From Halogranum gelatinilyticum (GTDB taxonomy: Archaea > Halobacteriota > Halobacteria > Halobacteriales > Haloferacaceae): 64,000 nucleotides of DNA. The notes under the pieces are model-generated. The model had not been told where the DNA came from, made no database searches, and saw nothing but the letters and a program-made list of their open reading frames with translations. The translations under genes and the position numbers were made by a program. The stretch covers positions 124,001 to 188,000 of the forward strand of contig NZ_FNHL01000004.1 in assembly GCF_900103715.1 (NCBI RefSeq), read 5' to 3'. Shown piece by piece: positions 1-64,000 of this stretch. Position 1 is the first letter of the stretch; every line of letters starts with the position of its first letter.

Positions 1-311
1 CGGTCCAGGAGGTGACCGTGCTTGTCGATGATGGCACCGTTACCCCCCGTCAGTCGGACGATGCCGAGGGGAAGCGTCGATTCGACGTGTCCGTCCCGTT
101 GGCTGACAGAGGAGAGATCCCCGTCGAACTCGTCTACGAACGACGAACGGGACCGAAAGAGACCGCACAGTACGTCGTCAGGACGACGGAACCCGGGGAC
201 GTGGAGTTGGTTGCGGGTGACGTTCCGATGTCGGAGTTCTTCGGTGAGGGCTGGCCGACGCCCCTGTGTTCGTACTGGAGCGTCTTGGACCCCGACCGCA
301 CTCAACGGTAG
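1..311 (+). CDS. C-terminal end of an unidentified protein (5' partial)
   Basis: The reading frame is already open at the left edge (codons run from base 3) and stops with TAG at 309-311, so the beginning lies outside the window. A GTG at 12 is only an internal possible start. The visible ~103 residues are acidic, with alternating hydrophobic strands (VELVYERR, AQYVVRTTEPG, DVELVAGDV) that suggest a beta-rich domain; no catalytic motif or membrane segment is visible. The family is not recognised. Its stop codon directly abuts the stop codon of the converging minus-strand operon, with no intergenic base, so it may belong functionally with the tubulin-like module, but that is only positional inference. 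Confidence 0.6.
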   Translation, partial: VQEVTVLVDDGTVTPRQSDDAEGKRRFDVSVPLADRGEIPVELVYERRTGPKETAQYVVRTTEPGDVELVAGDVPMSEFFGEGWPTPLCSYWSVLDPDRTQR

Positions 312-1901
312 TCAGGCCTCAACGAGCCGGTAGTCGGGGCTGCGCAGCTTCCACAGATCGTTTAATTGTGCCTGAAGCCGTCTGTCCTCATACATCGATT
401 TGATAGCCGACAACATCATCTCTGCCGCGATCGTCATCCCCATCGCCCGCTCTTGCTCACCCTGCTCTCGTGTGCGGCCGGCCTCCGAGAGCAACGAGCT
501 GATCGCGTTTGCGAAGTGGCTCGGGATCCGATTGTTGTATCTCTCTCCCCTGCTTCCGTTGATGTAGGCATCCCGGTACGCTTCGAGCTCCTGTTTGCAT
601 GCCGCGTGTCTCTTGTCGACGTCCGTCTCTTCGTCTTCGACCCGTCCGACGAAGTCGCCGATGACGTCCTCGAGGAGGCTCACCCGAGTATCGACGAGAT
701 ACCGCTGAAGGAGCTGCATATCCTCGTCGAGCCGGTCGCGTTCTCGCGTCAGACGCTCGGCCATCTCGGCCCCGAAGTAGTGGTCGATGGCCCGACACTG
801 CTCTATCAGCGACGCTACCTTCCGGTCGATGTCTTCGACGGAGGATGCCGCGCCGAGTTGGCCTTGGACGATGCGGTGCTCGTCCAGTGTCTCGGCCGTC
901 GCTCGCAGTGTCTCTGTAACCGCTTCGACCGATTCGGAGGGATCCGAGAGCACCTCACACAGACGGCGTGCCTCCGGGGCACTGAGCGTCTCTTCCTGTG
1001 AGACCCGTGTCGCCGCCTCAAGCGCAGTACGACGGCCGATCCGGTCGTCGTCGACATCGCTGATGATCTGTTGGAGCGTCTTGTCGCTGTTCTTGCTCGT
1101 CTCGACTCCGATTTTCGTTCCCAGTTCCTCGATGCGACTGGCTTGTTGGCTCAACTGCTCACGGTGTTTGATATATTGGCTCAGGAGCGTTTCGGTCGAT
1201 CCGAGGAACGACTCTACGTCACCGGTACCGACCGGCTTCCGTCCGAGTTCCGCCCGCTGTCGTTTGAGGCTCTCTTTCGCCTGCTCTAACTCGGCTTCCG
1301 AACTCGTCGCCGGCGACTTGTCGAAGTTCTCCGAGAGTTGCGAGAAGAGCTGCGCGATGCGCTCTGACTCATGGTTTTCGCTTTCGAGGTCGTCTATCCT
1401 GTCAACCGTGTCTTCGAGTGATCGGACGACGCGCTGGTGGTTGTGTCCGTTCTGTCCGTACTCTTCTAACTCGTCTACGACGGTGCGGATGGCAGCGACG
1501 TTACCGTGGTCGACGTCCTTCGAGAGGGTCTGCAACCATCTATCGTTCACTCCCTCGTCGGCGCGGACGATTTTGTCGCCTTCGACGCGAGTCGAGAGTC
1601 TCGCCGCGAGCGTCCGTGCGTTTGCGGGACGTCTGATGTCCAACTCGAGATTCTCGTGGACAGTCTCCAGTTCGGACCGTGTCTCCTGGAGTCGTGTCCG
1701 CAACTGCTTCCCGCGGAGTCCGAGCAACAGCGCTATCGCCACCAGACCCACGACCGCAAGGAGTGATGCCCACGACGAACTCCCGACTGCGGTCGACGAA
1801 CCGATTCCGAGTAGCGTGGCAAGTACGTAGACGACGGCGACTCCCACGGCGGCGGCGGTCAGAGCGACATCGAAGGTGAGATTTCGCATCCGCATCATCA
1901 C
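312..1901 (-). CDS. Membrane-anchored coiled-coil protein, third gene of tubulin-like operon
   Basis: A 529-aa protein with two hydrophobic segments near the N-terminus (about residues 9-32 and 43-62), then a long charged, Glu/Arg/Gln-rich cytoplasmic region. Heptad-like helices are clear at about 66-95, 140-235 and 330-440. No enzymatic motif is visible and the family is not recognised. The start ATG overlaps the stop of the upstream tubulin-like gene (1898-1901, ATGA), so translation is probably coupled. The architecture (N-terminal membrane hairpin plus coiled coil) suits an anchor or scaffold for a cytoskeletal filament; this is inferred from context. GC content looks lower here than in most of the window. 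Confidence 0.75.
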   Translation of the reverse strand: MMMRMRNLTFDVALTAAAVGVAVVYVLATLLGIGSSTAVGSSSWASLLAVVGLVAIALLLGLRGKQLRTRLQETRSELETVHENLELDIRRPANARTLAARLSTRVEGDKIVRADEGVNDRWLQTLSKDVDHGNVAAIRTVVDELEEYGQNGHNHQRVVRSLEDTVDRIDDLESENHESERIAQLFSQLSENFDKSPATSSEAELEQAKESLKRQRAELGRKPVGTGDVESFLGSTETLLSQYIKHREQLSQQASRIEELGTKIGVETSKNSDKTLQQIISDVDDDRIGRRTALEAATRVSQEETLSAPEARRLCEVLSDPSESVEAVTETLRATAETLDEHRIVQGQLGAASSVEDIDRKVASLIEQCRAIDHYFGAEMAERLTRERDRLDEDMQLLQRYLVDTRVSLLEDVIGDFVGRVEDEETDVDKRHAACKQELEAYRDAYINGSRGERYNNRIPSHFANAISSLLSEAGRTREQGEQERAMGMTIAAEMMLSAIKSMYEDRRLQAQLNDLWKLRSPDYRLVEA

Positions 1902-3580
1902 TGGTCGAGAACCCGTCCGATACCGAGATGGTCACAGATTGCGTCGATGTCATTCATGCGCTTTTTCAAGTCGTCGTAGATGTCCATGTGGCTGAACATC
2001 TCCAGCTGATCACGGGCTTGTTCGAGTGCCGGGATCTGGGGGTTCCAGAGAACACCCCAAAGATAGAGTTCGTCCAGACTCTCGCTCGTCAGCATCTTCA
2101 CGTCCATTCGGAGCGTCGGATGATCCTGATCCGTCACGTACGAGTTAATCATCGCTTCGATGTCGCCGCGACTCTGCAGGTCTCGGACCGGTTTCATCTT
2201 CTCCTCGGGACCGAAGAGGAGGAACGCGCCGCCCCACGCCGTCTTCGGGTCGAAGTCGAGGAGCTTGCCGCTTTCGAGTGTGCGGTCGACGAGCGTCTCG
2301 ACGACGGACTCGTTGATTTCGCCGGCCGAAGTCGAGTTGAGCACGGGTGCACAGATCGTCGCAGGGACGTAGTCGACGCTCCGTCTTTTCGGATAGTACC
2401 GCTTGATGGGTTGGTAGGTGTCACGGACGTCGAGTCCGTCCCCACTCGCATCGATGCCGACGTTCGAAGTGAGGGTGAACGCCTCCAGGAAGCGGACGAG
2501 ACTCTGGTTCTGTTTCTTGTGGCCGAACTTCTGTCCCTCCGGGGCACCGTCGAAGTCAATTTCTGCGTGGAGGTGGTCGAGCGACTTGGCTCCGAGCTTC
2601 TTGTTCTGAAACAGAATAATCGAGTCGACGTGAGGTGAGAGACCACCGAGACCATACATCAGGTTTATCGGTTCGGCGAGGGGGTCGTTCGGGATGACCG
2701 CCGCGCTGACCATCGCCTTGTCCTCGCCGGCCCAGTCGCCGTTCTTCCGGAGGAATTCGGCGACGACCGGAGAGACGCCCGTGCCGGTTCCGTTTTCAAT
2801 ACTGTGTAGTAAGAGAACTGCTTGAGCAGTGTTCACGTCCATAGACGTGACGAAACTGTTGTCGAAGAATCCGATATCCGGTTCCATAATATCCGATCGA
2901 GCGGTCTCCTCACCGGCGATAGGGTCTCTACCCTTACCACTACCGGATCCTAAGACAGCCTGTTCTTGCATCGTCGTTGCGTCCCACTCACGGTCGTTCT
3001 GGACGTAGTAGGTCTTCTGAAGCTCGCTGTCGTTCGTGTTCATCATCAGGTAGCCGTTCAGTCCCCCTGGCCCCCACACCCCGGATAAGTCGAGGAGTCG
3101 CCGGTCGTGGTTGAGTGTCTCCCGGCGGAGTAGAATCGAGTCGAGGATGCCGTTCCCGGCTCCGCCGATACCGAACACGAACCACTTTCCCGAGTAGTCG
3201 GAGTCCGTCTCGTAGAACTCGCCCGAACGGCCGCCACTCGGCGAGCTGTCGGTGTCCGCTTCGAACTCGTTCACATTGGAAGCGGTCTCGGTATCACTCT
3301 GCGTCTCGGCCGTCTCGCCCTCGGTCGCTTCCGTCCCACCATCGTCGACGTCGTCGCCATCAGCGTCCACGGTGGTCGCCTCTGTCGCTGACGTTTCAGT
3401 AGTTGCTTCTGTGTCGTCGTTTCGCTCCGTCTCGTCGAAATCGAGACCGGCGGCTAGTTCCGCTCCGTAATGTTCTTCGATCTGGTCGATCTGGTCGCCG
3501 TGTTCATCGGTAAGATGCGACTGCAGGTCGTCTTCCCACTGGCCGCAGATCGTACACCGGGTCTGAGAGTTGTCGCTCAT
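1898..3580 (-). CDS. Tubulin/FtsZ-superfamily GTPase with N-terminal C2H2 zinc finger
   Basis: 560 aa. Residues 9-27 form a C2H2-type zinc finger (C9, C12, H22, H27). Residues 50-130 are an acidic Thr/Glu/Asp-rich linker. The rest resembles FtsZ/tubulin: a first glycine-rich loop GIGGAGNG (137-144); a tubulin-signature-like NGTGTG at 263-268, where the usual GGGTG(S/T)G has lost its leading glycines; a following VIPNDPLAEP stretch; and HVDSIILFQNKKL, aligned with the FtsZ VDxLIVIPNxxL strand. A later GDGLDVRD may be the T7 catalytic loop. This is neither canonical FtsZ nor CetZ. It best resembles the divergent tubulin-like group I know as Tubulin_2/FtsZl. It lies 6 bp after one membrane coiled-coil gene and overlaps another by 4 bp. 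Confidence 0.8.
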   Translation of the reverse strand: MSDNSQTRCTICGQWEDDLQSHLTDEHGDQIDQIEEHYGAELAAGLDFDETERNDDTEATTETSATEATTVDADGDDVDDGGTEATEGETAETQSDTETASNVNEFEADTDSSPSGGRSGEFYETDSDYSGKWFVFGIGGAGNGILDSILLRRETLNHDRRLLDLSGVWGPGGLNGYLMMNTNDSELQKTYYVQNDREWDATTMQEQAVLGSGSGKGRDPIAGEETARSDIMEPDIGFFDNSFVTSMDVNTAQAVLLLHSIENGTGTGVSPVVAEFLRKNGDWAGEDKAMVSAAVIPNDPLAEPINLMYGLGGLSPHVDSIILFQNKKLGAKSLDHLHAEIDFDGAPEGQKFGHKKQNQSLVRFLEAFTLTSNVGIDASGDGLDVRDTYQPIKRYYPKRRSVDYVPATICAPVLNSTSAGEINESVVETLVDRTLESGKLLDFDPKTAWGGAFLLFGPEEKMKPVRDLQSRGDIEAMINSYVTDQDHPTLRMDVKMLTSESLDELYLWGVLWNPQIPALEQARDQLEMFSHMDIYDDLKKRMNDIDAICDHLGIGRVLDQ

Positions 3581-3586
3581 CTGTTG

Positions 3587-5542
3587 TCAGTTAGTGATGT
3601 TTGAGTGGTCGTTCTGCTCGCTGTTCCACGCCGAAAAGTCGTCACGGAGGTCCCTCGTCACCTGTTCGAGCGGGCTTCCACCGCTCGTCTCCACGACGAA
3701 ACCGCGTTCCGGACTCTCCTCCGCCTCCTCCCGCACGACGAGTTCGTCGTGCGTATCGACGAACGACTTGAACGCACTAATCGCCGACTCATCGATACCG
3801 CTCGGAAGCTCGTCGCGGTCGATTACGACCTGTTCGTTGTCGCGCGACCGTTCAGTGATCTTGTCGAGAAGCGAGTGCACGCGCCACTCAACATCCTCGG
3901 AGGCCGACGTCGTGTCCGTGACCGCTGCCCCGTCGCCCACGTCTATCTGGTCGTCCGATGGAACATTCGCTCCCGCGTCGTACGTCACGGTGAGCGTCTG
4001 TGCCGTCCAATCGATCTCGTACTCCGCGCCGAAATCCTTCGCGACGCTCTGTTTGAGCGTCTCGAAGACGTGTTCGTCGAATACGGGCTCGGGGGTCGCG
4101 TCGCGGGCGTAGAGCGAGAGCTGTTCTCGCTCTTCTTTCAGCCCACGGTAGAACGTCCGGTCGTAGTAATCGACGGCCGTTTGGAGCGATGCGACCATCC
4201 CGTCGATCCAGCGAACAGTCTCCTCAAGATCCGTCGCTGTACACCGACGCACCGAGTTTTCCGCCTCGTCGACGGCCTCCCGCACGTCGGCGACGGAGAC
4301 TAGTTCCGAGGTGCCGTCGTTTCCATCGACGTAGATGTCGTACAGCGACTTCCCGAGGAGGCCCTCTATGGCCTCGAAACGCTCGACGATCGTCGTTCGT
4401 TGCTCGACCATGTCGTCCCCGCTCTCGTCCTCGGTGGACCACGACTCGACGTGTGGGGCGAGTAGTCGGATCTGTGATTCGACGTGTGGGGCGACTCGGG
4501 TTTGGACGTGGTCCACGACGTCGTCTATCGCCCTGATCGCCTCGATGATAGTGAGTTGGTTGGCGGTTCGCAGTTCGATGATCTGCTCGCTGACAGACCG
4601 TTGTGAACTCAGTACGATGTCGACGTCCGCCTCGGTCGGCACGTGCGTGTACTCGCGAGGGAGGTTTTCCACTTCGAGTTGCTCGCCGTCGGGTGTTTCG
4701 AGCCGAAGCTTCCCGATCTTCTGTTCGGCAGCCTCGCGGACCTGTGCTTCGAGCTCCGTACGTAGCGTCTGGAGTGCCTCCTCTGGGTCCAACTCCATCG
4801 CGTCGAGTTTGACTCCCTGCGCCCGCCGTTGGAGGTCGTCGAGATCCGGTTCCGCCGAAGAGGTATTCCTGATGCGCTCGGCCCGGTTCTCGATCTCACG
4901 GCACTCCGCCGGGAACGCCAGTTCGTCCGGAAGCAGTGAGGTCTCCGACGGGTCGCCGCCGATCTCTTCGGAGAGTCGGTCGTCGAACTCACGACGCTTC
5001 CGACCAGCCGCCTTCTCGGCTTCTTTGAGATCCTTGATCGCCCGCCAGTACCGTTCGTCCTCCCATGGATAGATGTAGTACGAGCCGACCAGCAATCCCG
5101 AGGCGACGACGGGCACCGCGAAGAACGCTGCCAGCTGTCCCACGGGAAGGTCCGTCGTCAACAGCCCGTTGTAAACCCCGAAAAACAGGATGAGATACAG
5201 TACACTGGCGACCGTCACGGCCCCAGCAGCCACGGTGCTCGACGGTTCGATCCGCCTGCGAACGCCCGTGATCATGAGGACACCGAACGCGAGCCACGAT
5301 GTCAAGATGAGGAGAAAGAACCCGAGGACGAGGCTCACCTGTCTGAAGGCGATGTCTTGAGCCACGACGAACACAGCCATCTCCTGTAGGGCGACCGAGA
5401 TCTGCCCCGCTATGGGAATCGGTGCTACCAAGTTCGTACCTGTCAGAGCGGATGCAGCCCTGAGAGAAGACGAAATGATAGGCAGCCCAGCCAGGATCCA
5501 CCCTGCCCAAGCGTACCTCTCCGAATTGGTCGGCATCATCAC
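3587..5542 (-). CDS. Multi-pass membrane protein with long cytoplasmic coiled coil, first gene of tubulin-like operon
   Basis: 651 aa. The first ~160 residues hold four to five hydrophobic segments (about 12-30, 47-63, 68-92, 103-126, 133-156). A ~490-residue soluble region follows, rich in Glu/Arg/Asp with several amphipathic helices (about 160-290 and 320-480) and an acidic tail. No catalytic motif is visible and the family is not recognised. It starts the operon: a 232-bp intergenic region lies upstream, and the next gene begins 6 bp after its stop. Its topology matches the third gene's on a larger scale, so the operon encodes two different membrane coiled-coil partners around one GTPase. 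Confidence 0.75.
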   Translation of the reverse strand: MMMPTNSERYAWAGWILAGLPIISSSLRAASALTGTNLVAPIPIAGQISVALQEMAVFVVAQDIAFRQVSLVLGFFLLILTSWLAFGVLMITGVRRRIEPSSTVAAGAVTVASVLYLILFFGVYNGLLTTDLPVGQLAAFFAVPVVASGLLVGSYYIYPWEDERYWRAIKDLKEAEKAAGRKRREFDDRLSEEIGGDPSETSLLPDELAFPAECREIENRAERIRNTSSAEPDLDDLQRRAQGVKLDAMELDPEEALQTLRTELEAQVREAAEQKIGKLRLETPDGEQLEVENLPREYTHVPTEADVDIVLSSQRSVSEQIIELRTANQLTIIEAIRAIDDVVDHVQTRVAPHVESQIRLLAPHVESWSTEDESGDDMVEQRTTIVERFEAIEGLLGKSLYDIYVDGNDGTSELVSVADVREAVDEAENSVRRCTATDLEETVRWIDGMVASLQTAVDYYDRTFYRGLKEEREQLSLYARDATPEPVFDEHVFETLKQSVAKDFGAEYEIDWTAQTLTVTYDAGANVPSDDQIDVGDGAAVTDTTSASEDVEWRVHSLLDKITERSRDNEQVVIDRDELPSGIDESAISAFKSFVDTHDELVVREEAEESPERGFVVETSGGSPLEQVTRDLRDDFSAWNSEQNDHSNITN

Positions 5543-5774
5543 ATAACTAATGTCGGTGTGACATAGTGTTTTCTACGACAACAATAACGACGTACTGCTG
5601 ACGGCCAGCAAATACCAGAATGAACTGGAAATCTGCCACAAAGATCTCGCTGTCACACAGAGAGATTCCGAAGTCGGCCGGTACGGTCGCCCGCACCGCT
5701 GTCATCGATTGCCATCGAGACTGGTGATAGTCGTGGGATACAGCCATCTCTTCAGCAATCCACCAGCATTCGTC

Positions 5775-6194
5775 ATGTACTCGACCATCTTGGTCCCCGC
5801 CGGCGGCAGCGAGACGGCTACCCGCGCCGTTGACTACGCTATCGACTTCGACAGACAGTACAATGCGACGCTCCACGCCCTCTCGATCGTCGAAGTCGGC
5901 GAACTCGGGCTGCGAACACCGACAGATGTCAATCCCGCGAAGCTGCGTCGACCACTCCGCGAACGTGCGCAGAACGCCGGCGACGCCGTCGCACGAGTCG
6001 GTGAGAAAGCCAGCGTCGACGTCGTCGAAGCTATCAGAGTCGGCGTCACACATCAGGAGATACTGGAATACGCCGCGGACAACAACGTCGATCTCGTCAG
6101 AATCCACGGCTGGAGTGGCCTCCCTCGGGCATTTCTCAAAATAGTCACCGAGCGGGTCGTTTGGACGTCGAACGTCCCAGTACTCGTCGGAATC
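5775..6194 (+). pseudogene. Decayed universal stress protein (UspA family)
   Basis: The frame from ATG 5775 begins MYSTILVPAGGSETATRAVDYA, recognisable as a UspA N-terminus, and ends its similarity at VPVLVG near 6191. The conserved Asp of the usual LVPTDGSE is Gly here. The ATP-binding G-x2-G-x9-G(S/T) motif is broken: HGWSGLPRAFLKIVTERV lacks the final G-S, and two residues are missing before HG. No stop follows the domain; the frame runs on to 6953, antisense to the HNH gene, in sequence that does not look like protein. I read this as a pseudogene or a non-nucleotide-binding relic. The frame could be translated from 5775, but the 3' extension is unlikely to be functional. Confidence 0.55.
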
Positions 6195-6397
6195 CACCCG
6201 ACGAATCACCCTACAGTTGACCGACAAAGACAAAATAGCGACAACTGCACGCGTGACTGCCTGTATCCACACCTTTCACCTGCAGGGTGGTGTCTCTATC
6301 TAATCTCCCGAACAGACAACACCCCAAAATGTCTGTTTCACCTCGGCGTTGACCCCCGAACTACTCGCTTTGTATCTTCTGTAGACACCTCACTGAC

Positions 6398-7414
6398 TCA
6401 CAGTGCGACGAGCGGCACTCCAACGTGGAGGAATAGCCCCACGAGCACCACGAGCGTCCGTTCTTCGAGTAGATATTCAATTGTCCCGCCGAAACCAGTG
6501 ACAGGTACAATCCCTTCTGCAGGGATGTGCTGTGGCATCGCCCTCCAGAGTACACTCCCAACACCCGAAGCGACTGCCCATACGAACGCAGTTGCCACGA
6601 GCGAGCCCACGGTTCCAATCGCGGCGAGTAACACAGTCGCCGCGATGACCTCCTGCGTAGAGAGGCTAAAAACGCGCATACTCGCTTCGATGAATCCTGC
6701 GTTGACACTCGCTGAGAACACGGTACAGACAATGAAAAGTAGTAGGGCAGCCAGACGAACTGTCCATTGGAACCATCCACGAGACTGGACCACAACTCGT
6801 TCGAACTGTGTTACAGGACCACGAGGGACAGCAACCGCAGCCGGCGGATCCGACGCTGACGGCAGCATCGGTGCCTCCGGAATTCGACTGAGTACCTCCC
6901 GTCCTGAGAGCAACTCTGTCGAGAGTAACGAGGGAACCACCAACGTCTGGTGAGCCCCACAGACGACCCCAGCACAGGGCTTACACAGTGGAACTGGTGT
7001 GGACGACGAGCGAAGAAAAGACGCAGGGACGCCGACAATCGACTCGCTCGATCCGGTCGTCTCACACCGAGCACACTGTCTGTAGTCGGGATGCAGCGTC
7101 GCAACGCGTTCGTCTGCACTGACTGCCGGGAACGGTGGGGCGACGGACAGCGCGTCTGCGAACTCCAGATTCGAGGGATGCTGTACAGCGTGACACGGTA
7201 TACACAGCGTGATCAGGTTTGACAGCGTGTCTGGGCCACCCTGCGAGCGCGGGACGATGTGGTGTGCTTGGAGTGTCCGGTCACGATTCCCGCAACGCTG
7301 ACACTGAAACCGGTCACGATGGAGCACACGCCGACGGAGTTCGTCCCAGTCATCTCCGTAGCCATCCCACGTTGTTTCGTCTTTCGCTCGCACCCAGTTA
7401 CCCATCCAGGTCAT
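6398..7414 (-). CDS. HNH endonuclease domain fused to C-terminal membrane segments
   Basis: About 338 aa from the chosen ATG at 7414 (MTWMGNWVRAKD). The frame is open to 7573, but that extension is Cys/Ser-rich and unlike coding sequence. Residues 22-79 are an HNH domain with structural zinc: C38-x2-C41, HHIVPRSQGG (H51, H52), N66, C71-x2-C74-H75. A second Cys pair set (CARC near 118 and CKPC near 146) suggests another zinc knuckle. The C-terminal ~110 residues contain three to four hydrophobic helices. HNH domains cut DNA; a membrane-tethered form is unusual and may act in DNA uptake or anti-phage defence (inference). It lies downstream of the histidine kinase on the same strand, but 387 bp away. 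Confidence 0.7.
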   Translation of the reverse strand: MTWMGNWVRAKDETTWDGYGDDWDELRRRVLHRDRFQCQRCGNRDRTLQAHHIVPRSQGGPDTLSNLITLCIPCHAVQHPSNLEFADALSVAPPFPAVSADERVATLHPDYRQCARCETTGSSESIVGVPASFLRSSSTPVPLCKPCAGVVCGAHQTLVVPSLLSTELLSGREVLSRIPEAPMLPSASDPPAAVAVPRGPVTQFERVVVQSRGWFQWTVRLAALLLFIVCTVFSASVNAGFIEASMRVFSLSTQEVIAATVLLAAIGTVGSLVATAFVWAVASGVGSVLWRAMPQHIPAEGIVPVTGFGGTIEYLLEERTLVVLVGLFLHVGVPLVAL

Positions 7415-7801
7415 GATTTGGATTCGAACACTGTAAAACACCTCTGAAACACCAGATTTCAGCCAGAATGAGAATCCAAGAGGCCAACAAATCGAAGGAA
7501 CTGTGGTGAGATGTGCCTTCGAGACATCCCCCGTGAGATGAGTGCGTGCATTCGCCCCTCGACACTCTCCCACTCACGCTCACACTACACCAACTACTGT
7601 CGGTAGGAAGACCGTTGGTATAGGTGGATTATACAGACTTTGACAAAGACTAGAATCAAAGCAATGGCACACCTCACACCCTTTCGAACCACCGGTTACA
7701 ATCCGCGATATCTTCAGTGAAGACCGTCGTACCGGACGTGAATAGAACGAGTTGTAGGACTGGTGGCACTTAGTGAGTGCGTGCAGCCGCTCCCCGAGTA
7801 G
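7415..7801. promoter_or_regulatory. 387-bp intergenic region with small inverted repeats
   Basis: No credible gene lies between the HNH start and the histidine kinase stop. The stretch is AT-richer than its surroundings. It contains an inverted repeat with 6-bp arms ACCAAC/GTTGGT at 7589-7619, which encloses a nested CGGT/ACCG pair. A near-perfect palindrome TCTTCA-g-TGAAGA lies at 7711-7723. A TATA-like sequence (minus-strand ATAATC/CTATACC) lies around 7618-7635. These could be the promoter and operator of the HNH gene, or the 3' end of the kinase transcript. Confidence 0.3.
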
Positions 7802-8803
7802 TCACTGACTGTCGCCAGCACGGAATTCGAACCGACAGCCGCCCTCGGGACTCTCAGAGAGCGAGACGGTCAGGTCGTGGGCCTCGGCGATACGCTCGAC
7901 GATGGCGAGTCCGACGCCGTCACCGCTGTAGCTCGTGGTGAAGCCGTGGTCGAACACCTGCTCTCTGTCTTCCGGCGGGATTCCCGTCCCGGTGTCTTCG
8001 ACGTAGAAGCCGTCGGCAAGCGGACCCACGCGGATGGCGACGTCCGAGCCGCCGTGGCCGACAGCGTTGCGAAACAGGTTCTCGAAGAGTGCCTGCAGCT
8101 GGCTGTAGTCACCGACGAACTCGGACGCGTCGGTGGAGAGTGTGGCCGACCGGGTGTCGGTCGTCTCCCACGCGTCGCGGGCGACGTCGGCGAGCGAGAC
8201 GGGGTCGTGATCCACGTCAGCCTGGTCTCGGTGGCCGAGCACGGTGAGGTCGGTCGTGAGCTCCTCGATACGCTCGAGTGCCGTCTCGACGTCGTCGAGA
8301 TGTGCCTCGTCGCCGGTCTCGTGAAACAGGTCCAGTCGGCCGTGGGCGACGTTGAGATGGTTCCGTAGGTCGTGAGACAGCATACTGGCGAACTGCTCGA
8401 GATGCTGGGCTTGCTGCTCGGCTCCTGTCGTGGCGTGTCGGTCGTCGGTGACGACCTGCGTGGCCACCACCGCGTGTGACTTGCCGTTGACGTCCACCGG
8501 ACGGGTTTCGACGTGGTGGGTCTCGCCGAGGAAGACCGCGTCGAACGACCGGCCCTCGCCGTCGAGCGTCGCCGCGAGGTTCGACTCGAGTCGCTCGGCG
8601 GTCTCCGCGGGGAACACTTCTTCGAGCCGTTTTCCGATCACGTTATCGACGCTCCATCCACAGAGACGGCGGGAGGAGGGACCGACGGCCTGAAACCGGA
8701 GATCGGTGTCGACGAGTGCTAAGACCCCGTTGGGGAAGTGATCGACGAGGAGCTGGACCGATCCGGGGGGTAATGATGACTGTGGATTATGAACGTCGCT
8801 CAC
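7802..8803 (-). CDS. Cytosolic PAS-domain sensor histidine kinase
   Basis: 333 aa starting at GTG (8801-8803). Residues ~15-118 form a PAS fold (PNGVLALVDTDLRFQAVG; WSVDNVIGKRLEEVFP). A HisKA dimerisation helix follows, with the phospho-acceptor H144 in SMLSHDLRNHLN. The HATPase domain has an N-box (ENLFRNAVGHG), G1 (VEDTGTGIPP) and G2 (YSGDGVGLAI). There are no membrane segments, so it probably senses an intracellular ligand or redox state. No response regulator is adjacent, which is common for haloarchaeal orphan kinases. A TATA-like box at 8825-8832 sits about 25 nt upstream of the GTG, supporting this start and a leaderless transcript. Confidence 0.9.
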   Translation of the reverse strand: MSDVHNPQSSLPPGSVQLLVDHFPNGVLALVDTDLRFQAVGPSSRRLCGWSVDNVIGKRLEEVFPAETAERLESNLAATLDGEGRSFDAVFLGETHHVETRPVDVNGKSHAVVATQVVTDDRHATTGAEQQAQHLEQFASMLSHDLRNHLNVAHGRLDLFHETGDEAHLDDVETALERIEELTTDLTVLGHRDQADVDHDPVSLADVARDAWETTDTRSATLSTDASEFVGDYSQLQALFENLFRNAVGHGGSDVAIRVGPLADGFYVEDTGTGIPPEDREQVFDHGFTTSYSGDGVGLAIVERIAEAHDLTVSLSESPEGGCRFEFRAGDSQ

Positions 8804-8824
8804 ACCGCGGCTTCGAGCGGCTCA

Positions 8825-8832
8825 TGTATAGC
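8825..8832 (-). promoter_or_regulatory. TATA-like box of histidine kinase
   Basis: The minus strand reads GCTATACA, centred about 25 nt before the GTG start at 8803. This is the expected spacing for an archaeal TATA box driving a leaderless mRNA. Confidence 0.45.
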
Positions 8833-8940
8833 AATTGTGCTAAGGGAACTCACAACAAGCCCCCACTCGGTTGGGAGCGACGCGGGCCGACACTGTCGCA
8901 ACCAGCATTCTTTTCACACAGACACCGCCACAGAGAAGCA

Positions 8941-9447
8941 ATGAACCGGCCCAGAACGGTCGTCCTCTCCACCCTCTTCGTCTTCCTCTGCGTCTCGGTG
9001 GTGAGCGGGCCGCTCGTCGGCGGGGTCGACCTCACGCCCCAGCGGACGGACGCGCGGTTTCCGGGGGTCGACGCCGAGACGGGAACCCTCAGCGTCTCGG
9101 ACACCGCGGTTCCGGCCGAAGGCTACCGACTCGAACGGGGTGTCGCCGGGTCGGGAGTCTACACGCTCTCGGTTCCGGCGGCGACGGTGGAGGTCGAATC
9201 GATCACCGGGACGGTGACGGTCATCTACCAGCTGGAGATTCGCGAGATTGGGTACGCCAGCCAGTCGCTGTACACACTCGACGCGAACAGCCCGGAGACG
9301 GTCACGCTCGCGGTCAGCCAGCAGTCTATCGAGGCCGACAAGATCGAACAGGAAGAGTACGCTGCGACGGCGACGGTCTCCGTCCGGTCGAATGGGACCA
9401 CGCGCGTCCTCGAGACGGCGAACGTGACTGTCGACGTCGAGGAGTGA
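8941..9447 (+). CDS. Secreted or membrane-tethered protein of unknown function
   Basis: 168 aa from ATG 8941. The frame is open further upstream, but that part is out of character. Residues 1-27 form a signal peptide or anchor: a positively charged start, then hydrophobic VVLSTLFVFLCVSVVSGPLVGG. The remaining domain is beta-rich and Thr/Val-rich, with no catalytic motif (TGTVTVIYQLEIREIGY, VTVDVEE). The family is not recognised. The next gene begins 3 bp after its stop, so the two are probably co-transcribed, the product perhaps being an extracellular partner of the polytopic protein. Confidence 0.7.
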   Translation: MNRPRTVVLSTLFVFLCVSVVSGPLVGGVDLTPQRTDARFPGVDAETGTLSVSDTAVPAEGYRLERGVAGSGVYTLSVPAATVEVESITGTVTVIYQLEIREIGYASQSLYTLDANSPETVTLAVSQQSIEADKIEQEEYAATATVSVRSNGTTRVLETANVTVDVEE

Positions 9448-9450
9448 CCG

Positions 9451-11358
9451 ATGGCTCGCACACCTCTCTCCGACGATGGCTCTGAGACGACCAGCACTCG
9501 GCTCTTCCGGGCCGTCTTCGGCGACGAGTACGGACTGCTGCTCTTCCTCGGAGCATTCGCCTTCTTCGGACTCTCGTGGCGACTCGGGGTGCTCGTCAAC
9601 GACAACTACACCCTGGCGAACGCGCTCTACAACCTCGCGAACGGCCATCTCGCGGTCGTCGACGTCGTCTACGGGCCGGAGTCGGGTGCGACGCCCGGCA
9701 TGGTGAGCAGCAACGGCACGCGGTACGGGCGGAACTACGGACAGCTCGTCGTGAGCCTCCCCGTCGTCTACGCGCTCCGCGGACTCGCGCTCGTCGCAGA
9801 CCTCCGGCTCGTCGTCGTCGGGCTGTGGAGTGCGAGCCTCCTCGGCTTCGGCTGGCTGGCGGGCCGGGTGGTCGGCCGCGAGACGCTCGGTGCTGTCGTC
9901 GGCTCGACGGTCGCGCTCGTGGCGTTCGGATTCAACGTCGCCGTCGCGACCGACCTCCCGACGCGGTGGGCCAGCCTCCTCGCCCTCCAAATCACCTCGA
10001 TGGCTGCGGCCGCACTCACGGCGGTGCTACTGTACCGGCTCCTCACGCGCCTTCACGACCGGCGGGTCGGAATCGCAGCGGGTGCCGCCGTCGCGCTCGC
10101 GACGCCCGTGGGCTTCTGGGCGACGGTTCCGAAACGACACACGTACGTCGCGATGTTGGTCCTCGCGACGGTCTACGGCTTCTACCGGAGCCGAGCCGCT
10201 GTCGAACCCGCCGAGGCACGTCGGTTCCGGGCACTCACCTACGCCGTCGTCGGGCTGACCGCGTGGGTCCAGGCGGCCGAGGCGTTCGTCCTCTTCGTCG
10301 CCCTGGTCGTCGTCGACCTCGCAACGGCGGCGTCGAACTCGCGTCGGGACCTCGGCGTCGTCGGTGTCGCGTTCGGGCTGTCGCTGCTGCCGTTCATGCT
10401 CACGAACCTCCTCGTCGCGGGCAACCCGTTCCAGCCGCCGCGCTTGCTCCCTCGGTTCCAACCGGGCGACAGCGTCTCGGCGACAGGGAACCACGGATTG
10501 GGGGTCGACCCCAGCGGCGGCAGTGACGGCGGACAGGCGGCCGGAGAGGGGTCGTCGACGGGCTGGCGACGCGTCGTCGGTCTCGTCGAACGCTCGACAC
10601 TCGAAGCCGTCTCGCAGGTCGGCCGACTCGGCGGCTATCTCGGACAGGGGATCGGGGCGGCACTCGAAGCGGACCGCCTCTACCGGGTCTTCGTCCGCGG
10701 TGGCTACCTCGAAAGTGTCGCGAGCAGAGACGGTGGCCGCGCAATCAACCTCTCGGTCCTCGAATCCGCGCCGCTGTTCGCCGCCCTGGTGGTGCTCCCG
10801 CGGGCGGTGCTCGCCTGGATTCGAGACCACCGCTCGACCGGCCGCCGCGACGCCGTCGTCGCGACCGACTGGTTCGTCGCGGTGTTCTCGCTCCTCTTCA
10901 CCGTCTTCTACATCCACCGGCTACCCCTTCATGCGATGATCACCGTCCGGTATCTCGTCCCGATGATGCCACTTCTCGTCTACGGCGTCGCCCGCCTCGC
11001 CGCCGTCAGAGACCTCCTCGAGTCGCCGTGGACGGTCGGCTTCGCCTACGGGCTGACGGTGCTCGTCGGCTCCCAGCTCCTGCTCGCCGTCTTCGTCGTC
11101 GAAGACGTCACCCTCGGCGAGGCAGTCCAGGTGCACGCGTGGCTCAATCTCGCCGCCGCGGGCGGGCTGGCCGCGTGGCTCGTCTTCGAGAAGCGTCTGC
11201 CGGACCGTGTCGCACCGGTTGGCTCGGGACTCCTCGGCGTCGTCGCGGGGGTGACGACGAACTTCCTCCTCCTCTCGGGGCTGTTCTACTTCGCGCTCCC
11301 CGACGGGTTCGTCCTCCCGGTCGTCGAGACCGTCAACGAACTGACGACGTGGCTGTGA
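9451..11358 (+). CDS. Large polytopic membrane protein, possible GT-C-type glycosyltransferase
   Basis: 635 aa with about 11-13 predicted membrane helices. The first long extracytoplasmic loop (~48-85) contains acidic and aromatic residues (NDNYTLANALYNLANG, DVVYGPESGA), as in GT-C enzymes of the dolichol-phosphate-mannosyltransferase type, and a second hydrophilic loop (~325-375) is Gly/Ser-rich. A canonical catalytic DxD was not identified, so the assignment rests on topology. It follows the secreted protein by 3 bp. A transporter or a structural surface protein remains possible. Confidence 0.6.
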   Translation: MARTPLSDDGSETTSTRLFRAVFGDEYGLLLFLGAFAFFGLSWRLGVLVNDNYTLANALYNLANGHLAVVDVVYGPESGATPGMVSSNGTRYGRNYGQLVVSLPVVYALRGLALVADLRLVVVGLWSASLLGFGWLAGRVVGRETLGAVVGSTVALVAFGFNVAVATDLPTRWASLLALQITSMAAAALTAVLLYRLLTRLHDRRVGIAAGAAVALATPVGFWATVPKRHTYVAMLVLATVYGFYRSRAAVEPAEARRFRALTYAVVGLTAWVQAAEAFVLFVALVVVDLATAASNSRRDLGVVGVAFGLSLLPFMLTNLLVAGNPFQPPRLLPRFQPGDSVSATGNHGLGVDPSGGSDGGQAAGEGSSTGWRRVVGLVERSTLEAVSQVGRLGGYLGQGIGAALEADRLYRVFVRGGYLESVASRDGGRAINLSVLESAPLFAALVVLPRAVLAWIRDHRSTGRRDAVVATDWFVAVFSLLFTVFYIHRLPLHAMITVRYLVPMMPLLVYGVARLAAVRDLLESPWTVGFAYGLTVLVGSQLLLAVFVVEDVTLGEAVQVHAWLNLAAAGGLAAWLVFEKRLPDRVAPVGSGLLGVVAGVTTNFLLLSGLFYFALPDGFVLPVVETVNELTTWL

Positions 11359-11702
11359 CCGCCGAGTCGGCGACTGAGTGGTCTCCCGACTGGGTCGTCG
11401 GGAATACATAAACCTTCGCGGTGGTAACATTTGAGTGACACGAGCGGCAGGGGCGAGGCCGTCCCACGAAATCGCCGTAAGAGTCGTGTCTCCCGTTCGC
11501 TCGGTCGGGACCACTACCGCGAGTTACTGTCTGCCCCGCAAACTTTATTTATTTCAGTAGCGTCCAGTTCAACTGAACACGCCTTACAGGAAAACCGGGT
11601 AGAAACGGGCGCGGAGTGGCCGTCGAATCCGGTCACTGTCCGTTTTGTTTCGCTGTCGGTCTCACTGGCCGACCAGTTCACTGGAGGTGTGGAGAGAACA
11701 AC
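11359..11702 (+). promoter_or_regulatory. 344-bp leader and promoter region of the pilin gene
   Basis: No gene is seen. An AT-rich TATA-like tract (AACTTTATTTATTTC, 11541-11555) lies about 150 nt before the pilin ATG, predicting an untranslated leader of about 120 nt. Just after it is a short palindrome GTTCA-ac-TGAAC (11567-11578), a possible operator. A second AT-rich patch (ATACATAAACC) is at about 11404-11414. Confidence 0.35.
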
Positions 11703-12119
11703 ATGAAATTCAACAACCTATTCAACACAGACGACCGCGCTGTCTCCCCTGTTATCGGGGTCATCCTCATGGTCGCGATTACAGTCATTCTGGCAGCCGT
11801 CATCGGTACGTTCGTCCTCGGGCTGGGCGATTCGGTGAGCGACACGTCGCCGCAGGCAAGCCTGTCGTTCGACTACACAGCAGATGCTGCCGACAGTACG
11901 ATTGAAGTCACTCACAGCGGTGGTGACGCAATCCCCGAATCTGCGACGCTCACGCTGAACAGTGACGTTGCCGCGCTCGATACTACAGACGAACTCGGTA
12001 GTGAGCTGACGGTTGGTGACACGAGAACGGTTGGCATCGACGCAGAACTTGAAACGGGTGACACACTCAACGTCATCGTCGGCGACCGCATCGTCGCGTC
12101 GTGGACCTACCAGGGCTAA
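11703..12119 (+). CDS. Archaeal type IV pilin-like protein
   Basis: 138 aa from ATG 11703. A class III signal peptide is present: a short charged leader (MKFNNLFNTDDRA), the hallmark VSPVIG at the processing point, and a ~25-residue hydrophobic helix rich in Ile/Val/Ala. A prepilin peptidase (PibD) would cut just before VSPVIG and the helix would form the pilus core. The remaining ~95 residues are a Thr/Asp-rich beta domain, typical of haloarchaeal adhesion pilins. No other pilus-assembly gene is in the window, so it probably uses an assembly system elsewhere. A T-run at 12141-12145 follows the stop. Confidence 0.88.
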   Translation: MKFNNLFNTDDRAVSPVIGVILMVAITVILAAVIGTFVLGLGDSVSDTSPQASLSFDYTADAADSTIEVTHSGGDAIPESATLTLNSDVAALDTTDELGSELTVGDTRTVGIDAELETGDTLNVIVGDRIVASWTYQG

Positions 12120-12137
12120 GCCCACACAACTGAACTT

Positions 12138-12148
12138 CGATTTTTCGC
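12138..12148 (+). terminator. T-rich terminator after pilin gene
   Basis: CGATTTTTCGC lies 20 nt past the pilin stop. Short T-tracts are sufficient archaeal termination signals. Confidence 0.4.
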
Positions 12149-12200
12149 GCAGACGACGCTACTGAGTTACATCGTTACTCAACACTCTTGAGACCCCACG

Positions 12201-12444
12201 AGCGACCTCTCCAATACTAAGTCGCTTGCAAAATCAGAGCCGCACAGCTCACGGAGTCAGTCAATCAGCGTCAAATCGCAAACGAGAGGGATGTCCGACC
12301 GGTGTCGGGAGGCACCGGTCGGACGGGCTGTGGGGCGTACAGCTGGCGAGAAAAGCGCCAGCCGTACGTCGGCCGAGGTGCGGGCGTGTGCGTCGTGTGA
12401 CGCACATGAGAGCTTCGCGCGGTCTCACTTGTCAATCTTTTCAC
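12201..12444 (+). ncRNA. Candidate structured RNA with three or four consecutive hairpins
   Basis: The convergent gap between pilin and kinase genes (12120-12484) holds no ORF of coding character but several inverted repeats in series. They are: AGCGAC/GTCGCT (12201-12226, 14-nt loop); a perfect 12-bp stem GTCCGACCGGTG/CACCGGTCGGAC with an 8-nt loop (12293-12324); a 12-bp stem with one A-C mismatch (12336-12368, loop AGAAAAG); and a perfect 8-bp stem TGTGCGTC/GACGCACA with loop GTGT (12387-12406). A T-rich CAATCTTTTCAC follows at 12433-12444 on the plus strand, a plausible terminator. It does not match any RNA family I recognise. It could instead be a bidirectional terminator or a decayed mobile-element end. 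Confidence 0.4.
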
Positions 12445-12484
12445 TCTGCGACCCGTTTCGCGAGGTGAACCACAGTCCCGAGGG

Positions 12485-14161
12485 CTACGGTCCCGACGAG
12501 GGGGGCGGGAGGCGTGGGACGCCGACGGTGACGACGGTGCCGCGTGACTCCGGCGTCGCGAACTCGACCCAGCCGTCGGCAATCTCGACGCCCCACTGGA
12601 CGAGCCACAGTCCGAGCCCGCTGCCGTGGTCCAGCGGTGTCTCGGTGCCGTCGCGCAACACGCGCAGTTCGTAGTCCTCGATGCCGGGCCCGTCGTCGGC
12701 GACTTCGACGATGACGCGGTCGGCCGTCGTCGTCACCGTGATGGAGACGTGTGGCTCGGGGGCGGGGTTGTGTTCGACCGCGTTCTCGACGAGGTTGGTG
12801 AAGACGACGTCGAGCAGACCGGCGACGAACACGTCGTCGGCAACGTCCGGAACCGAGATGGTGGCCGCTGGCGACGCCGTGCGAACCGTCGAGACCGCTC
12901 GGTCGAGCACGCTGGCGAGCGGTCGCGGCGTCCGTCCGGCCGTGCTTTTGTCGAACAGTTCGATGGCGTCGCGCCCCTTCTTGCCGAGTTCCTCGATGCG
13001 GAGCGCGCGCTTTTTGACGATCTCCGCGTCCTCGTCGTCCGCGAACCGGTCGACGTAGCCGTGGATGAGGTTGGTCTCCGTCCGGATGTTGTGCCGGAGG
13101 ACGCGGTTCAACACGGTGAGCCGCTGTTGCTGGCGGAGATGTTCGCCGATGTCGTGGAAGGTGACGACCCGGCCGATGGTGTCGCCTCTGACGTTCGTGA
13201 TGGGCGTCACCGTGACGTCGTAGGGCTGTCCACCGGCGGTGTCGCCGACGAGCAGATGACCGGGAAGCGACCCCTCGTCGGGGAACTGCTCGTAGTCGGG
13301 GATGACGTCGGCGGCCGGGGCACCCAACAGCGTCGGTGCGGCGGTGCCGAGGAGGTCGACGCAGCTGTCGTTGACCTCGACGACGTAGCCGTTCATGTCG
13401 ACGACGAGCGCGCCGTCTTGCATCCGGTCGAAGAGGAACTTCCGGGCGCGTTTGTTCGGCGCGGGGCTGGTCCCGAAGAGTCGAAACCGCGTGAGCGCGC
13501 CCAGATACGCCACGCCGGAGACGGAGAACGCGACCGGCGTCGGGTCGATGCCGGAGGTCGCGAAGACGTCGGCGAGAAACAGGACGTTTGTCAGCCACGG
13601 CACCGACAGTCCCAGGATGAGCGCGGTGCTCTGCCCGCGGAACGTCACAGCGTCGCTCGTCAACAGCCCGAGAAGCGGGATGATGCCGCCCAGTCCGAGC
13701 AGGTAGGTGTAGGCCGCGATGACCCAGTACCACGGGCCGCCCTGGGTGACGAGAAAGACGCCGGTCCGACCGAAGCCCAGGGGGCGGGCGTACAGCAGGT
13801 CGTGATACGGCGTCGTCAACGCGAGGACGACCGTGATGGCGGGGACGACGGCGAGAAGTGCCACGTACCGGGGCCGGATATACTCGTCTCGGCCGGTGTA
13901 TTCGAGCGAGAACAGCAGCCACGCGACCGGGATGATCACGACGCCCGGCCACGCGAGGTCGGTCCAGAGCAGCTTCGCGTCAATCGTCGTCGCCTGGAGC
14001 CGGAAGATGAGACACGTCGACCACCAGCTCTGTCCGAGCAGGAGCGCGACCAGCGGTTTCGCACCCGGTTCCGAGCGGACGCGCCACGCAAGAATTGTGG
14101 CTGCCGTGCCGACCGCGACGGACAGAAACAGCAGCCCATAGAGGATCGTTACGGAGACCAC
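12485..14161 (-). CDS. Membrane sensor histidine kinase (7TM-PAS-HisKA-HATPase)
   Basis: 558 aa from the chosen GTG at 14161. A longer frame from a TTG at 14257 exists, but a TATA-like box lies inside that extension and the shorter form starts directly at helix 1. Seven membrane helices (about residues 1-220) form a 7TM histidine-kinase N-terminal sensor. A PAS domain (~240-340) follows, then HisKA with phospho-acceptor H357 in VLRHNIRTETN. The HATPase has N-box ENAVEHNP, G1 VEVADDGPGI and G2 DHGSGLGLWLV. It probably senses a membrane or extracellular cue. No response regulator gene is adjacent. Confidence 0.9.
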   Translation of the reverse strand: MVSVTILYGLLFLSVAVGTAATILAWRVRSEPGAKPLVALLLGQSWWSTCLIFRLQATTIDAKLLWTDLAWPGVVIIPVAWLLFSLEYTGRDEYIRPRYVALLAVVPAITVVLALTTPYHDLLYARPLGFGRTGVFLVTQGGPWYWVIAAYTYLLGLGGIIPLLGLLTSDAVTFRGQSTALILGLSVPWLTNVLFLADVFATSGIDPTPVAFSVSGVAYLGALTRFRLFGTSPAPNKRARKFLFDRMQDGALVVDMNGYVVEVNDSCVDLLGTAAPTLLGAPAADVIPDYEQFPDEGSLPGHLLVGDTAGGQPYDVTVTPITNVRGDTIGRVVTFHDIGEHLRQQQRLTVLNRVLRHNIRTETNLIHGYVDRFADDEDAEIVKKRALRIEELGKKGRDAIELFDKSTAGRTPRPLASVLDRAVSTVRTASPAATISVPDVADDVFVAGLLDVVFTNLVENAVEHNPAPEPHVSITVTTTADRVIVEVADDGPGIEDYELRVLRDGTETPLDHGSGLGLWLVQWGVEIADGWVEFATPESRGTVVTVGVPRLPPPSSGP

Positions 14162-14187
14162 GAGTGTGATGGATTCTTTGCTCCCGC

Positions 14188-14195
14188 TATATGAA
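14188..14195 (-). promoter_or_regulatory. TATA-like box deciding the 7TM kinase start
   Basis: The minus strand reads TTCATATA, 27-34 nt upstream of the GTG at 14161. It lies inside the alternative longer frame, so it argues for the downstream start. Confidence 0.4.
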
Positions 14196-14296
14196 ACATC
14201 CGCCCAATCACGTCGACCAAACGCCAGAAACGGCCGTTCGTGACTCTCAGACGACAAATTCGGGGACTAGGTGAAAAAACGGAGGAGTCGGGTCGG

Positions 14297-15238
14297 CTAC
14301 AGCAGTGCGAGATAGACCGCGATGACGACGAGATGCTTCGCTTCACCGGCGACCGAGAGCCGGCCGTAGCTCGTCGTCCGGCCGATACGGGAGGCCAGTA
14401 CCAGCGCGTAGGCCAGCCCGACCAGGACCGCGACGGCCAGTGCCGTCGAGATGATACCGACGACGTACGCGCCGCCGACGAAGGCGACGAGCGCGACGTC
14501 GACGCCGTAGAGGAGCTGTCGCGTTCGGGTCACACCGAAGGCGACGGGCAGCGTCGACACGCCGATAGCGGCGTCACCCTCCATGTCGGCGATGTTGGGT
14601 ATCTCCGTGTTGACGAAGGTGTCGACGAGGAAGTAGACGAAGACGACGATTGCGGCCGGAGTGATGGCAGCCTCGGCGAACGCCATCGGCAGGAGGACGA
14701 CCGCGATGGCCCACGCGAGCGCGACGATGAAGGAGTTGACGACGAGGACGTCTTTCAGCCGCTTGAAGTACGAGCCGACCGTCGGGAGCCAGTCGGTCGC
14801 GTAGACGACCCAGAACGCGCCGGGGAGCAGCGTGATGGCCAGCGCGAGCGGGCCACCGAGGACGGAGATCGCGATGGCGAGTCCGTAGGACGCCGCCGAC
14901 AGGACGGAGAGGACGCTCCGGTGTCGGCGGACGAACGCACATTTGTCGGCCTTGTTCGGGTCGACTGCCTCGTCGGTGTCGACGTCGGTGATGCGGTCAC
15001 CCACGTAGACGGCGAACGTCACGAGACCGACTACGAGCGGTGCCGGACTCAACGGCAGCGACAGTGCGAGCATCGCGGTGGCGACTTCCACCATCGCGAT
15101 GACGACGAGATACAGCGAGCTATACATGAGAACCGCACGGAACCGCTCGATAGAATCGAGAAGCGGTCTGGTTAGATGTCTGTGCGTCGGTAGTTCGGCG
15201 TCCACTGGCGTGGACAGGTTTCGAGGGTCGTTTGACAT
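14297..15238 (-). CDS. UbiA-family prenyltransferase
   Basis: 313 aa with about eight to nine membrane helices. The two Asp-rich motifs of the family are present: VGDRITDVDTD (~88-98), the first prenyl-diphosphate/Mg binding site, and IADMEGDAAIGVSTLPV (~215-231), the second. UbiA enzymes attach isoprenoid chains to aromatic, glycerol-lipid or carotenoid acceptors in the membrane. The acceptor cannot be told from sequence; haloarchaeal candidates are archaeal lipid, menaquinone or carotenoid pathways. It is divergently placed from the ROK kinase, across a 249-bp region with an AT-rich core (AAATTATAGTTAAAT, ~15306-15320). Confidence 0.88.
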   Translation of the reverse strand: MSNDPRNLSTPVDAELPTHRHLTRPLLDSIERFRAVLMYSSLYLVVIAMVEVATAMLALSLPLSPAPLVVGLVTFAVYVGDRITDVDTDEAVDPNKADKCAFVRRHRSVLSVLSAASYGLAIAISVLGGPLALAITLLPGAFWVVYATDWLPTVGSYFKRLKDVLVVNSFIVALAWAIAVVLLPMAFAEAAITPAAIVVFVYFLVDTFVNTEIPNIADMEGDAAIGVSTLPVAFGVTRTRQLLYGVDVALVAFVGGAYVVGIISTALAVAVLVGLAYALVLASRIGRTTSYGRLSVAGEAKHLVVIAVYLALL

Positions 15239-15487
15239 GTTCTCTCTCTGGTGGCCGCACGGCCGTCGTGACAGCCACCAGAGTAGTCTTCGACCCCACT
15301 CTCCTCAAATTATAGTTAAATGCGCAGACATAAAACCCGTCGTCGTACGGGTCACCACCCCGTGAGAAGGTGGCGGCCGACTGTCACCGACCGAGTCGGC
15401 TGGAGTACGAACACTGAACTGACTACGTCCGGTCGAGGCGGATGATGAGTACCGAACGCCACCTCACAGCGTCGTCACGAGTCCGGT

Positions 15488-16429
15488 ATGGCATCTGACC
15501 CTGTCGCCGTCGTCGACGTCGGCAGCACGACCGTCCGGTACGGCCGCGTCTCTGAAGCCAACCTCGTCGACGTCGACACCGAACCCACTCGCCCGAGAGA
15601 CCTCCCCGCACAGCTCGTCGGCGTCGTCAGGCGACTCCGAGAGCGCGCCGACGGCGGCGGGAACCTCAGTCGCGTCGCCATCTCCACGACCGGGTTGGTC
15701 GACCACGAACGCGGCGTCGTCACCGAGTTCGACACCGCCGACGGCGACACGCTGCACGACATCCCCCTCGCCGAAGTCATCGAAGCCGAACTCGGGCTTC
15801 CCACGACCGTCGAGAACGACTGCACTGCGGCCGCACTCGGCGAGGCGATCTTTGGCGACGGCCGGGGCTACGGGACGGTCGTCCACGTCACCGTCGGCAC
15901 CGGCATCGGCGCGGGCGTCGTCGTCGACGGCGAGCCGCTGCGCGGCGAGCGGGGCTACGCCGCCGAGGTCGGCCTGATTCCGGTCGTCGCCGACGGCGAC
16001 CTCGCGAGCACCGGCGTCCGCGGCGCGTGGGAGGCGTACTGCGGGGGCCGCGGTATCCCGCGGTTCGCCGAGCGGCTGCTCGCCGACGCTGACGACGGGC
16101 GCGAGTCGGTCCTCCGCGCGGGCGACGAACTCACCGCGCCGGACGTGTTCACCGCCGCAGCCGACGGCGACGCGGTCGCTCGGGACTGTCTCGACCGCGT
16201 CGCACGCTACAACGCCGCTGGTGTCGGAGCTGTGCTCAACGCGTTCGACCCCGGCATCGTCACCGTCGGCGGCTCCGTCGCGCGCAACAACCCCGAGTGG
16301 TTTTTCGGCGGTCTCGACCGCTATCTCGGTGACTACGCGCTCGCCGACCCGCCCGAGGTCAGGCTGACGGGTCTCGGTGCCGACATCGAACTCTACGGGG
16401 CCGCAGCGGCAGCCGGATACACGCTGTAG
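15488..16429 (+). CDS. ROK-family sugar kinase or regulator-like kinase
   Basis: 313 aa. The N-terminal phosphate-binding loop is DVGSTTVRYG (~10-19), where most ROK kinases have DxGGTK. The catalytic Asp lies in VENDCTAAALGE (~108-119), and a second phosphate loop is HVTVGTGIGAGVVVDGE (~132-148). The usual zinc-binding ExGHxx...CxCGxxGCxE signature is missing: EVGLIPVVADGDL has no His or Cys. Haloarchaeal glucokinase-like ROK proteins lack zinc, so this may be a glucokinase or a kinase for another hexose. There is no HTH domain, so it is not a NagC/XylR repressor. Confidence 0.8.
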   Translation: MASDPVAVVDVGSTTVRYGRVSEANLVDVDTEPTRPRDLPAQLVGVVRRLRERADGGGNLSRVAISTTGLVDHERGVVTEFDTADGDTLHDIPLAEVIEAELGLPTTVENDCTAAALGEAIFGDGRGYGTVVHVTVGTGIGAGVVVDGEPLRGERGYAAEVGLIPVVADGDLASTGVRGAWEAYCGGRGIPRFAERLLADADDGRESVLRAGDELTAPDVFTAAADGDAVARDCLDRVARYNAAGVGAVLNAFDPGIVTVGGSVARNNPEWFFGGLDRYLGDYALADPPEVRLTGLGADIELYGAAAAAGYTL

Positions 16430-16471
16430 GCCGCGAAGAACGCCGTAGGCTGTCAAGAACGGCGTCGCCGC

Positions 16472-16885
16472 CTAGATCCGCGAGAGACCGCTCGCGACGA
16501 GGATGCCGACGAGGAGGAGGAAGAACGGCCCGAGCAGGAGCGTGACGCCGAGTGCCTGGCCCTGACTCACGCTCGGAAGCGCGTAGAGACCGAGCGGGAC
16601 GGCGAGGAAACAGCCACTGAGCACCGCAGCGACGGCCACGACTCGCCGGTCGGTCTCGGGGCGGCTCGTGTCGACGACCGGAAGATCGAGTCGGTCGACG
16701 GCGCGGTCGAGGTCGGTGACAGGACCCAGTTGGACGGCCGAGCGGCCGCCGCTTTCGACGTCTGACAGCGTGAGCGTCCCCGTCCCGAGCAGTCGGTCGG
16801 CGACGCGGTTTTCGACGTCGACGTCGTGGAGTCGGCGCACGGGCGTTGCCCACTGCGGTTCGTCGAGCAGTCGGTCGTAGGCCAC
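16472..16885 (-). CDS. Small membrane protein with a PH-like segment
   Basis: 137 aa from GTG 16885. Residues ~18-65 (VRRLHDVDVENRVADRLLGTGTLTL) resemble the second half of a bacterial PH-like (bPH2) domain. Two hydrophobic helices follow at about 85-103 and 107-132. The stop of the upstream DUF6498-like gene lies 18 bp before its start, so the two are probably co-transcribed. The domain order (PH half first, helices last) suggests a cytoplasmic membrane-surface role; function unknown. Confidence 0.65.
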   Translation of the reverse strand: MAYDRLLDEPQWATPVRRLHDVDVENRVADRLLGTGTLTLSDVESGGRSAVQLGPVTDLDRAVDRLDLPVVDTSRPETDRRVVAVAAVLSGCFLAVPLGLYALPSVSQGQALGVTLLLGPFFLLLVGILVASGLSRI

Positions 16886-16903
16886 GAGATAGTCGCCGCG
16901 GCG

Positions 16904-17866
16904 TTAGTACTGGAGCGCCCCGAACCGGAGATAGCGCGCTGCGAGCTTCACGCCAGCGATGAGACAGAGCGCGAGACCCGCGGCCACGACGACGGGCGTC
17001 CCGAAGACGAACCAGCCCAGCACGAACACGAAGCCCGCGAGGTAGCCCGGCCGACTCATAAGTCCGGCGGCGACGGGTGCGGTCCCGCCGAGGAGCACGG
17101 CGCGCGTGTCGGTGTCGACGCGGACATCGGGTTCGACGTCGGGCGCGTCGACCGTCGGCGGCGGCTCGGCGGTGTCGCGCGGCCCGAGGAGCCACCGGCC
17201 GAGCCGACCGGGCGAGTGGGCGGTGTGTTCGACGAGGAAGCCGTAGCCGTCCGAGAGGAGCTTCACTGCGACGACGGCGACGAGCAGCGCGCGGCCGCCT
17301 GCCCCGCTGTTGGCGACGGGGACGAGACACAGAAGCAGGAGCAGCTGCCGGGCAGGTGTCGCCGCGAGCATCCGCGCGGAGACGTCGCGATACTCCTCGC
17401 GGCCGAGATAGTCGGCCCGGAACTCGACGAGGCGGGCGACGACGAGTCCGAGCGCGCTCGCGACGAAGCCGGCGGAGACGACGCTGGCCGGGTCCACGGA
17501 GAGCCACAGTGCGAGGACGACGCCGTAGGCGACCAACACGACACCCGAGACGCCGAGGACGCCGATGGCGAAGGGAACGTTCCGGACGTAGACGGGCGGC
17601 CAGTCGGCTCGGACGTGGACCCCGCCGCGCTTGGCGGTAAGTTCCGAGAGCGGCTGGAGCCGCGCGCTGGCGTCCGTCGATGCACGCTCCGCGAACAACA
17701 GCTTGCCGCCCGTGAGTACTGTCGTGACGACGGCCTCGAACCAGTAGAGCGCGAGCAGGGCGGCGAGGTTCCACCCCCAGACGGCGACGCCGACGAGCGG
17801 GAGGAGGTTGCCGACGACGACTGCGAGACCGATGGCCGGAGTCGTGAGCGAGCGAGGACGCTTCAT
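16904..17866 (-). CDS. Polytopic membrane protein (DUF6498-like)
   Basis: 320 aa with about seven to eight membrane helices. The signature ALYWFEAVVTTVLTGGKLLF (~39-58) after the first helices matches what I remember of the haloarchaeal DUF6498 family. A hydrophilic loop (~225-255) is Pro/Asp-rich. No catalytic residues are evident and the function is unknown. It is divergently transcribed from the MoxR/vWA operon across a 107-bp spacer and is followed by the PH-like small membrane gene. Confidence 0.75.
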   Translation of the reverse strand: MKRPRSLTTPAIGLAVVVGNLLPLVGVAVWGWNLAALLALYWFEAVVTTVLTGGKLLFAERASTDASARLQPLSELTAKRGGVHVRADWPPVYVRNVPFAIGVLGVSGVVLVAYGVVLALWLSVDPASVVSAGFVASALGLVVARLVEFRADYLGREEYRDVSARMLAATPARQLLLLLCLVPVANSGAGGRALLVAVVAVKLLSDGYGFLVEHTAHSPGRLGRWLLGPRDTAEPPPTVDAPDVEPDVRVDTDTRAVLLGGTAPVAAGLMSRPGYLAGFVFVLGWFVFGTPVVVAAGLALCLIAGVKLAARYLRFGALQY

Positions 17867-17973
17867 CGGGATATTTGGAAGGAGTCACTGCCGGTCCGTC
17901 AACCCTTCTACTGACAACGCGTAGTCATGGTTCGGCGTAAACTCCAAATGTCATTGGGACCACACAGCTGACA

Positions 17974-19773
17974 GTGGTTCTCGACAACGTCCTCCTCTCT
18001 CCGCTCGGTCTCCTCGCTCTCCTGGCGACGCTGCCGTTGATTCTGCTGTATCTCATCCGTCCCGACCCCGCGGAGCGCGACCTCCCGACGATGCGGTTTC
18101 TGACCGACGACCGCGGCGAGGACGCCTCGACGCCCGTCTTCGAGCGGCTGAGTCGCAGCCTCCTCCTCCTGATTCAGCTCGCGGCCATCGTCCTGCTGGC
18201 AACGTCGCTGGCGACGCCCTACACGCTCGTCTCGGAGTCCTCGACCGTCCAAGAGACGGTCGTCGTCGTCGACGGCAGCGCGAGCATGGCGACCGATTCG
18301 GGAGGTTCCACCCGCTTCGACCGCGCCGTCGCCGCCGCCGGCGACGCCCCCACCTCCGTCACGTCGGTCGTCTTCGTCGCCCGGCAGGGCGAGGTCGTCC
18401 TGCGCGACGGGACGCCCGAACAGGCGCGGGGCGCGCTCGACGACCTCAGCGTGACCGATGTCTCGGGTGACCTCCGCGACGGCATCGCCCAGGCCTCCGC
18501 CGTCGCCGGCGAGGAGGCCCGCATCGTCGTCTACAGCGACTTCGCGGACGACGGCGGCTGGGAGGAGGCCGTCGAAGCTGCCCGCGCCCGCGGCCTGCTC
18601 GTCGACCTCCGGCAGTTCGACGGCGGCGGTGCGGACAACGTCGGCATCGTCGACCGCTCCTTCACCGGCAGGGAGGTCACGGTGACGGTCAAGAACTTCG
18701 GGGACAGCGAGGCCGAGCGGACCCTCTCGCTGGGCGGCCAGCGCGAGTCGCTGACGCTCGGCGCGGGCGACGTGGTGACGCGGACGCTCGCCGTGCCCGC
18801 AGGCGGGGGAACCGTCGCGCTCTCGCCCGGCGACTCCTTCCCGACCGACGACACCGCGGCTGTCGCCGCCCCCGAGGACGCGACGGTCGACGTGTTGCTC
18901 TTGACGAACGACCGCAACCGGTATCTCGCGACCGCGCTGTCGGTGATTCCCGAGGTCGAGTTGACCGTCGAGTCGCCGCCAGCGAACGTCGAGGGGACCT
19001 ACGACGTCGTCGTCTACAGCAACATCCAGGAGGGCCGGCTGCTCCGCGGCAACGTCGCCGACGGCGAAGCGGCACTCGCGAACGGCGGCGGCGTGGTGGT
19101 GCAAGCCCAAGAAGGGATGCCGAACCGGTACGTCGAACTGCTCCCCGTCGAGGTCAGCGACGCGGTCGACGGCGGCTCCGTCGGCGCGGTCGCCAACGAC
19201 GAACTCACCCGCGACATCAGCTACCCGCCGCCGGAGCGACATCTCGTCGCCGAGACAGCCGACGGCACCCGGACGCTCGTGGGGCTGACCGACGGCTCGC
19301 CGCTCGTCGCCACCGCCGAGCGCGACGGCGGCCGCGTGCTCTACTACGGCTATCTCGAAGACGCCTCGTCGTTCAAGTTCAACTACCAGTATCCGGTCTT
19401 CTGGAAGCGCGCCGTCTTCTATCTGGCCGGTCGCGACCCGCTGCCGACACTCAACCGACCCACCGGCGACCAGCTGCGGTTCGCCGAGGAACGGACCGTC
19501 CGCACCCCGAGCGGAACGGTGACCGCGCGGATGGTCTCGATGGACGAACAGGGCTTCTACGAGGTCGACGGCCGGCGGTATGGGGCGGCACTCCTCAGCG
19601 AGTCCGAGTCGGCCGTCGCCACCGACCCGCTCGACGAACGGACCGAGGGGTCGGTCCGCAGCCGCGAGGAGGACCGACAGGTGCCCGACCCCCTCACCGA
19701 GTGGGTCGCACTCGGCGCGCTCGGCGTCGTCGTGGTCGAACTCGGCTATCTCCGTCGACGGGGTGACCTGTGA
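17974..19773 (+). CDS. BatA-like membrane vWA protein, first gene of MoxR operon
   Basis: 599 aa from GTG 17974. An N-terminal membrane pair (8-28, 62-81) has the usual BatA/aerotolerance-type linker between its helices. Then comes a vWA domain with MIDAS motif D100-GSAS104, a long beta-rich region, and a final helix (~577-593). The vWA metal site would bind a protein partner. It opens a six-gene operon: its stop overlaps the next start by 4 bp. Analogous Bat/MoxR operons are linked to envelope assembly or stress tolerance; the function in this organism is inferred. Confidence 0.85.
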   Translation: MVLDNVLLSPLGLLALLATLPLILLYLIRPDPAERDLPTMRFLTDDRGEDASTPVFERLSRSLLLLIQLAAIVLLATSLATPYTLVSESSTVQETVVVVDGSASMATDSGGSTRFDRAVAAAGDAPTSVTSVVFVARQGEVVLRDGTPEQARGALDDLSVTDVSGDLRDGIAQASAVAGEEARIVVYSDFADDGGWEEAVEAARARGLLVDLRQFDGGGADNVGIVDRSFTGREVTVTVKNFGDSEAERTLSLGGQRESLTLGAGDVVTRTLAVPAGGGTVALSPGDSFPTDDTAAVAAPEDATVDVLLLTNDRNRYLATALSVIPEVELTVESPPANVEGTYDVVVYSNIQEGRLLRGNVADGEAALANGGGVVVQAQEGMPNRYVELLPVEVSDAVDGGSVGAVANDELTRDISYPPPERHLVAETADGTRTLVGLTDGSPLVATAERDGGRVLYYGYLEDASSFKFNYQYPVFWKRAVFYLAGRDPLPTLNRPTGDQLRFAEERTVRTPSGTVTARMVSMDEQGFYEVDGRRYGAALLSESESAVATDPLDERTEGSVRSREEDRQVPDPLTEWVALGALGVVVVELGYLRRRGDL

Positions 19774-22199
19774 TGTTCCTCCAGACCGGGCCGCTCGACG
19801 GCTTCCTCGACCAACTGCTCGGCGGGTCGCTCATCAGAGTCTTCGACAGCTGGTCGGTCGTCGTCGACGGGCTGACGCTCGGGCTCGAACGGCCGCTGTT
19901 TCTCGTCGCGCTGCCGCTCGCCCTGCTTGCGGTCTGGTGGGTCGTCTACCGCGGGGCCGACGGGACGGCGACGCCGAAGATGCGTCGGCTCCTGACCGTC
20001 TCGCGCGTGCTCGTCGTCTGCTGTCTCGTCGTCGCCGCCGCCGGACCCTACACCGTCGAACGGGCGGAGACGACGGGCGAACCGCGGGTGACGCTGCTCG
20101 TCGACGAGTCCGACAGCATGGCCGTCATGCCCGACACGGCCGACAGGCTCGCAAACGACATCGAGAGCCAGGGCGTCCCCGTCACGCGGGCGACCATCGG
20201 ACAGGGCGCGCGTTCGCCGCTCGGCGACGGGGTCGCGGCCAACCTCCGGGAGAACGGGACGGTCGTCGTCGTCAGCGACGGCCACGTCACCGACGGCCGG
20301 AGTCTCGCCGACGCGGGCGAACTGGCGACCTCGCTGAACGCGACCGTCGCGTCGGTCGACCTCACGGCCCGCGACACCGAGCGCGCCGTCTCGGTTGCGG
20401 GTCCGGCGAAGACCAGCGCGGGCGTCGAAAACAGCTTCCTCGCGACCGTCGACGGCGTGAACGTCGGCGACGACGCTCGCCTCGTGGTCACCGTCGACGA
20501 CGAGACGATCCTCGACGAGCCGGTGCCCGAGAGCGGCCGCATCGAGTTCAGCGCGACGTTCGAGGAGACGGGGTCGCACCGCGTGACCGCCCAACTCTCC
20601 GGCGGCGACCGCTTCGCCGAGAACGACGTCTTCCGCAAGACCGTCCGGGTCGTCGAGCAGCCGAAGGTGCTCTACGTGTCGCGGCGCGACTACCCGTTCG
20701 GCCGGTATCTGGACAACCTCTACGACGTCGAGCGCGCCGAGGCGGTCCCCGAGGACCTCAGTCCGTACTACGCCGTCGTCGTGCAGGACGTCGCGGCCGA
20801 CGACCTCGGCAACGTCGACGCGCTCCAGGAGTTCACCATCGACGGCGGCGGCCTGCTCGTCGTCGGCGGCGAGAACTCCTTCGAGAACGGCGGCTACCAG
20901 GGGTCGTCGGTCGCCTCGATGCTCCCGGTCACCATCGGCGAGAGCGTCGGCGGCAGCGCGAACCTCGTGCTCGCCATCGACGTCTCGGGGAGCGCGGAGT
21001 CGGGGATGCGTGTCCAGAAGGCCGTCTCGCTCGACGCGCTCGACCAGCTCGGCGACGAGAACAGCGTCGGCGTCGTCGCGTTCAACCACGACGCCTACGC
21101 CGTCGCCGACCTCGCGCCGCTGTCGACGAACCGCGAGACGGTGGCCGACCGCATCCGACGGCTCCAGAGCGGCGGCGGCACCGACCTCGCCGCGGGCGTC
21201 CTCGGTGCCGAGGAGATGCTGGGCGACGAGCGCGGCACGATCATCCTCATCAGCGACGGCCGCGGCCCGGTCGGCCCGCCGACGGCCGCCGCCCAACGGC
21301 TCGGCGGACAGGGTATCCGAATCATCGCCGTCGGCACCGGCAACCCCCGCGAGTCGACGCTCCAGCGTATCGCCGAGGCCTCCGGCGGCAGCTACTTCCG
21401 CGCGACCGACACCAACCGGCTCCGACTGCTCTTCGGCGGCTCCTCGCGACGCTACGAGGGCGACGCCCTCACCGTCGTCGACCGCAACTCCTTCGTGACG
21501 ACGGGCGTCGAACTGACCGCGAACCCGCCGCGGAACAACGACGTGTCGATCCGCAGTGGTGCGGACTACCTCGTCGCATCGAGTTCCGGCCGTCCGGCGG
21601 TCGCCTCGTGGCGCTACGGACTCGGCCGCGTCGTCACCATCACCGCCTACGACGACCAGGGGACGCTCGACGGGCTGCTCACCGCGCCGGACTCGCTGTT
21701 ACTCACGAAGTCGGCGAACTACGTCATCGGCGACCCCGAGCGCAAGGCGACAGACGTCGCCGAGGCCGCCGACACCCGCGTCGGCCGGGCGACGACGGTC
21801 ACCTACCGCGGGTCGGAGCCGCCCGAGGCCGACGGCGTCGCGCTCCGCCAGGTCGCGCCCGACACCTACCGCGCGACGGTGACGCCGACGGAGGCCGGCT
21901 ACGCCTCGCTGTTCGGTGCGGAGTACGCGGTCAACTACCGGAGCGAGTACGCCGCCTTCGGCCAGAGTCCGGCGTTGACCGACCTCGTGCGGACGACCGG
22001 CGGCGAGGAGTTCCAGCCGAATCAGGCGGCGGCCATCGCCGACTTCGCCCGCGAGCAGTCGACGCGGGTCCGCGACGTCGAGCGCGGCTGGGACTGGACG
22101 TTCCTCGTGGCGGGACTGTTCGTCTACCTGATTGAAGTGCTCGGCCGACGTATCCGTGTCTACACCGGCCGCACCTCCAGCGACGGTGGTCTGCAATGA
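19770..22199 (+). CDS. Membrane protein with two vWA-like domains and a glutamine-amidotransferase-like module
   Basis: 809 aa. Two N-terminal helices (~43-60, 74-92) precede a first vWA-like domain with D112-ESDS116. A central beta-rich part is followed by a GATase-like segment GGGLLVVGGENSFENGGYQG (359-378), as found in large membrane vWA proteins. A second vWA domain has the classic MIDAS D404-VSGS408 and a helper site GGTDLAAG (~475). One C-terminal helix follows (~770-787). It overlaps both neighbours by 4 bp (ATGA), so it is tightly coupled within the operon and probably forms a complex with the other vWA protein. Confidence 0.87.
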   Translation: MMFLQTGPLDGFLDQLLGGSLIRVFDSWSVVVDGLTLGLERPLFLVALPLALLAVWWVVYRGADGTATPKMRRLLTVSRVLVVCCLVVAAAGPYTVERAETTGEPRVTLLVDESDSMAVMPDTADRLANDIESQGVPVTRATIGQGARSPLGDGVAANLRENGTVVVVSDGHVTDGRSLADAGELATSLNATVASVDLTARDTERAVSVAGPAKTSAGVENSFLATVDGVNVGDDARLVVTVDDETILDEPVPESGRIEFSATFEETGSHRVTAQLSGGDRFAENDVFRKTVRVVEQPKVLYVSRRDYPFGRYLDNLYDVERAEAVPEDLSPYYAVVVQDVAADDLGNVDALQEFTIDGGGLLVVGGENSFENGGYQGSSVASMLPVTIGESVGGSANLVLAIDVSGSAESGMRVQKAVSLDALDQLGDENSVGVVAFNHDAYAVADLAPLSTNRETVADRIRRLQSGGGTDLAAGVLGAEEMLGDERGTIILISDGRGPVGPPTAAAQRLGGQGIRIIAVGTGNPRESTLQRIAEASGGSYFRATDTNRLRLLFGGSSRRYEGDALTVVDRNSFVTTGVELTANPPRNNDVSIRSGADYLVASSSGRPAVASWRYGLGRVVTITAYDDQGTLDGLLTAPDSLLLTKSANYVIGDPERKATDVAEAADTRVGRATTVTYRGSEPPEADGVALRQVAPDTYRATVTPTEAGYASLFGAEYAVNYRSEYAAFGQSPALTDLVRTTGGEEFQPNQAAAIADFAREQSTRVRDVERGWDWTFLVAGLFVYLIEVLGRRIRVYTGRTSSDGGLQ

Positions 22200-22834
22200 G
22201 CTATCTCGGCAACTCCATCAACCTCGCACTCGTGGTCCTCGTCGTCGTCGCCGTCGCGGGGACTGCCGGAGCCTCGCTGTTCTACCAGCACTCCACGGCA
22301 CAGCTCGAACAACAGAACGAACGCCTCCGGTCGTCGAACGCCGACCTCCGCGAGGATCTCTCGACGACCGAGGCGGACCTCTCGGAGACGCGAGCGCGAC
22401 TCCAGCAGGTCAACAGTAGCCTCCAGGCCGCCGAGGGCGACGTGGGACAGGTCTCCACGACGCTCGAACAGACCGAGAAGGAACTCTCAGAGACCATCAA
22501 CGAACTCTCACAGACCCAAGAACAGCTGGACGAGACGGAGGCCAATCTCGAAGAGAGCCGCCGGAACCTCCGGCAGGCGCGCAGCGACCTCGACACCGCC
22601 GAGGAGGAGGTCGAAGACCTGGAGGACGAGGTCCGGACGCTCGAACGCGAGCGCGACAACCTCGAAGACGAGGTCCAGACGCTGACGCGGGAACGCGACG
22701 ACCTGCGCGACCGGGTCGACCGCCAGCAGCAGGAGATCGACCGGCTCGAACAGGAGATCGACAACCTGGAGACGGATCTCCGGCGCGTCTGTAACAGCAT
22801 CCAGGGCGAGCAGCCACGGGAGTGTCAGTCGTGA
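22196..22834 (+). CDS. Single-pass membrane protein with long coiled coil
   Basis: 212 aa. One N-terminal helix (~9-31) is followed by ~165 residues of continuous Leu/Glu/Arg heptads (about 34-198) and a short Cys-containing tail (RRVCNSIQGEQPRECQS). No catalytic motif is seen. It would project a rod of about 20 nm from the membrane, a likely scaffold or spacer for the vWA complex. It is coupled to both neighbours by 4-bp overlaps (ATGA upstream, GTGA downstream). Confidence 0.8.
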   Translation: MSYLGNSINLALVVLVVVAVAGTAGASLFYQHSTAQLEQQNERLRSSNADLREDLSTTEADLSETRARLQQVNSSLQAAEGDVGQVSTTLEQTEKELSETINELSQTQEQLDETEANLEESRRNLRQARSDLDTAEEEVEDLEDEVRTLERERDNLEDEVQTLTRERDDLRDRVDRQQQEIDRLEQEIDNLETDLRRVCNSIQGEQPRECQS

Positions 22835-23742
22835 GCGGCGACAGCGACACGAACGTCGCCACCAACGGCGACGTGAGCGGGCCAGCAACTCGAACTGACG
22901 CGACCGAAGGGCGACGCGAGGTCGCCCGCGCGCTCCGTGAAATCCGCCGCGAGGGCTACAAGGTTGCCGTCGTCTACGGCGTCGTCGACGCCGCGTTGGC
23001 GACGTTGCTGACGACGCTCCTCGTCCGGCTCGTCGGCCCGGCGTGGCTCGGCGGGTCGGTCCCCCTCGCACGGTTCGCGCCGCCGTCGCTCGGGCTGCCG
23101 AACGTCGCGCTCCCGATTCCCATCCTCGTCGGCGTCGGCGTCGGCCTGTTGGTGCTCGTCGCCGAGGTCCTGCTTCGAGTCCGGCGGCCGCTCGTCGAGC
23201 AGTTCGAGACCGCCAACCCGGCCGTCGAAGAGATGTTGCGGACCGCCCGCGACGCCGTCGCCGCCGACCGCGACACCCGGATGGCCGGGCGGCTCTACCG
23301 GGACGTCCTCGCCGCGCTACGGGAGACGTCGAGTCTCGGGCTCGTCGACCTGCGGCGGCTGACCGTGACGCTCGCGGTCGTCGTCGTCCTCAGCGTCGCC
23401 AGCATCCAGGTGGCCGTCGTCGACCTCCAGTTCGGGGGCGACGAGCCGGGACCGACGGGACCGACGGACGAGCCGACGTTCGACGGTCTCCGCGACGGCG
23501 ACGAGGTGCTCGGCGACCCGGAAGACGTCTCCGCCGGTGACGAGGACCTCGACGCCGAGATCGGTGGGAGCGGCGACGGCGACGCCCCGCCCGGCGGCGC
23601 GCCGTCGGCGTACGACTCGGCGGGGCTTCCCTCGGGGGACCTCGACAGCCAGCAGGCTGGCTTCAGCAGTGGCGAGCGGCTCGAAGACGCCGAACTGATT
23701 CGCGACTACACTCTCCAACTCCGGAACGAAACCGATGTCTGA
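22831..23742 (+). CDS. Haloarchaeal membrane protein of the MoxR operon, unknown function
   Basis: 303 aa from GTG 22831, chosen over a GTG 9 bp upstream because it gives the operon's usual 4-bp GTGA overlap. Three membrane helices are seen (~45-65, 90-115, 180-200). Between helices 2 and 3 is a ~60-residue segment with LVEQFETANPAVEEMLRTAR, and the last third is an acidic Gly/Asp-rich tail. I have seen the same order (vWA, coiled coil, this protein, MoxR, DUF58) in haloarchaea, but the family has no known role. Its 3' end overlaps the moxR start by 8 bp. Confidence 0.7.
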   Translation: MSGDSDTNVATNGDVSGPATRTDATEGRREVARALREIRREGYKVAVVYGVVDAALATLLTTLLVRLVGPAWLGGSVPLARFAPPSLGLPNVALPIPILVGVGVGLLVLVAEVLLRVRRPLVEQFETANPAVEEMLRTARDAVAADRDTRMAGRLYRDVLAALRETSSLGLVDLRRLTVTLAVVVVLSVASIQVAVVDLQFGGDEPGPTGPTDEPTFDGLRDGDEVLGDPEDVSAGDEDLDAEIGGSGDGDAPPGGAPSAYDSAGLPSGDLDSQQAGFSSGERLEDAELIRDYTLQLRNETDV

Positions 23743-24703
23743 CGACAGCACGCGCGGCGTTGCCGCGACCGACGACGAGATCGCACGGCTCCAAGACCGC
23801 CTTCAGGACGTCCGCCAGGAGGTGAAAAAGCGCATCATCGGCCAAGACGAGGTGATCGAACAGCTGCTCGTCTGTATGCTCTGTGACGGCAACGCCCTCT
23901 TGGAGTCGAACCCCGGTCTCGGCAAGACCTCGATGATCCGCGCGCTCGCGGAGGTCATCGAACTGGAGTTCTCACGCATCCAGAACACACCCGACCTGAT
24001 GCCCTCGGACATCACGGGGACCGAGATCATCCGCGAGTCCGAAGGCGGCCGGGAGTTCGTCTTCGAGCGGGGACCCATCTTCGCCAACGTCGTCCTCGCC
24101 GACGAGATCAACCGCGCGACGCCGAAGACGCAGGCCGCGCTGCTCGAAGCGATGCAGGAGAAACAGGTGACGGCGGCGGGCGAGACCTACCGGCTGCCCG
24201 AGCCGTTCTTCGTCTTGGCGACGCAGAACCCCATCGACCAGGAGGGAACCTACCCCCTCCCCGAGGCACAGACCGACCGCTTCCTCCTGAAGATCGTCCT
24301 CGACTACCCCAGCTACGAGGAGGAACGCGAGATCGTCCAGCTCTACACCGAGGGGACGGCGACGCCGGCGGTCGAACAGGTCGTCTCTCGCGACGAACTC
24401 AGGACGATGCAGTCGCTCGTCCGCGAGGTGCCCATCGCCAGCGACATCCGCGACCGGGCCATCACGCTCGTCCGGAAGACCCGCGACTCGCCGGACATCG
24501 AGTACGGCGCGAGTCCGCGGGCGAGCATGGCACTCGTCTTGGCCGGGAAGGCCCGTGCGTTCCTGCGTGGCCGGAGCCACGTGGGGTGGGATGACATCGA
24601 GGCGATGGCGACGCCCGTGCTCAGACACCGTATCCTCGTCGACTTCCGTGCCGAACGCGAGGGGCTGACGCCCGAGGACGCCATCGCGTCGCTGGTCGAA
24701 TGA
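23735..24703 (+). CDS. MoxR-family AAA+ ATPase
   Basis: 322 aa. Walker A is S58-NPGLGKT65, Walker B VVLADE (119-124), sensor 1 N165 in ATQNP, and the Arg-finger region is AQTDRF (178-183). The C-terminal lid domain (~235-322) contains GASPRASMAL. MoxR ATPases act as chaperones that insert metals or assemble complexes through vWA partners. Here the partner genes are two vWA proteins upstream and a DUF58 protein downstream, so the operon is a full MoxR system. It overlaps the previous gene by 8 bp and the next by 4 bp. Confidence 0.95.
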   Translation: MSDDSTRGVAATDDEIARLQDRLQDVRQEVKKRIIGQDEVIEQLLVCMLCDGNALLESNPGLGKTSMIRALAEVIELEFSRIQNTPDLMPSDITGTEIIRESEGGREFVFERGPIFANVVLADEINRATPKTQAALLEAMQEKQVTAAGETYRLPEPFFVLATQNPIDQEGTYPLPEAQTDRFLLKIVLDYPSYEEEREIVQLYTEGTATPAVEQVVSRDELRTMQSLVREVPIASDIRDRAITLVRKTRDSPDIEYGASPRASMALVLAGKARAFLRGRSHVGWDDIEAMATPVLRHRILVDFRAEREGLTPEDAIASLVE

Positions 24704-25557
24704 TCGACCCGGCCTTCTTCGACGAACTCGACCGGTTCCGGTCGGCGCTCAAACGCCAGAGCGCGTCGGTCCAGCAGGGCGAACAGCGCTCGAAGCACGT
24801 CGGCGAAGGGCTGACGTTCAGCGACTACCGGCGGTACGTCCGCGGTGACGACACCCGGCTCATCGACTGGAAGCTCTACGCCCGGACGGGCGAATACTTC
24901 ATCAAGCAGTTCGAGGCCGAGCGCAGCCTGACGGTCCACGTCCTCGTCGACGCGAGCGGCTCGATGGACTACGGCGAGGGGGAGACGAACAAGTTCGAGT
25001 ACGCCGCCAAACTTGGCCTCGGCTTCGCCTACCTCACGGCCGAGGAGCAGAACGACTTCCAGTTCTCGCTGTTCGACGAGACGGTCGACCGACTCGACAC
25101 CGGCCGGTCGAACCGCGGCGAACTCTTGCGGCTCGTCGACCACCTGAACGAGACCGAGCCGAGCGGCGAGGGCGACATCGCGGCCGCCCTCGACAGTTAC
25201 GGCGCGCGCATCCGGAGTCGGTCGCTCGTCGTCGTCCTCAGCGACTGCCTCTCGGACCCGGACGCGCTGGCGTCCGGATTGGCCGGGCTGGGCCGCAGCA
25301 GCGTCGTCGTCGGCACCGTCCTGACGCCCGACGAACTCCGGCCGGAGCCGACCGGCGACACGCTGTTTCGCGACCCGGAGACGACGCGGACCCTCCGGAC
25401 CTACTTCGGCGGCGCGAAGACCAAGTCCTACCGCGAGCGGCTGGAGACGCACGTCTCGGCGGTCGAAGAGCGGTGTCGACGGCTGCGTGCGGACCACACG
25501 CTCGTCGACACCGGCGAGGACTTCTTCGACTCGTTCGGCGCGGTCTGGGTCGGCTGA
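24700..25557 (+). CDS. DUF58 protein (vWA-like partner of MoxR)
   Basis: 285 aa. The DUF58 core is clear: RRYVRGDDTRLIDWKLYART (44-63), followed by KQFEAERSLTVHVLVDASGS (69-88), with MIDAS-like D84-ASGS88. No membrane helix is predicted, unlike the other vWA proteins of the operon, so it is the cytoplasmic adaptor. DUF58 proteins are almost always encoded next to moxR. The start overlaps the moxR stop by 4 bp; it is the last gene of the operon. Confidence 0.93.
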   Translation: MIDPAFFDELDRFRSALKRQSASVQQGEQRSKHVGEGLTFSDYRRYVRGDDTRLIDWKLYARTGEYFIKQFEAERSLTVHVLVDASGSMDYGEGETNKFEYAAKLGLGFAYLTAEEQNDFQFSLFDETVDRLDTGRSNRGELLRLVDHLNETEPSGEGDIAAALDSYGARIRSRSLVVVLSDCLSDPDALASGLAGLGRSSVVVGTVLTPDELRPEPTGDTLFRDPETTRTLRTYFGGAKTKSYRERLETHVSAVEERCRRLRADHTLVDTGEDFFDSFGAVWVG

Positions 25558-25635
25558 GCCGACCGGTCGGTCGCGGCCGGACGGGCGACCGGCTGGCCCC
25601 CACCGTTTTTGTGGGTTGCGAGAGACAGTTCAGTT

Positions 25636-26517
25636 ATGTTCGACGACTTACTGTTCCCCACGGACGGCAGCGACGGAACCGAACGCGCACTCGACCACGT
25701 CCTCGACATCGCGACGGCACATGACGCGACCCTGCACGTGCTCAACGTCGCGGACGTGACGCGCGACAGCGTCGCGCAGATTCAAGGCGAGGTCATCGAC
25801 GCGCTGGTCGACGAGGGTGAGAACACGGTCCAGCAGGTCGTCGACCGCGCCGAAGCGCGCGATATCCCCACCACCACGGCCGTCGAACAGGGCGAACCCT
25901 ACCCGACCATCGTCGAGTACGCGTCGTCCAACGACGTCGACCTCGTCGTCATGCCGACCCACGGCCGGAAGGGGCTGAGCCGACTGCTCCTCGGCAGTAC
26001 GACCGAACGGGTCGTCCGCGAGTCGGACGTGCCCGTCCTCACCATCGGTCCCGACGACACCGACCTGTCGTATCCCTACGAAGACATCCTCGTCCCGACT
26101 GACGGCAGCAAGTCGGCCATGGAGGCACTGACACTGGGTATCGACCTCACCGCCGTCGACGACGGGACGCTGCATCTGCTGTCGGTCGCCGAGGTGACCG
26201 AGTTCGGCGTCGGCGCGCCCGGCGAGATACAGCTGAAGATATTCGAGGAGGAGGCGGCCGAGACGGTCGAGGCGGCCGCCGAGGTCGCGACGGAGGCGGG
26301 CGTCGAACGCGTGACCGAGACCGCCGAAGCGGGTATCTCGGTCCACCGTGCCATCCTCTCGTACGTCGAGAAGAACGACGTCGACGTCATCGTCGCGGGG
26401 ACGCACGGCCGGACCGGCTTCGACCGGTATATGCTCGGCAGTGTGACCGAGAAGCTGGTCCGAACCGCACCCGTGCCGGTGTTGACGGTTCGACAGAAAC
26501 CGGACGACGAGGAGTAG
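25636..26517 (+). CDS. Tandem universal stress protein (two UspA domains)
   Basis: 293 aa with two UspA domains: the first starts MFDDLLFPTDGSDGTERA and the second YEDILVPTDGSKSAMEA (~residue 149). Both keep the ATP-binding G-x2-G-x9-G(S/T) motif: THGRKGLSRLLLGSTTERV and THGRTGFDRYMLGSVTEKL. It is a cytosolic nucleotide-binding stress protein, and both nucleotide sites look intact, in contrast to the decayed copy at 5775. A T-rich patch (CGTTTTTGTG, ~25605-25614) lies about 25 nt upstream. Confidence 0.92.
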   Translation: MFDDLLFPTDGSDGTERALDHVLDIATAHDATLHVLNVADVTRDSVAQIQGEVIDALVDEGENTVQQVVDRAEARDIPTTTAVEQGEPYPTIVEYASSNDVDLVVMPTHGRKGLSRLLLGSTTERVVRESDVPVLTIGPDDTDLSYPYEDILVPTDGSKSAMEALTLGIDLTAVDDGTLHLLSVAEVTEFGVGAPGEIQLKIFEEEAAETVEAAAEVATEAGVERVTETAEAGISVHRAILSYVEKNDVDVIVAGTHGRTGFDRYMLGSVTEKLVRTAPVPVLTVRQKPDDEE

Positions 26518-26546
26518 CCGAACGGCCGACGCGACGCGGTCGAGAG

Positions 26547-27590
26547 TCAGTTCGTACTGCGGCCGCCGCGCGTCTCGCTTTTACTGCCGAAGACGAACGT
26601 CGTGACCAACACGCCCACGAGACCGAGTCCCGCGCCGAGCGTGAGTCCGTCTCGGAAGTCGTTCCCGCCGTCGCCGCCGTCGCTGCCGCCGCCAGCCCCA
26701 CCGGCCGCGGAGTCGCCACCGACGACGACCGCGCCCTTCATCCCCATCGGCTTGTGCGGGACGCAGGCGTACTTGGTGGTGCCCTCGGACTCGAAGGTGT
26801 GGCTGAACGTGTGGCCGCTCTCGCCGACCAACTCGCTCTCGAAGCTACCGTCCTCGGCGACGACGTTGTGGCTACCGCCACCGCCGGTCCACTCCCAGAC
26901 GACGGTCGTCCCGGGGTCGACCCGAATCGCAGGCGGGTCGAAGGCGAAGGCACCGTTGTTGCCCTCGGCACCGACCGTGACGGTGACCTCCGACTGGCCG
27001 GTCTCGTCGACGACACCGTCGAAGTTGTCCACGTTGTCGAACCAGCCGTCGAAGCCGGGACCGCTCGACCCGCTCGACTCACCGGCCGCTTCGCCGCCGC
27101 CGACGCTCACGTCGCCGACGACGACCGCACCCTTCATCCCCATCGCCTTGTGGGGGACGCAGGCGTACTTGCTGATGCCTTCGGATTCGAAGGTGTGACT
27201 GAACGTGTGGCCGCTCTCGCCGACGAGTTCGCTCTCGAAGCTGCCGTCCTCGGCGACGACGTTGTGGCTGCCGCCGCCGCCGGACCACTTCCATACCACT
27301 TTCGTCCCGGGGTCGACGCGGACGGCCGCCGGGCCGAAGGCGAAGCTGCCGCCGTTGCCCTGGGCACCGACCGTGACGGTGACTTCGGACTGACCGGTCT
27401 TGTCGACCGTCCCGTCGAAGTTCTCGACACCCTCGAACCAGCCGCCGTAGGGCGCGCTCCCGCCGCTCTGTGCCGCCGTGGTCCCCACACTGCCGAGTGC
27501 GACGCCTGCCGCAGCGGTACCCGCAGCACCGCGGAGGACGGTCCGTCTGGTCAGTTCCTGCGTCGTCGGATCGGAGTTGTCGTGTGACAT
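26547..27590 (-). CDS. Halocyanin with two type 1 copper domains
   Basis: 347 aa. A Tat signal peptide (ELTRRTVLRG, 12-21) exports it folded. Two halocyanin (plastocyanin-like) domains follow, each with complete blue-copper ligands: H109, C144, H147, M152 and H241, C276, H279, M284. A Gly/Ser/Asp linker and a C-terminal helix (~316-336, then basic residues) anchor it outside the membrane. It would shuttle electrons at the cell surface; the adjacent multicopper oxidase is a logical partner. The two domains are almost identical in sequence, a recent tandem duplication (period 396 bp). Confidence 0.93.
   Translation of the reverse strand: MSHDNSDPTTQELTRRTVLRGAAGTAAAGVALGSVGTTAAQSGGSAPYGGWFEGVENFDGTVDKTGQSEVTVTVGAQGNGGSFAFGPAAVRVDPGTKVVWKWSGGGGSHNVVAEDGSFESELVGESGHTFSHTFESEGISKYACVPHKAMGMKGAVVVGDVSVGGGEAAGESSGSSGPGFDGWFDNVDNFDGVVDETGQSEVTVTVGAEGNNGAFAFDPPAIRVDPGTTVVWEWTGGGGSHNVVAEDGSFESELVGESGHTFSHTFESEGTTKYACVPHKPMGMKGAVVVGGDSAAGGAGGGSDGGDGGNDFRDGLTLGAGLGLVGVLVTTFVFGSKSETRGGRSTN
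26718..27446 (-). repeat. Tandem duplication of halocyanin domain
   Basis: Two copies of a ~333-bp domain-coding unit, about 27446-27114 and 27050-26718, are offset by 396 bp. Long stretches are identical at protein level, including SHNVVAEDGSFESELVGE and the copper-ligand segment YACVPHK-MGMKGAVVVG. Confidence 0.85.
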
Positions 27591-27622
27591 AGCGTAGCTG
27601 TGACTGAATCGTTCCTGGGTCG

Positions 27623-28771
27623 TTACTGGCTGTAGCCCGCGTACTTCATCAGCTGGTCGAAAATCTTCGTGTCCATCGCCTCCTTGTAGACCACGCCCGA
27701 GAGCATCCCGCCGGGGTAGAAGTTGCCGTTCATGACGTGGCTCACCTTGTGGCAGTGCATCAGGTAGATACCCGGCTGCGAGTCGGCGGTGAACTCGATG
27801 GTGTGCCGCTCGGCGGGTGCGACGTTGGTGACGTCCATCTCGTGACGGGCCGCCTCGGGAATCACGCCGCCGTCCTTCTCCACGCGCTCGAAGCGGTGGT
27901 TGTGGATGTGCAGCGGATGGCTCATGTAGCCGCCGTTGCCGTAGTGGATGCGGACGGTATCGCCCTGTTCGACGATGATGGGCGACCCCTGCTCGGGGTG
28001 GAGCGTCCGGGGAGCGACCTTCCCGTTGACGGTGAAGACGTCCGGGTCGCGGCTGCGCGGGTCGTAGCTGGCGTCCTCACCGGCCATCATCCGGTTGAGC
28101 CGCGAGTCCCAGTCTTTGACCGTCATGAAGTACTCCTTGTCGGCCTCCTCGTAGCCCTCGGGGTCGACCCGGAAGATGCCGTACATCCCCATGTCGATGT
28201 GCCGCTGGGTCTGGAAGTGACAGTGGTAGAGATGCGTCCCGGGAACGTTCGCGGGGATCTCGTAGGTGTGTTTCTCGCCGGGGTCGACCGTGATGCCCGT
28301 CGTCGTCGGCACCCCGTCGTCCTTCCACTGCTTCTGGACGCCGTGGAAGTGGACCGTGTGGGGCCGCTTGCCGTTCGTGTTGTCCAGCGTGACCTCCATG
28401 TCCTCGCCCTCGGTCGTCCGGATGATGGGACCGGGGACGCTGGGGTCACGGTCGTCCGCCTGGAACGCCCAGACACGCGGGAGCCGGACGGGACCGCCCA
28501 TCGTCTCCAGCGGATGGGCTTCGTGGACCGCCGGCTGGGTCTTCAGCGTGACCTGCCCGCCCTGCTCGTCGACGTTGACGACCTCGGGCGGGCTGGTCTT
28601 CGGGAGCGACGACTGCACCGAACTCGCCGTCGCCGACTGTCCGACTTTGCCGCTGCCCTGGCTCGTCGGTGCGGCGCAGCCAGCCAGTGCTGCACCGCCG
28701 ACGCTACCGGTCGCAGCGAGGAACTCACGGCGCGACACTCCGGTTCCGGGTGCTCCAATGCGGTCGTTCAT
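27623..28771 (-). CDS. Two-domain multicopper oxidase, Tat lipoprotein
   Basis: 382 aa. The Tat motif SRREFLAA (13-20) and lipobox LAGC (C32) predict a lipid-anchored extracellular protein. Two cupredoxin domains carry the copper signatures: HFHG (H141, H143), HLYHCHFQTQRHIDMGM (H183, C184, H185, H191, M196), HPLHIH (H285, H288, H290) and MHCHKVSH (H339, C340, H341, H345). A Cys ligand in both domains suggests a type 1 site in each (a type A two-domain oxidase), so it may form a trimer with interdomain trinuclear sites. Laccase, copper oxidase or nitrite reductase-like activity are all possible. It lies 32 bp upstream of the halocyanin gene on the same strand. Confidence 0.88.
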   Translation of the reverse strand: MNDRIGAPGTGVSRREFLAATGSVGGAALAGCAAPTSQGSGKVGQSATASSVQSSLPKTSPPEVVNVDEQGGQVTLKTQPAVHEAHPLETMGGPVRLPRVWAFQADDRDPSVPGPIIRTTEGEDMEVTLDNTNGKRPHTVHFHGVQKQWKDDGVPTTTGITVDPGEKHTYEIPANVPGTHLYHCHFQTQRHIDMGMYGIFRVDPEGYEEADKEYFMTVKDWDSRLNRMMAGEDASYDPRSRDPDVFTVNGKVAPRTLHPEQGSPIIVEQGDTVRIHYGNGGYMSHPLHIHNHRFERVEKDGGVIPEAARHEMDVTNVAPAERHTIEFTADSQPGIYLMHCHKVSHVMNGNFYPGGMLSGVVYKEAMDTKIFDQLMKYAGYSQ

Positions 28772-28830
28772 GCTACACCTCGGTCTTTCGAAGCCACTGA
28801 AAAAGACCTACGAGCCGGTTCCAACGTTGT

Positions 28831-28869
28831 GGGAAATAGGGAAAAAATATTTACGGGAAGAATTCCCGT
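28831..28869 (-). terminator. Hairpin plus T-tract between SDR and oxidase genes
   Basis: On the minus strand a 7-bp inverted repeat ACGGGAA-ttc-TTCCCGT (28869-28853) is followed at once by AAATATTTTTTCCC. It lies 17 bp after the SDR stop, so it fits a terminator of the aldehyde dehydrogenase-SDR pair. The same AT-rich tract could serve as the TATA box of the oxidase gene (start 28771), and the palindrome could then be an operator. Confidence 0.45.
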
Positions 28870-28885
28870 CCGGCGATTTGCGCCC

Positions 28886-29971
28886 TCAAACCATCGCGTC
28901 GGACCGAATCTCGGGATGCGCGCGGACGTAGGCGACCAGCCGGTCGACGTACGAGTTGAACGCGGGAGGCTCGATGCCCGACCCGGCGAGCAGCCGCCGC
29001 GCGTTCGGACAGGCGTAGCGCGTCGGATGGTCGAAGTAGTCCAGCGTCGCCGGTTCGGCGGCCACGCCGCGGGCCTGCAACAGCCGCATCCCGCGTTTCG
29101 CCAGGCCCTTCGTCGTCGGCACGCTCACGACGCGGTGGCCGAGCGCGTCGGCGACGCTGTCGACGAAGGCGGGAATCCGCAGCGGTGCGGGGTCACAGAG
29201 CTGCACCACCTCGCCGACAGCCGCCTCGTGCTGGCTCAAGTAGTCGATAGCGTCGACGACGAAGTCCCGCGGGACGACGTTGAGTTCCGTCGTCGCCGCG
29301 CCCGGGATGGTCGGCGCGACAGAGAGCAGCGCGGGCTGGGCGAGGAGCAGCCGAAGCAGGTAGTACGGCCCGTCGTACTTCCCCGTCTCACCCGTCTCGC
29401 TGTCGCCGACGACGATGGAAGGGCGGTAGACCGTCGCGGGCAACCCCTCGGCCATCCGCTCGTGGACGAGCACCTCGGCACGGTACTTCGTCTCCTCGTA
29501 GTGGTTGTTGAACGACTGGCCCTCTCGCAGGTGGTCCTCCGTGAACACCCCGTCGTAGCGGCCGCTGACGTAACAGGTCGAGACGTAGTGGAATCGGTCG
29601 ACTGCGAGGTCCTCGGCGACGTCGAGGACGTGTTCGGTCCCCCGGACGTTGACCGCCTCGCCGACCTCGCGGGAGACGGCGAGGTCGTAGACGGCGGCGA
29701 GATGGTAGACCTCGGAGACGGAGTCGAGTTCGGCGAGCGCGTCGCCGAGACCCAGTCCCGGTTCGGTGATGTCGCCCTCGTAGAGCCGGATCGGACCGTC
29801 GGCGTCGTACGCGTCGTCGCCCACGACGTCGGCGGCGCGCTCCTCGGCGAGCGCGCGGAACTTCGGCTGGACGAGACAGGCGACGGGACCCGCATCACGC
29901 GCGAGCAGTCGCTCGACGACCTGCGAGCCGAGGAAGCCGGGAAAGCCCGTGAGCAGCACCCGCGGACTCAT
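28886..29971 (-). CDS. NAD(P)-binding SDR of the acyl-reductase (male-sterility) type
   Basis: 361 aa. The Rossmann glycine motif is TGFPGFLG (8-15), and the catalytic pair is Y158-EETK162 preceded by VSTCYVSG (130-137). The PSIVVGDSETGE segment and C-terminal region resemble the NAD-binding-4 family, which reduces fatty acyl-CoA or thioesters to aldehydes or alcohols. A sugar epimerase is less likely. The preceding aldehyde dehydrogenase gene overlaps it by 4 bp, so the pair may interconvert a long-chain or isoprenoid acid, aldehyde and alcohol (inference). Confidence 0.8.
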   Translation of the reverse strand: MSPRVLLTGFPGFLGSQVVERLLARDAGPVACLVQPKFRALAEERAADVVGDDAYDADGPIRLYEGDITEPGLGLGDALAELDSVSEVYHLAAVYDLAVSREVGEAVNVRGTEHVLDVAEDLAVDRFHYVSTCYVSGRYDGVFTEDHLREGQSFNNHYEETKYRAEVLVHERMAEGLPATVYRPSIVVGDSETGETGKYDGPYYLLRLLLAQPALLSVAPTIPGAATTELNVVPRDFVVDAIDYLSQHEAAVGEVVQLCDPAPLRIPAFVDSVADALGHRVVSVPTTKGLAKRGMRLLQARGVAAEPATLDYFDHPTRYACPNARRLLAGSGIEPPAFNSYVDRLVAYVRAHPEIRSDAMV

Positions 29972-31572
29972 CGTAGCCTCCGCTGGAGCCGTCGAACGAG
30001 CCCAAGCAGCGTGAACGCGCCGTCGACGACCCAGCCCGCACCCCGGCCCGAGGGGAACTTGACGAGACCGACGCGGGAGGCCGCGACCGTCCGCGTCTGG
30101 AGGTAGCGGTCGATGCCCTCGACGCCGTGGCGGTGGCCGACCGCGGAGTCGCCGAAGCCGCCCTTCGGCGCGTCGAGCGCGGCCCAGCCCGCGGCGTAGC
30201 CGTCGTTGACGCAGACCGTCCCGCTCTCGATGCGGCGGGCGACGGCCCGGCCACGCTCGCGGTCGCCCGTCCAGACGCTCGCGTTGAGGCCGTAGTCGGA
30301 GTCGTTGGCCGCGGCGACGGCGGCCTCGGTGTCGGCGACGGGCGTCACCGAGACGACCGGACCGAAGGTCTCCTCGGTGGCGACCAGGGAGTCAGCATCG
30401 ACGTCGGTCAGGATGGTCGGTTCGTAGCAGTAGGGGGCGACGTCGGGGCGGTGGCGGCCGCCGGAGACGACCGACGCGCCCGTCTCGACGGCGTCGGCGA
30501 CGTGGCACTCGACGCGTTCGAGTTGGTCGGCACTGGCGAGCGTCCCCACGTCGGCCGCGTAGTCGAGGTCGGTGCCCAGTGTGAGCCCGCGCGTCTCGCG
30601 GACGAAGGCAGCGAGGAACTCGGCGTAGAGCGACTCGTGGACGTAGATTCGCTCGATAGAGAGACAGAGCTGTCCGGCGTTCGCGAAGCAAGCGTGAGCC
30701 GCGCCCGCCGCGGCGCGCTCGACGTCCGCGTCGTCGAGGACGAGAAGCGGGTTCTTGCCGCCGAGTTCGAGCGAGCAGCCGACGAGGTTCCGGCCCGCCT
30801 GCTCGGCGACGACCCGGCCCGTCTCGGTGCTGCCGGTGAAGGCGACGTGGTCGACGCGTTCGACGAGAGCGGGTCCGACGACCGGTCCCTCGCCCGTGAC
30901 GACCTGGAAGACGCCGTCCGGGAGCCCGGCCTCCGCGAGCAACTCTGCGAGCGCGAGCGCGACGAAGGGCGTCTTCTCGTCAGGTTTGAGGACGACGCTG
31001 TTGCCCGCGGCGAGCGCGGGGATTGCGTCGGTGACGGCGAGAGTGAGCGGATAGTTCCACGGCGAGATGACGCCGACGACGCCGACCGGGTCGTAGCTGA
31101 CGTGGGTCGTCGTCACGCCCGGTAGCGCGCCGCGGCGACGCTCCTCGGCCAGTGCCTCGGGTGCGACGTCGGCGTAGTAGCTGCAAGCGTTCGGCACGTC
31201 CAAGACCTCCTCGACGGCGGTCGTCCGGGCCTTGCCGGTCTCGACCTGCAAGAGGTCGAGCAGGTCGTCGCGACGGTCGGCGACGAGGTCGCCGAAGCGC
31301 TCCAGGATGGCCGTGCGTTCCTCGACCGGGCGGGCGGCCCAGTCGGCCTGTGCCTCGCGTGCCCGCTCGACGGCGGCGGCGACATCGGTCTCGTCGCACG
31401 CCGGGACCGAACCGAGCCGTTCGTCCGTCGCTGGCGCGACGACGTCGATCTCGTTGTCTCCGACCGCTCGGCCGTCCGCGCGTGCGACACGCCCGGCAAG
31501 CACCTCGAACCGCCGTGCCGACAAGCCGCTTCCCGACAGCACCGACAGCCCGCCCGTCGTGTGTTCCCCCAT
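29968..31572 (-). CDS. NAD(P)-dependent aldehyde dehydrogenase
   Basis: 534 aa, slightly longer than the usual ~480-500 because of N- and C-terminal extensions. Cofactor binding: VISPWNYPL (168-176), KPDEKTP (196-202) and FTGSTETG (245-252). The catalytic Glu is E269 in LELGGKNP, and the nucleophile C303 is in FANAGQLCLS. The family resembles succinate-semialdehyde or broad-range aldehyde dehydrogenases. The C-terminus ends in a basic/hydrophobic segment (WVVDGAFTLLGLVRRLQRRLR) that could touch the membrane, as in fatty-aldehyde dehydrogenases. It is coupled to the SDR gene. Confidence 0.92.
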   Translation of the reverse strand: MGEHTTGGLSVLSGSGLSARRFEVLAGRVARADGRAVGDNEIDVVAPATDERLGSVPACDETDVAAAVERAREAQADWAARPVEERTAILERFGDLVADRRDDLLDLLQVETGKARTTAVEEVLDVPNACSYYADVAPEALAEERRRGALPGVTTTHVSYDPVGVVGVISPWNYPLTLAVTDAIPALAAGNSVVLKPDEKTPFVALALAELLAEAGLPDGVFQVVTGEGPVVGPALVERVDHVAFTGSTETGRVVAEQAGRNLVGCSLELGGKNPLLVLDDADVERAAAGAAHACFANAGQLCLSIERIYVHESLYAEFLAAFVRETRGLTLGTDLDYAADVGTLASADQLERVECHVADAVETGASVVSGGRHRPDVAPYCYEPTILTDVDADSLVATEETFGPVVSVTPVADTEAAVAAANDSDYGLNASVWTGDRERGRAVARRIESGTVCVNDGYAAGWAALDAPKGGFGDSAVGHRHGVEGIDRYLQTRTVAASRVGLVKFPSGRGAGWVVDGAFTLLGLVRRLQRRLR

Positions 31573-31874
31573 GTGTATGGCGGTACACAGGGTTGACGAA
31601 CAATAAACGTATGCTGACAGGTTTCGGGAGGGTCGCCGCTGGCCGTCGGAACCCGGTCGGCAGCCGCCGGGTGAAGGCGGGTCAGGAAGCTTCGTCCGGG
31701 TGGGATAAGGAGATTGTGTTCATGTTGGCGAAAAATAACTTTATCCGGTCTCCAAGTGTCGGATTCGACGTGGACACGTAACCGCTCCGGGCCGCGGTTT
31801 CCCCGCCCGACGGGACCGTCGCCGACGGTTCGGAGTCCCCCGCTATCCGACCGACACCCACTTTCGACACTCCA
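31573..31874. promoter_or_regulatory. 302-bp divergent promoter region
   Basis: It lies between the aldehyde dehydrogenase (minus) and serine hydrolase (plus) starts. An AT-rich patch (AAAAATAACTTTATCC, 31731-31746) is the only obvious TATA-like element for the plus strand, about 130 nt before the hydrolase ATG. ACAATAAACGTATG (~31600-31613) may serve the minus strand. No gene is seen. Confidence 0.3.
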
Positions 31875-33767
31875 ATGCCCGCCCCCCTCACCCGGCGACA
31901 GTTCGTCGCCGGAACGACGGCAGCCTGTACGGCTGGCGCGCTCGCGTCGACCGGATCGACGACCGCGACGGCCGCCACGCAGACAGATGCAGCGACGCTC
32001 GAAGCGCTCGTCGACGACGCCGCTCGACGGGCACTCGAAGAACACGACGCCGGTGGCCTGGCCGTGACGGTCGCAGAGCCTGACTCGCTCCCACTCGCGA
32101 AAGGATACGGCCACGCCTTCGAGAGCGAGGACGTCCCCGTCGACGCCGACGAGACGCTCTTCAGCGTCGGCTCGGTCTCGAAGGTGGTGACGTGGACCGC
32201 GGCGATGCAGCTCGTCGACCGCGGCCGACTCGCCGTCGACGACCGGGTCGACGGCTCGCTCACCACCGTCGACCTCCCCGCCGACGACCCGATCACGCTC
32301 GAACGGCTCGCGACCCACACCGCGGGCTTCGAACTCCGCGGCCGCTACGACTCGGTCCGACGCCTCGACAACCACCGCTCGCTGGAAGCGTCGGTGACGG
32401 CGCACGTCCCGGCGCAAGTCTACTCTCCCGGCGAACTGTCGCTCTACACCAACTACGCGGCCGCCCTGACCGGCCAACTCGTCGCGGACGTGACCGGCGA
32501 CGGGTTCGGCGAGTACGTCACGGACGAACTGTTCGAGCCGTTGGGAATGGCCGACAGCACCTTCGCGCCGGCTCCGGACGGTCTCGTACCCGACCCGGAG
32601 ACGGCGACCGAAGACGCCCTCCGGTTCTACTCGACGGTCCCGCCGGCCTCGGGACTCCACGCGACGGCGACGGACATGGGCCGACTCCTGCGCGCGCATC
32701 TCAACGGCGGCGTCGTCGACGGCGAGCGCGTCCTCTCGGCGGCTGCCGTCGAGGCGATGCACCGCCAGTGGTACACGCCCCACGAGACGCTCGACGGGAT
32801 GGCCTTCGGCCTGTTCGAAGAGTCCTGCGGCGAGACACGCCTGCTCACCCACAGCGGCGCGACGCCCGACTTCTCGACCGACTTCGTCCTCGTCCCCGAG
32901 GCGGACCTCGGGCTGTACGTCGCGGGCCACGGCGCCGGGGCGTCGGCCGCGGTCGACGACGTCGTCGACGCAGTGCTCGACCGGCTGGTACCCGCGGAGC
33001 CGACACGACCGCCCGCGCCTACCGGGACGCCCGCTCGCGCCGACCGCCTCACCGGCCGGTACCGGTCGGTGAGTGCCGCCGAGAACACGAGCTACGAGAA
33101 GCTCGCGGTCGGCCTGCTGTCGGGGTCGCCCATCGAGGTCCGCGTCGCCGACAGTGGCCATCTCGTCACCGAACAGGACGGCGAGACCGACCGCTGGGTC
33201 GAACGCGAACCGCTCGTGTTCGAGCACGTCGACGGCGACGAGCGGCTGGTCTTTCGGACCGCCGACGGTCGAGTGACCCATCTGTTCCGCGGTCTCGGCG
33301 CGTACACGCCGATGTCGGCCGTCGACCGCCTGTCGGTGCAGGGCTGGCTCGCGCTCGCGGCGACCGTCGGCACGCTCTCGGGTGTCGTCGGCTGGCCCGC
33401 CGCGCGTGGCTGGCGGCGGCTCCGCGGAAGAGAGGGACCGCCAGCGTCGGCCGGGCGTGCCCGCTGGGCCGTCGGCGGGACCGTGGGAAGTCTCGCTGCC
33501 TTCGTCTGCGCGGTGCTGGCACTCGCGTTGGTGCTTCCGATGACCGGCGCGCCGCCGCTGTTCAGCTGGCCGCCGACGTGGTTCTGGCTCGTCTTCGGCC
33601 TGCCGACCCTCGGAGCGGTGTTCGCCGTCGGTGCGGCGGGCTACGCGGTCGCCGCGTGGCGCGGGGGGTGGTGGTCGCTCGCGGCGCGGCTCCACTACAG
33701 CCTCGTCGTCGCCACCGCGGCCGTCCTCGTCTGGCTCGCCGGCTACTGGAACCTGCTGTGGGTGTGA
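31875..33767 (+). CDS. Exported serine hydrolase (class C beta-lactamase/PBP-like) with C-terminal membrane domain
   Basis: 630 aa. A Tat signal (LTRRQFVAGT, 5-14) without lipobox Cys opens the protein. The serine hydrolase fold has all three active-site motifs: S100-VSK103, Y191-TN193 and HSG (326-328). A linker domain (~345-460) is followed by four to five membrane helices (from ~485 to 625), so the enzyme is exported and re-anchored by its C-terminus. Archaea lack peptidoglycan, so the substrate is probably a peptide or ester; beta-lactam resistance should not be assumed. It is a single-gene unit. Confidence 0.88.
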   Translation: MPAPLTRRQFVAGTTAACTAGALASTGSTTATAATQTDAATLEALVDDAARRALEEHDAGGLAVTVAEPDSLPLAKGYGHAFESEDVPVDADETLFSVGSVSKVVTWTAAMQLVDRGRLAVDDRVDGSLTTVDLPADDPITLERLATHTAGFELRGRYDSVRRLDNHRSLEASVTAHVPAQVYSPGELSLYTNYAAALTGQLVADVTGDGFGEYVTDELFEPLGMADSTFAPAPDGLVPDPETATEDALRFYSTVPPASGLHATATDMGRLLRAHLNGGVVDGERVLSAAAVEAMHRQWYTPHETLDGMAFGLFEESCGETRLLTHSGATPDFSTDFVLVPEADLGLYVAGHGAGASAAVDDVVDAVLDRLVPAEPTRPPAPTGTPARADRLTGRYRSVSAAENTSYEKLAVGLLSGSPIEVRVADSGHLVTEQDGETDRWVEREPLVFEHVDGDERLVFRTADGRVTHLFRGLGAYTPMSAVDRLSVQGWLALAATVGTLSGVVGWPAARGWRRLRGREGPPASAGRARWAVGGTVGSLAAFVCAVLALALVLPMTGAPPLFSWPPTWFWLVFGLPTLGAVFAVGAAGYAVAAWRGGWWSLAARLHYSLVVATAAVLVWLAGYWNLLWV

Positions 33768-33833
33768 ACAGCGGAGGCACCCATCCACGGGCCTGACACG
33801 TTCCGCCTTAAAGACGGCAACCACGACGCCGAC

Positions 33834-33861
33834 ATCCCGATATCCCGATATCCCGATATCC
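33834..33861. repeat. 8-bp tandem repeat, 3.5 copies
   Basis: The unit ATCCCGAT is repeated three times perfectly plus a half copy (ATCC) immediately after the serine hydrolase gene. Each junction is GATATC. It could be a slippage-prone tract or multiple binding sites. Confidence 0.8.
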
Positions 33862-33963
33862 ACGGTCACAGAGACGAACATCCCGGTGTCTGCCGCGACA
33901 GAAAACGAAATCCATTATCGTCGTTTTGGCAGCGATTTTCCTGCACGAACGATAAGCGTATTA

Positions 33964-33985
33964 GCAATACCTTATACAATATTGC
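33964..33985. promoter_or_regulatory. Inverted repeat, candidate operator for transporter operon
   Basis: GCATTA-type palindrome: arms GCAATA and TATTGC separated by 10 bp (CCTTATACAA). One helical turn between half-site centres is typical of a dimeric HTH regulator. The spacer itself looks TATA-like, so binding could block transcription-factor access. It lies about 190 nt before the first gene. Confidence 0.4.
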
Positions 33986-34170
33986 AGTCACTACCGGTAA
34001 AATAGGGACATATACTGTACTGTTGACAACCTTTTTGGTGTGTACTCATCTGTGCGGTACTGTCTCAAAATGGTGCGAGAACACAGTCATTTGTCTACGT
34101 GTTACGCCGAGAACAACCACAGTGTAAACGAAAACCGCGGAATTAGCGGACAGTCGGTTGAGGTGCGCGA

Positions 34171-35445
34171 ATGAGCCGTCACGTCGGCCGTCGGCAGTTC
34201 CTCGCGTCGGGTGCCGCCGTTGCAGGCACCGCGCTGGCTGGCTGTGCGGGCGGGAGTTCGAGCGGGAGCGACACCATCAAGATCGGCGTGCTGGAGGACC
34301 GTTCGGGCAACTTCGCGCTCGTCGGCTCGCCGAAGTGGAAGGCCTCGAAACTCGCCATCGACGAGATCAACGCCGACGGCGGTATCGACGGCAAGCAGAT
34401 CGAACTGTTCGACCCGGACCCGCAGTCCGACAACCAACGCTACCAAGAACTCACGCGCCGGATGATCGACCGACACGAGGTCGACGCGCTGTGGGCGGGC
34501 TACTCGTCGGCGACGCGGGAGGCCATCCGGCCCATCATCGACCGCGAGGACCAGCTGTACTTCTACACGACGCAGTACGAGGGCGGCGTCTGTGACAAGA
34601 ACGTCTTCGCCGTCGGCCCGACCGCCCGCCAGCAGCTGGGGAGCGTTCTCCCCTACCTCGTCGAGGAGTACGGGCCGCGAATCTACACCGTCGCCGCCGA
34701 CTACAACTTCGGGCAGCTGTCGGCCGACTGGGTGAAGGTCCTCGCCAACGAGAACGGCGCGGAGGTCGTCAACGAGGAGTTCATTCCCCTCTCCGAGTCG
34801 CAGTTCGGCTCGACCATCAACCGGATTCAGGAGGCCGACCCCGACTTCATCATGTCGATGCTCGTCGGGCAGAACCACACCTCCTTCTACGACCAGAAGG
34901 CCTCGGCCGGTCTCGACATCCCCATCGGGACGTCGACGGCGATGGCGCAGGGCTACGAACATCTACGGCTTGACCCACCGGCGATGAAGAACGTCTACGC
35001 CGGGGTCAACTACATGGAGGAGATCCCGACCGCGCGAAACACGGACGACGGCGGCTTCGTCGACCGCTACTACGAGAAGTTCCCCGACGCGCCCTACCTG
35101 AACGAGGAGGCGGAGAACAACTACTTCTCCATCTACATGTACAAACAGGCCGTCGAGCAGGCCGGGACGACGGATCAGGAGGAGGTCAAGACCGCGCTCG
35201 AATCGGGAATCACTTTCGGCGCGCCCGAAGCACCGGGCGAGGAGACCATCGCGCTCGACGGCGCGACCCACCACGTCGACCACCACATGTGGGTCATGCG
35301 CGCCGACGAGAACCACAACGTCGAGGCGGTCGACGACCGCGTCATCCCCGAGACGTTCCTCTCGGAGACGGTCGGCTGCGACCTCCGCGAGGAGGACGAG
35401 GAGACGCAGTACACGCCGACCGACTTCTACGAGGAGGCCGGATAG
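34171..35445 (+). CDS. urtA: ABC transporter substrate-binding lipoprotein, urea/amide type
   Basis: 424 aa. The Tat motif RRQFLASG (7-14) and lipobox LAGC predict a lipid-anchored exported protein. The type I periplasmic-binding fold is recognisable: IKIGVLEDRSGNFALVG, an INADGGIDGKQIEL segment, YEGGVCDKNVFAVGPTARQQ, ADYNFGQLSADW and PLSESQFGSTINRIQ. These segments resemble UrtA/FmdD (urea and short-chain amides) more than Leu/Ile/Val-binding proteins. It begins a five-gene operon. The gene symbol reflects similarity, not proof of substrate. Confidence 0.75.
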   Translation: MSRHVGRRQFLASGAAVAGTALAGCAGGSSSGSDTIKIGVLEDRSGNFALVGSPKWKASKLAIDEINADGGIDGKQIELFDPDPQSDNQRYQELTRRMIDRHEVDALWAGYSSATREAIRPIIDREDQLYFYTTQYEGGVCDKNVFAVGPTARQQLGSVLPYLVEEYGPRIYTVAADYNFGQLSADWVKVLANENGAEVVNEEFIPLSESQFGSTINRIQEADPDFIMSMLVGQNHTSFYDQKASAGLDIPIGTSTAMAQGYEHLRLDPPAMKNVYAGVNYMEEIPTARNTDDGGFVDRYYEKFPDAPYLNEEAENNYFSIYMYKQAVEQAGTTDQEEVKTALESGITFGAPEAPGEETIALDGATHHVDHHMWVMRADENHNVEAVDDRVIPETFLSETVGCDLREEDEETQYTPTDFYEEAG

Positions 35446-35446
35446 G

Positions 35447-36328
35447 ATGGTCAACGGGCTGAACCTGCTGTTTCAGTTCCTCGATAGCTTCGCGTTCATC
35501 GTGTTGGCAGCAGCAGGCCTCGCCATCGTCTTCGGTATCATGGGCGTCATCAACCTCGCTCACGGCGAGTTCATCATGGTCGGCGCGTACGGCACGACGC
35601 TGTCGTACAACGCCGGTCTCCCGCTGCCGGTGGCGATGCTCGCCGGCGTCGCCGTCACGACGGTCTTCGGCGTCCTCGTCGAGCGGACGATCATCAAGCG
35701 GCTCTACGACCGCCTCGCCGACTCGATGGTCGCGACGTGGGGGCTGAGCCTCATCATGGTGCAGGCCGCCCGCATCGTCTTCGGCAACTCACTGCAGCAG
35801 ATCGGCACGCCGCTCGGAAGCATCGCCTACGGCGACTTCTCGTACTCGGCGTACCGCATCCTGCTGTCGGGCGTGAGCGTCGTCGTGCTCGCCGTCGTCT
35901 ACTACATCTTCACCCGGACGGACTACGGGATGCGCGCGCGGGCGACGATTCAAAACGAGACGATGGCCCGCTCGCTCGGCGTCGACACCGAACGGACGTA
36001 CATGACGACGTTCGCACTCGGCTCGGCACTCGCGGGCCTGACCGGCGCGCTCTACGCGCCGACGGTGACGATGGTGCCGAGTCTCGGCGGGACGTTCCTC
36101 GTCGAAGCCTTCGTCGCCGTCGTCGTCGGCGGCCCGTCGGTCGTCCTCGGGACGACGCTGGCCGGTGGCTTCCTGGGCTTCATCAACGCCCTTGTCTCGA
36201 ATCTCGTCGGGACGTTCCTCGGCCGCATCGCCCTGCTCGTGACGGCAATCGTGATGATTCGGTTCCTACCGGAGGGGATCACCGGCTTCGTCCAGCGGGT
36301 TCGCGACCGCCGCGAGGAGGCGGCCTGA
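35447..36328 (+). CDS. urtB: ABC transporter permease, LivH/UrtB type
   Basis: 293 aa with about eight membrane helices. It has the LivH-type segment GIMGVINLAHGEFIMVGAYG (~28-47) and the permease EAA-like loop with GVDTERTYMTTFALGSALAG (~180-199) that contacts the ATPases. It starts 1 bp after the binding-protein stop. Together with the next gene it forms the heterodimeric channel. Confidence 0.85.
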   Translation: MVNGLNLLFQFLDSFAFIVLAAAGLAIVFGIMGVINLAHGEFIMVGAYGTTLSYNAGLPLPVAMLAGVAVTTVFGVLVERTIIKRLYDRLADSMVATWGLSLIMVQAARIVFGNSLQQIGTPLGSIAYGDFSYSAYRILLSGVSVVVLAVVYYIFTRTDYGMRARATIQNETMARSLGVDTERTYMTTFALGSALAGLTGALYAPTVTMVPSLGGTFLVEAFVAVVVGGPSVVLGTTLAGGFLGFINALVSNLVGTFLGRIALLVTAIVMIRFLPEGITGFVQRVRDRREEAA

Positions 36329-36329
36329 G

Positions 36330-37451
36330 ATGGCTACGCCCACCGAGAACGCGTCGGGGAGCCTCCCGACGTCGCTCGCGAGCCTCCGCGCGCTGGTCGA
36401 GGGACCGAACACTATCGGAGCGTCCCGGCGGTTCTGGGTCGGCTTCGCCGTCGTCCTGGTCGCACTGCTCGCGTATCCGGTGATCGCCGGGTCGTACGCC
36501 GCCTCGCGGCTCTCGCTGTTCGTCGTGTACGCCTTCCTCGGGCTCTCGTTGGCCATCGTCTGGGGCTACACGGGCGTCTTGAGCTTCGGGCAGGTGGCCT
36601 TCTTCGGCGCGGCGGGCTACACCTTCGGCGTCATTTCGGTCAACTTCTCGACGCCGCTCGGCATCACCGCCGCGTTCCTGCTCGCCATCGTCGCCGGCGC
36701 GGGCCTGGCGTTCGTGCTCGGCTACTTCATGTTCTACGGCGGCGTCCGCGACGTCTACGTCACCATCATCACGCTGGTGTCGACGCTCGTCCTGCATACG
36801 TTCATGGCGCAGACCGCGGGCTCGCAGTGGACCATCGGTGAGGCCGCGCTCGGCGGCTTCAACGGGATGCCGACGATTCCGGATCTCGCGTTCGGCGTCG
36901 GCGGCTTCGCCCTGACGTTCAGCGACATGACGTTCTACTACTTCGTCGTCGCGCTCCTCTGTGCGACCTATCTCGGTCTCCGCGCGGTCGTCAACTCCGA
37001 CTACGGCCGCGTGATGGTCGCGACCCGCGAGGACGAGGACCGCACCCGGATGTTCGGCTACGACGTCAAGCGCGTCAAACTGGCCGTCTTCACCTTCGGC
37101 GGCGCGCTCGCCGGTCTCTCGGGCGTCCTCTACGCCTCCTGGGGGAACTACATCAACCCCGACGTGTTCTCACTGACGTTCGCCTCCCTGCCCGTCGTCT
37201 GGGTGAGTGTCGGCGGCCGCAAGACGCTCCTGGGAGCCGTCCTCGCCACCATCGGCGTCCAGTGGTTCTCGAACATCCTCTCGGGACAGCTCGCGTTCAT
37301 CATCGTCGGGGTACTCCTCCTGACGGTCATCCTCGTCCTGCCGGAGGGCGCAGTGCCGCGACTGCACGACTACTACGTCCGCTACGTGGCCGATCGCCAG
37401 GAGGGCGACGGCGTCGACGACGCGACCCGGCCGACGGAGGTGGCCGAATGA
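36330..37451 (+). CDS. urtC: ABC transporter permease, LivM/UrtC type
   Basis: 373 aa with about ten membrane helices and hydrophilic ends. Family landmarks are ALGLSLAIVWGYTGVLSFGQ-like sequence (FLGLSLAIVWGYTGVLSFGQ, ~70-89) and the ATPase-contact loop RTRMFGYDVKRVKLAVFTFG (~232-251). The start follows the urtB-like stop by 1 bp; its own stop overlaps the next gene by 4 bp. Length and the 'WGNYINPDVFS' segment agree with UrtC. Confidence 0.85.
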   Translation: MATPTENASGSLPTSLASLRALVEGPNTIGASRRFWVGFAVVLVALLAYPVIAGSYAASRLSLFVVYAFLGLSLAIVWGYTGVLSFGQVAFFGAAGYTFGVISVNFSTPLGITAAFLLAIVAGAGLAFVLGYFMFYGGVRDVYVTIITLVSTLVLHTFMAQTAGSQWTIGEAALGGFNGMPTIPDLAFGVGGFALTFSDMTFYYFVVALLCATYLGLRAVVNSDYGRVMVATREDEDRTRMFGYDVKRVKLAVFTFGGALAGLSGVLYASWGNYINPDVFSLTFASLPVVWVSVGGRKTLLGAVLATIGVQWFSNILSGQLAFIIVGVLLLTVILVLPEGAVPRLHDYYVRYVADRQEGDGVDDATRPTEVAE

Positions 37452-38239
37452 GCACCGACGGCGCCGGGATGGATCCGGCGGTCCGCCAGACGGCCGCGCA
37501 GGCCGCGACAGGGACGAAGACCGACACCTTGCTCCAGACCGACGGGCTGGTCAAGCGCTTCGGCGGCTTCACCGCCTGCGACCACGTCGACTTCAGCGTC
37601 GACGAGGGCGAACTCCGCTGTCTCATCGGCCCGAACGGCGCGGGCAAGTCGACGCTCCTGAAGCTCATCACCGGCACGCACGCCGCGAGCGAGGGCAGCA
37701 TCTACTACGACGGCCACGACATCACCGACCTCGAACCGCACGAGCGCGTCAACCGCGGCATCAGCATGAAGTTCCAGGTGCCGTCGGTCTACGGCGAACT
37801 GTCCGTCCGCGAGAACGTGCTGCTGCCGATTCAGCGGTTCGCGGACGGCGCCGAACGCCGTCGCCGCGTCGACGAGGCACTCGCCGCCGCCGGACTCGAC
37901 GGCCGCGGCGACGTGAAGGCGAGCACGCTCTCACACGGCCAACAACAGCAGCTGGAGATCGGGATGGCCGCGTCGCTCGACCCGGACCTCCTACTCCTCG
38001 ACGAGCCGGTCGCGGGGCTCGACGTGGAGGAACGAAACGAGATCGCCGAGCGCGTCACGCGGCTCAACGAGGAGCGCGGTATCGCGTTCGTCGTCATCGA
38101 GCACGACACGGAGTTCGTCGCCGACATCGCCGACCACGTGACCGTGCTCCACCAGGGCGGCATCTTCCGCGAGGGGTCGATTTCGGAGGTCGAAGCCGAC
38201 CCCGAGGTCAAACGCATCTACCTCGGAGGTGACCACTGA
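37448..38239 (+). CDS. urtD: ABC transporter ATPase, LivG/UrtD type
   Basis: 263 aa from ATG 37448, giving a 4-bp overlap; a longer frame from 37262 would overlap urtC by 190 bp and is rejected. Walker A is GPNGAGKST (61-69), signature LSHGQQQQLEIG (~160-171), Walker B LLLLDEPVAGLD (~179-190) and the H-loop VVIEHD. The signature has H in place of the usual second G (LSGGQ to LSHGQ), which is seen in UrtD-like proteins. The C-terminal EVEADPEVKRIYLG matches the LivG family. Confidence 0.9.
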   Translation: MSTDGAGMDPAVRQTAAQAATGTKTDTLLQTDGLVKRFGGFTACDHVDFSVDEGELRCLIGPNGAGKSTLLKLITGTHAASEGSIYYDGHDITDLEPHERVNRGISMKFQVPSVYGELSVRENVLLPIQRFADGAERRRRVDEALAAAGLDGRGDVKASTLSHGQQQQLEIGMAASLDPDLLLLDEPVAGLDVEERNEIAERVTRLNEERGIAFVVIEHDTEFVADIADHVTVLHQGGIFREGSISEVEADPEVKRIYLGGDH

Positions 38240-38943
38240 TGGCACTGCTCGAACTGACGGACGTGACCGCGGGCTACGGCACCACGCCCATCCTGCGCGA
38301 CGTGACTCTCAGCGTCGACCGCGGCGAGATCGTCGGCGTCATGGGTAAGAACGGCGTCGGCAAGACGACGCTCATCAAGACGGTCATGGGGTTGGTCGAG
38401 CCGTCCGGCGGCTCGGTCGAACTCGACGGCGTCGACGTGACCGACCGACCGGCCAACGAACGCGCCCGGCTCGGCGTCGGCTACATCCCACAGGGCAGAG
38501 AGGTCTTCCCGAAGCTGACCGTCGAGCAGAACATCAAGATGGGCGAGCACGTCAACGACGGCGGCGACCGCTTGCTCTACGACGAGGTGTACGACTACTT
38601 CCCCATCCTGGAAGAGCGCGCCAGCCAGAAGGCCGGGACGCTCTCGGGTGGCCAACAGCAGATGCTCGCCATCGCCCGCGCCCTCGTCGCCAACCCGGAC
38701 CTCCTCCTCCTCGACGAGCCCAGCGAGGGCATCCAGCCCTCCATCGTCCAGCAGATCAGCGAGGACATGCAGACCATCAGCGACGAACTCGGCGTGACGA
38801 TCCTCTTCGTCGAACAGAACCTCGGCGTCATCCAAGAGATGGCGGACCGGTGTTACGCCATCGAGCGCGGGACCATCGTCGACGAACTCGACTCGGCGAC
38901 GCTCCAGGACGAGGACGCCATCGTCGAATATCTCGCCGTCTGA
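38239..38943 (+). CDS. urtE: ABC transporter ATPase, LivF/UrtE type
   Basis: 234 aa. Walker A is GKNGVGKTT (36-44), the signature LSGGQQQMLAIARAL is intact, and Walker B is LLLLDEPSEGIQP. The phrase GIQPSIVQQI is characteristic of LivF/UrtE. The start shares one base with the previous stop (TGATG). It is the last gene of the operon; a T-rich patch (TGTTTTCG, ~38969-38976) follows. Confidence 0.9.
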   Translation: MALLELTDVTAGYGTTPILRDVTLSVDRGEIVGVMGKNGVGKTTLIKTVMGLVEPSGGSVELDGVDVTDRPANERARLGVGYIPQGREVFPKLTVEQNIKMGEHVNDGGDRLLYDEVYDYFPILEERASQKAGTLSGGQQQMLAIARALVANPDLLLLDEPSEGIQPSIVQQISEDMQTISDELGVTILFVEQNLGVIQEMADRCYAIERGTIVDELDSATLQDEDAIVEYLAV

Positions 38944-39087
38944 CCGGACCACGTCGTTCGGTCGCCACTGTTTTCGTCGCATCGCTGTGTGATATTCTCG
39001 GTGCGTGATAGTTCACTGAACCCGTGCTGAATAGAGCGCGCGTATCTTGCAGACTCCTCCTAACCGTGCAATGATACCGTACCACAA

Positions 39088-39095
39088 CTATACAA
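39088..39095 (+). promoter_or_regulatory. TATA-like box of amidohydrolase gene
   Basis: CTATACAA is centred about 27 nt before the ATG at 39119, fitting a leaderless transcript. It shows the hydrolase has its own promoter and supports the downstream start. Confidence 0.45.
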
Positions 39096-39118
39096 AGCTG
39101 ACCGCTCACTGCGGTCGT

Positions 39119-39985
39119 ATGCGACTGGTTGATACACATACTCACGTTTGGGGGCCCGATACCGCCGACTTGCCTTGGTACGGTGCCAACCTCCCGCCAG
39201 AGTGGTCTGGCCCGTATTCCCACACTGACCTTGTTGCCGATATGGATGCGGCTGAAGTCGACGAAGGAGTGTTGCAGCCGACGACGATCTACGGCCGCGA
39301 CGAACGAGCCAACGAGTACACACTCCGGGCGATCGAAGCCCATCCTGAGCGTCTGTGGGGCGTCGGCGTTATGGAATACTTCCAAGACGAACCCGACCTC
39401 CGACAGGCTGTTCGCCGCGTGACCGGTCACGAACGGATGCTCGGTATTCGGTTCCATGCTGCCTTTGAGTACGGGGAGACGCCCGGTCAGATGGATCGAC
39501 AGACGGACTGGATCGCCGACGATGCGCTTGACCCGCTGTACGACGAGATCGCCACGCAGGATGCAGCCGTGTTTGTCCTTGCGAAACCCGGACAGTACTC
39601 GATGCTGGCCACGCTCGCAGCGGCCAATCCCCATGTCACGTTCGTCCTCGAACATATGGGCTGGCCTGACGAGGGAATGGAGCCCGACGAAGCACCCTGG
39701 ACCGATATCGAGACGCTGGCAGAGCACGAGAACGTCTACGTGAAAGTAAGTTCGGTTCCGAGGGCGTCGGGAGACGATTGGCCCTACGAGACAGCCGGGA
39801 TGTTCGTCCGGAAACTCCTAGCGTGGTTCGGGCCCGAGCGGCTCATGCTCGGCTCGGATTATCCCTGGCTGGACGACTGCGCATCCTATCGAGAGTGTCT
39901 CTCCTGGCCGGAAGCCGTTGAGTACCTCTCGGCCCGGGATCTGTCATGGCTCTCCTATCGGACGTTCGAGTCGCTTTGGGAGTGA
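39119..39985 (+). CDS. Amidohydrolase-2-type metal-dependent hydrolase (TIM barrel)
   Basis: 288 aa from ATG 39119 (the frame is open to 39047). Metal ligands are visible: H7-T-H9 in DTHTHVWGP, H113 in RFHAAFEY, H179 in VLEHMGWPDE and D247 in GSDYPW. The family includes decarboxylases and lactonases (ACMSD/PMD type) using a divalent metal. The substrate is unknown. Codon use and GC content are lower than in the transporter operon. It may act on a compound imported by the upstream transporter, but it has its own promoter. Confidence 0.85.
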   Translation: MRLVDTHTHVWGPDTADLPWYGANLPPEWSGPYSHTDLVADMDAAEVDEGVLQPTTIYGRDERANEYTLRAIEAHPERLWGVGVMEYFQDEPDLRQAVRRVTGHERMLGIRFHAAFEYGETPGQMDRQTDWIADDALDPLYDEIATQDAAVFVLAKPGQYSMLATLAAANPHVTFVLEHMGWPDEGMEPDEAPWTDIETLAEHENVYVKVSSVPRASGDDWPYETAGMFVRKLLAWFGPERLMLGSDYPWLDDCASYRECLSWPEAVEYLSARDLSWLSYRTFESLWE

Positions 39986-40236
39986 CGTTCTCGATTACGA
40001 CCGAGACCGCACCGCCAGCCATCGAGAGGCCGAGGACAGTCTCCACACCCGCTTGAGAAGTCAACTCGGTGGTCAATGCGCAGGCTTCGTGAATAGTTCA
40101 TTCAGATCATTCGATGTGAAAAATGTCGTCTCCGTGCTGCATGCGGCCTCTATATTCAGCACGCACTTTCTGACAACGGTTGGGACGGTTGGGAGCGGCC
40201 ATGAAGAATCACAGGTCCAAGCACTGTCCAGAAGGA

Positions 40237-40629
40237 CTACTGCCCAAATCTCCGGATAGAGAGGAGTTCACGGAGCCCTTCTGTATCGAAACCAGCGTCG
40301 GAGACGACTAGTTCCTTCCCTTCAGATCGAGCCGTAGCTGCAATCATGAGGTCACGTGGCGACAGGGGGTTGCCGGATTCAAGAAGGCGGTTCTGCATCC
40401 GGGCAGCTTCAAACGCGACATCTTCGGAGAAGTCAAGAGCAGTGACTCGCCCGAAGTTCTCACGCGCCCCAATGAGGTCTGTCTCACCCGCTGAAAACAC
40501 CTCACCAGCAAGAACTTCAGAGAGACAGATGCTGGAGGTGACCAAGGTCGGTTGTTCATCGACGAACTCGACGACTTCCTCGACACCGTCGAGGTAATCG
40601 ATGATAACCGACGAATCGAGAAAAGTCAC
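40237..40629 (-). CDS. vapC: VapC-type PIN-domain toxin ribonuclease
   Basis: 130 aa. The PIN acidic tetrad is complete: D5 (FLDSSVIIDYL), E38 (CLSEVLAGE), D93 (PRDLMIAATA) and D111 (VVSDAGFD). PIN toxins cleave RNA, often initiator tRNA or rRNA. The start overlaps the antitoxin stop by 4 bp, the typical toxin-antitoxin arrangement. GC content is lower than the surroundings, in line with a mobile module. Confidence 0.93.
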   Translation of the reverse strand: MTFLDSSVIIDYLDGVEEVVEFVDEQPTLVTSSICLSEVLAGEVFSAGETDLIGARENFGRVTALDFSEDVAFEAARMQNRLLESGNPLSPRDLMIAATARSEGKELVVSDAGFDTEGLRELLSIRRFGQ

Positions 40630-40826
40630 TGCTGGAAGCTCTCTCGGGAACGTTTGATTGCTTCGCGAGCTTTTTGGGCTTTGTCAGTTCCTTTCCACGC
40701 ACCAGCCTTCATTCCCGAACCCTCGTTCGCCAATCGGTCGAGGAACTCATCCCAGCTTTCGTCTTCACGCTTTAGCCGCGCCAGTTTCGCCTTCGTCTCG
40801 TCAGAGACGCGGATTGATGTGCTCAT
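40626..40826 (-). CDS. vapB: VapB-type antitoxin
   Basis: 66 aa from ATG 40826 (MSTSIRVSDETKAKLARLKR). The N-terminal ribbon-helix-helix-like segment binds DNA; the C-terminal charged helix (KGTDKAQKAREAIKRSRESFQQ region) would occlude the toxin. A longer frame to 40973 is rejected, because a palindromic operator lies directly before the chosen start. It overlaps vapC by 4 bp. Confidence 0.9.
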   Translation of the reverse strand: MSTSIRVSDETKAKLARLKREDESWDEFLDRLANEGSGMKAGAWKGTDKAQKAREAIKRSRESFQQ

Positions 40827-40828
40827 AT

Positions 40829-40845
40829 GCATACATTGTGTATGC
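40829..40845 (-). promoter_or_regulatory. Palindromic operator of vapBC
   Basis: GCATAC-attgt-GTATGC, a perfect 6-bp inverted repeat with a 5-bp spacer, sits 3 bp upstream of the vapB ATG. Ribbon-helix-helix antitoxins autoregulate by binding such sites. Confidence 0.6.
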
Positions 40846-40984
40846 GGACAGGAGTAGTTTGAGGGAACCGCCACTGTTGGGTTGCGACAGTGACTTTCGG
40901 GGTCGAGGCTGCTGCAGATACCCTCGATATGTTGCACGCCGCTTCGCGAGTCGGGCCTGTGAGCGCGACACACCCACCAGAACC

Positions 40985-40991
40985 TTTATTG
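40985..40991 (+). promoter_or_regulatory. TATA-like box of penicillin acylase gene
   Basis: TTTATTG is centred about 26 nt upstream of the ATG at 41014, consistent with a leaderless mRNA. Confidence 0.4.
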
Positions 40992-41013
40992 ACACGTTAC
41001 TAGTCCCCAAGCC

Positions 41014-43443
41014 ATGAACCGCGACACCACGCGCCGGGGCGTCCTCGGCGCGTTGCTCGGTCTCGGCGTCGTCGGCGCGGCAGGCTCACCCGTCGGCGGC
41101 TACCTTGACACGTTCGCCCCGCTGAGCGGCCGGGCGTGGCAGGGCAAAGGGACCGTTCCCGAGACCGTGACGAGCCCATACGGCGAGGCGACGGTCACCT
41201 ACGACGACTACCACGTCCCGCACGTCGAGAGCGACGACGAGGTCGCCGCGTACTTCGCGGTCGGCTACGTCCACGCCGCCGACCGGCTGTTCGAGATGGA
41301 CCTCGTCCGACGGCTGATGGACGGTCGGCTGTCGGCGGCAGTCGGCGCGCAGACCCTCGAATCGGACCGCTTTCACGCGAAGATGGACTTCCGCGGGGCA
41401 GCCGAGGCGTCGGCCGAAGCCATCGCCGGGAGTCGTGCGGAGGAACTCGCGGAGGCCTACGCCGACGGCGTCAACACCTATCTGGAGATCGGTCCCGAGC
41501 CGCTGGAGTTCGGCTTACTCGGCTACGACGCCCGCGAGTGGACCGTCGTCGACACCCTGCTCGTCAGCACGCAGATCGCGTGGGCACTCACCGGCAGTTT
41601 CGACACGCTGCGGCGTGGGGTCCTCCGCGAGAGACTCGGCGCGGCCGACTTCGAGCGGCTCTACGAGACGGAGTTCGACCACGGCGCGCCCATCGTCCGC
41701 GAGGGGACGACCGGGACGGTTGAGGGCGTCGAGTTGGGCGAGTCGGGTGAGTCCGACCAACGGACCGACAGCCTCCGCGACATCGACAGCGCGTTCGTCG
41801 ACTGGCTGTCGGCGTTCGAGCCGCCGCCGCTCAACGGCTCGAACCACTGGGCCGTCGGCGGAGAGTCGACGGAGAGCGGCGAGCCGCTCTTCGCCTACGA
41901 CCCCCATCTGACGCTCATGGCTCCGACCGTCTGGTACGAGCAGCGGGTCACCGTCGGCGACAGTGACGGCGACGGCGACGGCGACGGCGTCGACATCCGC
42001 GGGGCGACGTTCCCCGGCATCCCCTTCGTCATCACCGGGGAGAACGCCCACGGCGCGTGGGGCTTTACCAACACCGGCGCGGACGTCGTCGACTTCTACA
42101 CCTACGAGACCGACGAGTCGGGCGAGCAGTACAGATACGACGGCGAGTGGCGGGAGTTCGAGGTGGCCGAACGAGAAATCGAGGTCGCGGGCGGCGAGAA
42201 CGAGACCGTCGAGGTGAAGAAGACCGTCCACGGCGTCTATCTCGACCGTGAGGTCGACGGCGAAACCCGCCACGTCGGCGTCGCGTGGACGGCGACCAGC
42301 GGCACGCGCGAGGCCGAGGCCATCTACGACTTCAGCCACGCCGAGGGCGTCGACGACTTCCGCGAGGCACTCCGGAAGATGGACGTCCCGACGCAGAACG
42401 CGCTGTACGTCGACAGCGACGAGGTCTGCTACAAGGTGACGGGGCGGATTCCGATCCGTCGCGTCGACGGTGCGGTCGTCCGCGGCGACCGCGTCTTCGA
42501 CGGCTCCGCGGGCGAGGCCGAGTGGGAGAGTTTCGAACCGTTCGGCCAGAGCACCTGGGACGGGTTCGTCCCGTTCGAGGAGAAACCGGGGGTCCGCGAC
42601 CCCGACTACTTCGGGACGGCGAACCAGCGCGTCGCCGACGACCCGACGTATCCCATCGGCCAGCACTACGCCTCGGGCTTCCGCGGGCTGCGTATCTACG
42701 AGCGGCTGGACGAGCGCGTCGCGAGCGGTGACCCCGTCGACCGCGCGTTCATGACGGACCTCCAGCGCGACACGCTGGACATTCGGGCTCGGATGCTCGT
42801 TCCCGCCCTGCTCGACGCCCGCGACCGCACGGGCGACGCGGCCGACCCGTGGCTCGACGCGCTGGCCGACTGGGACTACCGGATGGACCGCGACTCGGCG
42901 GCCGCGCTGGCGTTCCACCAGTTCTACGCGGCCTTCCGCGAGCGGACGTGGCAAGACGACTTCGAGTCGCTGGGGCTGGACGAGAGCTGGTGGCCCCAGG
43001 AGTGGGTGCTCGTGACGCTCCCACCCGAGGACCCCTTCTTCGGCGGCGACCGTCCAGGTGTCCTCGCCGCGGCGATGGACGACGCGGCCGCGCGCATCGA
43101 AGAGGAAGGCTGGGAGGTCTACGGCGACAGTCACCAGACGACCATCGACCACCAGTTCGGCGGGCAGGTAGCCGCGCTGAACTATCCGCGGTATCCCGTC
43201 TCCGGCACGTCGTACACCGTGTCCAACGTCGGCGACGACGCGAGCCACGGCAGCAGCTGGCGACAGGTCTCGGTCATGGGCGGCGAGTCGCTGTCGGTGA
43301 TTCCGGGCGGCCAGAGCGGCTCGTACTTCTCGGAGCACTACGACGACCAACTCCGGCTGTGGGCCGACGGCGAGTACAAGCCGATGTCCTTCTCGACTCC
43401 CGACGACGGCGAGCGGATCGAGTTCGGGGGTGAGAGCGAATGA
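41014..43443 (+). CDS. Penicillin acylase-family Ntn hydrolase, exported
   Basis: 809 aa. The N-terminus resembles a Tat signal (TTRRGVLGALLGLG, 5-18). The alpha region begins SPYGEATVTYDDYHVPHV. The processing site and new N-terminal nucleophile are G275/S276 in LNGSNHWAVGGESTESGEPL, followed by YDPHLTL, so the precursor would self-cleave into alpha (~275 aa) and beta (~534 aa) chains. Family substrates include penicillins, acyl-homoserine lactones and N-acyl amino acids. A small acidic insertion (GDSDGDGDGDGV, ~313-324) is a haloadaptation or metal site. It overlaps the next gene by 4 bp. Confidence 0.92.
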   Translation: MNRDTTRRGVLGALLGLGVVGAAGSPVGGYLDTFAPLSGRAWQGKGTVPETVTSPYGEATVTYDDYHVPHVESDDEVAAYFAVGYVHAADRLFEMDLVRRLMDGRLSAAVGAQTLESDRFHAKMDFRGAAEASAEAIAGSRAEELAEAYADGVNTYLEIGPEPLEFGLLGYDAREWTVVDTLLVSTQIAWALTGSFDTLRRGVLRERLGAADFERLYETEFDHGAPIVREGTTGTVEGVELGESGESDQRTDSLRDIDSAFVDWLSAFEPPPLNGSNHWAVGGESTESGEPLFAYDPHLTLMAPTVWYEQRVTVGDSDGDGDGDGVDIRGATFPGIPFVITGENAHGAWGFTNTGADVVDFYTYETDESGEQYRYDGEWREFEVAEREIEVAGGENETVEVKKTVHGVYLDREVDGETRHVGVAWTATSGTREAEAIYDFSHAEGVDDFREALRKMDVPTQNALYVDSDEVCYKVTGRIPIRRVDGAVVRGDRVFDGSAGEAEWESFEPFGQSTWDGFVPFEEKPGVRDPDYFGTANQRVADDPTYPIGQHYASGFRGLRIYERLDERVASGDPVDRAFMTDLQRDTLDIRARMLVPALLDARDRTGDAADPWLDALADWDYRMDRDSAAALAFHQFYAAFRERTWQDDFESLGLDESWWPQEWVLVTLPPEDPFFGGDRPGVLAAAMDDAAARIEEEGWEVYGDSHQTTIDHQFGGQVAALNYPRYPVSGTSYTVSNVGDDASHGSSWRQVSVMGGESLSVIPGGQSGSYFSEHYDDQLRLWADGEYKPMSFSTPDDGERIEFGGESE

Positions 43444-43784
43444 GCGGCGAGACGGGCGGGACGTCACTCGACGGCCTCCGCGAGGGAGGGTCGCGCCATC
43501 TCCTCGCGCTCGGTGTCGCCGTCGTCGTCGGTCTCGCGCTCGCGTGGGTCCACTGGCTCGGGCTGTTCGCCGCAGGCGCGCTCGTCGGTCTCGTGAGCCG
43601 CGACCTGCCGCGAGCGGTCGTCGCTGGTCTCGTCGTGGGCGTCATCGTCCTCGTCGCGAACCAGTTCGTGGTGCCTGCCATGGACCCGAGCGAGTTCCTC
43701 GGACTCGCGCCCGCCTCGTACGTGACCATCGCGGCCGCGTTCGTCGCGCCGGTCTGGGGGTCGCTGGTGCGCGCCGTGGTCTGA
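43440..43784 (+). CDS. Small membrane protein coupled to penicillin acylase gene
   Basis: 114 aa with three to four hydrophobic segments (~21-37, 40-50, 56-80, 88-110) and a short charged N-terminus. No motif is visible and the family is not recognised. The ATGA overlap with the acylase gene suggests co-translation, perhaps a membrane partner or immunity-like function (speculative). Confidence 0.7.
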   Translation: MSGETGGTSLDGLREGGSRHLLALGVAVVVGLALAWVHWLGLFAAGALVGLVSRDLPRAVVAGLVVGVIVLVANQFVVPAMDPSEFLGLAPASYVTIAAAFVAPVWGSLVRAVV

Positions 43785-43851
43785 CCGCCACCGTCGACGG
43801 CTGGACCGCTCCGCCGTCGACGCCCGGACGGCTCCGCCGTCGATGACGACG

Positions 43852-43858
43852 CTTATTC
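43852..43858 (+). promoter_or_regulatory. TATA-like box of FKBP gene
   Basis: CTTATTC is centred about 27 nt before the ATG at 43882, supporting that start over the in-frame ATG at 43843. Confidence 0.4.
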
Positions 43859-43881
43859 GGCTCCCGGCCGCAGTCTCGGCC

Positions 43882-44355
43882 ATGCCAATCGAACCGGGAG
43901 ACACCGTCACCGTCGAGTACGTCGGCCGCTTCGAGGACGGCAGCGTGTTCAATACCTCGCGGTACGAGGTCGCCGCCGAGCACGGGCTGGTCGAGGCGCA
44001 GGGAGCCGAGCGCGAGGACTACACGCCGCTCGTGTTCACGGTCGGCGAGGAGGCCGTCATCCCCGGACTGGACGACGCGCTCGTCGGGATGGAAGTAGAC
44101 GACGAAGCGACCGTCACGATTCCGCCCGAGGACGCCTACGGCGCGTTCGACCCCGAGCGCGTCCGGACCTACGGCCGCGAGACGTTCGAGGCGATGGTCG
44201 GTGACGCGCCCGAGGTCGGCCTGCACGTCCACGCCGAGAACGGACTCCACGGCGACGTGGTCGCCGTCCGCGACGACGAGGTCGAGGTCGACTTCAACCA
44301 CGAACTCGCGGGCAAGACGCTCGTGTTGGATATCGAAATCGTGGATAGATGGTGA
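43882..44355 (+). CDS. FKBP-type peptidyl-prolyl isomerase (SlyD-like)
   Basis: 157 aa from ATG 43882. The FKBP domain begins GDTVTVEYVGRFEDGSVFNTS. An insert-in-flap chaperone domain is placed after TIPPEDAYGAFDPERV, and the protein ends in FNHELAGKTLVLDIEIVDRW, as usual for SlyD-type archaeal FKBPs. There is no His-rich metal tail. It catalyses proline cis-trans isomerisation and assists cytosolic protein folding. Confidence 0.93.
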   Translation: MPIEPGDTVTVEYVGRFEDGSVFNTSRYEVAAEHGLVEAQGAEREDYTPLVFTVGEEAVIPGLDDALVGMEVDDEATVTIPPEDAYGAFDPERVRTYGRETFEAMVGDAPEVGLHVHAENGLHGDVVAVRDDEVEVDFNHELAGKTLVLDIEIVDRW

Positions 44356-44459
44356 GCGTCGGCGACGAGCCGAGAGTCGACAAGTGGTGAATCTCGGCGA
44401 TAGGACTCGGAGCGCGCAGGTCGATTTATCCCGCTCGACAGCATGGTCCGGATAGGCCG

Positions 44460-45401
44460 ATGTTCTCAACGTCCTCGACGCTGGCCCGTGCGAGTCTCGC
44501 CAGCCCCGCCGTCCGGGGGGTCAGACACGCGCTGACCGCCCCGCGGGTCGTCGTCGACCCGCCCGACGAGCCGGACCCCGAACTCCTCGCGCTCGTCGAC
44601 GACCCGTTCGCCTCCGTCGACGACGTGGCCGACCGGCTAGGTCGACTCGAAACCCTGCTCCGCGAGCGTGGCGACCGCCGGTCGGTCTTTCTCACCGTCT
44701 ACGCCCTGATGACCGAACGCACCGACGCGGCGATTCGGGAGGGCGAGTTCGCCGACCCGGCGTGGATGCGGGAGTATCTCGTGACGTTCGCCGACTACTA
44801 CCGGCGGGCGTTCGCTGCCTTCGAGCGTGGCGAGTTAGACGCGGTCCCGCGGCCGTGGCAACTGGCGTTCGGGACGGCGTTGCAGGGAGAGACGCTCGTC
44901 GTGCAGGACGCCTTTCTCGGCATCAACGCCCACATCAACTACGACCTCGCCTTGGCACTCGCGGACGTCGGTCTCGCGCCGGAGACGGAGTCGAAGTACG
45001 CCGACCACCGTCGCGTCGACGGGATTCTCGGTCGGCTCGTCGACGCCCAACAGCGGGTGCTCACCGAGGTGTACGCGGCCGGACTCGCCGACGTCGACGA
45101 CGCGTTCGGTCGGCTGGACGAGCGGTTCTCGCTGTTCGGCATCACCGAGGGGCGCGAACAGGCGTGGCGAGTCGCGCGCGTCCGCTCGGCGGCGGACTGG
45201 CCGTGGGTCGAGCGGTACACGGAGTGGCTGCTGCGGACGACCGCGACCGGCGGGGCACACTACGTCATCCAGCCGAATCTGGACCGCGCGCTCCTGCGGA
45301 AGCTCCGAGCACTCGAAGCCGGGCGAGCGGAGTCTGTCGTCGGCAGCGTGCGGGAGGCGGCGCTCAGAGCTCCCCGCGACACTCCGGACAGCGAGTCGTA
45401 A
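44460..45401 (+). CDS. DUF5995-family protein
   Basis: 313 aa, soluble and helical. The conserved core INAHINYDLALALADVG (~159-175) with several His/Asn/Asp is the DUF5995 hallmark I remember; these could bind metal. The function is unknown. The 3' end overlaps, antisense, the 3' end of a small zinc-finger gene by 38 bp. A TATA-like GATTTATC (44423-44430) lies about 33 nt upstream. Confidence 0.8.
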   Translation: MFSTSSTLARASLASPAVRGVRHALTAPRVVVDPPDEPDPELLALVDDPFASVDDVADRLGRLETLLRERGDRRSVFLTVYALMTERTDAAIREGEFADPAWMREYLVTFADYYRRAFAAFERGELDAVPRPWQLAFGTALQGETLVVQDAFLGINAHINYDLALALADVGLAPETESKYADHRRVDGILGRLVDAQQRVLTEVYAAGLADVDDAFGRLDERFSLFGITEGREQAWRVARVRSAADWPWVERYTEWLLRTTATGGAHYVIQPNLDRALLRKLRALEAGRAESVVGSVREAALRAPRDTPDSES

Positions 45402-45507
45402 TCGAGAGCCCCATCGAGCCGGTGTGTTGCCGGGTGAAGAGTGCACCACAGTGTGGGCAGGCGGGAGTCGAGGCGGGAGTGGAGGGTTGTGAACTGTCTG
45501 GACGCAT
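45364..45507 (-). CDS. Small CPxCG zinc-finger protein (47 aa)
   Basis: A 47-aa ORF from ATG 45507 to TGA 45364. It has two Cys pairs: CPHCG (17-21) and CPEC (40-43), the treble-clef/zinc-ribbon arrangement of haloarchaeal micro-proteins. A TATA-like CATATATC (plus-strand 45531-45538) is centred about 28 nt upstream, exactly as for a leaderless gene, which strengthens the call. It is convergent with and overlaps the DUF5995 gene. Such proteins affect growth, biofilm or swarming in related species; its target is unknown. Confidence 0.75.
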   Translation of the reverse strand: MRPDSSQPSTPASTPACPHCGALFTRQHTGSMGLSITTRCPECRGEL

Positions 45508-45530
45508 CACCGTGAGAGACGCGCTCGGGG

Positions 45531-45538
45531 CATATATC
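45531..45538 (-). promoter_or_regulatory. TATA-like box of the 47-aa zinc-finger gene
   Basis: The minus strand reads GATATATG, about 28 nt upstream of the ATG at 45507. Confidence 0.5.
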
Positions 45539-45597
45539 CTCGCCTGTCGGCTGCTGTCGTCACTCGGCGGTTCGAGGCGAGAAGCGGGAACCGAGTT

Positions 45598-45972
45598 TCA
45601 GGAGAGTTCGGCGGTGACGTCAGTCGAGGAGACGATACCGACGTAGTCGTCGTCGACGACGGGCAGATGTTTGATGCCGTACGTCGTCAGCATGGCGGCG
45701 ACTTCCTCCATGAACAGGTCGGGCGTCACCGTCTCCAAGGGCGCAGTCATGACGTCGCCGACGAGGACCTTCTCGGGGTCGTGGCCGTCGGCGACGGTGT
45801 CGAGGACGTCGGTACTGGTGATGATGCCGGTCTCGGCCGCCGGCACGAGGAGCGAACTGATCTCTTTGTCGCGCATCAGCCGGGCGGCCTCTCTGACCGT
45901 CGCGTCCTTCGAGATGGTCTCGACCGGACTGGACATGATGTCTGCGACTCGCGTGCGCTTGTCGGTACTCAT
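45598..45972 (-). CDS. Two-CBS-domain protein
   Basis: 124 aa from ATG 45972 (the frame is open to 46149). Two CBS motifs are seen: VADIMSSPVETISKDATVREAARLM-type (~9-33) with SSLLVP and GIITSTDVLD, then VGDVMTAPLETVTPD with KHLPVVDDDYVGIVSSTDV. A stand-alone CBS pair binds adenine nucleotides and acts as an energy sensor or regulates a partner protein. No fused effector domain is present. Confidence 0.92.
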   Translation of the reverse strand: MSTDKRTRVADIMSSPVETISKDATVREAARLMRDKEISSLLVPAAETGIITSTDVLDTVADGHDPEKVLVGDVMTAPLETVTPDLFMEEVAAMLTTYGIKHLPVVDDDYVGIVSSTDVTAELS

Positions 45973-46211
45973 GTCTGTGAGAGATACGTGCAGGGACTTG
46001 GCTGTTCCCCTAGACCCGGGCCGCCCGCCTGTTCCTCTGATCCGACCCGCTCGACCGGGGTGAAGACGCAGTTCTGCTCCCATCTCGTGGCTTCCGCCGG
46101 GACGAAATGACAGCGCGAACGCGCGAACGAAACAGGGTGAATTATACACGACCCCTCCGAGGCATGATGCAACAAGCGGAGTGAACGTCAGTTCACTACC
46201 CTCTCCCTACC

Positions 46212-47453
46212 ATGAGTGAGTCATACGATGTCGTCGTCGCTGGTGCGGGTCCCGCAGGCGCGCAGTGTGCGCGCGACCTCGCTGCCAGAGGCCACGACGT
46301 AGTCGTCCTCGAGACAGAGAACGAAGCAGAGTTCCCCCGAGCGAGTAACAAGTCCACGGCCGGGACGTTTCCGTCGACGATGTCGACGTTCAACATCCCC
46401 GACGACGTCGTCATGCACTACACCGACGACGTCGTCATCGAGTCGCCCAACGACTTCTACAAGTACGGCCAGACGGGTGCCGTCTTGGAGTTCGCGGACT
46501 TCAAGAACTGGCTCGTCGAGGAGGGCCGCGCAGACGGGGCGGAGTACCGCTTCGAGGCCCGCGCGACGAAGCCGCTGATGGAGGGCGGCGAAGCCGTCGG
46601 CGTCGTCTACAACGGCAACGAGGAGGTCCGTGCCGACATCGTCGTCGACGCGACGGGACCGAGCGCGCCGCTGGCGCGCAAACTCGGCGTCACCGACCTG
46701 AAGCGCGAGCATCAGGCGGTCGGCATCGAATACGAGTTCTCCGGCGTCGACACCAACGCCGACGGCTACGCGGACCTGACCGACGCGATGATGCTCAGAC
46801 TCGACCACCGGATGGCCCCCGGCGGCTACTCGTGGATCTTCCACACCGGCGAGGATACCGCGAAGGTCGGCGTCTGCTACCTCCAGAACGCCGCCCACAC
46901 CGACAAGGCGCGCGACGGGTTCACCATCGACGACTATCTGGAGTGGTGGCTCGACAACGACCCGCGGCTGGCGGACGCCGAGAAGATGGAGGGCAAGATG
47001 CACCGCGGCTCGGCGCACATCCAGATGCCGAAGTCGCTGTCGACGGACAACTTCATGGCCGTCGGCGACACCGTGCCGACGCTCGACCCGCTGTGGGGCG
47101 AAGGCATCGACAAATGTATGCGCTCGGGGCGGGCCGCCGCCGCGACGGCCGACAGCTGTCTCACCCACCGCTCGCGCGACACCAGTGCCGACCAGATGGA
47201 AGTCTACGACCGGCTGTGGCACCGCGACGTCGCACCGATGATGAAACAGCGACTGATCATGACCGAGCTGCTCTATCTCAGCTCCAACGACCGCTACGAC
47301 AAGCTGGTCCACGACCTCAACGAGACCGACAACGACGTCGCCGCCGGTGCCAACAGTGGCGACCTCAAGTCGCTCCTGCATCTGCTGAAACCCGAGGACA
47401 TCCCGGTCCTCGCAGAGTACGCGAAGATGGTCTTCGACCGCAAGTACAACTGA
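46212..47453 (+). CDS. Geranylgeranyl reductase-family flavoprotein
   Basis: 413 aa. FAD-binding Rossmann motif is VVAGAGPAGAQCA (8-20). Further landmarks are IVVDATGPSAPLARKLG, MAPGGYSWIFHTG, and the second FAD motif NFMAVGDTVPTLDPLWGEGI. Members saturate the isoprenoid chains of archaeal lipids (digeranylgeranylglycerophospholipid reductase) or related isoprenoids. An AT-rich GAATTATACAC (~46139-46149) upstream could be its promoter. Confidence 0.87.
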   Translation: MSESYDVVVAGAGPAGAQCARDLAARGHDVVVLETENEAEFPRASNKSTAGTFPSTMSTFNIPDDVVMHYTDDVVIESPNDFYKYGQTGAVLEFADFKNWLVEEGRADGAEYRFEARATKPLMEGGEAVGVVYNGNEEVRADIVVDATGPSAPLARKLGVTDLKREHQAVGIEYEFSGVDTNADGYADLTDAMMLRLDHRMAPGGYSWIFHTGEDTAKVGVCYLQNAAHTDKARDGFTIDDYLEWWLDNDPRLADAEKMEGKMHRGSAHIQMPKSLSTDNFMAVGDTVPTLDPLWGEGIDKCMRSGRAAAATADSCLTHRSRDTSADQMEVYDRLWHRDVAPMMKQRLIMTELLYLSSNDRYDKLVHDLNETDNDVAAGANSGDLKSLLHLLKPEDIPVLAEYAKMVFDRKYN

Positions 47454-47520
47454 CGACGCGAGCCGACACGAACCGACGCGAACCAGAACCTTCCTTGGTG
47501 TCGCCGACGGACCGAGAGAT

Positions 47521-47853
47521 ATGACGCTTCTCGACTCGCTGCCGCCGCGGCCGCTCACGCTCGACGAGGGCGAGGACCTCGCCGACTCGGACACGGTCGC
47601 CCCGCTCACCGTGCTTACCGCCGACGCCGACAGCTACCAGCAGGGCGTCTACACGCTCTTTGCGACCGCCTCGGACCCGAAACGCGCGTTCGTGCTCGGG
47701 TTCGACCCCGACGAGGGGAGCTGGGTCGTCGTCGACAGCTGGCACGAAGACGAGTGGACGCCGCGAAAACAGGAAGCTGCCCTCGAAGCGTTCCTCGACG
47801 ACCACTACGAGGACTTGGAGCAGGAACACACCGGGGCACAGCGCGGCGCGTAG
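47521..47853 (+). CDS. Conserved-looking small haloarchaeal protein
   Basis: 110 aa, acidic and soluble. There is no known motif; a central beta segment (AFVLGFDPDEGSWVVVDSW) is followed by an acidic helix. The family is not recognised. It starts 67 bp after the reductase stop on the same strand and could be co-transcribed with it. Confidence 0.65.
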   Translation: MTLLDSLPPRPLTLDEGEDLADSDTVAPLTVLTADADSYQQGVYTLFATASDPKRAFVLGFDPDEGSWVVVDSWHEDEWTPRKQEAALEAFLDDHYEDLEQEHTGAQRGA

Positions 47854-48052
47854 CGCGCGGACTACGACGCCTATTTACGTGACTGGCGGAGAGTTCTACC
47901 CGAAGCAGGGGCGTTTGCGACGTAGGATACCGGAAACGCGCCTGTTTCGTCTCTACACTCGCGAGTGGCGACGCTCGGTGGCGTGAGTGACAGGCGACGC
48001 GGCCGCTCACATATGGACGGAGAGAAACAACAGAGAGCAGCCGGTTCGGGAC

Positions 48053-48628
48053 TCAGTCTTTGATCTCGGCGAACAGTTCGCGGTCGGCCTCGCGAGCGGC
48101 CGACAGCTCGTCGTCGGTGTCCGCATCGAGCAGCGACTCGAACTCCAGGGGGTAGTAGTAGCTCTCGCGCTGGGCCGTCTGTCGGGCCGCGACGACGCGG
48201 CGGTACCGGCGGATAACCGCCTCGCTGACGCCGAGTTCCGCCGCACACGTCGCGTCGTCCGCGTCGGCTTCGACGAGCCGCAGGAGGTCTCGGAGGTCGA
48301 ACGGCGCGTCCGCGTCGTCGGGGCGGAACAACTGGAGCGACAGGCGGGCGTCGACGAGCGTTTCGACGGCGACGTCGAAGCGGTCGGCGAGCGTCGCGTC
48401 CGACTCACCGGCGTAGAAGCCGCGGACGAGCGCGACGAGGTCGTCGTCGTCGAGCGGCGTCCCGAGGCCGAACCGTTCTCGCATCTCGGCGACCAGCGTC
48501 CGCAGCGTGTCGTCGACTTCCTCGTCGGTCGGGACGTCGCCGACGCCAGCCTCCTGGCGGTCGGTGAAGGTGGTCACTGGGCTCAGCTTCAAGAATAACT
48601 CTCGGAGTTCGTCGGTCTTGGTGCTCAT
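48053..48628 (-). CDS. Conditioned medium-induced protein 4-like helical protein
   Basis: 191 aa from ATG 48628. It resembles, from memory, the haloarchaeal family annotated as conditioned medium-induced protein 4: an N-terminal DELRELFLKL..TFTDRQE, the central LVALVRGFYAGESDATLAD, APFDLRDLLRL, and AELGVSEAVIRRYRRVV. The last two segments look like winged or homeodomain-like helix-turn-helices (~104-125 and ~150-170), so it may be a DNA-binding regulator. No direct functional evidence. Confidence 0.65.
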   Translation of the reverse strand: MSTKTDELRELFLKLSPVTTFTDRQEAGVGDVPTDEEVDDTLRTLVAEMRERFGLGTPLDDDDLVALVRGFYAGESDATLADRFDVAVETLVDARLSLQLFRPDDADAPFDLRDLLRLVEADADDATCAAELGVSEAVIRRYRRVVAARQTAQRESYYYPLEFESLLDADTDDELSAAREADRELFAEIKD

Positions 48629-49017
48629 AGATAGACAGTTCGTCGGGAGCGCTTCAGTCGACAGCCTGCTCGGCACTGCTGGCACGAACGGCGGACACGA
48701 CAGACGCGTGTCACGGCTGAATGGGGACAGAGCGGATGCTCCGTAACGAATCGGTACCTGCTATAGGACTCGTGAGGAGATAACCGAATCGGTGATTCGA
48801 GCCGAGTGACGCCGAGACGTTCGGTATTTCCAGAACGTTTCTAGATAGCTAGCGTCCGTCTTTGAGACAGTTCGCTCTCTCTAGTCGGATGCCCTGAGCA
48901 CGGAATCGCCCGTCAGTCGTGTCGGCCGTCGGCCGCGGGAATTGGCCACCGTCGTTGCCACCCCGCCCCGAGCGAGTCGACGGCCGACCGGGAGCGACGG
49001 TTCCACAGGAGCCACCC
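48629..49017. promoter_or_regulatory. 389-bp divergent intergenic region
   Basis: No gene is seen. A 9-bp sequence CGAATCGGT occurs twice, at 48747-48755 and 48785-48793; the second copy forms an inverted repeat CGAATC-ggt-GATTCG (48785-48799). These may be operator half-sites for the flanking divergent genes. Near 48838-48852 is an AT-rich patch (TTTCTAGATAGCTAGCG). Confidence 0.3.
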
Positions 49018-49161
49018 ATGAGAACCTGCAACAACTGTGGAAGCCTGGTGACGATGCGCTTTGCGCGTGTCTTCGGAACGAACAGCAGTGACGTGTACGC
49101 GTGCCCCGCGTGCGCCCCGTACGAACAGCTCATGTCGGGAGCCGCCGCCCAGTCGGTCTGA
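49018..49161 (+). CDS. Small zinc-finger protein (47 aa)
   Basis: 47 aa from ATG 49018 (the frame is open upstream to 48919, but that part is Pro/Arg-rich and unlike coding). Two Cys pairs are present: CNNCG (4-8) and CPAC (29-32), with an FARVFG stretch between them. It resembles small haloarchaeal zinc-ribbon proteins (DUF7563-like). It converges with the indoleamine dioxygenase gene, with 17 bp between stops. Confidence 0.75.
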   Translation: MRTCNNCGSLVTMRFARVFGTNSSDVYACPACAPYEQLMSGAAAQSV

Positions 49162-49178
49162 GCAGCTTCTTCGATTTC

Positions 49179-50321
49179 TCAGAGCCGCGTGTCCGCCGTA
49201 TCGGTGGTGAACATATCCAGAAACCGGCCGTGTGGCGTGCCGCCCGTTCCCGTATCCTCGCCGAGCGGCGCGGTCAGATACTGGCTGACGATGCCCGTGT
49301 GGCGGTCGCGGAAGTCGACCATGCGGTCGAGACAGGCGTTGTAGGCCGCCACGAGCCGCTCGTCACCGGCGACGTACTCGTGGATGCTCGGCCCGTCGGC
49401 CGTGGCGGCGATGAACGCCTTGTGCTCCGGGGGCATATCCGCCCGGAGCGTCCGCAGATGGCTGACGAGCGGGTTGTCGCCGTGGTCGACGCCGAGTGCC
49501 GCGTCGAGTGCGGGGAACAGGCTGGACTGCGCGCCCGACGCGCCGCGGAAGGACTGCGGGCCGTCGAGTTCGTCGACACCCGCGTACTCGACGTCGACGA
49601 GCGGCTTCAGATAGTGTCGGAAGGTGTGGCCGTAGTTCTCCGGGGCGTTGCGTTCGGGCATCCGGGCGAGCACCCCGTCGACGGTGGCGATGGCGTCGGT
49701 CATCGTCACCAGTGCCTCGTGGACGCCGTCGGCGTCGTCGGCGCGGACGGCCGCCTGCGCCTCGCCGATGGCACCGATGGCGGGACCGGCGGCGGTCTCG
49801 ATGGCGACGTGGATGGCGATAAACCACGTCTCGTCGGGCAGGTCGACGAAGGTCGTCAGCGCGTCGAGGTTGTCGGGGCGGAAACCGCCGTCGTCGGCGA
49901 CGCGCGCCCAGTTGTGGAGGACGTAGCCGTCGTAGGAGAGCACGGGCGTCCGGCCGAGCCGCGCCGTCGACTCGTAGAGCGGGACGGCGACGCCCGCCGG
50001 GATCGTGTCGCCGACGCGACCCTCGGGGCTGTGGACCGCGACGTTGGCGAGAAAGCCCGCGAGGCGGTAGACGTGGAGCAGTTCGGCCCGCGAGAGGTCG
50101 TCGAACAGCCCCGTTGGGGGGACCTCCAGTTCGAAGAGCGTCTCGCGGAGCGTCCCGGCATCGAGCCGCTCGGGGAGCGTCGCGCCGAGTTCGTCGAGCC
50201 GCCGGAGCGTCGAATGGGAGTCGGAACCGAGAGCGGTGAGCGGGTCCGTATCGGGGACGAAGCCACGACGCGGGCTGACGTCGAAGCGGTCGTAGTCGAG
50301 GGTGGCTACCCGTGCGTTCAT
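49179..50321 (-). CDS. Indoleamine 2,3-dioxygenase-family heme enzyme
   Basis: 380 aa from ATG 50321, with a TATA-like box about 27 nt upstream. It aligns along its length with animal/fungal IDO. Landmarks: AGFLANVAVHSPE, DGYVLHNWARV, YAGVDELDGPQSFRG, GASGAQSSLFPALDAALGV and DMPPEHKAFI. The proximal heme-ligand region VDFRDRHTGIVSQYL (H341) matches the LRSYHLQIVTKY of mammalian IDO, and GTGGTPHGRFLDM matches its GTGGTDLMNFL. It would open the indole ring of tryptophan to N-formylkynurenine. No kynurenine-pathway gene is adjacent. Confidence 0.9.
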   Translation of the reverse strand: MNARVATLDYDRFDVSPRRGFVPDTDPLTALGSDSHSTLRRLDELGATLPERLDAGTLRETLFELEVPPTGLFDDLSRAELLHVYRLAGFLANVAVHSPEGRVGDTIPAGVAVPLYESTARLGRTPVLSYDGYVLHNWARVADDGGFRPDNLDALTTFVDLPDETWFIAIHVAIETAAGPAIGAIGEAQAAVRADDADGVHEALVTMTDAIATVDGVLARMPERNAPENYGHTFRHYLKPLVDVEYAGVDELDGPQSFRGASGAQSSLFPALDAALGVDHGDNPLVSHLRTLRADMPPEHKAFIAATADGPSIHEYVAGDERLVAAYNACLDRMVDFRDRHTGIVSQYLTAPLGEDTGTGGTPHGRFLDMFTTDTADTRL

Positions 50322-50342
50322 AGGTTGACCACGACTGCCGAG

Positions 50343-50352
50343 CGCGATAATT
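50343..50352 (-). promoter_or_regulatory. TATA-like box of indoleamine dioxygenase gene
   Basis: The minus strand reads TCAATTATCG about 22-31 nt upstream of the ATG at 50321, the expected spacing for a leaderless archaeal transcript. Confidence 0.4.
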
Positions 50353-50453
50353 GATGTGGGTTTCGGAGTGAACATCGGGGGACAGCAGTGGTGTCGACTC
50401 CGGACATCTGCACACGACACGACAGCCTCGCGTCCGGATCTCACCGTCGAGCG

Positions 50454-52355
50454 TCACCCGCGTCGGCGACGGCCGACCCGACGACCGAGGACGGTGACGG
50501 ACACCACCGTGACCCCGACACCGACTGCGAGCGCGCCGGTCGGGACGGGTGGTCCTGCCCGTGGCCACGGCGCGTCCGCGGACTCGTACGCCTCGTTCTC
50601 GTAGACGGTAATCCCCTCGTCAGCGAACGCGACGGCGAAGTCCTCGTGTCCCGCGAGCTCGGCGTACTGGCGGTAGTCGGCCTCGTGGGCGAGCACGACG
50701 TGCTCGATACCGACGGCGGCGAGGTCGTCGCCGAACGTCGGCTCCGACGGGTCGGCCAGTGTCGCCCGGACGCGAGCGTGCGTCGGGTCGGTCGCCCGTG
50801 TCTCGATGCCACCGACCTCGATGTTGTGGCCGGCGACGACCGGCCGCTCGAAGAACAGCGGGGCCGGCGTGGCGACGCGCCGCTCGGTCCACGAGAACGT
50901 GAGATAGCCGTGCCACGGGAGAAAGAGGACACGCCCCTCGTCATCCCCGCTCTCGGCGACGAGGTGGTCGTTCGCCGCGTGCCACGACTCGGGGTAGGTC
51001 GTGGAGTCGAGTTGGCCGTCGAAGCCAGTGACCATCGGGGCGGTGTAGGCCAGTGGCGTGAGGAGCACGAGTGCGACGAGGGCGACACGGGCGAGCGTCC
51101 GGCGGTCCACCGAACGGCTCGAGTCGACGAAGCGGCGCACAGGCTGCCGGTCTGTCGAGACGAGCGCGTCCACCCCTCGACACCCCAGAAACGCGTAGCC
51201 GAAGACGAGCAAGCCAGCGAACTTCTGGGAGTCGCGCATCCCACGGAGCGGCGGGACGAGTTCCGTGAGCGTCCGAAACAGCGGATCGGACAGCGGCGTG
51301 CTCACGCCGAGACTCAACACGAACGCGACGATGCAGGCGAGGGTGACGCCGCGGACGGTCGGGTCAGCCCACCGGCGGAGCGCGCCCGAGACGGCGAGAT
51401 ACAGCAGGACGGCGAGGAGTGCGAGGACGGCCGGCAGGGAGAGGAGGTCGACCGTCGTCGTCGCCGCGCCGCGCCAGAAGCCGTACAGCATCGCCACCGA
51501 GAGCGGGACGTTGTCGGCGACGGTTCCACGCGCGCTGAACACGGTGAGGTCGGCTCCGTCGATAGTGGTCAACTGGGTCCCGCCGCCGACCGTCGCGGCG
51601 AGGGCGGGGAAGAGCCAGTAGGCGTTGACCGCAGCCGCGACGAGGCAAAATCGCCCGAAGCGACGGGCGAGGGTTGTCGCGCTCGTGGTCGCCGTCGTCG
51701 CCGCAGTCGCAGTCGTTGCCCGGTTGTCACGGACGGAACCGACCGTCCGGACGAACCAGAGACAGCCGCCGGCGAGCGCGACTAGTACCGTCGCGTGCGG
51801 GTCGAACACGCTGACGAGCGTCGTCCAGCCGACGGCGTGGGCGAGCGACCCCTCCTTCTCGCCCGCGACGTACCGGTCGAACGCGACGACAGCGAGGGGG
51901 ACGAAGGCGTAACCGAGGAGGAAGTACCAGTGGCCGGCGAGCAGTCGGACGGAGACGAACGGGTTGACGGCGTAGAGCGTCCCCGCGAACAGCGCGGCCG
52001 TCCGGGTCCGTGTGTCGCAGGCGGCGTACATCGACAGGCCACAGAGCACGGGGAGCGCGAGGAGGATGAGCTTCTGAATCACCCAGTCGTCGACAACGAG
52101 TGCGAGTCCGTCGAGGACGAGGAGGAACGGTAACCGACCGTAGTACAGCGGACCCTTCGTCCCGAGGCCGAATCCGAGGTAGTCGGCGTTGGGCGCGAAA
52201 ATCATGTCCAACGAGAGGACGTAGCCCGGTTCGAGGAGGGGAAAGCAGACGAGGAGACTCAGGAGCGAGAAGTAGCCAGCGGGAAGGACGTATCCGGAGA
52301 GGCCGCTCTCGGACAGGCGAGCACGCCACTCTGAGAGCGAGACGGGGGTGCTCAC
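50454..52355 (-). CDS. Polytopic membrane protein of the surface-glycan operon (last gene)
   Basis: 633 aa with about 12 membrane helices in the first ~430 residues, then a soluble extracellular domain and a final helix. FYAVNPFVSVRL-type and GHWYFLLGYAF segments and early acidic loop residues (SLDMIFAPNADYLGFGLG) suggest a GT-C-type fold. Loop residues around D50 could be catalytic. The function is probably lipid-linked saccharide transfer or polymer assembly. The start overlaps the upstream large membrane protein by 4 bp. Confidence 0.65.
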   Translation of the reverse strand: MSTPVSLSEWRARLSESGLSGYVLPAGYFSLLSLLVCFPLLEPGYVLSLDMIFAPNADYLGFGLGTKGPLYYGRLPFLLVLDGLALVVDDWVIQKLILLALPVLCGLSMYAACDTRTRTAALFAGTLYAVNPFVSVRLLAGHWYFLLGYAFVPLAVVAFDRYVAGEKEGSLAHAVGWTTLVSVFDPHATVLVALAGGCLWFVRTVGSVRDNRATTATAATTATTSATTLARRFGRFCLVAAAVNAYWLFPALAATVGGGTQLTTIDGADLTVFSARGTVADNVPLSVAMLYGFWRGAATTTVDLLSLPAVLALLAVLLYLAVSGALRRWADPTVRGVTLACIVAFVLSLGVSTPLSDPLFRTLTELVPPLRGMRDSQKFAGLLVFGYAFLGCRGVDALVSTDRQPVRRFVDSSRSVDRRTLARVALVALVLLTPLAYTAPMVTGFDGQLDSTTYPESWHAANDHLVAESGDDEGRVLFLPWHGYLTFSWTERRVATPAPLFFERPVVAGHNIEVGGIETRATDPTHARVRATLADPSEPTFGDDLAAVGIEHVVLAHEADYRQYAELAGHEDFAVAFADEGITVYENEAYESADAPWPRAGPPVPTGALAVGVGVTVVSVTVLGRRVGRRRRG

Positions 52356-55174
52356 AGCAGTCGCTCGTCACCTCCGCCGGCACGCCGTCGACGCCTGTGG
52401 ACGACGATGGCCCCGAGCAACCCGAGCGTGACGACCCAGCTCCCACCCCACACAGCGACGACGATGCGGCGAACCTCGCCGCCCGTCCACTCGATTTCGG
52501 CTGGCTCGGCGTCGACGTAGCCGTTCGCCCAGCCGTAGGCGCGGAAGTGTGTCGCGTTCTCCGGGCCCTCCCACCGCTCGTCGTAGGAGGTGTAGAGCAC
52601 CGTCACCGGCCGGTCGTCGAACTCGCCGACGACCCAGTAGTCCAGCACGGTGCCGTTCGGCGTCTCGTCCGTCACCGTGCGCGCGTCGTCGGGGACTGCC
52701 GCCGGCAACTGGCCGTCTTCGAGCAGGACGCCGACACCCTGCCGGTAGTCCTCGTCGTAGACCAACCGCCCGTCGACGACCGTTTCGGCGTCGCGGATGC
52801 GAACCGCGGGGTCGACGGCGGCCGTCTCGCTGTCGTTCAGGTTGACGCCGACGGCGACGCCCGTCGTCGTGTTTGTCGACCTCCCGTCGACGACGACACC
52901 GGGAATCGCCTCGGTGTTCGCCGCCAGCCCCGTCTGTCGGGGGTAGGTCGTCCGGCGGAGGGAGACGTCGTCGACCCGTAACCGCGTCTCGTTCGGCCGG
53001 ATGCGCACGGAGGCGGTCACCCCCTCCGAGACGACGGTCCGCGGGGTGGCGTTGAGCGCGTAACTGTCCACCGCGACGAGGTTGTCCGGAGACTGGGTAC
53101 CGTTGTACCAGTACAGGAAGACCTGCCCGGACCCCTCGGCGTCGAGTTCGAGGTGGTAGGGTTGTCCCGACCGGACGGACGTCGACTGGGCGATAGGGTA
53201 GATGTCGCCCTCCTCGGTCACCATCTCGACGGCGCGGCCGTCGGTGGTGTTCACGACGGTCGTCTGGGTTCCGTCCTCACCGGACCACGCCCACCACCCG
53301 TCGAGACCGTCCGCGAAGTCGCCGTTGGTGACGAGGTTCGTCCCGTCGGTTTCGACGTCGCCGGACGACTCGGGGTAGTAGAGGCGGTGGACGCCGGTCG
53401 TCTGCTCGAAGCGCTCGGTCGGCTCCGCGCCTTCGACACGGTAGACGGTGTAGTTGCCGGACTCGAAGGCGTACTCGTAGCCGTCGCTCTCGTCGAGCAT
53501 CGTATCGTAGTTCTCGGGGGCACCCCACAGCCACGGCGCGCCCCAGCGTTCGACGACCCGGGGACTGCCGAAGCCGACGTCGCCCGGCGGTTCGGACTCA
53601 ACGACGACGTGGGTCACCCCCTGTCGGGCGAGCTGTGCCCGGACGGCCGAGGGGTCGTCGGTGAACCCCTCGAAGAGGTCGGTGACGTATCCTGTGTTCT
53701 GGATGCCGTGGAGCACTCCGCCGCTCTTGATGCCGACGTGGTCGGGGGCGGTGTGCCGCAGGCGCAGCTGGGTCGTGTAGCCGTACGGCACCCACATGAC
53801 CGTTCCATCCAGCTTGTCGGTCAGTTCCTCTTGCTCCTGCGGGATGTAGTAGTCGTCCCCGCGAACCTCCTGTAAGCCGAGCGCGCCGGCGGCGGGGGCG
53901 GCGTAGGAGACCAACGCGAGACAGACGACCGCGACGACGACGGCGTTGCTTCCGAGCGTCGACCCGCCGTCCGTCAGCGCGTGGCGGTGGCCCGTGTCCG
54001 CAGCCAACGGTTCGGACGAGCGACTGTCCACATCGCGTCGGCCACCGCCGAGCACCGTCTCCAGCCCCGCACCGAACAGGAGGCTCATACAGACGAGCAG
54101 CGGATACTGCAGTTTCACCGGGTTGCGGAGCGACCACACGGGCGGGAACGACTCGAACAGGACAGTCGTGTAGCCGTGTTTGGTCAACACCATGAACGCG
54201 ACGATGGCCGCGGCGATGCCGTAGTAGACCCGGAGCCGACGCCGACGGATGGCGAGCAGTGCGATGCCCGGAATCACCAGCCCGACCAGCATCGCCGGGT
54301 CGGTGTTGTAGCCCAGTCGGTTCATCGCCATCACACCGTGGTTGCCCGCGAGGCGAGCGACGGCGAAGACGCTCGCCTCGGTGTAGTTCCACATCAGGGT
54401 ACTCTCCAGTACGCCCGACCCGGAGTCGAAGCCGAGTGCCCGCTGGAGCATGTGGTGGACGCTCGGCAGCGACAGGAGCACACCGAGCAGTCCCGAGACG
54501 CAGAGCTTCGCAAGCGTCCGCGGCGAGCGACGTGCCCGGTAGGCGAGATAGCCCGCGAAGGGCGCGACCATCCAGAAGCCGAGCCACGGGCTGATCGTCG
54601 TCGCCCCGAAGACGATGCCCGTCTTCAGCGTCGCCGCCCACTCGTCCCACCGGTCGTTCGACGGCGACAGCCCGGTGTCGACGATGGCGTACAGATAGTG
54701 CAACAGGAGCGGCAGCACCGCGTAGCCGATGAGCGCCGCCATCCCGCCGTTGACGAACTCGCCGATGGTCAGGGGATTGACCGCGTAGACGAACGCCGCG
54801 AGATGGAGTGCCGGAACCGACTCGACGAACCGCCTACCGAACACCAGAAACGTGAGGTAGCCAATCGGGAGAAACGACAGGAACAGCAGGTTCTGGGCGA
54901 GCGCGCCGCCGACGGCGGTGACCGCGCCGAGATAGAGCGGCAGGACGTGGTAGATGTACGAGAAGCCCAGTCCCTGCTCGACCCAGATGTCGGTGAGTTT
55001 CTCCATGCCGCGCATCCCGTAGAACGGCGGGAAGTCACCGAACGTGTAGAGCTGGCCGAGGTGGATGCCCCACAGCAACGACCCGTAGACGGCGAGGAAG
55101 GTCGCGAAGCCGACGGCGTGAGCCAGCCGTGGCTGCTCGCGGAGGCGTCTCACGAGGGAGACCAGACGGACCAT
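52352..55174 (-). CDS. Very large polytopic membrane protein, arabinosyltransferase-like
   Basis: 940 aa. About 12 helices in residues 1-430 are followed by a ~480-residue extracellular beta-rich region (carbohydrate-binding-like, with GDFADGLDGWWAWSGEDG near residue 610) and a terminal helix plus basic tail. The N-terminal half recalls DUF3367/GT-C alpha-arabinofuranosyltransferases (FGDFPPFYGM, AVNPLTIGEF). A GT-C enzyme acting on the surface glycan is the best guess. It abuts the AP-superfamily gene with no gap and overlaps the next gene by 4 bp. Confidence 0.65.
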   Translation of the reverse strand: MVRLVSLVRRLREQPRLAHAVGFATFLAVYGSLLWGIHLGQLYTFGDFPPFYGMRGMEKLTDIWVEQGLGFSYIYHVLPLYLGAVTAVGGALAQNLLFLSFLPIGYLTFLVFGRRFVESVPALHLAAFVYAVNPLTIGEFVNGGMAALIGYAVLPLLLHYLYAIVDTGLSPSNDRWDEWAATLKTGIVFGATTISPWLGFWMVAPFAGYLAYRARRSPRTLAKLCVSGLLGVLLSLPSVHHMLQRALGFDSGSGVLESTLMWNYTEASVFAVARLAGNHGVMAMNRLGYNTDPAMLVGLVIPGIALLAIRRRRLRVYYGIAAAIVAFMVLTKHGYTTVLFESFPPVWSLRNPVKLQYPLLVCMSLLFGAGLETVLGGGRRDVDSRSSEPLAADTGHRHALTDGGSTLGSNAVVVAVVCLALVSYAAPAAGALGLQEVRGDDYYIPQEQEELTDKLDGTVMWVPYGYTTQLRLRHTAPDHVGIKSGGVLHGIQNTGYVTDLFEGFTDDPSAVRAQLARQGVTHVVVESEPPGDVGFGSPRVVERWGAPWLWGAPENYDTMLDESDGYEYAFESGNYTVYRVEGAEPTERFEQTTGVHRLYYPESSGDVETDGTNLVTNGDFADGLDGWWAWSGEDGTQTTVVNTTDGRAVEMVTEEGDIYPIAQSTSVRSGQPYHLELDAEGSGQVFLYWYNGTQSPDNLVAVDSYALNATPRTVVSEGVTASVRIRPNETRLRVDDVSLRRTTYPRQTGLAANTEAIPGVVVDGRSTNTTTGVAVGVNLNDSETAAVDPAVRIRDAETVVDGRLVYDEDYRQGVGVLLEDGQLPAAVPDDARTVTDETPNGTVLDYWVVGEFDDRPVTVLYTSYDERWEGPENATHFRAYGWANGYVDAEPAEIEWTGGEVRRIVVAVWGGSWVVTLGLLGAIVVHRRRRRAGGGDERLL

Positions 55175-56683
55175 CTACAGGTAGCCGAGGTCTTTGAGCT
55201 TCTGCTCGACGTTCTCGTCGTGTTCGACCACGCGGTCGACGTCGCGCTGGACCGGGAGCGGTTTGCGTTCGCTGTTCGACCCGAGCAGGCCGATGCTCTC
55301 GCCGCGCATCTCCTCGGGGATGTCGATGCCGAAGCCGTCGAGGATGGTCGGTGCGAGGTCGTACAGCCGCGGCTCCAGTTCGTCGAGCGCGACGTCTTCC
55401 ACGTCGGGGCCGCGAGCGGTCAGGATGCCGTTGCGACGGTGGTGGGCGGTCTTGTGGTGCCGCCAGTCGCCGTCGTACTCGAACAGCACGCCAGGTTTGA
55501 CGATGTCGCTGATGCCGTAGTCGGTGTGCTTGATGACGAGGTCGGGCATCCGCACGTCGGTGTCGGGGTAGATGTCCTCGCCGTAGTACACCTCGTCGAT
55601 GACCTGCTCGCCGTCTCTGTCGGTGACGTCGAGCAACTTCTCGCGAATCTCGTCTGCGACCTGCTCGTTGCGGGTGTAGACGAGCGGGGCGAGCGCGACG
55701 GCGTCGGCCTCCCAGTCGATCTTGTCCTGTAAGCCCTCCAGCTTCCGGTTTCCCGGCATCTGACGGGCGACCTTCCGGAGGAAGCTCTCGGGGAGCGTCT
55801 CGAGGACGACACCCGAGAGTCGGAGTCGTTGCATGAGCGCCAGTGCCCGGTCGTAGTCCAGCCCCATCAGCCCGAACAGGTCGCCGAAGTCGAAGCCGGA
55901 GTCGTCGATGTGGATGTAACCCTCCTGTTCGAGCCACGTGTTGAGGTAGAACCGCCCCTTCGTGTAGCCGAAGCCGTGGTCCGACATGAGGACGACGTTC
56001 CAGTCGTCGCCGAGTTCGTCGAGGAACCACGCGAGCTGTTCGTCGACGGACTCCCAGAAGGACTTGCAGACCGGCGAGTCCCACTCGGTGTGCTGGACGG
56101 TGTCGGTCAGATAGAGCGTCGTGTGGACGAAGTCGGCCGTCTCGGTGAAGCCGAGGGCGGTCCGGAGCTTCGTCTCGACGGACTCGACCGCGCCGTCGAT
56201 GTCGTCGGGGTCCCGCGAGAGGTAGTACTCCGGGAGGATGGTGTAGTCGTTCCTGTCGAGCGTCCGGCCGAGTTCTTCCGGGCGCGTGTAGTCCTCTTGC
56301 TTGCCCGAGAACGGCCCGCTGATCTGCCAGCCGTCGATGTCCCGCGGCGGGTAGGTCGTCGGCATGTTGACGACGGCACTCTGGTGGCCCGCTTCGCCGA
56401 GATAGTCCCAGAGTTCGCGCGTCGTGAACGACTCGTTCGTGACGGTCGTGAACTGCTCCTCCTCGAAGTCAGGCTCGACGAAGGTGAACACGCCGAGGTC
56501 ACCCGGGTTCATCCCGGTCGAGTAGACCTTCCACGCCGGCATCGACAGCGGTGGGATACAGCTGTCGAGGGTCGTCCGCCGCTCGTCGGCGAAGGATTTG
56601 ATGGTCGGCAGATCGTCGAGCCACGGGTCGAGCAGGTCCCACGTGGCCCCGTCGAGACCGAGGACGCAGACCTTCGTGCTCAT
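55175..56683 (-). CDS. Alkaline phosphatase-superfamily phosphodiesterase or phosphotransferase
   Basis: 502 aa from ATG 56683. It has the AP-type metal-binding Asp in VLGLDGATWD (D11), a nucleophile candidate S47 in PPLSMPAWKVYSTG, and downstream metal residues in MSDHGFGYTKG. These fit the type I phosphodiesterase/nucleotide pyrophosphatase branch. The C-terminus ends KLKDLGYL, as in many sulfatase-fold proteins. It is cytosolic, with no signal peptide. In this operon it may cleave or transfer phospho-sugars. The start overlaps a possible small ORF by 4 bp. Confidence 0.85.
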   Translation of the reverse strand: MSTKVCVLGLDGATWDLLDPWLDDLPTIKSFADERRTTLDSCIPPLSMPAWKVYSTGMNPGDLGVFTFVEPDFEEEQFTTVTNESFTTRELWDYLGEAGHQSAVVNMPTTYPPRDIDGWQISGPFSGKQEDYTRPEELGRTLDRNDYTILPEYYLSRDPDDIDGAVESVETKLRTALGFTETADFVHTTLYLTDTVQHTEWDSPVCKSFWESVDEQLAWFLDELGDDWNVVLMSDHGFGYTKGRFYLNTWLEQEGYIHIDDSGFDFGDLFGLMGLDYDRALALMQRLRLSGVVLETLPESFLRKVARQMPGNRKLEGLQDKIDWEADAVALAPLVYTRNEQVADEIREKLLDVTDRDGEQVIDEVYYGEDIYPDTDVRMPDLVIKHTDYGISDIVKPGVLFEYDGDWRHHKTAHHRRNGILTARGPDVEDVALDELEPRLYDLAPTILDGFGIDIPEEMRGESIGLLGSNSERKPLPVQRDVDRVVEHDENVEQKLKDLGYL

Positions 56684-56889
56684 GCGGCGACCTCCGTCGT
56701 GGGAGCGGTCGGTTCGTTGGTGAGAACGGTCGGTAGGGCGGTCTTGGGTGGGGTTTTGACGTTCATAGCTGCAGTGTGTACTGAAACGGTGAGTGCGCGA
56801 CACGCCGGGGTCGACGTGCGCGAGGGGTGGTCGAAAGTCGATGCTGGTCGGGTGCCGAGGACGCTACGAGCGACCAACTGCTCAGACAT
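56680..56889 (-). CDS. Possible small coupled ORF (69 aa)
   Basis: ATG at 56889 overlaps the sulfatase-fold gene's stop by 8 bp (ATGTCTGA), and its TGA overlaps the next start by 4 bp (ATGA). It fills the only gap of the operon. The product is a Thr/Pro/Ala-rich 69-aa peptide with one Cys and no recognised motif; GC at third positions is lower than in its neighbours. A shorter 28-aa version from ATG 56766 has the same 3' coupling. It may be a real small protein or merely a coupled leader; the case rests on arrangement. Confidence 0.4.
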   Translation of the reverse strand: MSEQLVARSVLGTRPASTFDHPSRTSTPACRALTVSVHTAAMNVKTPPKTALPTVLTNEPTAPTTEVAA

Positions 56890-58342
56890 AGCCGAGGTCC
56901 TCCAGTCGCTCCTGGGCCATCCCGGAGACGCGGACGTCGGCGTGTTCGCCGTTCGGCCACGCCGGCAGCGCCTCGGTGAGTCGGCGTTCGACGTCGCTCG
57001 GGAGGTCGGTCGGGGTCTCGTCGGCGAGGTCGAAGCCGACCGACTCGTCGTCGCCCTGCGAGACGACGAGTTTCCAGCCGTCCGCGTAGGCGGCCTTCTT
57101 TTCGTGGCCGTAGCGGGCACTCTCGACGAGCGTCACGCGGTCGGCCGGGATGCCCGTGCGGAGTGAGACGCCGGTCGTGTCCAGCGCGTCGTCGAGACCG
57201 GCCGCGTCGAGCAGTGTCGGCGCGAGGTCGACGAGCGAGGCGGGAGCACTGGAGTCGCTCGTGTCGGGGTCGTCGCTCCCGCCAACGTCGAGACCGTCGA
57301 CGGCGAGCGGGACGCGGGCCAGCGACTCGTAGGGCGTGCCGCCGTGGTCGACGCAGTAGGCGGGCCGGGAGTCGGCGAAGCGCGCCGCGTCGAAGCCCGT
57401 GTGCTCCCAGAACGCCTCGCCGTGGTCGCCGGTCACGACGAACGCGACGTCGCCGTCGAGGTGACGGTCGAGATGGCTGCGGAGTCGCGCGAGGCGGTTG
57501 TCCACGTGCGCGAGGGCGGCCCGGTAGAGTCGGCGTCGGTGCTCACGGTAGCGTTCGCCCTCGGGACCGGGGTCGGCGGCGTCCGTGTAGTCCCACGTCG
57601 TGATGTCGGGAATCGTGCCGTCGACGTCGTAGCGGTCCCAGTAGCTCGCCGGGGGGTCGACCGGTTCGTGCAGGTCGCCGACGTGGAGATACGAGAACGT
57701 CCGCTCGCGCTCCGTCTCGGCGAGCCACTCGCGGTAGTCCTCGAAGACGGTCATGACGTCCGCCTTGTCGGAGACGTCGTGGGACTCGAACCGGCCGCCG
57801 ATGGCGAAGAAGGGCATATGGAACGCAAAGCCGCCGTAGGTGTCGTAACCCGCACTGCCGAAGGCGTCCGGCAGAGTCGTCCGCTCGTCGGGGAGCTTCG
57901 GCGGGATGACGAGGTCCGTCGACCCGGTGTCGGCCGCGTCAGTCTGGCGGATAGCACCGTGTTCGTGCGGATACTCGCCGGTGACGAGCGAGGTGACGGC
58001 CGGGAACGTCCACGGCGCGGGCGTGACGAGGTCACGCGCCAGTCGCTCGTGGAGGAACGGGCTGTCCGCGGCCGTGACGGCGTCGGCGCGGAGTGCGTCG
58101 ACGACGACGCAGACCACGTGGTCCGGCGCGCCCGCTGCGGGCGACCGCGACGGGAGCCGTCGTTGGCGACGGCGGTACTCGCGGTCGGCCTTGACCGTCA
58201 GAACCCGGTTGTACGGGCCGACGAGCCGACGTTTGACACCGTCCGGGAGCGACTGCATCAGCCGTCGTTTGGCCGTGTCCACCCCCTCGATGACGGCGTC
58301 GGTGCGGCTCCGGTCGTCGCTGTGGGGTCCCGAGCCGCTCAC
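56882..58342 (-). CDS. Sulfatase-fold enzyme with Thr at the nucleophile position
   Basis: 486 aa. The metal-binding Asp is D82 in CVVVDALRAD, with HVGDLHEPV and VTGDHGEAFWEH as further metal or active-site regions. In place of the Cys/Ser-x-Pro-x-Arg formylglycine signature stands T112-FPAV, followed by SLVTGEYPHEHG. So this is probably not a sulfatase but a Thr-nucleophile phosphotransferase or phosphohydrolase, like phosphoglycerol transferases. No signal peptide; the C-terminus is RLEDLGYV. It overlaps the zinc-finger gene upstream by 4 bp. Confidence 0.85.
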   Translation of the reverse strand: MSGSGPHSDDRSRTDAVIEGVDTAKRRLMQSLPDGVKRRLVGPYNRVLTVKADREYRRRQRRLPSRSPAAGAPDHVVCVVVDALRADAVTAADSPFLHERLARDLVTPAPWTFPAVTSLVTGEYPHEHGAIRQTDAADTGSTDLVIPPKLPDERTTLPDAFGSAGYDTYGGFAFHMPFFAIGGRFESHDVSDKADVMTVFEDYREWLAETERERTFSYLHVGDLHEPVDPPASYWDRYDVDGTIPDITTWDYTDAADPGPEGERYREHRRRLYRAALAHVDNRLARLRSHLDRHLDGDVAFVVTGDHGEAFWEHTGFDAARFADSRPAYCVDHGGTPYESLARVPLAVDGLDVGGSDDPDTSDSSAPASLVDLAPTLLDAAGLDDALDTTGVSLRTGIPADRVTLVESARYGHEKKAAYADGWKLVVSQGDDESVGFDLADETPTDLPSDVERRLTEALPAWPNGEHADVRVSGMAQERLEDLGYV

Positions 58343-58527
58343 GCGTCGTCACTCCAGAGGCGGGCCGCGGGGACCTCGCAGGCGTCACAGACGACGGCGG
58401 GTGCGTCCTTGTACTCGCCGCGATTGAGGGTCCCGTCGCACTGGCGTTGCGGGCAAGGTTCGGTGGCGAGGCGGGCGAGGACGTCGTTCTCGGCCTGACC
58501 GAGCCACTCGAAACGACTCTCGCTCAC
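58339..58527 (-). CDS. Small zinc-finger protein (62 aa) in glycan operon
   Basis: 62 aa with two Cys pairs, CPQRQC (25-30) and CDAC (47-50), spaced as in a zinc ribbon; YKDAPAVVCDACEVPAARLW closes the fold. It resembles haloarchaeal small zinc-finger proteins (HVO_A0556-like from memory). Overlaps of 4 bp with both neighbours place it firmly inside the operon, so it probably helps regulate or scaffold the glycan machinery. Confidence 0.8.
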   Translation of the reverse strand: MSESRFEWLGQAENDVLARLATEPCPQRQCDGTLNRGEYKDAPAVVCDACEVPAARLWSDDA

Positions 58528-60455
58528 GCGGAGACCTCCCGGTCGATGAGTTCGACCATCCGTTCGGCGGTGTCGCCGATGGTGTAGGCCGCGGCCGCGT
58601 CGGCGTTGGCGCGGGCGATCTCCTGCAGGCGTTCGCGGTCGACCCAGAGATTGATGAGCGTGTCCGCCAGCGCGGTCGGGTCGCCCGACTCGTAGAAGGC
58701 GGCGTCGCCGCCGGTCTCGACCGTCGAGGTCCGCATCCCGTCGACGTCGGAGCTGACGACGGCCGTGCCGTAGGTTTTGGCCAACTGGAACACGCCGCTG
58801 ACGCCGGTACAGGTCCGGTAGGGCATGACGACGGCCGAGGCGTTCCCCCAGACGTCGTCCATCTCGTCGTCCTCAACGTAGCCGAGGAACTCCACACCGG
58901 GGCGGTCGCCGTACTTCGCTTCGAGCGTCTCGCGGTGGTCCGGGAAGCCCGGATGCGAGTCGCCGGCGACGACGAGCTCGGCGTCCGGAACCGACATCCG
59001 GACCTGCTCGAACGCCTCGACGACCGTCTCGATGTCCTTCGTCGGGCTGAGATGGCCGAACACCATGATACGGAACGGTTCGGGGATGTGTGGCAGGCCA
59101 CCGTCGGCGTAGGCGAACGTCCCGTGGGGGACGTGGTGGACGTTCGGCGAGTAGTAGCGGTCGGTGACGATGTCGAGATACTCCTCGGAGGTGACGGTCG
59201 ACGCGTCACCCATGAGGAGCAGTTGGGTCGCCGCCCGCGCGCCAGCCTGTTCGACGAGGCCGATGTTCTCGTCGACCATGTCCTCCTCGACGACTTCGAG
59301 CAGGTCGTGCATCGTCGTCAGCACGGTCATGCCGTAGACGCGACTGAGCAGCGGCGGGAGGACGAGGCCAATGAAGCGATGCACGTTCTCGTTGCCGAAG
59401 TAGGTCATGTGGATGTTGAACTGGACGGCGTCGTAGTCGCCGGCGACCAGTTCGTCGAGCAGTGCGCGGGCACCGTCGAGCGAGTCTCGGTCCCAGACGC
59501 GCCGGACCTCGTAGCCGCGGCGGAACTCGACCGGTGGGGCACTGTCGCTGCGCCGGGCGAGGACGGTCACGTCGACGTCGTCGCGTTGGCCGTAGGCGCG
59601 GGCGAGTTCCTCGCCGTACTCGGCGAGATGGCCGCGGTTCGGCGGGTGGGAGGTGACGAGCGCGACCTTCGTGGCGTCGTCGTCGGCCGACCCGGGGGCT
59701 TCGGGGGCCGGGCCACGGACGCTCTTGCGGATCCGGTAGAGCGACCGGAGCATATCCGGGGCGTCGCGGGTCGGCGAGACGCTGCTGTCGCCGGGGTCGT
59801 CCCACGCGATGGGGACTTCCTCGACCTCGTAGCCGCGGCGGTGGACGCGGGCGACGAGTTCCGTGTCGAACGCGAAGCCCGTCTCGCGCATCTGTCTCGA
59901 CACCTGCTCCCAGACCTCCGCGCGGAACGCCTTCGCGCCGCACTGGAAGTCCTCGATGGGGGCGTGGGTGACGCGTCGGGCGAGCGACCGGTAGCCGCGG
60001 GCGAGACACTGCCGAATCGGGGTCTGGGAGACCCGGCAGTCGCCCTCGACGTCGCGGGAGCCGACCGCGACCGAGGCGTCGCCGTCGGCGACGACGTCGT
60101 AGATACGGTCGAGTTCGCCGACGGGAATCGCGCCGTCGGCGTCGACGTAGCCGACGATGTCGGCGTCGGCGCGGTCGAGCCCGTCGATGAGCGCGCCGCC
60201 CTTGCCACGACGTGTCTCGCTGACGGAGACGAGCGTGTCGGCGTCGGTCGCGAGCGCGTCGAGCGTCTCGCGCAGGTCGGAGTCCGGACGGTCGGCGCAG
60301 ACGACGACCTCCTGCCAGCCGGCGGCGTGGAGGTCGTTCACCAGCGAGACGACCATCGAGGGCGACTCTGCGTAGACGGGAACGACGACGGAGCGCGTCG
60401 GCTGTGACGATGCTGAATCGAACGGTACGGTGGGTTGCGTGGATTTGAAGCTCAT
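58524..60455 (-). CDS. Fused GT2 (dolichyl-P-sugar synthase-like) and GT4 glycosyltransferase
   Basis: 643 aa from ATG 60455. The N-terminal half (20-245) is a GT2 domain: VVVPVYAESPSM, the RRGKGGALIDGLDRADADIV segment and the DxD metal motif D105-A-D107, as in dolichyl-phosphate sugar synthases. After a Pro/Asp-rich linker (~248-262), the rest is a GT4 domain (VALVTSHPPNRGHLAEYGEE; FGHLSPTKDIETVVEAF; SGVFQLAKTYGTAVVSSD). One polypeptide could make a lipid-linked donor and transfer sugar. The start overlaps the flippase stop by 4 bp. Confidence 0.88.
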   Translation of the reverse strand: MSFKSTQPTVPFDSASSQPTRSVVVPVYAESPSMVVSLVNDLHAAGWQEVVVCADRPDSDLRETLDALATDADTLVSVSETRRGKGGALIDGLDRADADIVGYVDADGAIPVGELDRIYDVVADGDASVAVGSRDVEGDCRVSQTPIRQCLARGYRSLARRVTHAPIEDFQCGAKAFRAEVWEQVSRQMRETGFAFDTELVARVHRRGYEVEEVPIAWDDPGDSSVSPTRDAPDMLRSLYRIRKSVRGPAPEAPGSADDDATKVALVTSHPPNRGHLAEYGEELARAYGQRDDVDVTVLARRSDSAPPVEFRRGYEVRRVWDRDSLDGARALLDELVAGDYDAVQFNIHMTYFGNENVHRFIGLVLPPLLSRVYGMTVLTTMHDLLEVVEEDMVDENIGLVEQAGARAATQLLLMGDASTVTSEEYLDIVTDRYYSPNVHHVPHGTFAYADGGLPHIPEPFRIMVFGHLSPTKDIETVVEAFEQVRMSVPDAELVVAGDSHPGFPDHRETLEAKYGDRPGVEFLGYVEDDEMDDVWGNASAVVMPYRTCTGVSGVFQLAKTYGTAVVSSDVDGMRTSTVETGGDAAFYESGDPTALADTLINLWVDRERLQEIARANADAAAAYTIGDTAERMVELIDREVSA

Positions 60456-61747
60456 GAGTGCACCTCGAAGAGTCCGAGGACGAACAGGGCGATGTTGCCG
60501 AGCAACAGGACCTGGACGAACTGCAGCGGGGAGGAGTGGAGTGCCCACATCAGGGCGATCTCCACGACGGAGAAGGCGGTAAAGACGTAGACGAACCGGT
60601 TACGGTCGCGTGCCAGCTCGAAATTGAGGACGACGCTGGCCAGTGCAAAAGCGAGAACCGCCACCCCGTACCACTGTAGGATGGGGGCGGCGTCGGCGTA
60701 TGCAGCCCCGTAGAACGTCGTCAGAACGAACCGTGGGGCAGCCCAGTAGACGGCCGCGCCGGCACCTGCGATGCCGGCGGTGTAGACCAGCGCTCGGGTG
60801 AGCAGTCCGGTCGGGGCCATCGTCGTGGTCTCGTCGGTCTCGTCCGTCGAGACCTTGGGGAACAGCGCGGTGCTGATTCCCATGGGGAGAAACACGAGTA
60901 TCTTCCCGAGCACCGACGCGGAGACGTAGAGTCCCGCGAGCTGTGCCGAGAAGAAGTGTCTGGCGAGGATGACGTCGACCGTCGTCGGGACGGTCATACA
61001 GAATCCGGCGAGGACCGCTGGGCCGGTGTAGCGGTACGCACGCCGGTAGTCGAAACTCGGCGAGCGGTCGGGCGTTCCGAGCCGACGACGCAGATGGAGC
61101 GTCGTCGCGCCGAAGACGACGACCGAGGAGAGCACGAGCGCGCCGAACGCCCCGTGCACCCCGTAGCCGAGGACGACGAGTCCGACACCGAACGCGAGTT
61201 TGACGGCAGCGAGCAGCACCTTGTAGCCGCCCAGCGGAACGAACCACTGGAGACCTTGCAGCGTGCCGAAGTTCGCGGTCAACGCCAGTCCGAACGGCGC
61301 GGTGCCGGCGATGGCGAGCACGAACAGCGTCGGCGACACGTCGAGGAAGCCGCTCAACTGCGGTGCGAGTGCGACCAACGCGACGAAGACGCCGCAACTG
61401 AACAGCGTCGACTGGCGGATGAACCCCCGAGTGAACGCCGCGAGTGCGGGTCCGTCGTCGGCGAGTTCGGCCGTGAACCGTGTCGCACTGAACCGGATGC
61501 CTCTGCCCAGTACGTTGACGATGTAGAACAGCGCGAACAGCGCGCCGAACACCCCGTACTGCTCCGGGCCGAGTGCCCGGCCCATGAACACCTGGTAGGC
61601 GTAGTTGAGCGCGCCACTGGCTGCCGTCGCGACGGCCATCACGCTGCCGTGGTGCAAGAGGTCGTCGCCGAGCACGTGTCGGCGGACGACTCCTACCGGG
61701 TCGGCAGCGAACTGACGGACGTCGAAGCGGTCGGTGTCGGAAGACAT
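60452..61747 (-). CDS. Lipid-linked oligosaccharide flippase (MATE/Wzx-like)
   Basis: 431 aa with about 12 membrane helices and short loops, typical of polysaccharide biosynthesis/flippase proteins. Landmarks: YAYQVFMGRALGPEQYGVFG after helix 1 and STALFPKVS in the middle. It would flip a lipid-linked saccharide across the membrane. It starts 3 bp after the upstream gene's stop and is coupled to the glycosyltransferase gene. Confidence 0.9.
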   Translation of the reverse strand: MSSDTDRFDVRQFAADPVGVVRRHVLGDDLLHHGSVMAVATAASGALNYAYQVFMGRALGPEQYGVFGALFALFYIVNVLGRGIRFSATRFTAELADDGPALAAFTRGFIRQSTLFSCGVFVALVALAPQLSGFLDVSPTLFVLAIAGTAPFGLALTANFGTLQGLQWFVPLGGYKVLLAAVKLAFGVGLVVLGYGVHGAFGALVLSSVVVFGATTLHLRRRLGTPDRSPSFDYRRAYRYTGPAVLAGFCMTVPTTVDVILARHFFSAQLAGLYVSASVLGKILVFLPMGISTALFPKVSTDETDETTTMAPTGLLTRALVYTAGIAGAGAAVYWAAPRFVLTTFYGAAYADAAPILQWYGVAVLAFALASVVLNFELARDRNRFVYVFTAFSVVEIALMWALHSSPLQFVQVLLLGNIALFVLGLFEVHS

Positions 61748-61750
61748 CGG

Positions 61751-62704
61751 TTAGCTGACGCTCCCTCCTGCGAGGTCGGTCGCCAACGTGCCCGAGTGAC
61801 CGGAGGCGAACGCCGTCAGGACGCGGTCGAAGAAGTCAGCGAGACCGTGTCGCCAGTGCCGATCGAACCGGTCCGACCGGTCGGAGCGGTCCGAGTCGTC
61901 GTGGCGGTCGAAGCGGTCGAACAGCCTGTCGAACAGGCGGTCGAACGGCGGCCCACGACGGTCGTCGTCCGCGTCGTCGTCGGCATCGTCACCGTCGTCC
62001 GCGTCGTCGCCGTCACCAGCGTCGTCGTCACCGGGCCCGTCGCCACCGCCCCGGTTGCCGGGACGGGTGACCTCGAACGCGAACTCCTCGGAGGCGAACG
62101 CCGTCTCGTCGCCGGTGTCGACGCTGAGTTGGCCGACGAAGGCCGTGCGGTCGAGTGCCGTCGCGTCGAACGCGATGGTGTAGCCGAACTCGGGCGTGTC
62201 GGTGTCGGCGTAGCCGTAGCCGTAGCCGTATCCGAAGTCACGCGTCTCGTCACCGTCGGCACCCGTCCGGTAGCCGTAACCGTAGCGAGCGTTTCGGTCG
62301 GTCGGCGTGATCGTGAGCGATTCGACGAACTGCTCGACTCGGATGTCGCCGTTGTTGACCGTCCCGTCTTCGGGACCCACGTCGAGGACGGTCCCGTTCG
62401 GCGCGAACGTCACGGTCAGCGCGTCGTCGACGCCGTCCGGACGCAGCGTCAGGACGAAGGCGTCGATGGGGACGCGCTCGTCGTCGGTCAGGTCGACCGT
62501 CGCCGTCGTCGTGATGCGGTCGTTGCGGTCGACCTCGTCGGGACCGGTCAACGTCGTCTCGACGGCCGCAGAGGGCGTCGCAACCGCGACGAGCGACCCG
62601 AGGAGAACCACGGTGACAGCGAGACTCAACACTGTCTGACGGTTCGCCGACAGATAGGCTCGGAGTCGCTGGCTCGACCACGTCACCAGCCGATTCCCCT
62701 CCAT
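61751..62704 (-). CDS. Secreted low-complexity protein, first gene of the glycan operon
   Basis: 317 aa from ATG 62704 (the frame is open to 62794). A signal peptide or anchor lies at ~24-46. A beta-rich domain (47-140) follows, then Tyr-Gly repeats (YGYGYR 141-146, FGYGYGYGYAD 158-167), another beta domain, an Asp-rich tract (226-248) and a tail of repeated FDR/SDR units (254-282). It looks like a surface structural protein. The family is not recognised. The operon starts here, 385 bp from the upstream regulator gene. Confidence 0.7.
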   Translation of the reverse strand: MEGNRLVTWSSQRLRAYLSANRQTVLSLAVTVVLLGSLVAVATPSAAVETTLTGPDEVDRNDRITTTATVDLTDDERVPIDAFVLTLRPDGVDDALTVTFAPNGTVLDVGPEDGTVNNGDIRVEQFVESLTITPTDRNARYGYGYRTGADGDETRDFGYGYGYGYADTDTPEFGYTIAFDATALDRTAFVGQLSVDTGDETAFASEEFAFEVTRPGNRGGGDGPGDDDAGDGDDADDGDDADDDADDDRRGPPFDRLFDRLFDRFDRHDDSDRSDRSDRFDRHWRHGLADFFDRVLTAFASGHSGTLATDLAGGSVS

Positions 62705-63088
62705 TCGGTGTCGCCACCGGTGTCGAACCGTCGGCGATAGTCGTCGAGACCGTGACCACCCGCTGGCGGAGCACAGCCTCGCTTGGCAGTACACTTCTCA
62801 AATGACATTTTATATCGACTCCATCGTCAGAGAAACCGCTGTAGAGCCACATATTATTACTTCACTTTATAGAGAAAATTTACTGAATCGCGCCTGGAAG
62901 GTTGAAACGAACCTAGAGAGGTGAGTCGCTGTTCACCGACTGAACAGCGGCATAGCAGCCGAACACCACTGCAGCACGTGGGGTCCGAAGCGGCGGCAGG
63001 TCCGAGGAACACGCCGGTCGACGACCGGTGACGAGCGCGCCGCTCGCCGGATAGCTGCAGAAGAACGGTGACAGTGGTCGACGCCAGA
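62705..63088 (-). promoter_or_regulatory. 384-bp promoter region of the glycan operon
   Basis: No gene is seen. The stretch 62790-62890 is strongly AT-rich (ATTTTATATCG; ACATATTATTACTTCACTTTATAGAG; AAAATTTAC), in contrast to its GC-rich flanks, and holds several TATA-like sites for the minus strand about 100-180 nt upstream of the first gene. Further out the sequence is ordinary GC-rich DNA with no repeat noted. Confidence 0.4.
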
Positions 63089-63859
63089 CTACTCGTTGAT
63101 GCTCGGCTGCGTCGCCCTCTCGCGGTACGACTCGTAGAAGTCACGAGCCCACTGTACCGCGGCGGGGCTGTCGTTCTGGATGACGCCACGGAGCGTCCCG
63201 TCGTCGTAGACGATGACACAGACGCGTTCGACCGGCTCGTCGACGACGATGAGACCGAACGGGAGCGAGTCGTCGACGACGAGACAGCTCAAGCCGGCGT
63301 CGATGGTCTCCTCCAACTGGTCGGGCCAGTTCGACACCAGATACTCGAAGACGGCGGGAGTCGTGAGGATCTCCGCGTCGAGCGTCGTCGTCATCAGTTG
63401 GTCGTGAAACAGCGAGACGTATCGGCCGACGATGACCGGGGAGAACCCCCGGACAGTGGTCGCTTCGCGGACGACCGACTCGATGACGCCGAGTGGTCGC
63501 TCCGGGGCGAACGGCAGACTCCGAGTGTAGCTCGCACCCTCCAGCATATCCGACGAGATCTCGGCCGAGTCGCGCAGTGCCAACAGGAGCGACTTGTTCT
63601 GGTGGACCGTCTCGAACTCCGAGAGCGTCGAACGGTAGCGGTCGAAGACGAGTTGACCGTACGTGGTGAGACGGTAGCCGTCCGGTGTCTCGGTGACGAC
63701 GTCGTGTTCCTGCAAAGATTTCAGACTCCGGTGGACGGTGGGTCGCGAGACGTCGACGGCCGCTGTGAGAGAACGGATATCGATCGGACCGTCACTAATA
63801 TGAGCGACGATGTCGTCTCGACGAAAGAGAAGCCGCAGAAGGTCTTTGGTGTCGGTCAC
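63089..63859 (-). CDS. FilR1-like HTH transcriptional regulator
   Basis: 256 aa. An N-terminal winged helix (about 1-70) has the recognition segment DIRSLTAAVDVSRPTVHRSL and wing EHDVVTETPDGYRLTTYG. The C-terminal sensor domain (~100-256) resembles the FilR1/DUF1724 type (LPFGLIVVDE..VCVIVYDDGTLRGVIQND). Such regulators sense small molecules in haloarchaea. It precedes the glycan operon on the same strand and is the natural candidate regulator (inference). Confidence 0.85.
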   Translation of the reverse strand: MTDTKDLLRLLFRRDDIVAHISDGPIDIRSLTAAVDVSRPTVHRSLKSLQEHDVVTETPDGYRLTTYGQLVFDRYRSTLSEFETVHQNKSLLLALRDSAEISSDMLEGASYTRSLPFAPERPLGVIESVVREATTVRGFSPVIVGRYVSLFHDQLMTTTLDAEILTTPAVFEYLVSNWPDQLEETIDAGLSCLVVDDSLPFGLIVVDEPVERVCVIVYDDGTLRGVIQNDSPAAVQWARDFYESYRERATQPSINE

Positions 63860-64000
63860 ACGCGATTGTTTTCATAAATACTCAAAAGTATACCGGCCAA
63901 ATGACAATAACAACTAGTTTGTCAGACGATTGTGCGACATACGTCAGATAAATTCAGATGCCCGCCTGCCGTCCGGGGGTTCGACTAAACCGAGCTGCCT
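63860..64000 (-). promoter_or_regulatory. AT-rich upstream region of the regulator gene
   Basis: The 141 bases after the regulator start include AT-rich stretches (TTTTCATAAATACTCAAAAG, 63869-63888; ACAATAACAACTAGTTTGTC). A TATA-like TATTTATG on the minus strand lies about 15-25 nt from the start. The right edge holds no recognisable gene. Confidence 0.35.

Follow-up and report, generated by a model that had tools for sequence, protein, structure and literature searches.

The question raised by this locus is what a dense group of inverted repeats is doing in a gap of 365 bp (12120-12484) between two convergent genes of a haloarchaeon, one encoding a type IV pilin (plus strand) and the other a 7TM-PAS histidine kinase (minus strand). 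The window analysed here is a stretch of 64,000 nucleotides (positions 124001-188000 of contig C4 in the haloarchaeal genome G000), and coordinates refer to it unless a contig or another locus is named.

Hairpins in the gap between the pilin and kinase genes

A coding origin of the gap was rejected from the codon-position GC of its open reading frames, which bears out the initial annotation in its claim of a non-coding gap. The three strong stems listed there were all found as inverted repeats (Table 1). A weaker stem at 12201-12226 is also present (8 pairs including G-U, around a long loop), but it lies outside the unit that proved to be conserved. The plus-strand T-tract at which the hairpins were said to end amounts to four T residues (CTTTTC, about 12437-12440) and is not the terminator of that unit; instead, 12436-12441 is the complement of an A-rich stretch directly before a promoter-like box on the minus strand.

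Folded as RNA, the segment 12180-12450 is stabler than 200 of 200 dinucleotide shuffles on both strands, with z values of -4.8 (plus) and -4.3 (minus). A plus-strand fold with long-range helices was dropped because relatives back only three local hairpins, all on the minus strand. The density of inverted repeats had been described as far above expectation, and this holds for their clustering but not for lone 12-bp stems, which are not exceptional: an order-3 Markov sequence yields several per 512 kb in this GC-rich setting. Among the strongest stems in 464 kb of the own genome, taken as stretches, the tightest groups were those of the window gap and of one transposase gene. The latter cluster was rejected as a candidate; its three hairpins, with very strong stems of 15, 13 and 12 bp, lie within the coding sequence of an IS5-like transposase (locus L129, 5831-6652; G000:C4:85831-86652).

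Table 1 Features of the pilin-kinase gap and its borders, in window coordinates.
Feature	Position	Strand	Remarks
Archaeal type IV pilin	11703..12119	+	Pfam Pilin_N 4.6e-25; convergent neighbour, outside the element
Predicted structured RNA	12277..12405	-	Match of covariance model R1 at 12408-12277; putative 5' end 12405, first base of hairpin A; 3' border tentative
Conserved TCTCG	12283..12287	-	Just past hairpin C; common to most aligned copies
Hairpin C, GTCCGACCGGTG-CCTCCCGA-CACCGGTCGGAC	12293..12324	-	Inverted repeat 12293-12304/12313-12324, 12 bp, 100% paired; C-rich loop 12305-12312; double changes in 7 of the 12 pairs modelled
Hairpin B, CGTACGGCTGGCG-CTTTTCT-CGCCAGCTGTACG	12336..12368	-	Inverted repeat 12336-12348/12356-12368, 13 positions, one mismatch; loop CTTTTCT 12349-12355; double changes in three pairs of the stem
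Hairpin A, TGTGCGTC-ACAC-GACGCACA	12387..12406	-	Inverted repeat 12387-12394/12399-12406, 8 bp, 100% paired; stem GTGCGTC/GACGCAC nearly invariant among copies
TATA-like box TTGACAA	12429..12435	-	23 nt ahead of the first paired base of hairpin A
7TM-PAS histidine kinase	12485..14257	-	Pfam HisKA_7TM, PAS_4, HATPase_c; upstream of and co-oriented with the element

Homologous copies and conserved architecture

Comparison of the gap by blastn with 60 relatives, the genus, plasmids and phages returned only the gap itself or chance matches, and a pattern scan of viral contigs gave no match. Relatives were instead reached by motif searches, via a hairpin with a CTTTTCT loop behind the orthologous kinase gene of the sister species G002 (L006/L238), where it reads on the strand that corresponds to the minus strand of the window. 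When that G002 stretch was used in blastn, further copies emerged in G002 and in a third genome, G001, with hairpins A, B and C in the same order. Six copies from G002 and G001, with the window copy and the kinase-linked copy of G002 left out, then served to build a covariance model, R1. Searched against 391 genomes, R1 found the window copy (C4:136277-136408, minus strand; window 12277-12408) at 53.4 bits and E=2.6e-12, as the only match below E=1 in the whole of G000, and it recovered the other left-out copy at 39.8 bits. The window copy shows the layout of the family: hairpins A, B and C in order, CTTTTCT in hairpin B, and TTGACAA 23 nt before hairpin A.

A second model, R2, comprised nine intact copies including that of the window. 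Across the three genomes of the genus examined there are about 15 clear R2 copies, one in each of G000 and G001 and the other roughly 13 in G002. The assembly of G002 has a contamination rating of 11%, and as so many of the copies sit there, many are kin through recent duplication. A further 391 genomes of the class gave no convincing additional copy. We discounted weak model matches of about 20-31 bits in further genera (G028, G100, G115, G054 and others): the four from the class search that we inspected lacked the three-hairpin plan. The family is thus essentially confined to the genus level among the genomes searched. R2 also gave two related copies in G067, of another genus (L240 7701-7812; L241 about 7680-7795), with a longer hairpin A and the loop CATTTCT in hairpin B.

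The initial annotation had named compensatory stem changes in homologues as a check, and such changes were found. In an alignment of 11 copies, 94% of pair cells hold standard pairs, compared to 24-45% for slid structures. Both partners have changed in 11 pairs, where shuffles give 3.3 ± 1.3 (0/500), and covariation scores 0.272 against 0.164 ± 0.013 (0/500); the nine intact copies give 10 such pairs against 2.7 (0/500), all of these being supporting evidence rather than probabilities, as the alignments were fitted to the model and kin sequences can exceed such shuffles. Most of the double changes are found in hairpins C and B, with 7 and 3 pairs respectively; hairpin A hardly varies. The six closest copies alone give a weak covariation signal, and so the signal stems from the divergent copies, that of the window included. 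The stems also hold 26 G-U pairs and 8 A-C mispairs, among copies that share ancestry; since the two roles swap on the opposite strand, this bias favours an RNA of the minus strand.

The unit common to the copies has a length of about 180 nt and comprises the TATA-like box, a spacing of 23-24 nt, and hairpins A, B and C. Copies in unrelated neighbourhoods are similar only from about -31/-20 to +138/+151 relative to the putative RNA start, so that the box and the three hairpins travel or stay together. Hairpin A has the consensus GTGCGTC-N4-GACGCAC. Eight of the nine intact copies share the same loop in hairpin B, and the ninth has CTGTTCT there. The stem of hairpin C is variable and its loop is mostly C-rich. 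No conserved T-tract or T-run follows hairpin C in the copies. Minus-strand terminator calls in the window are weak; they fall within or after the unit, at 12376-12358 and near 12254-12237. A subfamily of three copies in G002 (L256, L257 and L258 on contigs C49, C38 and C51) has hairpin A as GGCGTC-N4-GACGC and a longer spacer; the copy on C51 adjoins a truncated tnpB.

Of 13 copies examined, 11 have a T/A-rich 7-mer whose end lies 23-24 nt ahead of the first paired base of hairpin A. It reads TTGATAA in most copies and TTGACAA in the window (together TTGAYAA), with TTATATA in the kinase-linked copy of G002 and TTTTATA or TTTTATG in the subfamily just described; TTGAACA also occurs. The archaeal TATA box is centred at about -27 from the transcription start, and the start would therefore fall on the first base of hairpin A. 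We infer that TTGACAA is a promoter with its predicted start at this base, 80 nt beyond the stop codon of the kinase gene.

Taken together, these comparisons of sequence show that the unit is homologous among its copies, structurally constrained, and placed on the minus strand. The suggestion in the initial annotation that this may be a new structured RNA thus gains homologous copies and compensatory changes, and its statement that the hairpins fit no RNA family agrees with Rfam 15, which gave no match at the gathering cut-off for the window and eight related loci. Its strand, its borders and the role it gave to the T-tract were wrong: the covariance model, the box and the G-U bias all place the unit on the minus strand, and conservation spans about 12277-12435 rather than 12201-12444. 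Below the Rfam threshold there were weak matches only, none overlapping the element; AAC_AAD_leader was rejected, with E=0.03, far under the cut-off and outside the unit.

A candidate small regulatory RNA and its alternatives

Our preferred reading, which we consider reasonably probable, is that 12405-12277 of the minus strand belongs to a multi-copy family of structured RNAs in this haloarchaeal genus and works as a small regulatory RNA. The product would be a non-coding RNA some 130-150 nt long, started from the box at hairpin A, and this 5' hairpin may shield it. The pyrimidine-rich loops (CUUUUCU, and C-rich loops such as CCUCCC) might bind purine-rich sites in mRNAs or a dedicated RNA-binding protein; mRNA binding by the C-rich loops is proposed by analogy with many bacterial sRNAs. 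The family would have spread with plasmids and other mobile DNA, and the kinase-linked copy may represent a resident locus that predates the separation of G000 and G002 and has been retained in both. Covariation defines few RNA families in archaea, where knowledge of regulatory RNA comes chiefly from transcript maps made in a handful of model species. Because this family comes with a model, about 15 copies, a predicted start site and conserved loops, its expression, partner protein and targets become testable. If the reading is true, it would also be an instance of archaeal plasmids bearing several copies of a structured RNA.

That the palindromes cluster by chance in GC-rich DNA is highly improbable. 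Perfect stems of 10-12 bp do arise by chance in such DNA, but homologous copies with covariation, and the match of a model built independently of the window copy, already contradict this explanation. We also judge it fairly unlikely that the hairpins are a 3'-UTR element ending the upstream mRNA, here that of the kinase, for stabilisation, processing or termination, in which case the box would be no promoter. Such an element would agree with the gene maps, from which we counted a co-oriented nearest clear upstream gene in 9 of 10 independent neighbourhoods, and with the same kinase gene preceding a copy in both G000 and G002. However, the box is part of the conserved unit, its spacing staying at 23-24 nt while its sequence varies. 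The distance to the upstream gene ranges from about 25 to about 680 nt, and a terminator would have no need of three different hairpins. A general link between element and kinase was itself rejected, as kinase orthologues beyond G000 and G002 lack such hairpins. The pilin was likewise rejected as a partner, with no such hairpins behind the pilin gene of G001 or a paralogue in G000 (G000:C2:385643-386059) that is 64% identical to the pilin adjoining the element.

A transposase-free mobile element of the PATE, MITE or SMR type, with palindromes serving DNA mobility and any RNA incidental, seems improbable to us, though several features of the copies recall one. The family is multi-copy and mostly found on plasmid-like contigs, where many G002 copies are accompanied by ParA, Orc/Cdc6-like, DUF7342 and other plasmid-type genes; two copies (L230 and L231) are decayed, and flanking stretches have been swapped at the element between copies. 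PATE, MITE and SMR elements are common in haloarchaea and are, like this family, short, multi-copy, transposase-free and rich in palindromes (PMC3119063). The family differs from them in that no terminal inverted repeats were seen by eye at the ends of the unit, in its promoter-like box, and in its compensatory changes and G-U bias, which point to RNA. Its tie to TnpB is limited to one truncated case: with R2 and blastn, a related hairpin was found at 1 of 30 TnpB (IS605-type) loci of three genomes, beside a truncated tnpB. Finally, the kinase-linked copy has been kept in G000 and G002 with rebuilt stems and without decay, although the rest of the intergenic DNA no longer aligns between the two genomes.

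The reading as a small regulatory RNA can be set beside known sRNAs. LhrC-like sRNAs occur in several copies per genome, and their hairpin loops could pair with purine-rich mRNA sites. LhrC of Listeria is a multicopy sRNA with C-rich loops (PMC4132741), but it is bacterial and has no known homology to the present family. The Haloferax volcanii RNAs SHOxi, sRNA132 and rancRNA_s194 are likewise intergenic, about 100-250 nt long and of predicted structure (PMC12482152, PMC6104027 and PMC6560208). As described, they stand apart from the window family, a family predicted from sequence whose many copies all follow a fixed plan of three hairpins. In the open literature consulted on haloarchaeal sRNAs and transposase-free elements, no such layout was described; most subscription papers and sequence supplements lay outside this search, and priority is not proven by it.

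Two of the plasmid copies adjoin a gene pair (L235 8276-9454; L239 6010-7086) that encodes a DUF7342 winged-helix protein and a protein of 160 aa. The latter gave a sub-threshold match to the toxin TumE, and the pair is a possible toxin-antitoxin system.

A different element with the same loop

The apex CG-CTTTTCT-CG also occurs in a different element, group I, which many genomes of the family carry at a single locus following a nitrilase or SRPBCC-type gene. As in the window family, a TATA-like box lies about 24 nt ahead of a hairpin with this apex, and more hairpins follow; unlike the window family, group I has a single locus, other stems, and an internal loop in hairpin 1. The latter reads TGCCGAC..GACG-CTTTTCT-CGTC..GTCGGCA, and hairpin 2 is formed around CGGGGTC. 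Hairpin 1 has 5 double-changed pairs against 2.4 in shuffles (6/500), with 0/500 for the covariation score. The invariance of its loop is no evidence of constraint, because the copies were gathered by searching for that apex.

It is conceivable, though we regard it as rather unlikely, that the hairpin with the CUUUUCU loop and its closing CG pairs acts as a recognition module in both the multi-copy family and group I, bound by one shared RNA-binding protein or target, such that plasmid copies could mimic or titrate a resident RNA. Group I has no match in Rfam and is possibly an unlisted haloarchaeal RNA. Its copy in the own genome lies at L184 975-1069 (G000:C9, near 94791), and further loci are L172, L180, L171, L174, L177, L178, L085, L095, L096, L074 and L179.
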